Shown in pieces: positions 1-42,072 of a stretch of DNA of 42,072 bases. Numbering within the stretch: position 1 is the stretch's first letter; each line of letters starts with the position of its first letter. The position numbers and the translations under genes are program-made. The DNA is taken from the NCBI GenBank assembly GCA_012840125.1, contig DULZ01000043.1, forward strand, positions 1-42,072, given 5' to 3'. The notes below the pieces were generated by a model. That model had not been told where the DNA came from. It saw only the letters and a program-made list of their open reading frames with translations, and searched no databases. This DNA comes from Clostridia bacterium. GTDB taxonomy: Bacteria > Bacillota > DULZ01.

Positions 1-125
1 AAAGCAGGAACAGTGGCCGAATGTCGCAGGAATCGCGGCCGGATGTGACAGGAATCCTGCCCGGATGTCACAGGATTAGTGCCCGGATACGGCGAGAGGG
101 CTGGCCGGATGGCGCAGGAATACTC
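1..125. repeat. 22-bp tandem repeats, possible IS21-like element end
   Basis: Five consecutive 22-bp units start at 16, 38, 60, 82 and 104. They share a core like gccggatgtcrcaggaat, and the fourth unit is the most diverged. Bases 1-15 match the end of another unit, so the array continues left of the window. Several short direct repeats of this kind are known at the ends of IS21-family elements. Assigning the array to such an element is inference, since no transposase is in the window. An inverted repeat, ccggcac/gtgccgg, lies just inside at 163-186. No gene is evident between 126 and 396. Confidence 0.5.
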
Positions 126-320
126 AAGATACTATTCGGACAATTTCACTTTCTACAAGAAACCGGCACCATAGTGCCAGTGCCGGAACTTCCGCTTCTC
201 CCGGTCGTTTTAGAGACCTGCTGGAAGGACTGTGGAGAATACTGTTTCTGCGTCCGTGGACTTACCGGTGGATACACGTCCCCGGAGGTTGTAATTGGCT
301 AGCCGTAACAACTCATGACA

Positions 321-363
321 GCAAGAGGCGGCGACCGGCAATGCTCCGGTGGCCGCCTCTTGC
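321..363 (-). terminator. hairpin downstream of larA-like gene
   Basis: A long inverted repeat, gcaagaggcggc paired with gccgcctcttgc, has an inner accgg/ccggt stem. It lies 34 bases after the stop codon of the leftward LarA-family gene. Neither strand has a convincing T-run, so it is a plausible but atypical terminator. Confidence 0.5.
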
Positions 364-396
364 CCTTGGCTTGTTGATATTAGAGTTCCTCTTTCT

Positions 397-1647
397 TTAT
401 TGTTCGACATAAGGTACCGTGGTGTTGGCGTTGGGCATGACCAGGATCTTGGCGTCCGGCCCCAGCTTTTGCAGCGCCTTGGCCACTGCTTCCTCCACCG
501 TGGCGGCCGGTTGGAAGAAGCATTTTTTCACCGCTTCATCGGGCATGCCGGAGACTAAAATGCCTTCTTTTTCTTTCAGCACCTGGCAGATGACCACGGC
601 CTTGTGGGCACCCAAGACGAATTTTTCCTGCACCCACCGGATAGGATCGTCAATGCTTTGCGCCCGGTTAATCCAATCCTCGAAAAGGGGTTCCCCGTAA
701 CCTTCCGGGCATTCCGCCACCAGGATGATGATGCCGCCCTTGCGCACGGCATAGCTGGCGTTTTCAAAACCTTTCTGGGCCTGGTACAAGTTGATGTCTT
801 TCGGACTGCCGCCGCAGCTGGCAAGGACGATGTCCGCCGGCTGGGAAACGGGGCGCTTGTACATCTTGTCCACCCATTTAACCCCTTCCCGGTGGGCTTG
901 AATGGGATGCCCGGCGACGGCTTTCACGATTTCCTTCTTGGAATTGAGGACCACGTTGACGATGAATTTCACGCCGGCCAGAGCCCCGGCTTCCTCAATA
1001 TCCTCCCGCATAGGGTTGCCCTCCAGCCTTCCGGCTTCCGTACCGGGGAGAAGCATGGCCCGGTGATTAGCCTCAATGCTCTTTTGGCTGCAGGCGCCGG
1101 GGAAGAGGGCTTTGTTGCCGGCGGTATAGCCCGCATTGTAATGGAATTCGATGTTACCGGTGGCAATTAACAGGTCCGCTTCCGCTACCGGCCGGAAAAC
1201 CTCTACCGGTGTTCCCCTGGAAGTATTGCCGATGTGGATGCAGTCATTACGGTCATGATCGATGCACTTCAACCGGGCAAACATCTCTTTCCCAACCAGC
1301 CGCTCCTGTTCCTCTTTGGTATGAGAGCGATGAAAGCCCAGGCCGAAAACCACGGTAATCTGGTCGTCTTGCACGCCGGCTTTATTCAATTCCTCGACGA
1401 TGGGCGGCAGCATTTTATAGCTGGGCGAAGGGCGGGTGATGTCGCTCACCAGGATGACCACGTTCTTCTTGCCTTGAGCCATCACTGATAAAGGTTCGGC
1501 GCCGATGGGATTGGCCAAAGCCGCCCGGATTTCCGCCGGCTCGTCCGGCACACCAGGCAAATCCGCCGGCTCTAAGATCCCCATCAAATTCTCTTCCGGC
1601 AGTTTTACAGTTAAAGTGCTTGACCCGTACTTGAGAGAGATGTCCAT
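397..1647 (-). CDS. larA: LarA-family nickel-dependent racemase (lactate racemase-like)
   Basis: The 416-residue protein matches the LarA family (DUF2088), whose lactate racemase uses a nickel-pincer nucleotide cofactor covalently bound to lysine. The family's active-site pattern is present: His106 and His109 in GFHRSH, His169 in FHYNAGYTAGNKALFPG, Lys179 as the probable cofactor-attachment lysine, and His195 in ANHRAML as the probable nickel ligand. The length is normal. The ATG start follows an AAAGGAG site. The gene stands alone, and the cofactor-making genes larB, larC and larE are not in the window. LarA homologues act on various 2-hydroxy acids, so lactate is only the default substrate. 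A loose sigma-54-like TGGCAC motif upstream was rejected. Family assignment is sure, substrate is not. Confidence 0.85.
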   Translation of the reverse strand: MDISLKYGSSTLTVKLPEENLMGILEPADLPGVPDEPAEIRAALANPIGAEPLSVMAQGKKNVVILVSDITRPSPSYKMLPPIVEELNKAGVQDDQITVVFGLGFHRSHTKEEQERLVGKEMFARLKCIDHDRNDCIHIGNTSRGTPVEVFRPVAEADLLIATGNIEFHYNAGYTAGNKALFPGACSQKSIEANHRAMLLPGTEAGRLEGNPMREDIEEAGALAGVKFIVNVVLNSKKEIVKAVAGHPIQAHREGVKWVDKMYKRPVSQPADIVLASCGGSPKDINLYQAQKGFENASYAVRKGGIIILVAECPEGYGEPLFEDWINRAQSIDDPIRWVQEKFVLGAHKAVVICQVLKEKEGILVSGMPDEAVKKCFFQPAATVEEAVAKALQKLGPDAKILVMPNANTTVPYVEQ

Positions 1648-1912
1648 AAGAATCCCATTCTCCTTTCTCTTTGTTTTTTTATTATCTCTTTTGGAGCCGC
1701 CGGTAAGTTGGGAAGAATTGTGCCAATATTCTGTCTGGCGTTCTTCTTATTAAATCATATCGCAATCATGGACATGTTGCACTGGGTTTTTGCATTTTGT
1801 TGCAGTTTGGGCGTTAGAAGCATGAAAACTTGTGCTTCACCAGGTTCACAACCCCCGGCCGGCGTTTTGGGTTCACCGCCGTGGGCCTTGGGAGTTCCGC
1901 CGGGGAAACAAA

Positions 1913-1946
1913 CAGGCATGGTAGACAGTGTGTGCTACCATGCCTG
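1913..1946 (-). terminator. Rho-independent terminator
   Basis: A perfect 12-bp stem, caggcatggtag/ctaccatgcctg, has a 10-base loop. It lies just past the stop of the leftward antiporter gene and is followed on that strand by a T-rich stretch (TGTTTGTTT). Confidence 0.75.
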
Positions 1947-1958
1947 ATCCTCTTTTAT

Positions 1959-2978
1959 TCAAATCCAGAAATAGTTTAAGGCAAAATAAGCGCTGAATAC
2001 CAGTAAAAGGGTGAGCCCTTGAGCTTTAGTAACCACTTCTCTGCCCTGCCTGGTAAAGTGACGGAATAACAACAGGATAATAATTAATGTGGGAAACTGC
2101 AGTTGGTAGTAATTAGCAGGCACCGCTAACCCGTTGCCGGAGACGGCCGCTGCTCCTCCTATGACCAGCAGTACATTGAGAATATTGGCTCCGGTGACAT
2201 TGCCGATGGCTAATTCCCCGTGTCCTTTGCGGACTGAGGTTATGGCCGTAACCAATTCCGGAACACTGGTGCCAAAAGCGATCAGAGTAGCGGCGATAAT
2301 ACTCTGGGGAATGCCTACCCTGATGGCTGTAAGTTCCACAGCCGGTACCAGGGTCCTTGAGGAAGCTACAACCAGCAGGATGCCCAGGGCCATTTTGACC
2401 GTGGCGCCGAGGGATGACCGCCAGGTCCTGTCGGTACAGCCGGTCTCTGTCCCGGACAGGCATACCCCGTCTTCTCTAGACCAGCGCAGGGAGAGAAAAA
2501 CGTAGAGCAGGAGCAGGAACAAGAAAAAGAAGCCGGCGGCTTGACTGACTTTCCCCCCTGGCTCCGGGGATAGGAAAGGTAAGCTGAGGATGGTGACCAG
2601 TAAAGCGGTGGCAACCTGGATTTCTCCTTGCCGCTTCACTGCCTTTTGGTCAATCAGCAATCGCCCGACCACGGCTGTCAAACCGATAATCAAGCCGGTA
2701 TTGACAATGATGGAGCCGATGGCATTGCCCAGTGCCAGATCCGCGCTTCCGTGGATGGCTGCCATCACTGACACGCTGGTTTCCGGTAACGTGGTGCCTA
2801 AGGAGACGATAGTGGCTCCAATAATCGTTTTGGGAATACCCCATAGCAATGATAAATTGACTGCTTCATCCACCAGCAAGTCGGCTCCTTTGCTTAGAAC
2901 ATACAAGGAAACCACGATTATGACGACCAGGGCCCAGGTTGAAAGGTTATGTAAATAGGCGAGCATGATCTCTGTCAT
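1959..2978 (-). CDS. Calcium/sodium antiporter, CaCA family (YrbG-like)
   Basis: This 339-residue integral membrane protein has the two inverted alpha repeats of the CaCA cation/Ca2+ exchangers. The first carries SLGTTLPETSVSV followed by GNAIGSIIVNTGLI. The second carries AFGTSVPELVTAI followed by GNVTGANILNVLLV. The acidic residue in each PE motif is the expected ion ligand. About ten hydrophobic segments are visible, which fits the family. A GGGGAGGT site precedes the ATG. It probably exports Ca2+ in exchange for Na+ or H+; the ion pair cannot be read from sequence. It is a single gene with its own terminator. Confidence 0.88.
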   Translation of the reverse strand: MTEIMLAYLHNLSTWALVVIIVVSLYVLSKGADLLVDEAVNLSLLWGIPKTIIGATIVSLGTTLPETSVSVMAAIHGSADLALGNAIGSIIVNTGLIIGLTAVVGRLLIDQKAVKRQGEIQVATALLVTILSLPFLSPEPGGKVSQAAGFFFLFLLLLYVFLSLRWSREDGVCLSGTETGCTDRTWRSSLGATVKMALGILLVVASSRTLVPAVELTAIRVGIPQSIIAATLIAFGTSVPELVTAITSVRKGHGELAIGNVTGANILNVLLVIGGAAAVSGNGLAVPANYYQLQFPTLIIILLLFRHFTRQGREVVTKAQGLTLLLVFSAYFALNYFWI

Positions 2979-3229
2979 GAGTTACCTCCCCGCCGACCAA
3001 AAATTAGGGAAAAAAGCAATGGAATGGTTGGCACAAACAACAATATAGCCAAGAACCAGAATTTTGTCAATCTATGCGGCAATTGAGAATAAGCTCTACC
3101 TGCATCAACAGGTATATGAGGGTGCCGGGGTGACGAAAAACTCGCCGGTTTCCGGAGGTCCGGTACCGGGAGATAGGACACTGGTTAGGGCTCGGGTGGG
3201 GAAGCCCGCGGGAGTATTCCGTTAGCCTG

Positions 3230-3433
3230 GTGATTGAGGGCAAAAGTGTCCGCTCTTACCTGACCGGGGGATTTGTTTTTTGTACACGAAAAAATGTCGG
3301 AAAAGATGTGTATGAAATTATCCGTGCCGGCAAACTTTACATAAAGGGAGAATACCGTTCCGTTGAAGCCGTGACGCCGGAACAATTTTTCGAAAACTTG
3401 CTGACTGATCAGGCAAATCATAATATAATATAG
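3230..3433 (+). CDS. Unidentified small ORF, possibly the tail of a broken gene
   Basis: This is a 67-residue ORF from a GTG codon. The same frame is open upstream from 3134 without another good start, and no clear ribosome site precedes the GTG. The peptide looks like real protein (for example SYLTGGFVFCTRKNVGKDV, then a region ending TPEQFFENLL) and has balanced composition. I do not recognise the family. It could be a small gene or the C-terminal remnant of a larger one whose 5' part was lost near 3130. It lies just upstream of the amino acid permease and overlaps its probable promoter. Confidence 0.3.
   Translation: MIEGKSVRSYLTGGFVFCTRKNVGKDVYEIIRAGKLYIKGEYRSVEAVTPEQFFENLLTDQANHNII
3398..3429 (+). 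promoter_or_regulatory. Probable sigma-A promoter of the amino acid permease
   Basis: TTGCTG at 3398-3403 and TAATAT at 3421-3426 are spaced by 17 bases, with an overlapping TATAAT at 3424-3429. A small inverted repeat, gattg/caatc, follows near the start of transcription. The permease ATG is about 55 bases downstream. Confidence 0.5.
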
Positions 3434-3483
3434 ATTGTGACCGCAATCACGAATCGATCCTGATGGAAGAAAGGAAGGACGAG

Positions 3484-4842
3484 ATGGAGAACACACTGCA
3501 AAAGAGGTATGGTTTGCCAACGGCCATTGCCATGGTAGTAGGAATTGTCATTGGTAGTGGGGTCTTCTTCAAAGCGGAGGCGGTGCTGAAGGCTACGGGG
3601 GGCAATATGCCCCTGGGGATTGCCGCCTGGGCTCTGGTGGGGCTGATCATGATTATCTGCGCCTATACTTTTGCTATCCTGGCCACCAGGTATGAAAAAG
3701 TGAACGGCATTGTGGATTACGCGGAAATGGGCGTAGGGGAAAAGTATGGCTATTATGTAGGCTGGTTCATGGCTACTATTTACAATCCAACCCTGACCTC
3801 CGTGCTGGCCTGGGTTTCGGCCCGCTATACCTGTGTCCTCCTGGGCTGGGACATTACCGGCGGAGCCTGCATGACCATCGCCGGTTTTTACCTGGTGGCC
3901 ATTTTTGCCATGAATTCCTTATCTCCTATCATAGGGGGCAAGTTTCAGGTGACCACTACCGTGGTTAAACTGGTTCCCCTGGTCTTAATGGCCGTGGTGG
4001 GCATGGTGGTAGGTTTGTCTAACGGACTTATCGTACAGAATTTTACCCATGTTGTGGATGCCACCGTCAACACCGGCAGCGGCCTTTTTGCTTCCGTGGT
4101 GGCAGTAGCTTTTGCCTATGAGGGATGGATTATTGCCACTTCCATCAATGCCGAGCTGAAGGATGGCAAGAAGAACCTGCCGCGGGCACTGGTGCTGGGC
4201 TCATTGATTGTCGTGGCCGTTTATATTACCTACTATGTGGGCTTGACCGGGGCCGTGACCACCGAGACTCTGATGGAGAGCGGTGAGGCAGGGGCTAAGC
4301 TGGCCTTTCAAAACATTTTCGGCCAAATCTGGGGAACTTTGATTTTTGTGATCGTCATTATTTCCTGCCTAGGTACCCTGAACGGGCTTATGATGGGCTG
4401 CACCCGGGGCATTTATGCTTTGGCGGCGCGGAACCGGGGCCCGGTGCCGGCCGTATTCCGGCAGGTAGATGCGGCCACTAATATGCCTGCTAACTCTTCC
4501 ATTATGGGATTATTGCTGTCCAGCTTCTGGCTCCTTTACTTCTTCGGGGCCAACCTCACAGACCCCTGGTTTGGTCCTTTCTGTTTCGATACTTCAGAGC
4601 TGCCGATCGTCACCCTCTACGGAGCTTATATCCCCATTTTCATTATGATGATGAAAAATGAAACTGACTTAAGCGTATTTAAGCGGCTGGTGATGCCGGC
4701 CCTGTCCGTGGTCGGCTGTGTATTCATGGTCATTGCCGCCTGGTTTGCCCACGGTATGGCTGTGTTCTATTATCTCATCGTATTTGCCGTGATCATGCTC
4801 ATTGGTGCCCGCTTCCGGGGTAAGAATGAGGGCTATTCTTAA
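3484..4842 (+). CDS. APC-superfamily amino acid permease
   Basis: The protein has 452 residues and about twelve hydrophobic segments. The N-terminal signature GIVIGSGVFF is the substrate-binding first helix of APC amino acid permeases; the region near FAYEGWIIATSINAELKD matches helix 6. I place the start at 3484 because GGAAGG lies at a proper distance before it; an in-frame ATG at 3463 would add seven residues. It should import or exchange an amino acid or related amine, driven by an ion gradient or by a counter-substrate. The exact substrate is unknown. Downstream is a short decayed coding fragment, so a metabolic partner gene may have been lost. Confidence 0.85.
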   Translation: MENTLQKRYGLPTAIAMVVGIVIGSGVFFKAEAVLKATGGNMPLGIAAWALVGLIMIICAYTFAILATRYEKVNGIVDYAEMGVGEKYGYYVGWFMATIYNPTLTSVLAWVSARYTCVLLGWDITGGACMTIAGFYLVAIFAMNSLSPIIGGKFQVTTTVVKLVPLVLMAVVGMVVGLSNGLIVQNFTHVVDATVNTGSGLFASVVAVAFAYEGWIIATSINAELKDGKKNLPRALVLGSLIVVAVYITYYVGLTGAVTTETLMESGEAGAKLAFQNIFGQIWGTLIFVIVIISCLGTLNGLMMGCTRGIYALAARNRGPVPAVFRQVDAATNMPANSSIMGLLLSSFWLLYFFGANLTDPWFGPFCFDTSELPIVTLYGAYIPIFIMMMKNETDLSVFKRLVMPALSVVGCVFMVIAAWFAHGMAVFYYLIVFAVIMLIGARFRGKNEGYS

Positions 4843-4949
4843 AGGCCTTCCTTGGGCCCTGGTGGGCACCGGTTTTTATCTTTCGGGTCGAGATCATTTT
4901 TTGGACCGTCCCGCACAAGACTTTTTCCCGGTCCAGGTGGTCCCGCGTC

Positions 4950-5150
4950 GTGGGGACCCCTGCTTACCAGGACATCACCATTTTAAACGCCAACACCACC
5001 AGGAAGCTGCTGTCCTTGGCATTACGGGAAGAGCAGGGGTATCGTTCCTCCTTATTCCCGGGAGCGGTTTCATCACCCATAGGTGCCGCGGGGATCATGG
5101 ATTTCATGATCCGGGTGAACGGGGCAAAGCGTCACCTTAAATCCTTCTGA
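4950..5150 (+). pseudogene. Remnant of an unidentified gene after the permease
   Basis: This frame reads as plausible protein for its whole length (TPAYQDITILNANTTRKLL, then GAAGIMDFMIRVNG) and stays open upstream to about 4900. It has no convincing start or ribosome site and is only 66 residues long. I do not recognise the family. Its position right after the permease suggests the tail of a former partner gene. An overlapping longer frame (4802-5140) has poor protein character and was not chosen. Confidence 0.3.
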
Positions 5151-5159
5151 GGAATAATT

Positions 5160-6002
5160 ATGATCGAAAATCATTCCTTAAGGGGAGAGCCTATGGGTTA
5201 CCACGTGCAGGTACATGAGGTGAAAATCTACGTAGAGGATTTAAACCCGGCAGGAGCCGAGACCATCGTATTCTTACACGGCTGGCCGGGCAGTCACCGG
5301 CTCTTTGAGTACCAGTTTGACCGGCTGCCGCAGGTGGGTTACCGGTGTATCGGCATTGATACCCGGGGTTTTGGCGATTCCGATAAGCCTTTTGACGGGT
5401 ATGATTACAACAGCTTATCCGATGATGTGAGAGGCGTGGTGGGGGCCCTGGGTTTGCAGGACTTTACTTTAGTGGGTCATTCCACCGGGGGAGCCATCGC
5501 CATTAGGTACATGGGACGTCATCAGGGCCACGGGGTCAAAAAGCTGGTGCTGGTGGCCGCGGCGGCCCCCAGTTTAATACGTCGTCCCGGTTTTCCTTAC
5601 GGGGTGGAAAGGGAGAGTATTCTTAGGATCATCGAAGATACTTACCGGGACCGCCCCCAAATGCTGCGGGATTTCGGTAACCGGTTTTTCTTTCAACACA
5701 CTTCCCGGGCCTTTCAGGACTGGTTCTTCCAGCTTGGCTTGCAGGCCGCCGGCTGGGCTACGGCCAAAGTGGCCCGGACCTGGCTTGACGAGGTCCTGTT
5801 TACAGACCTGGCGACCATTCAAGTGCCGACATTGATTATCCATGGCATTCACGACCAGGTGGTTCCTTTCCAACTGGGGGAGATCCAGCAGCGGATGGTG
5901 GGCCGGGCCGACCTGGCACCTTTCCGGTTTTCCGGGCATGGGGTCTTTTACGACCAAAAGGAAGAGTTTAACCAGGTGCTGGTGCAGTTTATCGAAGGCT
6001 GA
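5160..6002 (+). CDS. Alpha/beta-fold hydrolase
   Basis: This 280-residue protein has a complete alpha/beta-hydrolase pattern. HGWPGSH at 40-46 forms the oxyanion region, GHSTGG carries nucleophile Ser108, HDQVV supplies acid Asp232, and SGHG supplies His260. A cap-like insert lies between about residues 125 and 210. The family includes esterases, epoxide hydrolases and haloalkane dehalogenases, and the substrate cannot be told. The first ATG (5160) follows TGAGGAAT. A second ATG at 5193 follows a stronger AGGGGAG and may be the real start. The gene ends before a strong bidirectional terminator. Confidence 0.83.
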   Translation: MIENHSLRGEPMGYHVQVHEVKIYVEDLNPAGAETIVFLHGWPGSHRLFEYQFDRLPQVGYRCIGIDTRGFGDSDKPFDGYDYNSLSDDVRGVVGALGLQDFTLVGHSTGGAIAIRYMGRHQGHGVKKLVLVAAAAPSLIRRPGFPYGVERESILRIIEDTYRDRPQMLRDFGNRFFFQHTSRAFQDWFFQLGLQAAGWATAKVARTWLDEVLFTDLATIQVPTLIIHGIHDQVVPFQLGEIQQRMVGRADLAPFRFSGHGVFYDQKEEFNQVLVQFIEG

Positions 6003-6067
6003 GACCGGGGTTAGAAAAACGGTAACCTGGGGTTATTGGTAAAAAGAGAGAGAAATTTGGATGGGAC

Positions 6068-6109
6068 AAAAAAGAGAGCCGTGGCGGGATGGCAATGGCT
6101 CTCTTTTTT
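6068..6109. terminator. Bidirectional Rho-independent terminator
   Basis: A 13-bp inverted repeat, aaaaaagagagcc and ggctctctttttt, ends in T-runs on both strands. It sits between the convergent hydrolase and CuA-like genes and should stop both. Confidence 0.88.
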
Positions 6110-6131
6110 ACCGTTATGCAATTTGTTCCCT

Positions 6132-6515
6132 TTACTCCACAATTAATTTCCCCCGCAGCTTCGGGTGGGCCGGGCTGCAGACCACGCTGCAAACATAGCT
6201 GAATTCACCTTTTCGTTCCGGTACGAATTCAACGGTGACCGGTTTGCCGGGTTTAATGATGCCGGCATCAACGCCCAGTTCCCCGATGATAAAGCCGTGG
6301 GTGACATCTTCGCTGATGAGGCGAAGTCTTACCGGTTGGCCTTCTTTCACCCTGATGGTCTTACGTGAAAAACCGCCTGCTTCATACTGCCGGATGACGA
6401 TATCGATGGTTTGGGGGTCTTTGAAAGCATTTTTGGCTAAGGTAGCCCCGACGGGAATGCCGATGACAAAGACAGCGATCAGCAGCGCGGCAACAAGTTC
6501 TTGTAGTTTACCCAC
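6132..6515 (-). CDS. Membrane-anchored CuA-like cupredoxin
   Basis: The 127-residue protein has one N-terminal hydrophobic helix (about 7-26) and then a cupredoxin domain like the periplasmic part of cytochrome oxidase subunit II. Likely copper ligands are His73 (VTHGF), Cys109, Cys113 and His117 (CSVVCSPAHPKL). The position of the CuA methionine is Leu120. A binuclear CuA centre could still form, since Met is the weaker ligand, but its properties would differ. The GTG start follows GGAGGTGGCGAA at good spacing. It is the last gene of the leftward copper/haem set, 14 bases after the polyferredoxin fusion. It probably acts outside the membrane as an electron carrier or copper-binding subunit. 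Confidence 0.82.
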   Translation of the reverse strand: MGKLQELVAALLIAVFVIGIPVGATLAKNAFKDPQTIDIVIRQYEAGGFSRKTIRVKEGQPVRLRLISEDVTHGFIIGELGVDAGIIKPGKPVTVEFVPERKGEFSYVCSVVCSPAHPKLRGKLIVE

Positions 6516-6529
6516 TTCGCCACCTCCTT

Positions 6530-8515
6530 CTACATGTGCAGGTAAAGGAACAGGGCCGCTACCCCGATTAAGAACACCGTCACCGGGAGCAGCAGTCTCA
6601 TCTTTTGCGCACCGGTTAAGGAGTACTTCGCCACCAGTTTGGCTCCTACCTTAGTGGAGTAGAACAAACCGGCCAGCAGAATGACGGCTTGGATGATGGG
6701 ATAGACCGAGGAGGCCATGGGCTTCCAAGGTACGGATTTCAAGCCGATTAAATCCCAGTGCCAGCCGAAGGGATCGCTGAGCACGTGTACCACATAAACA
6801 CCGTTGGTAAAGATGAAAGAGATGCTGAATGCCATCCAGCAGGCCAAGCCCATCGGTACCAAAACATAAGATAGGTTCACGAAGAGCTCGGAGAACGGGA
6901 TACCTTGTTCCTTGTTTTCCGTCGCGGCTGCGGTTTCCGCGGCTGCACTGCCGGCGGTGGCTTGTTCTTTGGTGCCGAAGATCAGCCCTTTAGTGATGAC
7001 CAACAGCTGCTGCACCGGGTAGAAGATATACTTAACCCCCGGGAATTGCTTTTCCGCCAATCCCTTGCCTACCCAAACGGCCAGGGAGAATAACACCGGT
7101 GTGACCACCAGGTTGGTCAGCAGGAATCCGATGGCATAGGCGAAGAAACCGGGCATTTCCAGGTTGGCCCAGGATTTCACGTCTCCCCAAGCGCTCAGGA
7201 AGACCAGCGAATAAACCAGCGAGCAGGTCAGCATGATAAAAGCTTTGTAAGCTTCATCCAATTTCTTGCCTTTGTCTACCAGCAAGTCATTGCCAAATCC
7301 GTGCCATACCAGCCGTACGTTGTTCTGGGAGCAGGTCTTGAAACATTCGGTACACAAACCGCAGTAAGCGTTGCGCCGGAGATTCCAGGGCACTTCCATC
7401 CAAGGGCATCCATAACCCTTGTCGCTGCCCATGATGCATTCTTTTTCTTTGTGAGCTCGGCAGACTCCCGCATCTTTAATTCTAACCCCGAAAGGAGCCA
7501 GCAGGGAGTACAAGCCGATAAAGCCGCCCACTGGGCAGACATAGCGGCAGAAAATGCGGCGACCGTAGATCAGGCTGAAAATGATCGCTAGAATAATAAA
7601 TAGGGACAGGACTACCGCCGTGGCCAGGGGTCGCGTCAGGATGATGCCGCTGAACAGGGCCACCAGCAGGAAGGACCAGTTTTGCAGCCAGATATTCTGG
7701 AAGCGCTTCGGCCATTTCAAGGCCAGGTTACGCGGTCTTTCGCGGCCCTTCACGATAAAGGCGCGGTGGTCCAGCCATTCTCCCGGAGCCGGCAAGGGGC
7801 ACATGGCGCACCAGATGCGGCCGCCGAGGGGCAGGAGGATTAAGATTAACAAAGCCCACCAGACGAACCAGACAAAAATAATGGCAAAGTTGGCATTACC
7901 TAAACTCGTACCTGCATAGCCGGCGAAGAGAATGATCACGAAGAATAAGGTGTTTACGGCAATCAAGGAAAACTGGAACCAGCGCTGCTTCAACAAGGTA
8001 TAAAGCCAACCGAATTTAGAGGTGAGATCAACAGGTTGGGATGACTGAGTCCCTTGTTCCAGGAGCCGGTTTCTCTTCCGGTAGATATAGCCCAAACTGC
8101 CAAACCCTACAAAAACGGCCAGCGCCAGGCTGATTGGCGTCGTGGTATTGGGTTCCACCACCAGCCGGCCGACCATGAAAGGATGCATAGGGCCGCAAAC
8201 TACACTACAACGGAAAGGAAAAGTGCCGGTTTTGTCAGCCACGAATTCCACCGTGGCGAATTCAGGGTCTTGCGGTTGGTCCTCCAGGAACAGGTCATAT
8301 TCTTCGATATATAAACCGTGGGTTACGTCTTCCGCAATCAGGTTGATGCGGACCCGGTCACCCTGGCGCACCTTGATGACATTTGGTTCGTATTCAAATT
8401 GCCTGGCATGGATGTTGATTTCCACTACGTTGTCAGCTCTGGCTTCTTGACCGGTGACAAGAAAAAGGCCTACCACCAGTAGCACCGAGAGGACACAAGC
8501 AAGCAGTCGCTTCAA
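6530..8515 (-). CDS. CuA domain fused to a NapH/NosR-like 4Fe-4S membrane protein
   Basis: This 661-residue protein joins two modules. Residues 1-28 are a signal sequence. Residues 30-122 form a cupredoxin with a full CuA set: His66, Cys103, Cys107, His111, Met114 (CSVVCGPMHPFM). After a membrane helix the rest is a multi-span polyferredoxin of the NapH/NosR/CcoG type, with CAMCP (236-240), CRYVCP (323-328) and a four-Cys cluster at 385, 388, 391 and 395 (CGLCTECFKTC). Further membrane helices follow to the C-terminus. NosR and NapH families move electrons from quinol across the membrane; here a CuA centre outside would be the natural acceptor or donor. The TTG start follows AAGGCGGTGA. The reaction served is unknown; no N2O reductase is nearby. 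Confidence 0.82.
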   Translation of the reverse strand: MKRLLACVLSVLLVVGLFLVTGQEARADNVVEINIHARQFEYEPNVIKVRQGDRVRINLIAEDVTHGLYIEEYDLFLEDQPQDPEFATVEFVADKTGTFPFRCSVVCGPMHPFMVGRLVVEPNTTTPISLALAVFVGFGSLGYIYRKRNRLLEQGTQSSQPVDLTSKFGWLYTLLKQRWFQFSLIAVNTLFFVIILFAGYAGTSLGNANFAIIFVWFVWWALLILILLPLGGRIWCAMCPLPAPGEWLDHRAFIVKGRERPRNLALKWPKRFQNIWLQNWSFLLVALFSGIILTRPLATAVVLSLFIILAIIFSLIYGRRIFCRYVCPVGGFIGLYSLLAPFGVRIKDAGVCRAHKEKECIMGSDKGYGCPWMEVPWNLRRNAYCGLCTECFKTCSQNNVRLVWHGFGNDLLVDKGKKLDEAYKAFIMLTCSLVYSLVFLSAWGDVKSWANLEMPGFFAYAIGFLLTNLVVTPVLFSLAVWVGKGLAEKQFPGVKYIFYPVQQLLVITKGLIFGTKEQATAGSAAAETAAATENKEQGIPFSELFVNLSYVLVPMGLACWMAFSISFIFTNGVYVVHVLSDPFGWHWDLIGLKSVPWKPMASSVYPIIQAVILLAGLFYSTKVGAKLVAKYSLTGAQKMRLLLPVTVFLIGVAALFLYLHM

Positions 8516-8565
8516 TTATGTCACCGCCTTTTCGACATCCGTGTTTCTATATTCTCTATATTCTG

Positions 8566-8603
8566 TTGAACAAAGTCGCCTTAAAAAAGGCGACTTTGTT
8601 CAA
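8566..8603. other. Perfect 15-bp stem-loop between peroxidase and polyferredoxin genes
   Basis: TTGAACAAAGTCGCC and its exact complement flank an 8-base A-rich loop. It lies in the 123-base gap between two same-strand genes. On the coding (minus) strand the loop reads as a T-run, but no T-run follows the stem. It may be an RNA processing or stability element, or a partial terminator. The 9-base direct repeat AGAATATAG occurs twice right after it on the minus strand. Confidence 0.7.
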
Positions 8604-8638
8604 AAATAAGGAGAGGGAAGCTCAAATTGAAGCTCAGA

Positions 8639-9682
8639 TTAAGGTAAAGCAGGTTCTTCTACAATCGGCAGTGTGCCGCTGAGGGACTCTAAGAAAGCTA
8701 CCAGATCAGCTTTTTCTTGGTCTGTTAAGTTCAGCGGCTGCAGCAGAGGACTCTTGTTCGGATGCTCGCCTCCGCCGTTGTTGAAGAAGTCAACTACTTC
8801 TTCCAGGGTCTTCAGGCTACCGTCATGCATGTAAGGCGCAGTATGTCCAATACCCCGCAGAGCCGGTGTCTTGAACTTATCGGTATCTTCAGGGTTCCCG
8901 GTGAATTCGGCTCTACCCCTGTCAATGGAGGGATCGTTAACGATACCGACGTTGTAGAAGTTGTTGTCCGTTAAGCTGGGTCCATTATGGCAGTTGACGC
9001 AGCCGGCTTTGCCCACGAACAGGTCCAATCCTCTCTTAGCTTCCGCGGAAAGGGCTGCATCATCACCGGCTAAGTACTTGTCGAAAGCGGAATCGTTAAT
9101 GACGACGGTCCTTTCAAAAGCCGCAATGGCTTTGGCCACATTTTCGGGAGTAATGCTGTCGGGTCCGAAGACTTGCTCGAATCTTTCCACGTATTCGGGA
9201 ATAGCGCTCAACTTAGCCACCAATTGATCCAGGGGCAAGTTCATTTCCACTTCGCTCTGAATCGGCCCTAAGGCTTGTTCTTCCAAAGTCATGGCCCTGC
9301 CGTCCCAGAACTGGCTGCTCAGGTAACCTGCGTTGATGATGGTCGGGGAGTTACGATGACCTTGATGCCCTTGGAAGCCCAAGAAAGTTCTCCGGTTGTC
9401 GCTCCATCCTTTCGCAGGTTCGTGGCAGGAAGCGCAGCTAATGGTATCGTCGCCGGATAAGCGCTTGTCAAAATAGAGCATTTTACCTAACTCAATTTTT
9501 TCGGGAGTCATCGGGTTGTCCACAGGAATCGGCATGTCTCCTAAAGGTCCGAACACCACTTTGGGATCGAGTTTCACCGCTGAGGTAGTGGCGGGCGGAG
9601 TTGTGGTGGTTGAGCCGCACGCAGTCACCAGTAGGGACAGGGCTAGAATCCCTACGGCCAAAATCAAACCCTTCTTTGACAT
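8639..9682 (-). CDS. Di-haem cytochrome c peroxidase, lipoprotein (CCP/MauG family)
   Basis: The 347-residue product has a lipoprotein signal with lipobox LLVTAC (Cys22), so it should be anchored outside the membrane. Two c-type haem motifs are present, CASCH (83-87) and CVNCH (228-232), in the order and spacing of bacterial di-haem peroxidases. GHRNSPTIINAGY and the late TAPYMHDGSL region also fit the family. It would reduce H2O2 with electrons from a small copper protein or cytochrome; the cupredoxin lipoprotein next door is an obvious candidate. I chose ATG 9682, which follows GGGGGGTAAC, over a codon at 9700. MauG-like oxidation of a protein partner is an alternative role. Confidence 0.9.
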   Translation of the reverse strand: MSKKGLILAVGILALSLLVTACGSTTTTPPATTSAVKLDPKVVFGPLGDMPIPVDNPMTPEKIELGKMLYFDKRLSGDDTISCASCHEPAKGWSDNRRTFLGFQGHQGHRNSPTIINAGYLSSQFWDGRAMTLEEQALGPIQSEVEMNLPLDQLVAKLSAIPEYVERFEQVFGPDSITPENVAKAIAAFERTVVINDSAFDKYLAGDDAALSAEAKRGLDLFVGKAGCVNCHNGPSLTDNNFYNVGIVNDPSIDRGRAEFTGNPEDTDKFKTPALRGIGHTAPYMHDGSLKTLEEVVDFFNNGGGEHPNKSPLLQPLNLTDQEKADLVAFLESLSGTLPIVEEPALP

Positions 9683-9712
9683 GTTTCTGTTACCCCCCAT
9701 AAATGCTCTTCT

Positions 9713-10135
9713 TTACTCTTCGACAATAAACTTCATCTTAATCCAGGGATGGATTGTACACGTAGGTTCGTACTCGCCCGGCGTGGTGGGAGCCGTCCAT
9801 AATCTTCTCACCGTTTGTGACGGGTAGACGAGGATTTCGGGCAACCCGGATGCTGCATCCAAGAAATTGTGTTCACCGTCCGGGTCAGTATTCTTGATCA
9901 CGAACAGGATCTTCTCGCCAGTCTTCATGGTCACTTCGTTAGGAATGATGGTCTGAGGCGTAAACTCCAGTTCGATGACCCGGGCATCTTCAGCACCTTC
10001 CGGCACCGGTTCATCTAACACGTAATCGACGCCGGCTTCGGGAGCATCAGCCACCTCGTCCTGATTCCCTCCCCCACAGGCAGTCATGGTCAAGGCTACC
10101 AGCAGGCACAGCAGGAGGACTAGAAGCCGCTTCAT
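9713..10135 (-). CDS. Type-1 cupredoxin lipoprotein
   Basis: The 140-residue product starts with a lipoprotein signal, lipobox LTMTAC (Cys20), followed by a short linker and a single cupredoxin domain. Likely blue-copper ligands are His89 (GEHNF), Cys126, His129 and Met134 (CTIHPWIKM). This is the mononuclear pattern, unlike the CuA proteins of the same cluster. ATG 10135 is chosen because AAGGGGGTGA lies eight bases before it; a GTG at 10147 is possible. It is the first gene of the leftward set and directly precedes the peroxidase, so it is likely an electron carrier to it at the outer face of the membrane. Confidence 0.85.
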   Translation of the reverse strand: MKRLLVLLLCLLVALTMTACGGGNQDEVADAPEAGVDYVLDEPVPEGAEDARVIELEFTPQTIIPNEVTMKTGEKILFVIKNTDPDGEHNFLDAASGLPEILVYPSQTVRRLWTAPTTPGEYEPTCTIHPWIKMKFIVEE

Positions 10136-10180
10136 TTCCCCTCTCACCCCCTTTTTCAGTAATAATATTTGTAATAATTC

Positions 10181-10218
10181 CTGATAAGGATCATATCAGA
10201 ATATTGTATTATGTGCAA
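10181..10218 (-). promoter_or_regulatory. Promoter with overlapping operator, leftward copper/haem genes
   Basis: On the minus strand TTGCAC (10213-10218) and TATGAT (10190-10195) are 17 bases apart, near sigma-A consensus. An inverted repeat CTGATA-N7-TATCAG (10181-10199) covers the -10 box, a typical place for a repressor. The regulator is unknown; a metal or redox sensor would suit the downstream genes. Confidence 0.65.
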
Positions 10219-10357
10219 GTTTTCTTTTAATGAATTTCGCTCCATAATAAATGCGCTTTTTCGCATGAATACTAGGCTTCCGCGGGTCTATAAAAAACGT
10301 TTTAGAATTGCTATAGATATCTTCTTAAGAAAAGTATTAAGAATTTTGTGATTATGA

Positions 10358-10386
10358 TTGCCAGAGCAGTTAGGATGAGGTATAAT
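10358..10386 (+). promoter_or_regulatory. Promoter of the rightward beta-propeller operon
   Basis: TTGCCA (10358-10363) and TATAAT (10381-10386) are separated by exactly 17 bases. The ATG of the lipoprotein gene is 43 bases after the -10 box. TGATAACCAGTATTA overlaps the -10 box and start region and partly resembles the TGATA-N7-TATCA operator of the divergent promoter, so both may share a regulator. Confidence 0.7.
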
Positions 10387-10429
10387 GATAACCAGTATTA
10401 ACAATTATTATTATTAAAGAGGCGGTTTT

Positions 10430-11437
10430 ATGAAACGAATTTTATCTGTCGTTGTCATTCTTGGTTGCCTGTTTTTGTCGACTGCCTGCGGGACCAGGTC
10501 AGGGGGTGATGCCCCGCCGGTGCAGCAGCCTGTCCAGCTAACCAGTGAGAGAAGGCTCTATGTTTCCGCCATGTTTACTGATAAAGTAGTAGTCATTGAT
10601 TTGGACAGTCTGGCGATTGAAGCGGAGCAAAGGGTGGGGGAAACCCCTTACGGTTTGGCTGTGGACCGGGCCGGAAACCAGCTGCTGGCGGCCTGCTCCC
10701 TATCGAATGAAGTCTGGTGCCTGGACTTGACCACTTTGGAGACGAAAGCGGTCATCGCCGTGGACAGACTGCCTGCTTACATAACTATCGATGAAGAAAA
10801 GCGGCGGGCTTATGTGGGCAACTCGGGCAGCGACACCGTATCGGTAATCGACCTGGATGCCCACCGGGAGATTGACAGGATCCAAGTGGGCAAAGCGCCG
10901 GTGAACCTGGCATTATTGCCGGACCGCCGCCTGGCGGTTACCCTGCATGACGAGGGAACCATGGCCATGATTGATCTGGATAACCTGGAGGTGGTGAGCC
11001 GGCATCCCATTGCGGGCAACGCGGTGGGGCTGGCTTTCGACAGCCGGCAGGAACTGATCTATACGGGAGGGCATGGCTTGCTGGAGGATAATAATATAGT
11101 ACGTATTCATCCCTTGCGGGACCCGGATAACGTGGGGCAGCTTGAGACGCCGCTGATGCCTATTTACCTGGAGCTAACTCCGGATGGGTCCAAGCTACTG
11201 AGCTTGCACCACCGGATTAACCAGCTGTTCGTGATTGACCCGGCTACCGGTGTAATGCTAGGTGAAATGAATGCCGGTAAATCGCCTTTTTCCACAGCTA
11301 TCTGGGACGACGGGCGGATGGCGGCGGTGGCTAATATGGATTCCAATGAGGTCCAGATTGTGGACTTGGAGCATTTTGACACCGTGAAGTTCATCAAAGT
11401 GCTGGAAGGACCGGCTTGTATGGTGGTATTGGATTGA
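10430..11437 (+). CDS. YVTN-type beta-propeller lipoprotein
   Basis: The product has 335 residues and a lipoprotein signal with lipobox FLSTAC (Cys20). The rest is made of about 40-residue repeats with the pattern of YVTN/cytochrome D1-like propellers: VVIDLDSL, VDRAGNQLLAAC, AYVGNSGSDTVSVIDLDAHREI and KAPVNLALLPDRR. About seven blades can be counted. Such proteins often sit beside copper or haem oxidoreductases as accessory, scaffold or binding proteins, but no catalytic residues can be named here. No CxxCH haem motif is present, so it is not a nitrite reductase of the cd1 type. AGAGGCGG precedes the ATG, and it opens the rightward operon. Confidence 0.8.
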   Translation: MKRILSVVVILGCLFLSTACGTRSGGDAPPVQQPVQLTSERRLYVSAMFTDKVVVIDLDSLAIEAEQRVGETPYGLAVDRAGNQLLAACSLSNEVWCLDLTTLETKAVIAVDRLPAYITIDEEKRRAYVGNSGSDTVSVIDLDAHREIDRIQVGKAPVNLALLPDRRLAVTLHDEGTMAMIDLDNLEVVSRHPIAGNAVGLAFDSRQELIYTGGHGLLEDNNIVRIHPLRDPDNVGQLETPLMPIYLELTPDGSKLLSLHHRINQLFVIDPATGVMLGEMNAGKSPFSTAIWDDGRMAAVANMDSNEVQIVDLEHFDTVKFIKVLEGPACMVVLD

Positions 11438-11498
11438 GAAACCGTGTTGCCAGGCATGGTGTTGGCATTTATGACTACTCTACGAAAGGAAGGATATC

Positions 11499-11975
11499 AT
11501 GGAAACCCGTTGGAAAACCATCAGTATTATTGCCCTGGTTATCGCCTTAGGGCTGGTGCTGGTACCTAAAGTGGTGCCGGTCTGTAGCGCTATGGTGGCT
11601 ACGGCTTCCGGCGGGCAAATGCCCATGCGCTGCTTCTACACCTTTCGCGCCCAGTCTTTGTTTGCGGTGACGAGTGTGCTGGCTGCCGTAAGCTTGTTTG
11701 TGGTTCGCAGTCCCGACGGCCGCAAAACCGTTGGCGCCATGCTGGCGGTGTTAGGTATCATGATGGCCGTCCTGCCCCTGTCCGGCGTCATGGGGATCTG
11801 CATGCGCAGCGATATGCCCTGCCACACTACGGCCTTTTGGAATACTGTGCTGGCGGCGGCACAGATCCTCACCGGACTGGTGATTGTGTTTTCCAAGGTA
11901 CCGGCTCAGGCACAATCCTCTGTGATTAAAGAGATGCCGCGGCCCACGGGAGAGAAGATAAAATGGTTAGATTGA
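11499..11975 (+). CDS. DUF4418 family membrane protein
   Basis: The 158-residue protein has four hydrophobic helices. The Cys-containing stretches typical of DUF4418 are present: VVPVCSAM...MPMRCFYTFRAQ after the first helix, and GICMRSDMPCHTTAFW before the last. These Cys and Met residues lie on one side of the membrane and could bind metal or form disulfides; that is inference. DUF4418 genes are often followed by an FtsX-like ABC permease and ATPase, exactly as here, so the three likely form one system. AAGGAAGGATATC precedes the ATG. The stop overlaps the next gene by 13 bases. Confidence 0.72.
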   Translation: METRWKTISIIALVIALGLVLVPKVVPVCSAMVATASGGQMPMRCFYTFRAQSLFAVTSVLAAVSLFVVRSPDGRKTVGAMLAVLGIMMAVLPLSGVMGICMRSDMPCHTTAFWNTVLAAAQILTGLVIVFSKVPAQAQSSVIKEMPRPTGEKIKWLD

Positions 11976-13162
11976 TCATCCAGAGCTTGAGGCGCCGGAA
12001 ATTCCAGGCTTTTGCCAACTTGGTGGGTATCTCTGCCGGGGTTGCCGTTTTAATGGCGGTGGCTCTCTTTTATACCAGTATCGAGCAGGGCGTGGAACTG
12101 GGGCGGCAGCGCTTGGGAGCGGACCTCTTGGTCATTCCCAACAATGCCGGGCTGCCGCCGGAAACTGCCCTCTTTACCGGTGTACCGGCCAACTTTTACA
12201 TGCCCGAGAGCTTGAAGGAACAGGTGGCAGCCGTGCCGGGGGTGAAACAAGTGGCCGCCCAGTTCTATACCCAGACCCTGGATGAAAGCTGCTGTTCCAT
12301 CGGGGGACCTTACCGCCTCATCGGTTTTGATCCCAAGTCTGATTGGCTGGTGGCGGCCCTGTTAGGCGAAGAGGCGGCTCGCTCCCTGGGGGAGCGGGAT
12401 ATAATAGTCGGGGGCAACATCTCCGCCAGGGCCGGTCAGGAAATCGTGATCCTGGATGAATTATTTACCATTGCCCAGGTGCTGCCCCCGACCGGCACCG
12501 GATTGGATGAATCCATTTTGATGCCGATGGGATCAGCCAAGGCGCTGGCTAATACCAGTCCCAGTTTACAAGAAATCTGGCAAAAAGAAGGGCCGCCGGA
12601 TGCGCTGATTTCAGCGCTGCTGGTGGTGACGGAGAGTGGAGCCGATCTGGAAGCCGTGGCGGCGGCGGTGGAATCTTTAGGTCGTTACCGCGTCGTGCCT
12701 ACCCTGTCCCTTTTTGCCGCCACCAAGGAACAGTTTACCTTCTTGGTAGCGGTGGTGCTGTTGTGCGGGCTCCTGCTGGTGATCAGTTCTTTGCTGCAGT
12801 TGATTGCCAGGCTTTCCGCCATGGTTTGGGAAAGAAAGGCCGAATGGGGTCTTTACCGGGCCTTGGGAGCCAGCCGTTTACACCTCCTGCAACTCATCGC
12901 CGGGGAAGGATTGTTTCTCAGCCTGGGTGGTGCCGTCATTGGTCTTGCGGCGGGTGGGATTTTATATCAACTGGCCATAGCCTACTTGCTGTCGAAGCAA
13001 GCTTTCCCCCACGTGCCGCCGGATAAAGGTTTCGTCGCCTCTTGTGTGCTGCTGGTTTTGGGGTTTTTCGCCCTGGTCAGCGCAGCAGCCAGTGGGTTTT
13101 CTGCCAGGCAAGCCGCCGGTCTGGATCCGGCCGTTGCCATGGCTAAAGGGGACATTGACTAG
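11963..13162 (+). CDS. FtsX/MacB-type ABC transporter permease
   Basis: The 399-residue permease has one N-terminal helix (about 18-38), a large outside domain to about residue 255, and three C-terminal helices. This is the MacB/LolC/FtsX topology. EWGLYRALGASRLHLLQLI is the conserved cytoplasmic coupling region. The outside domain has a vicinal Cys pair (ESCCSIGG). Such transporters usually act mechanically on envelope substrates rather than import solutes. It overlaps the DUF4418 gene and is followed by its ATPase after five bases. Confidence 0.85.
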   Translation: MVRLIIQSLRRRKFQAFANLVGISAGVAVLMAVALFYTSIEQGVELGRQRLGADLLVIPNNAGLPPETALFTGVPANFYMPESLKEQVAAVPGVKQVAAQFYTQTLDESCCSIGGPYRLIGFDPKSDWLVAALLGEEAARSLGERDIIVGGNISARAGQEIVILDELFTIAQVLPPTGTGLDESILMPMGSAKALANTSPSLQEIWQKEGPPDALISALLVVTESGADLEAVAAAVESLGRYRVVPTLSLFAATKEQFTFLVAVVLLCGLLLVISSLLQLIARLSAMVWERKAEWGLYRALGASRLHLLQLIAGEGLFLSLGGAVIGLAAGGILYQLAIAYLLSKQAFPHVPPDKGFVASCVLLVLGFFALVSAAASGFSARQAAGLDPAVAMAKGDID

Positions 13163-13167
13163 AAGGG

Positions 13168-13872
13168 ATGGTGCGCCCTGTGGCTTTGCTTGTGGCGGAA
13201 CAATTGGAGAAGCGTTACGGCAGCGAAATTATTTTCCAAAACGTTTCCTTTGACTTGCATCCCGGGGAAGCGGTTTCAATTGTGGGTCCTTCCGGGAGCG
13301 GTAAAACTACGCTGCTCTTCTTGCTGGGTCTTTTGGCCCAGCCTTCCGGGGGGAAGCTGTGGTTGAACGGGATCTTGACCAATGCCCTTTCCGACCGGGA
13401 GAAATCCTCATTGCGGAATAAGAGAATCGGCTTTGTGTTACAAAACTCCCAACTGATCGGCACCTTGTCCGTGCTGGATAATGTCCTTTGTCCCGCGTTC
13501 TTTGCCAAGAAGTCTGCCGTCAGGGTGGCTAAAGCAAAGGAACTGCTGGCGTTAATGGGGTTGGAACACCGGATGCACCATTTGCCCAGCCAGCTGAGTC
13601 TGGGGCAAAGAAGAAGGGTGGCCCTGGCCAGGGCCTTAGTCATGGAGCCCCAGCTGGTCCTTGCCGATGAACCTACCAATGACTTGGACCCGGAACGGGC
13701 CGCCCAAGTGGCGGATTTCCTGTTCCGCTTGCCGGAACAAGGTATCTCTTTGGTGCTGGTGACCCATGATCCCGTGCTTGCGGCCAGGGCCCAGCGGGTT
13801 TATCAACTGGAGGATAGGATGCTGAAGCCGGCAAAGGAGAACCACGGCTGCCCGGCGCAGCGGGAACCTTAG
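13168..13872 (+). CDS. ABC transporter ATP-binding protein (LolD/MacB type)
   Basis: The 234-residue ATPase has Walker A GPSGSGKTT, a Q-loop in FVLQNSQLIG, signature LSLGQRRRVALARAL, Walker B LVLADEPTNDLDP and a switch His in THD. Its size and sequence fit the ATPases that pair with FtsX-like permeases such as the one just upstream. ATG 13168 is close to its GAAGGG site, and GTG 13180 is a possible alternative start. It completes the DUF4418-permease-ATPase unit and is probably translated together with it. Confidence 0.88.
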   Translation: MVRPVALLVAEQLEKRYGSEIIFQNVSFDLHPGEAVSIVGPSGSGKTTLLFLLGLLAQPSGGKLWLNGILTNALSDREKSSLRNKRIGFVLQNSQLIGTLSVLDNVLCPAFFAKKSAVRVAKAKELLALMGLEHRMHHLPSQLSLGQRRRVALARALVMEPQLVLADEPTNDLDPERAAQVADFLFRLPEQGISLVLVTHDPVLAARAQRVYQLEDRMLKPAKENHGCPAQREP

Positions 13873-13892
13873 GGAAACGGGAGGAGCTGCCC

Positions 13893-14489
13893 TTGGGAAA
13901 CAAGCGGAGTAGCATGCTGTTCAATTTAATCGCCCCGGTCTACGGTTTGTTTTTTCATCACCAGCGGAAGCACTTTCTTGAGATTGTTGAGCAGGTTTCT
14001 CCCATCTTGGATTTATCCGAGTTCGACACCGTGATCGATATCGGCTGCGGCACAGGGGCGCTCTGTTCCGTGCTTAGCGGGAAAGGCTTGCAAGTGACCG
14101 GGGTTGACCTGGCGGCCAACATGCTGGCTATGGCTATGAAGCGACCGGAGAACCGCCGGGTCGAATTCTTGCAAGGGAATGTACTTGAGGGACTGCCCTT
14201 TGTGGACAAGAGCTTCGATATCGTCATTTCATCCCATGTGGCCCACGGGCTCAAAGCCGGTGACAGGAAGCGCATGTATGCGGAGATGCGCCGTTTGGCC
14301 AAGGCACATGTGATTATCCATGACTACAATGAGCGGCGATCCCTTTTGACTTCATTGGTGGAATGGCTGGAAGGAGGGGATTATTTCAATTTTATCCGCG
14401 AAGCCGAGGGAGAGATGAAAACCTGCTTTTCCGCGGTGGAGGTTATACAGGTAAGTGAAAGAGCCAATTGGTATATCTGTAAACCTTGA
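13893..14489 (+). CDS. Class I SAM-dependent methyltransferase
   Basis: The 198-residue protein has a Rossmann methyltransferase core: motif I VIDIGCGTGALCSVL, the acidic residue at the end of strand 2 in VTGVDLAANML, and motif IV-like SFDIVISSHVAHGL. The N-terminus FNLIAPVYGLFF resembles UbiE/COQ5-type enzymes. The substrate is unknown. The start is TTG after GGGAGGAG at six bases. It is the last gene of the rightward operon and ends right at a terminator. Its link to the copper/haem genes is only positional. Confidence 0.8.
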   Translation: MGNKRSSMLFNLIAPVYGLFFHHQRKHFLEIVEQVSPILDLSEFDTVIDIGCGTGALCSVLSGKGLQVTGVDLAANMLAMAMKRPENRRVEFLQGNVLEGLPFVDKSFDIVISSHVAHGLKAGDRKRMYAEMRRLAKAHVIIHDYNERRSLLTSLVEWLEGGDYFNFIREAEGEMKTCFSAVEVIQVSERANWYICKP

Positions 14490-14518
14490 ACTGTTCAGCG
14501 TTGCTGAGCAGTTTTTTT
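14489..14518 (+). terminator. Rho-independent terminator of the rightward operon
   Basis: AACTGTTCAGC and GCTGAGCAGTT form an 11-bp stem (one G-U pair) with a GTT loop, followed by a T-run. It starts at the stop codon of the methyltransferase gene. Confidence 0.9.
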
Positions 14519-14644
14519 ATAGGTGGCCAAAGTGGTAGCCTACAAATATGACAGTATAATATTGGTACTCTTGCAGGATTTTGCCTAAATTTGGAGAAAT
14601 ATAAAAAATCAGGTAAGTACTTGTAAGCATGGGAGGCTACCAAC

Positions 14645-15145
14645 ATGGACCCGCTTGGTTTACCAACCTGTTTATTCGTGTTCATTCCGGAACAAATCAT
14701 GATCACGGCGCTGGGACTGATGCTGTTCGGCATCAGGTTGAAAGCCAGGTATCTGGTCTTCCTCGGAGTACTGCAGGGCGTCATATCTTATATGCTGGGC
14801 CGCCTGCCCCTGTTTTTCGGTTTAAATGTCATTGTCAAAGTGTTTTTAGTCGCCCTGGTAGTCGCCTTAATTCTGCAGTTGCCGTACCGGGTGACTTTGA
14901 CGGCGATGATGGTCAGCGGGACCATATCGGTCATCATGGAGGCGGTTTTGGTTCCTTTGATGCTAATAATGACAGAATTGCCGTTAACAGAGATCCTGAA
15001 TAGTGCCAAACTCCAGTTTCTCTGCTTTGTGCCGAAAGGACTGCTCATGTTCATCCTAGTCCTGTTGATCCATCGCCACAACATTAGGCTGTTGGACTTG
15101 CATGATTTAGGGATTGCCGGCAATGGGAGGTGGTGGCAGTCATGA
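14645..15145 (+). CDS. Small polytopic membrane protein (sensor-domain-like)
   Basis: The 166-residue protein is almost wholly hydrophobic, with about five helices and short loops. ATG 14645 follows GGGAGGCTACC. The arrangement recalls the membrane halves of AgrC/Spo0B-type sensors, but no kinase or enzymatic domain follows, so this is only a shape similarity. I do not recognise the family. It overlaps the next gene by ATGA, so the two are translationally coupled. Confidence 0.65.
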   Translation: MDPLGLPTCLFVFIPEQIMITALGLMLFGIRLKARYLVFLGVLQGVISYMLGRLPLFFGLNVIVKVFLVALVVALILQLPYRVTLTAMMVSGTISVIMEAVLVPLMLIMTELPLTEILNSAKLQFLCFVPKGLLMFILVLLIHRHNIRLLDLHDLGIAGNGRWWQS

Positions 15146-15825
15146 ACCGGGAAGCCACCTCTGGGACTCTTGCTCTTGTTTTCCAGCTTTTCAACCTGGC
15201 GATCCCCATTTTGGGTATTTACCTGGTAGGCAGGCTACTGGTCAAAGCCGGCAGCTGGTTTGCCGGGCGGCGTAAATATGAAGTAGAAGTTATCCGCAAG
15301 CCGGCTGAGTTGATTAGACTGCAGCACGGGTCTTTAGAAGATAAAAAGGGTACGTACAGGCGCGGGGGGAATATGGAACGGGTTTCCGGCCAAGAAAAGT
15401 ACTGTGTTATTAAAACAGCCGCGAGCCATAGGAAAGGTGCTATGGCGCGGCTGTTTGAATTACCGCGAACTGCTGCACGGCGCCGGAGGACAGGGGCATC
15501 TGCTGCCGGGATTCAAGCGAGGATATCCCGGTCGGCGAGGTCGAGCATGGCCAGGAAATCCCTATCGGCTATGACGGGAATACCTTTTTCCCTGGCCTGG
15601 GCCAGTTTCTTGGGACCCGGGTCCAAGCCTGTCACCAGCAGGGTGGTCCCGGCAGTAATGTTGTTAACCACCCGGGCGCCGTTCTTGATAGCGATTTCCT
15701 GCATCGTATGGCGCGGGTACCGGCTGCTGCCGGTAAAACAGATCACCTCATCTTTAAGCCTATCGGTGGTGTCAATAGCTAAATCGATTTCATCCAGGGG
15801 CCTTGGCTTTATTCTCGGCATGTAG
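15142..15825 (+). CDS. Small membrane protein; ORF overruns into the opposite gene
   Basis: ATG 15142 follows GGGAGGTGG and overlaps the previous stop as ATGA. The first ~75 residues look real: one membrane helix (VFQLFNLAIPILGIYLVGRL) and a basic cytoplasmic tail (WFAGRRKYEVEVIRK). After about codon 80 the frame runs through a strong terminator hairpin (15413-15456), then turns Arg/Ser-rich and lies antisense to the exonuclease gene. The native stop has probably been lost by a small frameshift, or the product is unusually long. The function is unknown. Only the N-terminal part is trusted. Confidence 0.45.
   Translation: MNREATSGTLALVFQLFNLAIPILGIYLVGRLLVKAGSWFAGRRKYEVEVIRKPAELIRLQHGSLEDKKGTYRRGGNMERVSGQEKYCVIKTAASHRKGAMARLFELPRTAARRRRTGASAAGIQARISRSARSSMARKSLSAMTGIPFSLAWASFLGPGSKPVTSRVVPAVMLLTTRAPFLIAISCIVWRGYRLLPVKQITSSLSLSVVSIAKSISSRGLGFILGM
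15413..15456. terminator. Strong hairpin between convergent genes
   Basis: AAACAGCCGC plus GCCATAG on the left pair with CTATGGC plus GCGGCTGTTT on the right, with a two-base bulge and an 8-base loop. On the minus strand it is followed by TTTTAATAA and should end the exonuclease transcript. The rightward small-membrane ORF reads through it. Confidence 0.75.
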
Positions 15826-16331
15826 TATCTCAGGTCCCCGGTGCCAAGGGGGATCCAAGTCCTGGGTTGCACGATTTTAAGAATGCGGTAAAGGTTTTCA
15901 ATATCAGACATGGCCGTGTGATCTGCTTGGCCGGCCACGTTAAAATACCTGACCAAGTAATCAAGGGCATAGCTGTCCAGGGAGCTGTCAGCGCCTTTGA
16001 TGGCCTTGATGGAACAGTAAGCCGGGTAATCGGCAGGAAGCCATTCGTAGTAGACCAGGAATTTCCGGTCAAAGGAGCAGTTGTGGGCTACGATGGGATA
16101 AGGATACTTTTGCATAAACTCTTTGAACTTGTTTATATACAGGGCATCCCGGCTGATGTTATAAAAACCGAAGCCGTACTTTTTCCTGCCTTTATATCCC
16201 GGTATCTCCTTGGCCAGGTAAAGCCTGTCCACGATTTCATACTTTTCCACGGCCAGGCAGGCCACTTCATAAATGCCGGTTTGCACATGAAAATCCTGGG
16301 TCTCCAGGTCGATGAGCACCATTTTGTCCAA
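15513..16331 (-). CDS. DnaQ-like 3'-5' exonuclease with C-terminal BRCT domain
   Basis: The 272-residue protein starts with a DEDDh exonuclease domain: LIDLET gives the DxE pair, AHNCSFDRKF the third acid, and HTAMSDIENL the catalytic His and last Asp. After a linker with PRIKPRP, residues ~195-265 form a BRCT domain (DEVICFTGSSRYPRHTMQEI, then TTLLVTGLDPGPKKL), like that of NAD-dependent DNA ligase. Stand-alone exonuclease-BRCT proteins are assigned to DNA repair or proofreading-like roles; the exact role is not known. It is a single leftward gene. A shared hairpin lies after it. Confidence 0.82.
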   Translation of the reverse strand: MDKMVLIDLETQDFHVQTGIYEVACLAVEKYEIVDRLYLAKEIPGYKGRKKYGFGFYNISRDALYINKFKEFMQKYPYPIVAHNCSFDRKFLVYYEWLPADYPAYCSIKAIKGADSSLDSYALDYLVRYFNVAGQADHTAMSDIENLYRILKIVQPRTWIPLGTGDLRYYMPRIKPRPLDEIDLAIDTTDRLKDEVICFTGSSRYPRHTMQEIAIKNGARVVNNITAGTTLLVTGLDPGPKKLAQAREKGIPVIADRDFLAMLDLADRDILA

Positions 16332-16428
16332 CAGCTTTCACCTCGGCGGCCCGCGTGAAGATGGCGGGCTCATATCTTATGTGCGAACGGGAAAACGAGG
16401 GCAAGGCCCGGTTCCCGGTACCGATCAT

Positions 16429-17361
16429 CTAAAGTATATCCCTGCCGGGGCGGTCCAGCAAGAGGTCATCTAAGGCCGCCTTCAATTCCGGGTAACGGAA
16501 GGAAAAACCCGCCCCCAGCATTTTGGCGGGTATGACCCGCTGGCCGTGGAGCAGCATTTCCGACATTTGCCCCAGAGCCGTTTTGAGCAAAAACTCCGGC
16601 ACCGGCAACCAGGCGGGCCTGCGTAAGACCCGGCCGGTGAGCTTGGCGAATTCCCGCATGGTAACGGGATTGGGCGCCGTCCCGTTCACGGGCCCGTTGA
16701 TTCCTTCCTGTGCCAGGATGAATCTTATCATCCGGATTAAGTCTTGCACATGGATCCAGGATATCCACTGGGTGCCCCTGCCTAAAGGGCCCCCCAGGAA
16801 AAAACGATATGGGAGTACCATCCTGGCCAGGGCGCCTTCTTTCCCTAGCACCACACCAATCCTGAGGGTGACCACCCTGGTAGCAGGGTTCTGCACCTGA
16901 TAGGCTTCTGCCTCCCAGTGCCGGCAGACCTGGGCCAGGAAGTCCGGCCCGGCCGCCTCCTCTTCGGTGATTTTCTCATCGCCGCGGGGGCCGTAATAGC
17001 CGACGGCGGAGGCGTTTAATAGAATTCTTGGCTGCATGGTACCGCGGTTAATCGCCGTGACTAAAGCACGAGTGGCATTGACCCTGCTGTTTATAATCTC
17101 CTGCTTCACTGCTCCGGTCCACCGGCGGTTCCCGATGGACGCACCGGCTAGATTGACTACCCCTTCGATGTCCCGGAGCTTGTATCCGGCGGCCGGTGCT
17201 GCCAGCTCCTGCCATGGGATGAACTCGACCTGCCCGGGTAAAGTCTTGGCTGCCTGGGCAGGATTTCTGGTCATGACGGTAACACGCTGTCCTTCCGCCA
17301 GCAAGAACCCGGTCAGGTGCCTTCCCAGAAAACCTGTTCCTCCGGCAATCAGCACATGCAT
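16429..17361 (-). CDS. TIGR01777-family NAD(P)-dependent epimerase (SDR39U1-like)
   Basis: The ~310-residue protein is an extended short-chain dehydrogenase. It has the nucleotide motif GGTGFLGRHL, the internal GVVNLAGASIGNRRW and SAVGYYGPRGDEKITEE segments typical of the TIGR01777 family, and a C-terminal DUF1731-like part (RRPAWLPVPEFLLKTALGQM, ending in a short helix). The YYGPRG tyrosine region replaces the usual YxxxK. The biochemical role of the family is unclear. I chose ATG 17361 after GGGGTG; a GTG at 17370 would add three residues. It diverges from the formate dehydrogenase operon. Confidence 0.82.
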   Translation of the reverse strand: MHVLIAGGTGFLGRHLTGFLLAEGQRVTVMTRNPAQAAKTLPGQVEFIPWQELAAPAAGYKLRDIEGVVNLAGASIGNRRWTGAVKQEIINSRVNATRALVTAINRGTMQPRILLNASAVGYYGPRGDEKITEEEAAGPDFLAQVCRHWEAEAYQVQNPATRVVTLRIGVVLGKEGALARMVLPYRFFLGGPLGRGTQWISWIHVQDLIRMIRFILAQEGINGPVNGTAPNPVTMREFAKLTGRVLRRPAWLPVPEFLLKTALGQMSEMLLHGQRVIPAKMLGAGFSFRYPELKAALDDLLLDRPGRDIL

Positions 17362-17431
17362 GGCTTGCACCCCAATGTGTTTTTTTGTTAGAGATTCTAC
17401 GGGATTAGAGTGAAAACCTCTATACCTTTTT

Positions 17432-17447
17432 AGTAATAATTATTACT
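17432..17447. promoter_or_regulatory. 16-bp perfect palindrome upstream of fdhA
   Basis: AGTAATAATTATTACT lies in the 261-base region between the divergent epimerase and formate dehydrogenase genes. It has the form of a dimeric regulator site. No matching regulator is in the window. Confidence 0.4.
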
Positions 17448-17574
17448 TAAAGTCGATTTCTGACGGATGGCGGGGATAATCGTGGAAAACAGGCGATGCC
17501 AGGTCTGTGACGGGATATGGACGAACCGCCGGAACATTGTCTCGTACGGCATTTTGTGCTAAAGTGGTTAATAA

Positions 17575-17591
17575 AGTATTATCAAAATACT
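17575..17591. promoter_or_regulatory. Inverted repeat near the fdhA start
   Basis: AGTATT-N5-AATACT lies about 30 bases before the fdhA start and just upstream of its AGGAGGG ribosome site. It shares the AGTA...TACT ends of the palindrome at 17432, so both could bind one regulator. No clear -35/-10 pair was settled on here. Confidence 0.35.
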
Positions 17592-17622
17592 GCCAAAGGC
17601 GAGAAGCTAGGAGGGATAGTCT

Positions 17623-20600
17623 TTGAAGCTCAACCGCCGGGAGTTTTTGAAACTTTCAGGCGCCGCGGGAGCGGGGTTGATGCTGGCGGAGTTGGGATTT
17701 GACGTGACTCCCGTTAAGGCATCAGCTGGCCAGTTCAAGTTGGACGGGGCCAGGGAGTTTAAATCCGTCTGCACTTTTTGTTCCTGCGGCTGCGGCATGA
17801 TCTGCCATGAACGAAACGGCAAGCTGATCAATTTGGAAGGAGATCCCGATCACATTATTAATGAAGGTTCCTTGTGCAGCAAGGGTGCCTCCATGTCGGT
17901 CCTGCCCAACTCAGACCAGCGGGTGACCACGCCTCTCTACCGGGCGCCGGGCAGTGATCGCTGGGAAGAAATCACTTGGGAAGAGGCAATCGAAAAAATT
18001 GCTCAGAAAATTATCAATATTCGCAATAACCACTGGATTAGCGAGGAAACCATCGGAGGCCAGACGTACAAGGTCAACCGCACCGATGCCCTGGCTTTCG
18101 TGGGGGGTGCCCAGAATAACAATGAGGAATGCTACTTGTTCACCAAAATGGCCCGTCTCTTGGGCAGCCCTTATGTAGAACACCAGGCTCGTCTCTGACA
18201 CAGTCCCACGGTTCCCAGTTTGGGAGCTTCCTTTGGTCGCGGTGCCATGACGAACCACTGGCTTGATTTGAAAAATGCTAAGGTGTTCTTAATTGAGGGC
18301 AGTAACTGTGCCGAAAACCATCCCATGTCCATGAAATGGATCATGCGGGCCAAGGAAAAGGGAGCCAAGATTATTCATGTGGATCCCCGTTTCACCAGGA
18401 CTTCTAAAGTGGCGGACATCTTCGCCCAGATTCGCCCCGGCACTGATATTGCCTTCTTAGGGGCAATTATCAATTATGTGTTGGAAAACAAGCTTTATGA
18501 TGAACAGTATGTTGTGGAGCATACGAATGCCTTGTTCCTCATCCGGGATGATTTTTCTTTTCATGAGGGATTGTTCTCCGGTTATGATGGGGCGGCATTC
18601 AAGTACGATACCTCTTCGTGGGGTTACGCTATGGATGCAGAGGGCAAACCCGTGAAGGCGGACAGCCTGGATGATCCCAGATGCGTCTTTAGCAAGTTAA
18701 AAGAATTTTTCAAACGTTATGATTTAAAAACAGCCTCATCCATTTGCGGTATTCCCGAAGAGACCATTCAATTAATTGCCGAGACTTATGCCAATAACCG
18801 GCCGGGCACCATCTTATACGCCTTGGGCATGACCCAGCACACCGTGGGTGTGCAGAATATCAGGTGTTTTGCCATTCTACAGTTGCTCCTGGGCAATATG
18901 GGGAAACCAGGCGGCGGGGTCAATGCCTTAAGGGGAGAGCCCAATGTGCAAGGGGCCACCGATATGGCGGTGCTCTTCCACATCCTGCCCGGTTACTTGA
19001 GCATGCCTAATCATGATGATCTGAATTTGGATATCTGGACTTCTAAATACGGCACTTTCCGCCGGACCTTTATGGTCAACCTGTTAAAAGGCTGGTTCGG
19101 CGAGCATGCCACACCGGAAAACGATTTCGGCTTCAACTTGCTGATGAAGAAAAACGGTACCGCCAACTACTCCATTTACCGCATTTTTGAGTCGGCATTA
19201 GAAGGCAAGATTAAAATGCTGTACGTCATGGGGCAGAACCCGGCGGTCAGTAACCCCAACTTGCATCTCGTGCACGAGGCCTTGGGCAAGTTGGATACGC
19301 TGGTGGTAGCGGACTTGTTCATTACGGAAACGGCCGCCTTCTGGGAAAGGCCCGGCGCGGATCCGTCCACCATTGACACGGAAGTCATCTTTTTACCGGC
19401 CAAGTCTTTCCTCGAAAAAGAAGGTTCCCTGACCAATTCCGGCCGGATGGTGCAGTGGCGCTATACCACCCTGGATACCCTGGGTCAGACCAGATCCGAC
19501 TTGGAAATCATTGATATGATTTTCTGCCGGATCCGGGAACTGGTAGCCGGCTCCACCGATGAGAAAGATCAGCCGATTTTAAAGGCGAACTGGAATTACG
19601 TCAGGGATAAACACATGGCGGAACAAGTGTTGAAAGAAATCAACGGCTATCACGTGGCTACCGGTCAACCGGTGAACGGCATCGGTGAACTCAAAGCGGA
19701 CGGTTCTACTTCCTCCGGGAACTGGATTTATGCGGGAGTGTTTGCCAACAATGTCAATTTGGCCAAGCGGGACGACGGGAAAAATGATCCGGGCGGTTTA
19801 GGCATTTATCCCAACTTCCGCTGGACCTGGCCCGGCAACATTCACATCCTGTACAACCGGGCTTCCTGCGATAAGGACGGGCGTCCCTATGATCCGGCCC
19901 AGAAACTGGTGTGGTGGGATCCCATCCTAGGCCGCTGGACCGGGTTTGACAATCCGGACGTGCCCAACGCTGCCCATGGGCCGGATACCCCCAACGGGCT
20001 GCGAGCTTTCCGGATGACCGGGGAAGGAGTGGGACGGCTCTTTGCAGCTCCTTACAAAGACCCGCAGCCGGATACCGTTTTGCCGCGGGATGCTTCCACC
20101 GTGCTGGCTGACGGGCCGCTACCGGAGTTTTATGAGCCCATAGAAAGCCCGACGGAAAACATCCTGCACCCGGCGGTACCTAACAATCCATGCTTGAAGT
20201 ACCCGCGGGTGGCCAGCCTGCAGCCCATCGGCCATGCCCAGGAGTATCCTTACGTGCTGTGTACCGCCACCGTGTCCGAGCACTGGTGCGGTGGAGCTCT
20301 TACCAGGAACGTGCCGTGGTTGAATGAACTGGTCAAGGAGACTTACGTGGAAATCCCCGTGACCCTGGCTGCCAAGCTCAATATCAAGAACGGAGACAGC
20401 GTCAAGGTTTGGTCAGCCCGGGGAGAGGTACTGGCGAAAGCCATGGTAACCAACCGGATTCATACCTTGATCATTAACGGCAAAGAAGTGGAAACCATTT
20501 GGATGCCGTATAACTGGGGCTATAAAGGTTTAAGCCAAGCCGCCAGTACCAACTTAGTGACCATCGATGCCGGTGACCCGAATACATGGATTCAAGAAAG

Positions 20601-20634
20601 CAAGGTTTGCATGGTCAACATGGTTAAGGTTTAG
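17623..20634 (+). CDS. fdhA: Formate dehydrogenase catalytic subunit, selenocysteine-containing
   Basis: One 1003-residue protein is encoded through an in-frame TGA at 18196-18198 (residue 192), read as selenocysteine. The context HQARL-Sec-HSPTV is the classic formate dehydrogenase active site, and both halves share one frame. A Tat signal (NRREFLKLSG) at the N-terminus points to export. A 4Fe-4S site uses Cys50, Cys53, Cys57 and Cys85. The rest is the Mo/W-bis-MGD domain, including GEPNVQGATDM and the C-terminal molydopterin-binding part. Length matches FDH-N/O type subunits. The TTG start follows AGGAGGG. With the iron-sulfur and cytochrome b subunits downstream, it should oxidise formate at the outer face and feed quinone. 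Without recoding it would be mis-split into 17623-18198 and 18220-20634. Confidence 0.95.
18196..18228 (+). promoter_or_regulatory. Selenocysteine UGA with SECIS hairpin
   Basis: The UGA is followed after 11 bases by GGTTCCCA-GTT-TGGGAGCT (18210-18228). All positions of the stem pair, two to three as G-U, and GU is in the tip loop. E. coli fdhF has its SECIS minihelix at the same 11-base distance, also starting GGUU and with GU in the loop. This should recruit SelB. Confidence 0.85.
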
Positions 20635-20658
20635 ACATGACAGCGAAGGGGATAGGAC

Positions 20659-21522
20659 ATGAAAGAACTGCGTGACGCTATCGAGGCATGGGTGGCTTTG
20701 CATCCACATCTGAAAGAAATCGGCCGGTTACAGCAGTTGGTGTTGTGGGTCTGGGATCAACATGCACCGGCAGGGGACTTGAAGGAGCCGGTAGTGAATT
20801 GGCATGAAGTGAAGCGGGAACTGCAAAGAGGAAAACCGGCCATCACGGTGGCGGCCTGGCACGAGGTCATGGTCCGGCAGGCCGCGGTACTGCTGCAGCA
20901 AATGACGGCGGCCTTTGCTGCAGCGGATTTGCCAGGGGAATTGCGCCGGCAAGCCCAGCGCCTGCAGGCGTTGTTTGAGGACCAACCGGAATTACCCGGC
21001 CGTCTCATCCAAGATGCTTTGGCGGATCAGGGGCCTGGCCTGGCTGAGCTGGAGCGGGCCGGAGTAAGTCCCGGCGTAGCCGTATTTTTCCTGTGGAGTG
21101 TGCTGCCGCGCCTCTTGCAGCCGCTGATCCAGCAAGTGGAAAGCTGGCAGCAGAGCGGCCAATGGGAAAGGGCCTATTGTCCCGTTTGCGGGCAGCTGCC
21201 GGCCATGGCCCACCTGGTGAGAACGGGTAAAGGCCGGGAACGGGAACTGGTTTGCGGTCGCTGCCAGACCCGGTGGCACTATAAACGGATGGGCTGCCCT
21301 TATTGTGAAAGCGATGATTACGGGGCCCTTAAAATCCTTGAACCCCATGGGGCCCCCGATTGGCGGATTGACACCTGCGACCACTGCCGGGGCTACCTCA
21401 AAACCTATACCGGTGAAGGTAACGAGGCAGTGGCGCTGGCGGACTGGTCCACGCTGCATTTTGATGTAATCGGGCAAAACCGTGGGTTTCAGCGGTTCGG
21501 TTTTCAGCGGTATCAAATTTAA
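20659..21522 (+). CDS. fdhE: Formate dehydrogenase accessory protein FdhE
   Basis: The 287-residue protein has a helical N-terminal half and a C-terminal zinc/iron-ribbon region with four CxxC motifs: CPVCGQLP, CGRC, CPYC and CDHC. This is the FdhE pattern. FdhE is a cytoplasmic factor needed for maturation or redox control of exported formate dehydrogenases. It follows fdhA by 24 bases, and GGGGATAG precedes its ATG. The position between catalytic subunit and electron-transfer subunits supports the call. Confidence 0.88.
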   Translation: MKELRDAIEAWVALHPHLKEIGRLQQLVLWVWDQHAPAGDLKEPVVNWHEVKRELQRGKPAITVAAWHEVMVRQAAVLLQQMTAAFAAADLPGELRRQAQRLQALFEDQPELPGRLIQDALADQGPGLAELERAGVSPGVAVFFLWSVLPRLLQPLIQQVESWQQSGQWERAYCPVCGQLPAMAHLVRTGKGRERELVCGRCQTRWHYKRMGCPYCESDDYGALKILEPHGAPDWRIDTCDHCRGYLKTYTGEGNEAVALADWSTLHFDVIGQNRGFQRFGFQRYQI

Positions 21523-21542
21523 AGGGCAGGGGATGATGGCAG

Positions 21543-22709
21543 TTGATTTATCTTGACAACGCAGCAACTTCTTTTCCGAAGCCTCAGGTGGTGAAAGCCG
21601 GCGTCCTGGAGTGGTTGGAAACCGGCTCCGGGTCACCGGGCCGCGGTAACCATGGAGCAGCTTTGCAAGCAGACCGGACGGTGATGGAAATACGCAAACA
21701 ATTGGCGCGGTTTTTCGGCTTAAGGGACGAGTGGCGCCTGGTCTTCACCTACAGTGCCACGGATGCCCTGAACCTGGCAATTCAAGGCTTTGTCGAACCG
21801 GGAGATCATGTGATCATTTCAGGTATGGAGCACAACTCCGTTTTGCGTCCCTTACGCCATTTGGAAAAGGAGGGCATCATCACCCTCACCATCGTTCCCT
21901 GCGATGAAGCGGGATATATTAAGCTGCCTGAATTGCTGCAGGCTTTAAACAGCAACACCAGGCTGGTGGTGATCAGCCATGCTTCCAATGTGACCGGGAC
22001 TATACAACCGGTGGCGGAAATCGGGCGCCAGGTGCGGGAGCACGGTGCTTATTTGCTGGTGGATGCCGCCCAAACGGCGGGGGTTGTACCGGTGGACATG
22101 GAGGCCATGCATGCGGACATGATTGCTTGTGCCGGGCACAAGGGACTGTTCGGATTGCCGGGGACCGGCCTGCTCGTGATTGGGCCCCGGGTGGAAAACA
22201 TTCGGCCTTTGCGGCAGGGAGGCACCGGCTATAATTCGGAATCCGAATTCCAACCGGCCAACTGGCCGGAGGCCTTCGAGGCAGGCACTTTCAACATGCC
22301 CGGCATTATCTCCTTGGGTAAAGGCCTGCAGTTTATCGAGGAGCAGGGGCTGAACCAGATTGCCCGGCGGGAGCAGGAACTCTTGGAAATGCTGTGGGAT
22401 GGGCTAACGCGCATTCCGAACATCCGCTTGTACGGTCCTAAACCCGGCGAACCCCGGGTGGCGGTGCTGTCTTTTAACATCCCGGGATGGGAAGCGGAGG
22501 ATGTAGCCGCTATCCTGCAGCACAATTACGGGATCCAGGTGCGGGCAGGACTGCACTGTGCGCCCCTGGCCCACCGGACCATGGGGACCCATCCCGCCGG
22601 AACCGTCCGGGTGAGCCCCGGGTATTTTACGGAACCGCAGGAGATTGAACAACTCATCCAGGCCGTAAGGAATATCAGCTTCACGCAAGTGAACTGGATG
22701 TTAGCTTAA
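21543..22709 (+). CDS. Cysteine desulfurase family protein (class V aminotransferase, TIGR01977-like)
   Basis: The 388-residue protein is a PLP-dependent class V aminotransferase. It has the N-terminus IYLDNAATSFPKP, the substrate/PLP His in SGMEHNSVLRPL, HASNVTGTIQP, the PLP Lys in CAGHKGLFGLPGTG, and the nucleophile Cys in RAGLHCAPLAHRT. The last is the group II (SufS/CsdB) form. The TTG start lies after GGCAGGGGATG. Relatives of the TIGR01977 group are often found in selenium or molybdenum enzyme operons. Here it may supply sulfur to FdhD-type activation of the Mo cofactor, or selenium for selenophosphate. Both are inference from its place inside the fdh operon. Confidence 0.82.
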   Translation: MIYLDNAATSFPKPQVVKAGVLEWLETGSGSPGRGNHGAALQADRTVMEIRKQLARFFGLRDEWRLVFTYSATDALNLAIQGFVEPGDHVIISGMEHNSVLRPLRHLEKEGIITLTIVPCDEAGYIKLPELLQALNSNTRLVVISHASNVTGTIQPVAEIGRQVREHGAYLLVDAAQTAGVVPVDMEAMHADMIACAGHKGLFGLPGTGLLVIGPRVENIRPLRQGGTGYNSESEFQPANWPEAFEAGTFNMPGIISLGKGLQFIEEQGLNQIARREQELLEMLWDGLTRIPNIRLYGPKPGEPRVAVLSFNIPGWEAEDVAAILQHNYGIQVRAGLHCAPLAHRTMGTHPAGTVRVSPGYFTEPQEIEQLIQAVRNISFTQVNWMLA

Positions 22710-22761
22710 AAGGGTGGGAGAGAGGTCAAATTGTGTGACGGAGAGCGAGAGGAGGAGTCCG

Positions 22762-23586
22762 ATGGAAATAGCCCTATTACAAGATGTTTCCAAGTGTACC
22801 GGGTGTCGCGCCTGCATGGTCGCCTGTAAACAATGGAAAGGACTTCCGGCAGATCCGACTCCCTTTACCGGTGCATACCAATCACATCCGGATCTCAGTG
22901 CGAAAACCTATACCTTGATCCGGATGACGGAACAGGTGGATAACGGTATCCTACGCTGGCATTTCGTCAAATTCCAGTGCATGCACTGCGCGGAAGCCGC
23001 CTGTGTCAAGGCGTGTCCCCAGAAGGCTCTCTACCATGCCGATAACGGTATCGTAGCCTTCGACCGGGATCGTTGTGTCGGCTGCGGCTATTGTGTCAAC
23101 AACTGTCCCTTTGGCGTGCCCCATTTAGATAAGGCAGCCCACAAGAGCACGAAATGCAATTTCTGCGAAGACCGGATTGCCAAGGGAATGCCCCCCGCTT
23201 GCGCCAAAACGTGCCCCCCCGGCGCCCTGCAATTCGGTCCCAGGGACAAAATGGTGGCCGTAGCGGAAGCGAGGGTGCGGCAGCTGCAAGAAACTTTCCC
23301 CCGGGCCCAAACCTACGGCATTAATGAGCTGGGCGTGGGCGGCACCCACATGATCTATGTGCTGCAGGATGCGCCGGAAGTTTACGGGCTGCCGGCCAAC
23401 CCCAGGGTGCCGGTGTCCCTGTACATCTGGAAAGATGTGGTCCAGCCGTTAGGCAAGCTGGCCATGGGAGGGGCTCTGGGCGTAGCCGCCATCAGCTACC
23501 TGTACCAGCGGTACCAGCTGGGCGCCCAGCGGCTTGAGGCCGGAGAAACCGGGGTCGATGAGAAGCAGAAAGGGGTGGGTGCCTGA
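22762..23586 (+). CDS. fdhB: Formate dehydrogenase iron-sulfur subunit
   Basis: The 274-residue protein carries four ferredoxin-type cysteine clusters: CTGCRACMVACKQ, CMHCAEAACVKACP, CVGCGYCVNNCP and CNFCEDR...CAKTCP. A single C-terminal helix (about 240-258) anchors it. This matches the FdnH/FdoH beta subunit that wires FdhA to the cytochrome. The start is ATG 22762 after GAGGAGGAG; the GTG at 22714 would add 16 unlikely residues. Its stop overlaps the next start as TGATG. Confidence 0.93.
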   Translation: MEIALLQDVSKCTGCRACMVACKQWKGLPADPTPFTGAYQSHPDLSAKTYTLIRMTEQVDNGILRWHFVKFQCMHCAEAACVKACPQKALYHADNGIVAFDRDRCVGCGYCVNNCPFGVPHLDKAAHKSTKCNFCEDRIAKGMPPACAKTCPPGALQFGPRDKMVAVAEARVRQLQETFPRAQTYGINELGVGGTHMIYVLQDAPEVYGLPANPRVPVSLYIWKDVVQPLGKLAMGGALGVAAISYLYQRYQLGAQRLEAGETGVDEKQKGVGA

Positions 23587-24233
23587 TGAAAGATAAGGTT
23601 TATCGTTTTTCCAAGACGGCCAGGTTTGTCCATTGGCTTTACGCGTGCTCCTATCTTATTCTGCTCTTCACCGGGCTGCTGTTGTTTACCGACTGGTTCG
23701 ACTTTCTTGCTCCGGTGTTCGGCGGTTTTAGAGGCGCCCAAATAGTGCACCGGGTGGTGGCCATTATCTTCATCTTGCCGGCCGTAATCTTCATACTGTT
23801 TGACTTCAAGAATTTCAGGGGCTGGCTGAAGGAGAGTTTCACCTGGACCAAGGACGATTTCCGAGCCCTGCCCCTGTTGGTCAAGAACATCCTGGGCATG
23901 AAGGCGGACATCCCGCCCCAAGGATTTATTAACGCCGGGGAGAAGCTGAACTCTTTGATGGTCATGGTCTTTACGGTGGTGATTATTGTTTCCGGGTTCA
24001 TCAAATGGTTCCCGGGGCATTTCGACATTAGCTTGGTGCGCTGGGCTTCAGCGGTGCACAGCGGTGCCGTGGCTTTAATGACTCCTATCGCCATCGTGCA
24101 CATGTACCTGGGTTTGCTGAGCCCCAATTCAAAAGCCTCCCTGTCCGGCATGCTCTACGGCTGGGTGGACGCCACCTATGCCAAGGAGCACCATGAAAAA
24201 TGGTACAACGAAGTCATGTCTATTAAGAAGTAG
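23586..24233 (+). CDS. fdhC: Formate dehydrogenase cytochrome b subunit
   Basis: The 215-residue protein has four helices and the layout of the FdnI/FdoI gamma subunit. Candidate haem ligands are His in ARFVHWLYA (helix 1), IVHRVVAI (helix 2), and AVHSGAVAL and AIVHMYLGL (helix 4). It should accept electrons from FdhB and reduce menaquinone. It is the last gene of the operon and is followed by a strong terminator. Confidence 0.92.
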   Translation: MKDKVYRFSKTARFVHWLYACSYLILLFTGLLLFTDWFDFLAPVFGGFRGAQIVHRVVAIIFILPAVIFILFDFKNFRGWLKESFTWTKDDFRALPLLVKNILGMKADIPPQGFINAGEKLNSLMVMVFTVVIIVSGFIKWFPGHFDISLVRWASAVHSGAVALMTPIAIVHMYLGLLSPNSKASLSGMLYGWVDATYAKEHHEKWYNEVMSIKK

Positions 24234-24239
24234 GAATTT

Positions 24240-24286
24240 GAAAGCCCGGTCACGGCATTTGGCCCGTGACCGGGCTTTCTTGGTTC
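24240..24286 (+). terminator. Strong Rho-independent terminator after fdhC
   Basis: GAAAGCCCGGTCACGG and CCGTGACCGGGCTTTC form a perfect 16-bp stem with an 8-base loop, followed by a short T-rich stretch. It starts seven bases after the stop codon. Confidence 0.9.
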
Positions 24287-24295
24287 CGGCGGCCT

Positions 24296-24429
24296 GTGTT
24301 TCTTTTGAAGCATACGGTGACAATGATATTCAATTCCATGTGAGCCGGGAAGGATTGTCCGGTGAGTACGATATCTACCTTAACATAGACAACTTGAGAT
24401 ATGATACCAAGTATTCCATAAAACTCTAA
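24296..24429 (+). pseudogene. C-terminal remnant of an unidentified protein
   Basis: The frame from a GTG at 24296 to the stop at 24429 reads as plausible protein (FEAYGDNDIQFHVSREGLSG, then YDIYLNIDNLRYDTKYSIKL). The composition suggests the end of a beta-sandwich type domain. No ribosome site or start belongs to it; open frame upstream crosses the terminator. It is probably the tail of a lost gene. It opens a stretch of decayed genes that continues to 25164. Confidence 0.35.
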
Positions 24430-24442
24430 AGAGGTGGAAAAC

Positions 24443-24678
24443 ATGGCTCTCCAGAGCTTAAGTCCTGATGTTTTTATGGAAAAAGTTTATGAAGGAAGAC
24501 CCGGCTTTTACCATGTGGATGTGGAAGCCCACCAGGGTTTGTTCCAGCATTTTTCGGCCTGAAAGGGGTGCCCCAAATCCTCTTTTTCCGTGAAGGCGCT
24601 TATCAAGGCAAACTGGCCGGGGAAACGAAAGAAGATGAATTGGGAGCGACAATAGCCGGGATCCCGGCGCAAGATTAG
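24443..24678 (+). pseudogene. Thioredoxin-like gene, internally deleted and frameshifted
   Basis: After GAGGTGG the ATG at 24443 starts MALQSLSPDVFMEKVYEGRP, like a thioredoxin N-terminus. The frame stops at 24560. In another frame the text continues FGLKGVPQILFFREGAYQG, matching the cis-Pro and last strands of thioredoxin, to a TAG at 24676. The central segment with the active-site CxxC is missing, replaced by a direct join to HVDVEAHQGLF. So there is one internal deletion and one frameshift near 24550. It cannot be an active thioredoxin. Confidence 0.7.
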
Positions 24679-24696
24679 CGGGAGGGAGTGATCGGG

Positions 24697-25014
24697 GTGA
24701 TAGGAAACTACGATTTAGTCATTATCGGCGGAGGCCCGGCGAAAAAAGGCTGAGGGGTAGCGGTGTGGCCTACTGTGCTATTTGTGATGCGAAATTTTGC
24801 GAGGGAGAAGATGCGGTGGTCATCGGCAGCGGGGATCATGCCATTGAAGAAGGCATGTACCTCACTAAGTTTGCTCGCAAAGTAACGGTTATTGTCCTGC
24901 ACGACGAAGGAGTGTTAGACTGCAACAAGGTCAGCGCGGAAAAAGCCTTCCAAAACGAAAAAATGGAGTTTCTTTGGAACTTCACCATTGAGGCAGTGCT
25001 TGGAGAAGAGCAGG
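24697..25014 (+). pseudogene. Thioredoxin reductase remnant with large internal deletion
   Basis: A GTG start after GGGAGGGAG gives VIGNYDLVIIGGGPA, the FAD-binding start of thioredoxin reductase, and then a stop after KKG. Another frame resumes at the redox site (GVAYCAICDAKF) and NADPH fold (AVVIGSGDHAIEEGMYLTKF), to MEFLWNFTIEAVLG. Roughly a hundred residues between the FAD motif and the CxxC are absent, and the C-terminal third is lost too. It is a decayed partner of the thioredoxin remnant upstream. Confidence 0.78.
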
Positions 25015-25164
25015 ATGAAGAAGAAGCTGGCCCGGAAATATGGAGTGGTTCAAGCTCCGGCAGCGCTGGGGCTGGACAAAGGGGAAGTCATGAAACCCTT
25101 GGAGTGCATGATGGGAAAAGACCAAATCAAATCCCAGCTGGCTGCGGGGTATCAGGGAGTGTAG
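25015..25164 (+). pseudogene. Thioredoxin-fold C-terminal fragment
   Basis: A 49-codon frame reads MKKKLARKYGVVQAPAALGL and ends KDQIKSQLAAGYQGV. KYGVVQAP resembles the cis-Pro strand of a thioredoxin-fold protein, with DKGEVMKPLECMMG after it. It has no ribosome site and is joined directly to the reductase remnant. I take it as the tail of a second thioredoxin-like gene, with moderate to low certainty. Confidence 0.45.
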
Positions 25165-25318
25165 ACTATCCCGGGTGAATGATGGTGTCCCTTAATGCCG
25201 GTCTTGCCGGTCTCCGGCCCCGGGTTTCAGCTGCGCAGCAAAAACTCCTCCCCTTTAGGAAAAGGACTGTCGATGGTCCTATTAGTTCTGGTATCATAGG
25301 AGTATAAGTTGATAAACG

Positions 25319-26182
25319 ATGTGCCCAAGCTTGGGTAAAACTGGCGTAAAGGTGGCATGGAGGATGCGGCAGGAGCCGGAGTGGGAAGATAGACCGGATA
25401 GTGCCGGTGAACAGTTTACGCCGGAGGAAGAACTTGCACCGGATGGAGCTGGCAGATACCATCTATGGCTACGTTTGGCAGCCTTCATCACCGTGCTTGG
25501 CTTTACCGCCATGGTGGCGCTGCCGGTCTGGCAAGCATTTAAAGCCCGGGTTCCACCGGGAGAGCTCGTCGTGGATTCCTTGCGGTTGAAAGAGCAAATT
25601 GACCGGGAGCTGCTGGCTGCCGTGGCCAGGATACAAGTGACAACCAGTGAGTTTGAACCCGCTGGTGCTGCAGGGCAAAGATCAGGTACGGGCTTTAACG
25701 TCAGCGGCGATGGCGTCGTTATTACCAATTATCACGTTGTGGAGGATGCCCGCAGCATTACCATAACTTTTCCCGGCGGGGAAAACTATAAAGCAAGAAG
25801 TTGGGTGAGCGCCCCTGAGTATGACCTGGCCGTCATTAAGCTGGAAAAGACCGGCCTGCCGGCGGTCTCACTAAACCCGGGTATTCTGCCTCAACCTGGA
25901 GATACTTTAATGGTAATCGGAAACCCCCTGGGTTTGAATCAACTGGTGGTCGAAGGTACGTTGAGAGATTATGTCATGGTAAAGGATATGTCGGCAGCCT
26001 TGCTTTGCATTGATGCTCCCATTTTCCCCGGCAACAGCGGCAGCCCGGTGTTTAACGGTGAGGGGCAAGTGGTGGCGGTAGTCTTTGCCAGCCTGAGGCA
26101 GGATGAAGAGGGTAAGCAGAAATACTACGGGCTGGCAGTTCCCATCAAAGAAGTGCTTCGATTACTGGAGAATAGCCGGTAG
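25319..26182 (+). CDS. HtrA-like membrane serine protease without PDZ domain
   Basis: The 287-residue protein has a short acidic cytoplasmic part, one membrane helix (about 48-70) and a trypsin-fold protease domain outside. The triad is visible: His in [10 protein letters not shown], Asp in [11 protein letters not shown], Ser in [13 protein letters not shown]. The domain ends without the PDZ of classical HtrA/DegP, so it is a reduced S1C protease. The start may be ATG 25364 (after AAAGGTGG), which removes 15 residues. It could degrade or process damaged envelope proteins. It stands between the thioredoxin wreck and the DUF2200 gene. Confidence 0.83.
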
Positions 26183-26247
26183 CCGGTGGAAAAGCCGTCT
26201 GTGCCCGGTACCCCCGGCAAGAACTCTTGCAAAAGGAGCGGAGCTGG

Positions 26248-26601
26248 ATGAGTAACGATCGGATCTACAAAATGAGTTTCGCTAAGGTTTATCCTCTTTA
26301 CGTGGCCAAGGCGGAGAAAAAGGGGAGAACCAAAGCGGAAGTGGACGAAATCATCCGCTGGTTGACCGGGTACAGCCAGGAAAAACTGGAAGCCCAGCTG
26401 GAAAAACAGGTGGATTTTGAGACCTTCTTTGCGGAAGCTCCCCAATTGAACCCGGCGCGGAGCTTGATTGAAGGCGTGGTCTGCGGCGTTCGGGTAGAAG
26501 ACATCACGGAGCCGTTGATGCGGGAAATCCGCTACTTGGACAAGCTGATTGATGAGTTGGCTAAAGGTAAAGCTATGGACAAGATATTGCGGAAACAGTG
26601 A
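26248..26601 (+). CDS. DUF2200 family protein
   Basis: The 117-residue soluble, mostly helical protein matches DUF2200: [19 protein letters not shown] at the start, then [18 protein letters not shown] and [20 protein letters not shown]. The start ATG follows AAAGGAGCGGAG; a TTG at 26227 was not chosen because it lies before that site. The molecular function of the family is unknown. It ends directly before a 30-bp dispersed repeat. Confidence 0.8.
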
Positions 26602-26602
26602 T

Positions 26603-26652
26603 GGTGGGACAAGGAACCTGTCCCCGTGTCCCGCCGTGTCCCGCGTGTCCCG
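26603..26652. repeat. 30-bp REP-like repeat, copy 1, with cgtgtcccgc reiterations
   Basis: The 30-bp element at 26603-26632 contains the inverted repeat GGGACA-N7-TGTCCC and ends CCGTGTCCC. It is followed by two more degenerate copies of its cgtgtccc tail. It matches the copy at 27274-27303 at 26 of 30 positions, in the same orientation. Confidence 0.75.
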
Positions 26653-26656
26653 CTTG

Positions 26657-26896
26657 TTATTGATAAGCTACACTTTTTTCGTATAGAACCTCTGGATCAA
26701 GATCAGCCTGATTGCACCATTCTATGCTATCAAAACTCACCCGCACAGTTCTGAATACCTTCTCATCCTGTAATTCTTTAAAAATACCTTTGTTTAAGTA
26801 GGGCTTCACATCGAATACTCTTTTCTCTCCGTTTTCAAAAGTCAACAAAAGTTTATAGTCCTCTAGAGGCTTAACATCCACTACAGATAAATACAC
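26657..26896 (-). CDS. DUF2442 domain protein
   Basis: The 79-residue protein has the DUF2442 pattern: VVDVKPLEDYKLLLTFENGE, VFDVKPYLNKGIFKELQD and a late VSFDSIEWCNQADLDPEVLY. The GTG start follows AGGGGGAATG. It comes 12 bases after a DUF4160 gene. These two families occur together very often as small two-gene units and have been proposed, not proven, to be toxin-antitoxin-like. Which partner would be the antidote is not known from this sequence. Confidence 0.85.
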   Translation of the reverse strand: MYLSVVDVKPLEDYKLLLTFENGEKRVFDVKPYLNKGIFKELQDEKVFRTVRVSFDSIEWCNQADLDPEVLYEKSVAYQ

Positions 26897-26908
26897 GAGT
26901 CATTCCCC

Positions 26909-27175
26909 CTATCTTAAAGGCTCAATCTTAAACGGCAATTCTCCATTCATTGCCAATTTCCAGTTGGCCAATAATTCTTCCTGCCTTAATTCTGCCCAAG
27001 CTAGAACTAACCTAAGCTGTTTTCTAGGCAGGTACCCCTGAATTAATTCACAAGTGTTTATGTCAATGATTGCTTTAAATTCACCGTAATATGCATGAAA
27101 GTGCGGTGGATTATGTTCCTCTGGGGCACAATACATCCTGATTATGATTCCATAAAACATGCTAATGGTCGGCAT
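26909..27175 (-). CDS. DUF4160 domain protein
   Basis: The 88-residue protein has the DUF4160 hallmark NPPHFHAYYGEFKAIIDI and starts MPTISMFYGIIIRMYCAPEE like most members. I chose ATG 27175 for this match; an ATG at 27211 would add 12 residues, and neither has a clear ribosome site. A TATAAT on the minus strand just upstream of 27211 suggests a very short leader. It forms a unit with the DUF2442 gene. The HFH motif could bind metal, but no activity is established. Confidence 0.83.
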   Translation of the reverse strand: MPTISMFYGIIIRMYCAPEEHNPPHFHAYYGEFKAIIDINTCELIQGYLPRKQLRLVLAWAELRQEELLANWKLAMNGELPFKIEPLR

Positions 27176-27219
27176 CAAATCAACCGTAATTCTGGTTATA
27201 ATTGCCCACATTTATTATA

Positions 27220-27237
27220 ACAAAACCGGAGTTTTGT
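27220..27237. other. Perfect 7-bp hairpin upstream of the DUF4160/DUF2442 unit
   Basis: ACAAAAC-CGGA-GTTTTGT lies just before a minus-strand TATAAT, so it falls in the -35 to -10 interval of the probable promoter of the unit. It could be an operator bound by one of the two proteins. Apart from repeat copies, nothing else was seen between 27212 and 27518. Confidence 0.4.
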
Positions 27238-27273
27238 GAGGAAGACATTTTACAGATTCTTCTAGAGCGCCTG

Positions 27274-27303
27274 GGTGGGACCGGGAACCTGTCACCGTAT
27301 CCC
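27274..27303. repeat. 30-bp REP-like repeat, copy 2
   Basis: This copy starts GGTGGGACCGGGAACCTGTC and ends CCGTATCCC. It matches copy 1 at 26 of 30 positions in the same orientation. It lies beyond the 5' side of the DUF4160 gene, so copies 1 and 2 bracket the two-gene unit. Confidence 0.7.
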
Positions 27304-27371
27304 ATCCTAACCCAAAAAGCCGGTTCCCTTGTGCTTGTGGGCGAAAAACAGGGAGAAAACATTGGGGAAAC

Positions 27372-27401
27372 GGTGAGGACAAGAGTCACCGCCCGTGTCC
27401 C
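27372..27401. repeat. 30-bp REP-like repeat, degenerate copy 3
   Basis: GGTGAGGACAAGAGTCACCG followed by CCCGTGTCCC resembles copies 1 and 2 at both ends but needs small gaps in the middle. It lies 69 bases after copy 2. Confidence 0.45.
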
Positions 27402-27518
27402 AAACCGGCCGGCAATGCCGGACCACGGGTGGGCGGCGGTTTCCTTCCTATGGTTGGAAGGCAAGAAGTTTCCCGCCGGTGCCTCTTCAGGGCCGGCCCT
27501 TGGCAATCGGCATTAAAT

Positions 27519-27558
27519 AAGCCACAGGATGCGGTGTTGGAACCGCTTCCTGTGGCTT
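27519..27558 (-). terminator. Rho-independent terminator of the UspA-domain gene
   Basis: AAGCCACAGGA and TCCTGTGGCTT form an 11-bp stem, extended inward by GCGGT/ACCGC. On the minus strand it is followed by TTATTTAAT. It lies ten bases after the stop of the leftward gene. Confidence 0.8.
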
Positions 27559-27568
27559 GTTTTCTGGC

Positions 27569-28267
27569 TCATTCCTGTTCCCAGATTTCTGTCTTAGAGC
27601 CGGGGCCGACCATGTGAATGTTCTTTAATTCCGTCACATAATCGTCGATCACCTGGACCTGCAGCATTTCCTTGCCGTGCATGAACCGGAAAATGCCGTT
27701 ATTGAAATCGGTGCCGGTTTCCTTAAAGAAAATGCCTTCGAACACCACATCCTTGGTATGGTGGAAGGTTAAACGATAACGGTCTCCTTCCTGCACTAGG
27801 TAGGCCCGGATACCTTTTTCGTAGAAGTCATCGCCGTCTTCCAAGTACCTGGCTACCGCACAAATGTGGATGTCGACAAAAGGGAGTTCCCGCAGCAGCT
27901 GGTTGATGAGGGATCCCTTCGTAATCTCCTCCCAGCGGCTGTGGGCCGTCTGCCCGATGACGATTTGCGTGATGCCTTTTTGGCGGCATACTTCCCCGAC
28001 GACCTTGACAAAAGGTCTTTTTTCATTATCAATTATTATATATTCCTCCGCCTGGAGTTCCTTGGCGAGTTTTTTCCACTGGTTAATATAATCTGTTTTC
28101 TCCGCATCAAATTGATCGATCGGCAGGGGATCCACCGTCAACAAGTATAAAGGGCAGTCGAGCATCGCTGCCAATCTCCCGCCCCTGCGAATGAGCCGCT
28201 CCCCGTTGGGACCATAAGAGATGCATACCAGTATTTTCTCGTCCATCCGGGTTTTCATGTTTCCCAT
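27569..28267 (-). CDS. Universal stress protein domain protein (KdpD-like USP)
   Basis: The 232-residue protein begins with a UspA fold like the one inside KdpD sensors: ILVCISYGPNGERLIRRG, a beta strand YLLTVDPLP, and the nucleotide-binding IVIGQTAHSRWEEITKGSL. Residues ~155-232 form an extra C-terminal part (RAYLVQEGDRYRLTFHHTKD...) that I do not recognise. KdpD itself is a kinase; no kinase domain is present here. It may sense nucleotide, ionic or stress signals. ATG 28267 follows TTGGAGGT. It is divergent from the Mrp antiporter operon with a shared 160-base control region. Confidence 0.78.
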   Translation of the reverse strand: MGNMKTRMDEKILVCISYGPNGERLIRRGGRLAAMLDCPLYLLTVDPLPIDQFDAEKTDYINQWKKLAKELQAEEYIIIDNEKRPFVKVVGEVCRQKGITQIVIGQTAHSRWEEITKGSLINQLLRELPFVDIHICAVARYLEDGDDFYEKGIRAYLVQEGDRYRLTFHHTKDVVFEGIFFKETGTDFNNGIFRFMHGKEMLQVQVIDDYVTELKNIHMVGPGSKTEIWEQE

Positions 28268-28331
28268 TATCAGGTAACCTCCAATTTATTTCGTTCCCCG
28301 TGCAATTGGCGTTATTTTTGTTTTATAATGT

Positions 28332-28361
28332 ATAGTATAATACTATCGCTGGGATTTGCAA
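28332..28361 (-). promoter_or_regulatory. UspA-gene promoter with palindrome
   Basis: On the minus strand TTGCAA (28356-28361) and TATACT (28334-28339) are 16 bases apart. The perfect palindrome ATAGTAT-A-ATACTAT (28332-28346) covers the -10 box. It could be an operator shared with the divergent mrp operon, whose own promoter I could not define. Confidence 0.5.
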
Positions 28362-28428
28362 CCTATACCGGGTAGAACATAAAGTGGATTCTATCATTTT
28401 AATCATATGTGACAGAGGTGGTTGGGAT

Positions 28429-30822
28429 TTGACGGTCTTGTGTCTGGTGATTCTTCTTCCTTTCTTGTATGCAGTCCTAGTTCCCTTTTTCTATAGACAT
28501 GTCAAGCGGGTCCATACGGGCTGGTTTGTTTTGCCGGTGCCTCTCATCTTGTTTTTATACCTGGTTCGGAATCTGGGGCTTGCGCAAAACCCTTCTCTGG
28601 TGTCCTTGTCATGGATTCCTTCCTTACACATTAACATTACCCTGTATGCCGACGGTCTGGCCGTGCTGTTCGGGCTTTTGGTGACCGGGATCGGCTCCCT
28701 GGTGGTGTTGTATTCCGTCCATTACTTATCCAAGGAACGGGAAGAATTGCACAATTTTTATGTATATTTGCTGCTGTTTATGGGAGCCATGCTGGGGGTA
28801 GTCTTCAGTGACAATGTGATGGCCCTGTACCTGTTCTGGGAGCTGACCAGCATTGCTTCCTTCCTGCTCATCGGTTTCTGGTACCAGCGCCGGAAATCCA
28901 GAGCCGGTGCCCAAAAAGCCTTAATGATTACTGTTTTTGGCGGGCTGTCCTTATTTGCGGGTTTGTTGATCCTAACCAATATTACCGGTAGCTTTAGCAT
29001 CCGGGAAATGATTGCCAGGGGGGACCAAATTGCGGCCCACCCGCTGTTCCTGCCTGCTCTGGTGCTGGTCCTGCTTGGAGCATTTACCAAGTCGGCGCAG
29101 GTTCCCTTTTTCATCTGGCTGCCCGATGCCATGGAGGCGCCTACCCCGATTAGTGCCTACCTTCACTCCGCCACCATGGTGAAAGCAGGCATCTACCTGA
29201 TTGCTCGTTTGACGCCTATTTTCGGCGGGAGTTTTGCCTGGTTCTGGCTGGTGTCCGGCATAGGACTGGTGACTCTTTTGTGGGGCTCTTTTTCCGCTGT
29301 CAGGCAGACCGACTTAAAAGCCATGCTGGCTTACTCCACTATCAGCCAGTTGGGTATGATCATCTGCCTGCTGGGGCTTGGTTCCGTCGCTCTATACTAT
29401 GGGCCCGGGGCGGCCGCCGTTCCTTTTACCGCGGCCGTTATGGCTGCGATCTTTCATCTATTTAATCACTCCATTTTCAAGTGCTGCCTGTTCATGGTGG
29501 TGGGTATCATCGACCACGAGACGGGTACCCGGGATGTGCGTAAACTGGGCGGTTTAATGAGCAGTATGCCTTTGACTTTTACCCTAGCTGTTATCGGCAG
29601 TTTCTCCATGGCCGGGCTTCCACCCTTCAGCGGCTTTCTCAGCAAGGAAATGTTTTTTGCGGCGGTGGTGGCGGTCACGGAGCAGCATGTTTTTAGCCTG
29701 GATACCATGGGGATCATTTTCCCGGTGGTAGCCTGGCTTGCCAGTATTTTTACCTTTGTTTACTGCATGATCCTGGCCCTTAAGCCGTTTCTCGGCAAAC
29801 ACTATCCTTTGAAATTGGAGAAAAAAGCCCATGAAGCGGTTTACGGTATGGTGGTTCCCCCTGGAATCCTGGCCGTTCTGGTGATTGCCTTGTTCTTTTA
29901 TCCCAACCTGGCAGCGGAATACCTGTTCCTGCCGGTTCTCGCTTCCATCTTGCCGGATTTTGTGCCGGCGGGTTTTGGGCTGGAGCCCATCAGCGCCTGG
30001 CACGGCCTTACACCGGAGCTGGTCATGACCCTGGGGGTGGTAGCCGCCGGCACGTTATTATATCTCTCCGTCAGGAAATGGGCCAGGCTGTACGGTTACT
30101 TGCCCGGCCGCCTTAGTTTGAATAACCTTTACAACTACTTGTTAATCAAAATCGAGGAAGCCGCCGGGCGGATCACCGCCGGCTACATGACAGGCTCCCT
30201 GGTGGATTATCTGCGTTACATGTTTGCATTCTTTGTCCTGTTGGTGGGCGGCGTCACGCTGGCGCTTAAAGGGTTTGCTTTCGATTTTTCCGGGAACAGC
30301 CCGGTGAGCCTGTATGAGGCGGTCCTGGCCCTGGTGCTGGTGGGTGCGGCTTTCCTGGTCTTGTTTGCTACCAAGCGGCTGGTGGCCCTGGTGGGGCTTG
30401 GCATCATGGGCTACCTGGTGGCGGTGCTCTTTGTCGTGTTCCGGGCACCGGACCTGGCTTTAACCCAAGTGGTGGTAGAGACGGTCACCACCGTGATGCT
30501 GCTCCTGTGCCTCTATTTCCTGCCGGAGTTGAAGAAAGATATCGGGCCCTTGAAGGGGGATATCACGAACCTGGTCATTGCTGCCGGCGTGGGAGTCCTG
30601 GTGACGGTAATGGCCCTGTCGGCTTTCAGCCAGCGGCTCTTTGAGCCAATCTCCTGGTTTTATGAAGAGGCCTATATACGAGCGGGAGCCAAGAACATCG
30701 TCAATGCTATCTTAGTCGACTTCCGCGGTTTTGATACTATGTTTGAGATACTGGTGTTTACTATTGCCGGATTGGGTGTCTACACGCTGATTAAACTGCG
30801 CGGTGCCGGGAGGGAGAGATAA
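28429..30822 (+). CDS. mrpA: Mrp Na+/H+ antiporter subunit A
   Basis: The ~797-residue protein has about twenty helices, as in Bacillus MrpA. It carries the proton-channel signature of complex-I-like antiporters (SAQVPFFIWLPDAMEAPTPI, then HSATMVKAGIYLIARL) and the C-terminal MrpB-like domain (VFRAPDLALTQVVVETVTT). The start is TTG 28429 with AGAGGTGG before it; an in-frame GTG at 28384 is less likely. It is the first gene of a complete mrpABCDEFG set. The complex uses the proton gradient to expel Na+ and supports pH and salt tolerance. Confidence 0.93.
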   Translation: MTVLCLVILLPFLYAVLVPFFYRHVKRVHTGWFVLPVPLILFLYLVRNLGLAQNPSLVSLSWIPSLHINITLYADGLAVLFGLLVTGIGSLVVLYSVHYLSKEREELHNFYVYLLLFMGAMLGVVFSDNVMALYLFWELTSIASFLLIGFWYQRRKSRAGAQKALMITVFGGLSLFAGLLILTNITGSFSIREMIARGDQIAAHPLFLPALVLVLLGAFTKSAQVPFFIWLPDAMEAPTPISAYLHSATMVKAGIYLIARLTPIFGGSFAWFWLVSGIGLVTLLWGSFSAVRQTDLKAMLAYSTISQLGMIICLLGLGSVALYYGPGAAAVPFTAAVMAAIFHLFNHSIFKCCLFMVVGIIDHETGTRDVRKLGGLMSSMPLTFTLAVIGSFSMAGLPPFSGFLSKEMFFAAVVAVTEQHVFSLDTMGIIFPVVAWLASIFTFVYCMILALKPFLGKHYPLKLEKKAHEAVYGMVVPPGILAVLVIALFFYPNLAAEYLFLPVLASILPDFVPAGFGLEPISAWHGLTPELVMTLGVVAAGTLLYLSVRKWARLYGYLPGRLSLNNLYNYLLIKIEEAAGRITAGYMTGSLVDYLRYMFAFFVLLVGGVTLALKGFAFDFSGNSPVSLYEAVLALVLVGAAFLVLFATKRLVALVGLGIMGYLVAVLFVVFRAPDLALTQVVVETVTTVMLLLCLYFLPELKKDIGPLKGDITNLVIAAGVGVLVTVMALSAFSQRLFEPISWFYEEAYIRAGAKNIVNAILVDFRGFDTMFEILVFTIAGLGVYTLIKLRGAGRER

Positions 30823-31266
30823 ATGCGGTATAAGTCTGATGATATTATTTTACGGACGGTAACCAAGTTGGCGATATTCATCATCTTAGCTTTTGCCGTC
30901 TTCCTGTTCCTGGCCGGGCATCATAACCCGGGAGGCGGTTTCGTCGGGGGCCTGACGGTGGCCTCGGCAATTGTCCTCCTTCTCCTGGTCTTTGACATGA
31001 AAACGGTGAAAGATGGTTTGCCGGTGGATTACAAGGTGATGGCTTTTGCCGGGTTGCTCATCGCCGTGACCACCGGTTTGGGGGGCATGGTTTTCGGCCA
31101 GCCTTTCCTATCCCAAGCTTTCGGGCATATTGACCTGCCCTTGTTTGGTGATACTGAGTTTGCCACGGCGGTGATCTTCGATACCGGGGTGGCCCTGGCG
31201 GTGCTGGGGACGGCTCTGTCCATTATTTTCACGATAAGTGGTGATATACACACATGGAAACGTTGA
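30823..31266 (+). CDS. mrpB: Mrp Na+/H+ antiporter subunit B
   Basis: The 147-residue protein has four helices and the MrpB motif GHHNPGGGFVGGLTVASAIVL. Length fits the family. Its ATG follows the mrpA stop without a gap, with GGGAGGGAG inside the mrpA end. It overlaps mrpC by 13 bases. It is an essential membrane subunit of the antiporter complex. Confidence 0.93.
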   Translation: MRYKSDDIILRTVTKLAIFIILAFAVFLFLAGHHNPGGGFVGGLTVASAIVLLLLVFDMKTVKDGLPVDYKVMAFAGLLIAVTTGLGGMVFGQPFLSQAFGHIDLPLFGDTEFATAVIFDTGVALAVLGTALSIIFTISGDIHTWKR

Positions 31267-31592
31267 TGTCTGTGGTTATAGGTATCCTCTTTTTCATTGG
31301 CGTTTACCTGGTACTTTCAAAAAGCCTGCTGCGGATTATCCTGGGCGCTTCCATCATCTCCCACGGGGCCAATTTACTCATCATTACCATGGGAGGTTTA
31401 AAAACCGGCGGCCCGGCCCTCTTGGGGGAGAAAACCACGGTTTTCATGGACCCCATACCGCAGGCATTAATCCTGACAGCGATTGTGATTAACTTTGCCA
31501 TGACGGCCTTTCTCATGGTGTTAGCTTATCGCTCCTACGACGATTTAGGCACAGACAATGTAGAAGAGTTGCGAGGTATCGGTGATGAGTAA
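31254..31592 (+). CDS. mrpC: Mrp Na+/H+ antiporter subunit C
   Basis: The 112-residue protein has three helices and resembles NuoK of complex I, as all MrpC do. It shows GVYLVLSKSLLRIILGASII and PQALILTAIVINFAMTAF. It overlaps mrpB upstream and mrpD downstream. Confidence 0.93.
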   Translation: METLMSVVIGILFFIGVYLVLSKSLLRIILGASIISHGANLLIITMGGLKTGGPALLGEKTTVFMDPIPQALILTAIVINFAMTAFLMVLAYRSYDDLGTDNVEELRGIGDE

Positions 31593-33087
31593 TAACGTGC
31601 TTATATTACCCCTGCTAATACCGCTGGTGACCGGTATTATCATGGGCATCGCCAGGAACCGTATCGGTTTCCAGCGGCTGCTCGGCCTGTTTTCCCTGGG
31701 GCTGACCTTTGCTGTATCCCTATACCTGGTGCGGTTGGTGTCGAAACAAGGTGTGCAAATCCTGGAGTTAGGCGGTTGGCAGGCTCCTTTCGGGATTGTG
31801 CTGGTGCTGGACATGCTGCCGGCGCTGCTGCTGGCAACCGCCAGCCTGGTGGGTTTTGCTTGTCTTTTGTATGCTGTCCATTCCATTGGGGAGGACAAGG
31901 AACGGCATTACTTTTATCCCTTGTTTAACTTCCTCCTGGTGGGGGTCAACGGTTCTTTTCTCACGGGGGACATGTTTAACTTGTTTGTTTTCTTTGAGGT
32001 TATGCTCTTTGCCTCCTATGTACTCCTGGTTCTGGGGGGCACCAAAATCCAGCTGCGGGAGACGATTAAATATGCTTTCATCAATACCTTGTCATCCACC
32101 TTGTTTCTGGTAGGTATCGCCTATCTCTACGCCGTGGCCGGAACCTTGAACATGGCTCACTTGTCCCTGCGCATTGCCGAGGCGGGGCAGACCGGTATCT
32201 TGACCGGTGTGGCCGTGGTGTTCTTGATCGTGTTCAGTGTGAAAGCCGGCTTGCTGCTGTATTTCTGGCTGCCCGGTTCCTACATGGCCCCGCCGGGGGC
32301 CGTGGGGGCGATTTTTGCCGCCCTTTTGACCAAAGTGGGTATCTACGTCATCCTGCGGGTGTACACCTTGATCTTCTATCACCAGCCTGAGGTGACCCAT
32401 GGTCTCATGGCGGTGATGGCCGGTTTGACCATGCTGCTGGGAGGTTTCGGGGCCATTGCCCAGTGGGATATCCGGGGTATTCTGGTCTACAATGTCATCA
32501 TCAGTGTCGGTTTCATCATCAGCGGCTTGGTCTACGGCACAGCCGGTGCCCTGACCGGCGCCGTGTACTATACCATCCACGACATGGTGATGAAGGCGCT
32601 GCTGTTTTTGCTGGGCGGGACGGTAATCGCTATTACCGGTACCAGTAAGCTGAAAGCAATGAGCGGTCTCATTAGAAACCATACCTTGTTAGGCTGGCTG
32701 TTTTTCGTCACGACTTTAGCTTTAGCCGGTATTCCGCCCCTCAGCGGCTTTGTCGGCAAGGTGCTGATCATCAAAGAAGGTTTAGCCCTGGGAACCGGCT
32801 ATGGGGGCCTCTATGTCCTGGCGGGCATAGGCTTGCTGTCCAGCATGCTCGTGTTGTATTCCCTGCTGAAGATTTTCATCAACGGTTTTTGGGGTGAGAC
32901 GGTTTTGAGTGAGGAGATGGAAAAGGGAACGGACCGGGGGCTTTTGCTGCCCTGCGTGCTTTTAACGGCGGTTAGCCTGTTTATCGGGCTGGGGGCCGAG
33001 TTTCTCTATCCCTATGTGGATCAGGCGGTGACTTCCTTGTTGCACCCAGGCATATACATCGAAGCCGTGTTAGGTGAGGTGTTTTAA
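31585..33087 (+). CDS. mrpD: Mrp Na+/H+ antiporter subunit D
   Basis: The 500-residue protein has about fourteen helices and is NuoN/NuoM-like. It has the channel segments FSVKAGLLLYFWLPGSYMAP and LLTKVGIYVILRV, and IPPLSGFVGKVLIIKEGL. I chose ATG 31585 over the GTG one codon before it; it overlaps the mrpC stop. With MrpA it is thought to form the ion-conducting part. Confidence 0.93.
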   Translation: MSNNVLILPLLIPLVTGIIMGIARNRIGFQRLLGLFSLGLTFAVSLYLVRLVSKQGVQILELGGWQAPFGIVLVLDMLPALLLATASLVGFACLLYAVHSIGEDKERHYFYPLFNFLLVGVNGSFLTGDMFNLFVFFEVMLFASYVLLVLGGTKIQLRETIKYAFINTLSSTLFLVGIAYLYAVAGTLNMAHLSLRIAEAGQTGILTGVAVVFLIVFSVKAGLLLYFWLPGSYMAPPGAVGAIFAALLTKVGIYVILRVYTLIFYHQPEVTHGLMAVMAGLTMLLGGFGAIAQWDIRGILVYNVIISVGFIISGLVYGTAGALTGAVYYTIHDMVMKALLFLLGGTVIAITGTSKLKAMSGLIRNHTLLGWLFFVTTLALAGIPPLSGFVGKVLIIKEGLALGTGYGGLYVLAGIGLLSSMLVLYSLLKIFINGFWGETVLSEEMEKGTDRGLLLPCVLLTAVSLFIGLGAEFLYPYVDQAVTSLLHPGIYIEAVLGEVF

Positions 33088-33567
33088 TTGTCTATTCAAT
33101 TATGGCTCAATCTTTTTATCGCCTTCCTCTGGATGCAGATGAAGGATGAATGGAGTACCTTGAACTTCTTCTCCGGTTACCTGGTGGGCATGGGTTTGAT
33201 CTTCATGTTCCGGCGCTTTTTTGCTCAACCCTTTTACCTAGGTAAGCTGTGGGCCGCTTTTAAGCTATTTATGATTTTTGTTAAGGAGCTGGTCTTGTCC
33301 GGCATCTTTGTCATCCAGCAAACCCTGATCCCGAAGCCCACCTATAAAGTCGGCATTGTACCCCTGCGGACGAAATTGGAAAGCGATGTGGAATTGACCT
33401 TGATTTCTCTCATGATTACTCTGACCCCAGGTTCTGTCGTGCTGGGGATCTCCCCGGACCGGACCACGTTGTACGTGCATGCCATGGGGGTGCCTGATGC
33501 CACCGATACGGTGATGAGAGCCAGGGATGCCTTTGAAGAGGCCATCATGGAGGTGACCAGGGGATGA
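33088..33567 (+). CDS. mrpE: Mrp Na+/H+ antiporter subunit E
   Basis: The 159-residue protein has N-terminal helices and a soluble C-terminal half, with the conserved LISLMITLTPGSVVLGISPD and a late HAMGV. The start is TTG directly after the mrpD stop, preceded by GGTGAGGTG. It overlaps mrpF as ATGA. Confidence 0.92.
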   Translation: MSIQLWLNLFIAFLWMQMKDEWSTLNFFSGYLVGMGLIFMFRRFFAQPFYLGKLWAAFKLFMIFVKELVLSGIFVIQQTLIPKPTYKVGIVPLRTKLESDVELTLISLMITLTPGSVVLGISPDRTTLYVHAMGVPDATDTVMRARDAFEEAIMEVTRG

Positions 33568-33848
33568 TGGAATGGATCTTGATGGCGTCGTTATTTGCTT
33601 TTTCCGTCTCCATTGCTGTTTTCCTGTACCGGGCCGTGAAGGGTCCCTCCATGCCGGACCGGATTATCGCCATGGATACCATCGGTGTCAATATCCTGGC
33701 GGTGATGGCCATCTTGTCGGTCCTGCTGCAGACTTATACCTTTTTTGAAGTGATCTTGCTGTTGGGTATTTTATCCTTTGTAGGTACCATTGCTTTTGCC
33801 AAGTTTATCGAGAAGGGAGTGCTGGTCGATGATGACAGCAGTAGGTGA
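33564..33848 (+). CDS. mrpF: Mrp Na+/H+ antiporter subunit F
   Basis: The 94-residue protein has three helices and the MrpF motif KGPSMPDRIIAMDTIGVN. It starts within the mrpE stop (AGGGGATG) and overlaps mrpG by 20 bases. This tight overlap suggests translational coupling. Confidence 0.92.
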   Translation: MMEWILMASLFAFSVSIAVFLYRAVKGPSMPDRIIAMDTIGVNILAVMAILSVLLQTYTFFEVILLLGILSFVGTIAFAKFIEKGVLVDDDSSR

Positions 33849-34161
33849 GGTGCTGGCTACGGTCCTCATTGCTTTGGGCGGTATTGTCAGCTTGTTCAGC
33901 GCCCTGGGGGCCATCCGGTTCCCGGATATTTATACCCGGTCTCATGCGGCATCGAAAAGCACGGCCCTGGCCGTTTTGTTTGCCTTGCTGGGGGCTTTCT
34001 TGTATTTCCTCTTTGCCGACGGGCACCTGAGCATTCGCTTGCTGCTGGGTATTTTCTTCGTGTTCCTGACGGCGCCGGTGGGCTCCCATGTGGTATGCCG
34101 GGCGGCCTACCGCACGGGGGTCCACCTGGAGGAATTGGAACAAACTGCACCGGTGGAGTGA
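33829..34161 (+). CDS. mrpG: Mrp Na+/H+ antiporter subunit G
   Basis: The 110-residue protein has three helices and the MrpG/PhaG motif LGAIRFPDIYTRSHAASKS, and LTAPVGSHVVCRAAY. ATG 33829 is preceded by GGGAGTGCTGG; the longer frame from 33790 was not chosen because it adds residues without family match. It closes the seven-gene operon, just before a terminator. Confidence 0.93.
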   Translation: MMTAVGEVLATVLIALGGIVSLFSALGAIRFPDIYTRSHAASKSTALAVLFALLGAFLYFLFADGHLSIRLLLGIFFVFLTAPVGSHVVCRAAYRTGVHLEELEQTAPVE

Positions 34162-34164
34162 TCC

Positions 34165-34188
34165 GAGGGGGTGTGGCCCCTCTTTTTT
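34165..34188 (+). terminator. Rho-independent terminator of the mrp operon
   Basis: GAGGGG and CCCCTC pair around a 6-base loop and are followed by six T. It begins four bases after the mrpG stop. Confidence 0.9.
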
Positions 34189-34258
34189 GTAATGCCACCG
34201 GCGCTCCGGGGTCTTACGGAACCCAGCCAGGATAAAGCCTGGAGGGGGGCGATGGTCC

Positions 34259-35638
34259 CTACAAGGTCACCAGGACTGTAGTGCCCGCCCCCAAAGCGCT
34301 GTCCACGGCGATGGAGCCGCCGTGGCGCTCAATGATTTGTTTGGCGATGGCCATGCCCAGCCCGGACCCTTGATGGTTCTCCTCGGTATTGGTGCCCCGG
34401 TAGTACCGTTCAAACAGCTTCTCCAGCTCTTCCGGGGGGATGCCTTTGCCGTTGTCTTGAATTCTCACCTGGATTCGGTCTTTTTGCGCGATGCTGATGT
34501 GGATTTCCGTATCTTCCCGGTTATGGACCAGGGCGTTGTAAATGAGGTTGGCAAAAGCCCGCTGCATGAGGGGTTTGTCCACCGGGAAAATAATGGTTTC
34601 TTGCTGTGGGTGGAAAAATATCTTGCGCTTCTCGTAGCGGGGATTATTTAAAACATCAATGGCAATTTCTCGCAGCAAAGCTACCAGGTCTTCCGGCCGG
34701 CGATGGAGGGGGACTAACCCCCTTTTTAATGTTTGGGTGAGTTTCAGGTCCTCCAGCAGCTCTTCCAGGTACTCGGCCTTTCTTTTGATGATGCCGGCGT
34801 AACTCTGAATCTCCCCGTCGGTGAACCGGTACCGCCCGTCGGCCAGCAGCTCTCCATAGCCCTTGATGGAAGCCAGAGGGGTTTTCAGGTCATGAGATAA
34901 ATTCTGGATCCATTCTTCCCGCATTTGTTCCGTTTTTTGTCGTTCAATTTCGTTCTGTTTTAGGGTTTCCGCCAGGTGATTTAGGCTGCGGTAGACTTCC
35001 CGGTACACCCCTTTTTCCGGCCACCGCCGTTCGTACCGGCTCCGGGCCAGTTGCTGGATGCCGTCAATAATCTGCAATACCGGGTCACTCAGGCTCCGGC
35101 CGAAAATATATCCCATCACCAGGAAGACCAGGACCGGAACCACCAGGAAGGTAGCCAGCATTACCCAGAAATATGATCGTAAAGCTTGCGGCGAATAGAC
35201 CAGCAGGTATTTAGCCACCATCTCTACGGGAAAGCCGATGATATAGCTCCATTGATACCCTTCCCGGATAGCGGTGCCGCAAAAGCTGGTGTAACCGTCG
35301 ACGGCACCGGCATAGATATTGTAAAAAACCATCTCGCTGGGAGCATAGTGTTCCGGTACCCCCTGGGGCTTGTGCCAGCTGTAGATTTCATATCCTTCTT
35401 CGTCAAGAATCTGGATCCAGGCCCGGTGACGTTCCAGTATTTCCAGCCCGGCCGGGGCCACGGCAGGTTTTCCCCCGTCCAGCGTCACGTACCGGTGGAA
35501 ATCCAAGACCAGCCTGGACGTTGTGCTCCACAGCCCGTAATCTGTAATTTTAAAGGTCAGGTAAGCGTTGATCAAAACCACCAGCACCACGGACAGGATG
35601 AGGATAGCTAAATATCTTAATAGAATTCTCCACTTCAT
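34259..35638 (-). CDS. Sensor histidine kinase
   Basis: The 459-residue kinase has two membrane helices (about 8-28 and 158-180) around a ~125-residue outside sensor domain. A HAMP linker (SDPVLQIIDGIQQLARSRYE), the phospho-acceptor His in NLSHDLKTPLASIKGYGELL, the N box NLIYNALVHN and the G boxes DNGKGIP and GSGLGMAIAKQI follow. Its start overlaps the response regulator stop as ATGA. By its place it senses a signal that induces the ABC exporter upstream, like CprK or LanK kinases. The outside domain is larger than the short loop of BceS-type kinases. Confidence 0.9.
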   Translation of the reverse strand: MKWRILLRYLAILILSVVLVVLINAYLTFKITDYGLWSTTSRLVLDFHRYVTLDGGKPAVAPAGLEILERHRAWIQILDEEGYEIYSWHKPQGVPEHYAPSEMVFYNIYAGAVDGYTSFCGTAIREGYQWSYIIGFPVEMVAKYLLVYSPQALRSYFWVMLATFLVVPVLVFLVMGYIFGRSLSDPVLQIIDGIQQLARSRYERRWPEKGVYREVYRSLNHLAETLKQNEIERQKTEQMREEWIQNLSHDLKTPLASIKGYGELLADGRYRFTDGEIQSYAGIIKRKAEYLEELLEDLKLTQTLKRGLVPLHRRPEDLVALLREIAIDVLNNPRYEKRKIFFHPQQETIIFPVDKPLMQRAFANLIYNALVHNREDTEIHISIAQKDRIQVRIQDNGKGIPPEELEKLFERYYRGTNTEENHQGSGLGMAIAKQIIERHGGSIAVDSALGAGTTVLVTL

Positions 35639-36354
35639 GGCTGCTCCCCGGTTACCAGCTTGTAACCCAAGCCTTTAATGGTTAATAGGTAGCGCGGATG
35701 GGCGGGGTCGTCCTCCAGCTTTTGCCGCAGGTGCCGGATATGCACCATTAATGTGTTGTCGTAGCCTTCGTAATCGTAACCCCACACTTGTGCGATGATC
35801 TTGTCCTTGCTCAGGATCTTGTTGGCGTTTTCCGCCAGGTACAGGAGCAGGCTGTATTCCTTAGCGGTGAGTACCACGGCTTGGCCGTTTTTCCGGACTT
35901 CTCCTTTTTCTTGATCAATGACAATATCCCCGAAGCTTATCCTTCCTTTCTCCTGCTTGCTCTTTTCTAAAGCAAAGTACTCGCCGCGGCGGAAGTGGGC
36001 TTTAATCCGGAAGGCTACCTCCCGCGGGCTGAAAGGTTTGGTGACATAATCGTCCCCGCCCAGGCCTAACCCCAAGAGTTTATCCACATCTTCATCCCGG
36101 GCGGACAAGAAGATGATGGGAACATACGTAATCTCCCTGAGCTGCCGGCAGACCTGAAACCCGTCCATATCCGGCAGCATAATATCCAGGACGATGAGAT
36201 CGGGCTGGCATTTCTTAGCCATTTCAATCGCTTCACGACCACCGGTGGCTTTGTAGATATGGATGAAGTTTTCTTTCCGGAGCACGGTCTCCAGCAATTG
36301 CAGAATGTCAGTTTCATCATCCACCAAAAGGATTTTCTTATCTCTGTATTCCAC
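35635..36354 (-). CDS. OmpR-family response regulator
   Basis: The 239-residue regulator has a receiver domain with acidic pair DDE near the start, the phospho-Asp in IVLDIMLPDMDG and Lys in YVTKPFSP. The C-terminal winged helix reads LTAKEYSLLLYLAENANKI, then NTLMVHIRHLRQKLED and TIKGLGYKL. I place the start at GTG 36354 (after GAAGGAAAC). The open frame runs 46 codons farther upstream, but that part is unlike receivers and overlaps the permease gene. It likely controls the ABC genes just before it. Confidence 0.88.
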   Translation of the reverse strand: MEYRDKKILLVDDETDILQLLETVLRKENFIHIYKATGGREAIEMAKKCQPDLIVLDIMLPDMDGFQVCRQLREITYVPIIFLSARDEDVDKLLGLGLGGDDYVTKPFSPREVAFRIKAHFRRGEYFALEKSKQEKGRISFGDIVIDQEKGEVRKNGQAVVLTAKEYSLLLYLAENANKILSKDKIIAQVWGYDYEGYDNTLMVHIRHLRQKLEDDPAHPRYLLTIKGLGYKLVTGEQP

Positions 36355-36394
36355 CGTTTCCTTCAGGAACAGGGGGACCACCTCCTGAAATACA

Positions 36395-37129
36395 TCATAC
36401 CAGGTCTCGGTTCCGAAAGCTCTTGAGCCCGTAAAAAAGAACGGTGATGCCGAGGACGAGGCTGGCCAGGTAGACCACGGGCCCCTTATCAAATACCTCC
36501 ATGTCCCCGCCTAGGGCCGCCATGATTGGGTAGGTCCAGGGATAGATAAACCAGAGCTTGGAATTAGCCGCCAGGATGGCCGGCATGGTCAAGCCGATGC
36601 CCACTCCCAGGGGAACGGCGAGCTGGGTGTAGCGCAGGCTTAGCACATACAACACGGTCATCATGGGCAGGGCGGCCAGATAGGCAGCCAAAGGGCGGCC
36701 CAGTAGGAGCTGGTATGGTACCTTTTCTGCAACGCCGGTGAAAGGACCTGCTAAAAGCATGCTCAGAATTAACGCTATCACGTTTATGAACACAAGGCCG
36801 GCGGCGACGACAAATTTGCTGAGATAGGCTGTTTCTCTTTTCACCGGCAGGCTCAAATATTGTTTCCAGCCTTGATGAGCGTTTTCGATACGGGCCACGA
36901 AGGTCATGACCAGGCTGATGAGGACCGGCAGCAGGATCATGGCATAGAAAATCATGCATTGGGTGTACAACTGCTGCCAGGCATTTTGCCCCGCCCCGGT
37001 GAACAGGTCGTAGTAGCGCCGGAAGTTCATGATGCCTTGCATCACCATCAAGACCGGTGCCAGGATGACAACCCACAGGATCTTGGATCGTTTCAACTTC
37101 AGCAATTCCACAGCAATCATATCTTTCAT
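36395..37129 (-). CDS. ABC-2 type permease, lantibiotic-immunity (LanG/CprC) type
   Basis: The 244-residue protein has six helices and starts with the typical cytoplasmic amphipathic stretch (VELLKLKRSKILWVVILAP). RIENAHQGWKQYLSLPVKRE is the conserved coupling loop of LanE/LanG and MutE/MutG permeases. It is the second of two permeases with the same plan. Together with the ATPase they should form an exporter that removes antimicrobial peptides from the membrane. Confidence 0.83.
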   Translation of the reverse strand: MKDMIAVELLKLKRSKILWVVILAPVLMVMQGIMNFRRYYDLFTGAGQNAWQQLYTQCMIFYAMILLPVLISLVMTFVARIENAHQGWKQYLSLPVKRETAYLSKFVVAAGLVFINVIALILSMLLAGPFTGVAEKVPYQLLLGRPLAAYLAALPMMTVLYVLSLRYTQLAVPLGVGIGLTMPAILAANSKLWFIYPWTYPIMAALGGDMEVFDKGPVVYLASLVLGITVLFYGLKSFRNRDLV

Positions 37130-37176
37130 GGTCTTCTTCCTTCCCCTTGAGCAGGCTAGAGCTAGGTATCAGGCAC

Positions 37177-37908
37177 CTAGCAAATGTCCCTGCGTTGAAA
37201 AAACACCGTACCGGCCATAAGGAGAACTAATCCCAAGGCCGGGCCGTAGCCGAAAGCAATGGCGTTATTCACCGTCGGATCGGGTAAGGCGTAGATGGGG
37301 TGGGTGTAGGGAATGAACTTAGCCAGTGCTTCGGACTGGGCCAGGAACAGGGAAGAGGCTACCCCCACAAAGCCGGCGCCCAAAGCCAGGCTGGCGTTGG
37401 AAAAGGCGGCACTCAACCAGCACTGGAGCCCGGTGAGGCCGGCGACCGCCGCCACTTGATAGGCGGTGTAGGCGGTGAACAGCGGCAGGTCCGGCGCCTC
37501 CGGAAAACCCAAAATTTGCCCGGCTAGGAACAGGCAGAGGTTGTTGCCCAGAATCATGAGGGTGCTGAGCGTAAGGACGACAGTCCATTTAGCTGCATAG
37601 AGTTTTCCCCGGGAAACCGGTAGGGCCAGCACTTGTTTCCAACCGTTTGCTTTGTGTTCCAGGTAATGTACCTGGGCGGCCAAGACCGTGGCCACCAGGG
37701 ACAGTAAAAAAGCCCACAGGAAGTGGTGCTGCAAGAGCAGGAATTGCCAGGAAGTAAGGCCCCGGTTAGCCTCCACACTCCTTAAATAATCATAGCGAAA
37801 GAAGAGATTGATGAAAGTGAGAAGTGTTCCCAGCACCGGAGTGGCGATTACCAGCGGCCAGGTAAAGCTCCTTTTTTGTTTGAGCCACTCTGCTTTCCAT
37901 AAACGCAT
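37177..37908 (-). CDS. ABC-2 type permease, lantibiotic-immunity (LanE/CprB) type
   Basis: The 243-residue protein has six helices. It begins MRLWKAEWLKQKRSFTWPLV and has the loop HYLEHKANGWKQVLALPVSR, matching that of the next permease. ATG 37908 is preceded by GATGGGGGA; in-frame ATGs at 37926 and 37920 overlap the ATPase gene end and are possible. It likely pairs with the other permease as a heterodimer. Confidence 0.83.
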   Translation of the reverse strand: MRLWKAEWLKQKRSFTWPLVIATPVLGTLLTFINLFFRYDYLRSVEANRGLTSWQFLLLQHHFLWAFLLSLVATVLAAQVHYLEHKANGWKQVLALPVSRGKLYAAKWTVVLTLSTLMILGNNLCLFLAGQILGFPEAPDLPLFTAYTAYQVAAVAGLTGLQCWLSAAFSNASLALGAGFVGVASSLFLAQSEALAKFIPYTHPIYALPDPTVNNAIAFGYGPALGLVLLMAGTVFFQRRDIC

Positions 37909-37919
37909 GTATTCCCCCA

Positions 37920-38825
37920 TCAGCATGCCTCCCCTGTCAGCGACAAGAAAATATCTTCCAGGTTATTCAGGTTTTCACTTATGTGAGCCACTTCGAAGCC
38001 GTGCCAGATCAATTCCCGGGTGAGGGCTTCCGGATCGACGTTTTCGCCCGTTAAATAGATCATGCCCTTGTTGACGGTGACATCGTAGCCTGTCCTGATG
38101 AGAAACTCGGCGGCTTGGGGAATGGGATGGGCTTTGATCACGATTTCTTTTTTGCCGAGAGTTTTCAGCTGGTGTATGGGTCCCTGAAACAACAGTTTTC
38201 CCCGGTGGATGATGCCTATATGGTCCGCCACCAGTTCGATCTCGCTTAAAATATGGCTGCTGATTAAGACGGTGGCTCCCATCATTTCCGGCAGGCTTTT
38301 AATCAACTCCCGTATTTCCCGCACCCCGGCCGGGTCCAGCCCGTTGGTGGGCTCGTCCAAAAGGAGAAGTTCCCGGTCTCCCAGCAAAGCCTGGGCCAGG
38401 CCCAGCCTTTGCTTCATGCCTAAAGAGAAGTGTTTTACCTTTTTGTCTTTATAGGGTGAGAGTTTCACGATGTCCAGGGCTTTGTCGATTTCCTTTTTCG
38501 GCAGCTGCAGGATTTTCCTGGTGATTTCCAGGTTTTCATAGGCGGTTAGATGTTCGTAATAAGAGGGCGTTTCCACCAGTGATCCTACTTTCCTGAGAAT
38601 TTCCAAGCGGTGCTGGGTGAGATCCAGGTTAAAGAGACGGATGGATCCCCTGGTAGGCTTGATTAATCCCAACAGCATTCGAATGGTGGTGGACTTGCCG
38701 GCGCCGTTAGGCCCGAGAAACCCGTACAAGGTTCCTCGGGGCACTTGCAGGTTAAGGTCCTCCACGGCGGTAAGATGGGAGAATTGTTTGGTTAATCCCA
38801 TGGTTTCAATTACGTATGGCGTCAA
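37920..38825 (-). CDS. ABC transporter ATP-binding protein, lantibiotic-immunity (LanF/CprA) type
   Basis: The 301-residue ATPase has Walker A GPNGAGKSTT, the Q-loop in LVETPSYYEHLTAYENL, signature FSLGMKQRLGLAQALL, Walker B LLLLDEPTNGLDP and the switch His in SSHILSEIE. A ~70-residue C-terminal extension follows, as usual for this class. The TTG start has AGGAGGGG eight bases before it. It is the first gene of the leftward ATPase-permease-permease-regulator-kinase operon. Confidence 0.9.
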   Translation of the reverse strand: MTPYVIETMGLTKQFSHLTAVEDLNLQVPRGTLYGFLGPNGAGKSTTIRMLLGLIKPTRGSIRLFNLDLTQHRLEILRKVGSLVETPSYYEHLTAYENLEITRKILQLPKKEIDKALDIVKLSPYKDKKVKHFSLGMKQRLGLAQALLGDRELLLLDEPTNGLDPAGVREIRELIKSLPEMMGATVLISSHILSEIELVADHIGIIHRGKLLFQGPIHQLKTLGKKEIVIKAHPIPQAAEFLIRTGYDVTVNKGMIYLTGENVDPEALTRELIWHGFEVAHISENLNNLEDIFLSLTGEAC

Positions 38826-38996
38826 CGCGTTTCCCCTCCTTGATGTGGTTTTGTACGCAATTAAATGCTAGCAGGGGTACCTTAATCCTCCGTTTAGCCC
38901 AGCTTAATTTAACCTTAAGATGACCGCGTTCTTGCATAACTTTTCCAAGCGAGGTAAAGTATAATTAAGGAAAAATTGTACAAGGAGGCCGAGCTT

Positions 38997-39662
38997 ATGA
39001 ACGTGCTTGAAGCGTTGGAAGCCCGTCGCAGCATTAGAGCTTACAAACCCACACCGGTGGCGCCTGAAGTAATCAAGAGCATTATTGAGGCAGCGAACCG
39101 CGCCCCCTCCTGGGCCAACACCCAGCCTTGGGAAGTGTATGTGGCCAGCGGTACTCCGTTGGAGAACCTGCGGAAACGGTTCTTGGAAAATTTCCGGAAA
39201 GGAGTGGCACCCCATTTCGATATCCCCGGACCCCAGTCCTGGCCGGCGGCCCATCAAGAACGCATTAACCAAATGGGTGCCGCGAGATTTGCCACCCTGG
39301 GTATCCAGCGGGACGACCAGGAAGCAAGAAAGAAAGTACAGGAACTGAACTTCAATTTCTTCGGTGCACCCCATGTCCTGTTCTTATGCATGGATCGGAG
39401 TCTATCCGCCTGGTCATTATTCGATTTGGGATCTTTTTCCATGAGCCTGATGCTGGCGGCCCAGCACCACGGCCTCAGCACCATCCCGGCCATTATGATG
39501 GTGTCCTATCCGGAGCTCATCCGGGAAGAGCTGCATATTCCCGACGAGTTAGCCATCGCCATCGGCATTGCTTTGGGTTACGGGGATATGGACAGTATTT
39601 ATAACCAGTACCGGACTACCAGGAAGTCCCTGGATGAATGCTTGAAGATGGTGGGTATGTAA
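38997..39662 (+). CDS. Nitroreductase family protein
   Basis: The 221-residue FMN-dependent oxidoreductase has the FMN-phosphate motif EARRSIRAYKP at the start, APSWANTQPWEVYVASG and the late IAIGIALGYGD. Substrates of such enzymes include nitro compounds, quinones and enones; the natural one is unknown. The start is ATG 38997 after AAGGAGG; a TTG at 38976 was not chosen. A TATAAT at 38959-38964 is probably its -10 box. A second, shorter nitroreductase follows. Confidence 0.9.
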   Translation: MNVLEALEARRSIRAYKPTPVAPEVIKSIIEAANRAPSWANTQPWEVYVASGTPLENLRKRFLENFRKGVAPHFDIPGPQSWPAAHQERINQMGAARFATLGIQRDDQEARKKVQELNFNFFGAPHVLFLCMDRSLSAWSLFDLGSFSMSLMLAAQHHGLSTIPAIMMVSYPELIREELHIPDELAIAIGIALGYGDMDSIYNQYRTTRKSLDECLKMVGM

Positions 39663-39668
39663 CGGGAG

Positions 39669-39710
39669 GGCGCAGCCGTGCGGGGCTGTGCCTGCCGGTT
39701 TTCCCGGCAG
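39669..39710. other. Two consecutive hairpins between the nitroreductase genes
   Basis: GGCGCAGCC/GGCTGTGCC (39669-39692) and CTGCCGG/CCGGCAG (39692-39710) follow each other in the 96-base gap. The second has a TTTTC loop but no T-run after it. They may stabilise or process the transcript. Confidence 0.45.
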
Positions 39711-39758
39711 TACACTGCCGGCCGAACTAGAGGAAACATCTAACAAGGAGGAAGGCAC

Positions 39759-40259
39759 ATGGATGTCATTTTTGATCGGAGGAGCATTAGAAGATTTACC
39801 GGGGAAAAGGTGCCGGATGACTTGGTGAAGAGACTGCTGCAGGCCGCCATGGCAGCTCCCTCCGCCGGCAACCAGCAGCCCTGGGAGTTTATTGTGGTAA
39901 GAGACAAATCTACCTTTGAAAAGATCATGCAAATCCATCCCTATTCAAGCCCGCTGAAGGAAGCCAATGTGGCCATCGTAATCTGCGGCGACACCTCCAG
40001 GGAAAGACACCCGGGTTTCTGGGTGCAGGATTGCTCTGCCGCTACCCAGAACATCCTCCTGGAAGCCCAGTACCTGGGCCTTGGGGCGGTATGGCTCGGT
40101 GTGCACCCCGTGGAGGAAAGAGTGCGGGGTGTGAAGAACCTGTTCAAGTTACCACAGACGGTCATTCCGCTAGCCATAGTCGCCGTTGGGTATCCGGCGG
40201 AAAAGAAAGGCCGGGTTGACCGGTACGATGAAACCAAAGTTCGCTATGAAAAGTGGTGA
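39759..40259 (+). CDS. Nitroreductase family protein (short form)
   Basis: The 166-residue protein has DRRSIRRFTGEKVPDDLVKR at the start, AMAAPSAGNQQPWEFIVV, the central DCSAATQNILLEAQYLGLG and a late LAIVAVGYPAEKKGR. This is the compact nitroreductase fold that binds FMN. ATG follows AAGGAGGAAGG. It may form an operon with the first nitroreductase. A terminator is close behind. Confidence 0.9.
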   Translation: MDVIFDRRSIRRFTGEKVPDDLVKRLLQAAMAAPSAGNQQPWEFIVVRDKSTFEKIMQIHPYSSPLKEANVAIVICGDTSRERHPGFWVQDCSAATQNILLEAQYLGLGAVWLGVHPVEERVRGVKNLFKLPQTVIPLAIVAVGYPAEKKGRVDRYDETKVRYEKW

Positions 40260-40311
40260 GGCCAAGAGGTAAGGATCAAAGTTTTTCTTTCATGCTCAGG
40301 CACGAGGAATT

Positions 40312-40358
40312 AAGACGTTTACTCCCTACCACGGCAAGGAGTAGACGTCTTTCATTTT
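40312..40358 (+). terminator. Rho-independent terminator after the nitroreductases
   Basis: AAGACGT plus TACTCC pair with GGAGTA plus ACGTCTT with a mismatch pair between the blocks, and a T-rich tail follows (TTCATTTTTG). Confidence 0.75.
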
Positions 40359-40375
40359 TGCCGGGCAGCTGTCAG

Positions 40376-40685
40376 GACTTTTACTGTGGTACAGGCCCTT
40401 TCTCCCTGTTTCCTGCACCGAGAGCCGCTTTTGTGTATGGTATCGAATCCGTTCCGGAGGCGATAGAGGATGCCGGGGCCAATGCTTTGGACCTTTCACC
40501 CCGTTCCATCGTCTACGTCTCCTGTGGCCCCGGCCACCCTGGCCATGGATTTGGGCCACTGGCAGAAGGTGGGCTACAGTGTAATCGAAGCCCAGCCGGT
40601 GGGCATGTTCCCGCAGACTCATCATGCTGAGTGTGTGGCATTGATGTGCCTCGATACTAGAGAGTGTAGTGCCGGAGAGTTATAA
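40376..40685 (+). pseudogene. Remnant of a 23S rRNA (uracil-5-)-methyltransferase (RlmCD/RumA type)
   Basis: One frame reads DFYCGTGPFSLFPAPRAAFV and YGIESVPEAIEDAGANALD, the SAM-binding part of RumA-like enzymes. It is joined directly to LSPRSIVYVSCGP, the catalytic-Cys motif. A different frame continues TLAMDLGHWQKVGYSVIEAQ and PVGMFPQTHHAECVALMCL, the family's C-terminus. About 80 residues between NALD and LSPRS are missing, a frameshift lies near 40535, and the whole N-terminal part is absent. It is a dead gene fragment. Confidence 0.8.
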
Positions 40686-40792
40686 TACTAACCTAAATGA
40701 AATGGACTAGTTTTTGATGAAATATTTATTAATAGATATTTGGAGGCGCTGGTAGGAATAAACGAGAGCTATATGATGCAAAGGAGGAAAAA

Positions 40793-41592
40793 ATGAAAAT
40801 TGCTGCATATCAATTTGCTGTTTCGGGTGATATTCGACGGAATTACAGTATTATCAAAAAAGCTATATATGAAGCCAGCCATCAAAGGTGTTAGTCTGTT
40901 AGTGTTTCCGGAATGTTGTTTGGCAGGATATCCGCCTTTGAGTATTCCAAACACCGATTCTGTTGATTTTGAGTTGGTGGATAATTTGCTTGTCAAACTG
41001 CAAACAATTTCTAATGAAACAGGGATAGGTTTAGTTATCGGTACGATATGTAGTGAGGGTAATTCTATTTTTAACAGAGCTGTAATTTTTCGTCCGGGAA
41101 CGCCGATGACATCTTATGATAAACAGCCCTATGGGGTTGGGATAAAGAGAACTTTGAAAAAGGTAATAAGCACGGCGTTTTCAAAATCAATGGTATTACT
41201 GTAGGAATACGGATATGTTTTGAAGTGCGATTTCCCGAGTATTTCAGAGAATTGTATTGCCAAAATACAGATTTAAATGTTATTCTGTTTTACGATGTTT
41301 CTGATAATAACGATACTGACAGATATAATTTACTAAAAACACATTTGCAAACTAGAGCGGTAGAAAATATTTGTCCGATACTATCGGTAAGTTCAATTGC
41401 ACCATTTCAGACAGCTTCCACGATGTTTGTTGGAAAATCCGGACAGATAATTATTGAGTGCAACAGAAATCATGAAAATTTAATGGTATGTAGTTTTTAA
41501 TGGTATGTAGTTTTGAAAAAAACGAATTGGATTTTGGTGAAAAAGGCCGCCGTGCACTGACTGATGAATTATTGAGAATGGGCATGAATTAA
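40793..41592 (+). pseudogene. Carbon-nitrogen hydrolase (nitrilase superfamily), frameshifted
   Basis: AAGGAGG and ATG 40793 start MKIAAYQFAVSGDIRRNYS. The text then shifts frame near 40875 to GVSLLVFPECCLAGYPPLS, again near 41150 to HGVFKINGITVGIRICFEVR, and a 17-bp tandem duplication at 41481-41514 breaks the last part (NLMVCSF / EKNELDFGEKGRRALTDEL). The stop of the restored reading is at 41590. The Glu-Lys-Cys triad (VFPE, YDK, RICFE) is still there, so the loss is recent. The DNA is clearly more AT-rich than the rest of the window, suggesting foreign origin. Confidence 0.8.
41481..41514. repeat. 17-bp tandem duplication inside the nitrilase-like pseudogene
   Basis: TAATGGTATGTAGTTTT is present twice in a row (41481-41497 and 41498-41514). 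Since 17 is not a multiple of three, it shifts the frame and gives a stop at 41498-41500. Removing one copy rejoins the C-terminal reading. Confidence 0.9.
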
Positions 41593-41876
41593 GCAAAATT
41601 TTAAAACGAGAGATTCCTTTGCTTATCTAACATGGGTGATTTGCGTATAGGTAGAGGTGTATCCGTGAACTGAAATTTTTCAAAAAATGCCTAAAACTGA
41701 TTGACATATTCCTACGAACAGATGCTGTAAAACACCTACAGAAATCAATTCTTGTGATATAAGCCATGTGAAAACGGTATACTTTTCCTACATACTAGAG
41801 AACCGCAGAGTAAAAGATGATAAAAGGCTAGTTAAATAAAATGATATATTAGCTAGGCTTAGAAAGGAGAAATGAG

Positions 41877-41996
41877 ATGAAGGGGAAAATGATGGGAAAG
41901 CATAGAGAAGGTATTTTTATAGGGAAAGGGACATTAGCTATTATACTTGAGCCTTTTGCAAAAACGCTAGTCCTTATAAATCAATGTACTGGATAA
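41877..41996 (+). CDS. Hypothetical small protein in AT-rich DNA
   Basis: A 39-codon ORF follows AAAGGAGAAATGAG: MKGKMMGKHREGIFIGKGTL, ending in FAKTLVLINQCTG. It has a good ribosome site but no family I recognise, and a weakly hydrophobic C-terminal half. It could be a real short peptide or the start of a broken mobile-element gene. Between 41593 and 41876 I see no gene or clear signal. Confidence 0.3.
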   Translation: MKGKMMGKHREGIFIGKGTLAIILEPFAKTLVLINQCTG

Positions 41997-42006
41997 CAAA
42001 GAAAAG

Positions 42007-42072
42007 GACTTCACCCCAAATTGGAGAATCTTTCAAGTAATGACACAAAAAAGAAACCCAAGGAGTGAAGTC
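42007..42072. repeat. Inverted repeat at the right window edge
   Basis: GACTTCAC (42007-42014) and GTGAAGTC (42065-42072) are exact complements 50 bases apart, both within short AT-rich sequence. They could be part of a mobile-element end, but the window stops here. Confidence 0.3.

Follow-up and report, generated by a model that had tools for sequence, protein, structure and literature searches.

The window, a 42,072-nucleotide stretch of DNA from a Clostridia bacterium (contig DULZ01000043.1), carries on its minus strand a gene (6530..8515) whose product joins a CuA domain to a polyferredoxin resembling NapH and NosR. The evidence tips slightly in favor of this fused protein being a modular quinol dehydrogenase that belongs to the NapH/NosR superfamily, ends in CuA and would here feed a peroxidase, and the neighboring haem peroxidase is its likely customer. 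Relatives in several phyla adjoin different redox enzymes located outside the cell membrane, and the CuA-polyferredoxin is therefore probably a reusable electron-delivery part. We rate the chances as evenly balanced that these proteins form a previously undescribed family of respiratory quinol dehydrogenases, modular in build, with electrons leaving through CuA, a predicted Cys3His [4Fe-4S] cluster and at least four unrelated terminal enzymes, namely NosZ, members of the type II DMSO-reductase family, reductive dehalogenases and the di-haem peroxidase. NapH, NosR and RdhC are already known and a NapH-NapG fusion has been published; a search of freely accessible published papers returned no description of a CuA-polyferredoxin, nor of the CuA exit, the conserved His or the exchange of partner enzymes reported below.

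Architecture of the fused protein

The reading frame is open throughout, starts at a TTG codon and encodes 661 aa including a signal peptide. A putative Shine-Dalgarno sequence rated as good, AAGGCGGTGA (8521..8530, minus strand), lies 5 nt upstream of the start. Since the two halves are separate genes in most relatives, a frameshift or an assembly error might have merged them; this has next to no chance of being correct, as 15 other assemblies from several phyla carry the same CuA-polyferredoxin fusion in the same domain order, the frame is unbroken, and AlphaFold2 (74-row alignment) returned a confident single-chain model (mean pLDDT 90.2, pTM 0.91). The independent fused assemblies effectively refute an artefact. 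Ligands conserved in 80-82 relatives, 16 fused members, the AlphaFold2 model and the CuA fold found among PDB structures together argue that the fusion is a product of neither chance nor assembly.

The CuA domain (residues 28-122; 8150..8434, minus strand) carries the complete ligand set H66, C103, C107, H111 and M114 at exactly the positions given by an earlier, sequence-only reading. It matches Pfam Cupredoxin_1 (3.5e-8) and the NCBIfam model of the NosZ C-terminal CuA domain (~5e-13), the latter ahead of CoxB. The best PDB matches by sequence are CuA constructs and NosZ, and the 50 Foldseek matches listed against the PDB consist of CuA-containing proteins only. In the relatives, H66 is kept in 80/80 and C103, C107, H111 and M114 in 81/81. 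The domain thus combines the cupredoxin fold with the His, Cys-x3-Cys, His, Met signature of COX2/NosZ-type CuA, and a dinuclear mixed-valence copper centre is predicted. Subunit II of cytochrome c oxidase and NosZ have CuA domains of the same fold with all five ligands, but the domain studied here is joined to neither a haem-copper oxidase nor a CuZ enzyme. Instead, a transmembrane helix (residues 125-146; 8078..8143, minus strand) ties it to the membrane module. The L-NosZ model (NF052460) also matched the CuA genes and the nearby propeller gene, though at the level of single domains and far below its 700-bit cut-off, and was rejected.

The proposed fusion of CuA to a NapH/NosR-like module is borne out by the domain matches: the polyferredoxin part matches Fer4_5 at 2.9e-8, and NapH models are weakly significant on residues 223-401. 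At 19 bits against a curated cut-off of 234, however, the protein does not qualify as NapH proper. It does show the membrane helices, CxxCP/CxxxCP motifs and cytoplasmic Fe-S motifs of the superfamily. Two CxxxCP-type motifs had been claimed; one is such a motif (C323-C327-P328; 7532..7549, minus strand), present in 82/82 members, while the other is a CxxCP (C236-C239-P240; 7796..7810, minus strand), present in all 80 relatives in which the column is filled. In place of the single 4Fe-4S cluster suggested earlier, two Fe-S motifs conserved across members were found between C352 and C395 (7331..7462, minus strand): C352-x2-H355-x4-C360-x9-C370P, where a His replaces a Cys, and C385-x2-C388-x2-C391-x3-C395. 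Each of the seven cysteines is kept in 82/82 members. Position 355 is His in 78 of the 82 members and Cys in four, and Cys also occupies it in ten inspected outgroup polyferredoxins, which are more distant and of other kinds. All-cysteine ligation of both [4Fe-4S] clusters, looked for as a mark of the superfamily, is thus not what the motif with His355 indicates; by the usual two-cluster ferredoxin pattern, the first cluster is predicted to be a Cys3His [4Fe-4S] cluster.

Hydropathy and positive-inside charges place both Fe-S motifs in the cytoplasm and the CuA domain outside, and the same reading revealed no centre that would bridge them. To our knowledge, none has been identified between the inside Fe-S clusters and the outside in NapH or NosR either. 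The description of the protein as a self-contained membrane wire consequently went too far. In NapH, which shares the multi-span membrane module and the CxxxCP motifs, the Fe-S motifs likewise lie on the cytoplasmic side (PMC5449189). Its outside partner is the Fe-S protein NapG, whereas the window protein carries CuA; a natural NapH-NapG fusion provides a precedent for a NapH module joined to an outside carrier (PMC5449189). NosR shares the CxxxCP motifs, the two Fe-S clusters and the presumed role of electron donor in the membrane with the window protein, but has an outside FMN domain where the latter has CuA. No match to an FMN-binding domain was found in the window protein and no NosZ in the genome, which sets it apart from NosR proper. 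By analogy with the superfamily, the fused protein would oxidize quinol.

Relatives and their partner enzymes

A GTDB scan with the single sequence found no relative. The same scan with a two-row alignment pairing the window protein with that of G021 yielded at least 83 relatives, of which 80 were kept. Judged by record titles, most belong to Chloroflexota and others to Omnitrophota, Rokubacteria, Acidimicrobiia, Desulfobacterales, Planctomycetota, Lentisphaerae, Bacillota and one bin labelled Woesearchaeota. In sampled genomes, members occurred in 13 of 400 from Chloroflexota (the phylum of G399) and in few of 399 from the window's own phylum. The 82 polyferredoxins examined comprise 16 that are fused to CuA, 65 that are immediately preceded by a CuA gene and one at a contig edge, so that the CuA partner is fused or adjacent in 81/82 members; many of the split pairs overlap by 4 nt. 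Fusion is not the defining state of the family, the two halves being adjacent genes in most relatives. A tree test rejected the fused members as a single clade (p 7e-5), and joining or splitting must therefore have recurred, as expected for a functional unit. A second CuA-like gene follows downstream in 70 members and is often fused to cytochrome c in Chloroflexota. In a tree of the family, the window protein has a long branch and clusters with the clade of fused members that are linked to dehalogenases (98% SH-aLRT).

By adjacency, partner enzymes were assigned to reductive dehalogenases (four loci), the type II DMSO-reductase family (ten) and NosZ (three), and the unit of CuA and polyferredoxin, with or without the second CuA, appears to be reused with all three. 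The reductive dehalogenases of L057, L058, L061 and L067 score 244-259 bits with TIGR02486 (cut-off 160). These four loci share the order cupredoxin, reductive dehalogenase, one or two small genes and fused CuA-polyferredoxin, followed by DUF4418 (in L067 by a gene for a PCu(A)C chaperone) and a MacB permease. Where the flank is long enough, an ABC ATPase comes next in L057 and L067 and a propeller in L058 and L067, and the second CuA-like gene, present in three of the loci, also follows. All four are from Chloroflexota and their dehalogenases are of the twin-arginine type; rdhA is present more than once in both L061 and L067, and L058 and L061 encode TatC and a multi-haem cytochrome of the NapC/NrfH type with 10 CxxCH motifs nearby. 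In reductive dehalogenase operons, the NosR-like membrane protein RdhC/PceC adjoins RdhA (PMC5928378). RdhC has FMN and is devoid of Fe-S motifs, whereas these four loci have the CuA-polyferredoxin beside rdhA and showed no RdhC-like gene in their gene maps. CuA potentials lie at ~+250 mV, which suits NosZ and peroxidases; the cobamide of reductive dehalogenases has too low a potential for such a donor. Delivery from CuA to the dehalogenases is accordingly a poor energetic fit, which counts against the reading of a CuA-terminated delivery unit. In a Planctomycetota MAG (L135, 7987-9375), the haem-b (gamma) subunit of a type II DMSO-reductase-family enzyme is fused to CuA in one 462-aa ORF.

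The NosZ-adjacent relatives are G021, L051/G190 and L088, and they were rejected as a single clade (p 2e-8). Their spread on the rooted tree means that NosZ could be the ancestral partner, and the window protein might accordingly be a NosR equivalent for N2O reduction whose nosZ has been lost or is not covered by the draft assembly. This is improbable, given that NosZ has no match anywhere in the 97%-complete genome, that the nearest relatives are linked to dehalogenases and that nosZ is missing from the examined flanks of most relatives. The concern that homologues might all sit beside nosZ with an ordinary NosR role is answered by the presence of nosZ beside only three of the relatives examined, and a NosR-only role was rejected.

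A PCYCGC protein is encoded just upstream in 46 of the 75 family rows of the tree, the largest group (Anaerolineae, L062-L136), often accompanied by genes for DUF1573 and a histidine kinase/response regulator. Because this largest group has no assigned acceptor, it counts against reading the protein as a CuA-tipped delivery unit. The CuA unit could alternatively serve copper-site assembly or redox sensing, with DUF4418, the MacB permease and the ABC ATPase as export partners: these three recur with it, the PCu(A)C copper chaperone adjoins one relative, and Anaerolineae repeatedly show the genes for PCYCGC, DUF1573 and a histidine kinase. A chaperone would, however, be expected beside any CuA protein and is thus non-specific, and the repeated adjacency to terminal redox enzymes speaks for electron delivery, as does the haem-b subunit that is fused to CuA, making assembly or sensing an unlikely role. 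In three further loci (L017, L018, L019), inspection by eye indicated a cNMP-binding domain, a sigma-54-type AAA domain and a NosR-like membrane Fe-S part apparently in one chain of ~800 aa.

Gene neighborhood and putative electron path

Genes for a cupredoxin, a di-haem peroxidase, the CuA-polyferredoxin and a second CuA-like protein lie on the minus strand of the window, and a divergent set on the plus strand encodes a propeller, DUF4418, a MacB permease and an ABC ATPase. The sequence-only reading was right that neither N2O reductase nor nitrate reductase is encoded near the fused gene, but its verdict that the acceptor is unknown overlooked the candidates on the same strand. The type-1-like cupredoxin (9713..10147) has a signal peptide ending in TAC-G and is a probable lipoprotein; relatives of it adjoin the reductive dehalogenases described above. 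The second CuA-like protein (6132..6515; 127 aa, GTG start) retains both Cys and the His. Its axial Met, kept in 65 of 70 members, is replaced by Leu in the window protein and by Val in those of L057, L058 and L067. On the plus strand, the beta-propeller (10430..11437), likewise a probable lipoprotein with a signal peptide ending in TAC-G, is followed by the DUF4418 membrane protein (11499..11975), whose homologue lies directly 3' of the fused gene in relatives, by the MacB/FtsX-type permease (11963..13162), a homologue of which belongs to the relatives' cassette, and by its ABC ATPase partner (13168..13872), assigned by domain matches. The window and the dehalogenase-linked loci have the cupredoxin, DUF4418 and the MacB permease in common, with the peroxidase at the position of the dehalogenase, and the window locus thus looks like a dehalogenase-type cassette in which a peroxidase has been substituted.

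The peroxidase gene (8639..9700, minus strand), located 124 bp upstream of the CuA-polyferredoxin gene, encodes a 353-aa member of the di-haem cytochrome c peroxidase/MauG family with a lipobox (VTAC), a CCP_MauG domain (8.6e-61) and two CxxCH motifs. Between the two genes lies a perfect hairpin with a stem of at least 15 bp (8568..8601; fold z -10.6), found as a single copy in the genome; with so strong a hairpin, a common transcript is not assured. A loop His and a C-terminal Met are haem ligands of classical bacterial peroxidases. Both columns hold Phe in a pairwise alignment with 1nml, and the top NCBIfam matches are MauG and MbnH, albeit below their cut-offs. The di-haem neighbor could therefore be a MauG/MbnH-like modifier, in which case the CuA-polyferredoxin would feed or drain something else. 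We consider this quite unlikely, as the closest matches of known structure are cytochrome c peroxidases (1nml, 4.8e-64, against ~1e-23 for MauG structures) and oxidative modifiers do not need an electron supply.

The most economical reading is a path from menaquinol through CuA and cupredoxin to the peroxidase. Menaquinol would be oxidized in the membrane module, and its electrons would arrive at the outward-facing CuA along a route common to NapH and NosR; the lipoprotein cupredoxin, the second CuA-like protein or both would relay them to the lipoprotein peroxidase, which would reduce H2O2. The order of domains, the invariant CuA and Fe-S residues, the neighboring genes, the conserved cassette and the exchange of the partner enzyme between relatives are observed; the quinol donor, the exit through CuA, the direction of flow and the peroxidase as acceptor are all points that we infer. 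Such a path is energetically reasonable for H2O2 and N2O. The path is further favored by the invariance of the CuA ligands and of the Fe-S and CxxCP cysteines, and by a genome that has cytochrome-c assembly genes and no NosZ, RdhA (sub-threshold matches only) or CuA oxidase. The sole haem-copper match in the genome is NorB-like, with a NorC-like cytochrome encoded next to it, and ResB is absent from the MAG. No second pairing of a CuA-polyferredoxin with a peroxidase was found, so that the peroxidase link comes from one locus; the class of the window's genome comprises three genomes only and thus offers no close relatives that could add another case. For the E. coli YhjA-type quinol peroxidase, a periplasmic multi-haem enzyme, electron supply from quinol has likewise been proposed (PMC10301912). 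YhjA is proposed to use its own haems, whereas the system in the window would use copper and Fe-S centres.

Elsewhere in the window, formate dehydrogenase-N alpha (17623-20634; 1003 aa, with an in-frame TGA at residue 192 read as selenocysteine) is followed by FdhE, a cysteine-desulfurase/Sec-lyase-like gene and the beta and gamma subunits, extending to 24233. It is a plausible quinone reducer upstream of the fused protein. Subunits of an Mrp-type Na+/H+ antiporter are encoded at 28384-33567.

A CuA-tipped version bears on how NosR and NapH carry electrons from quinol to the outside of the membrane: strongly colored and visible by EPR, a CuA exit within the chain itself would open this transfer to direct measurement. 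The exchange of partners would in addition suggest how reductive dehalogenases and molybdoenzymes of uncultured Chloroflexota and Omnitrophota could be supplied with electrons.
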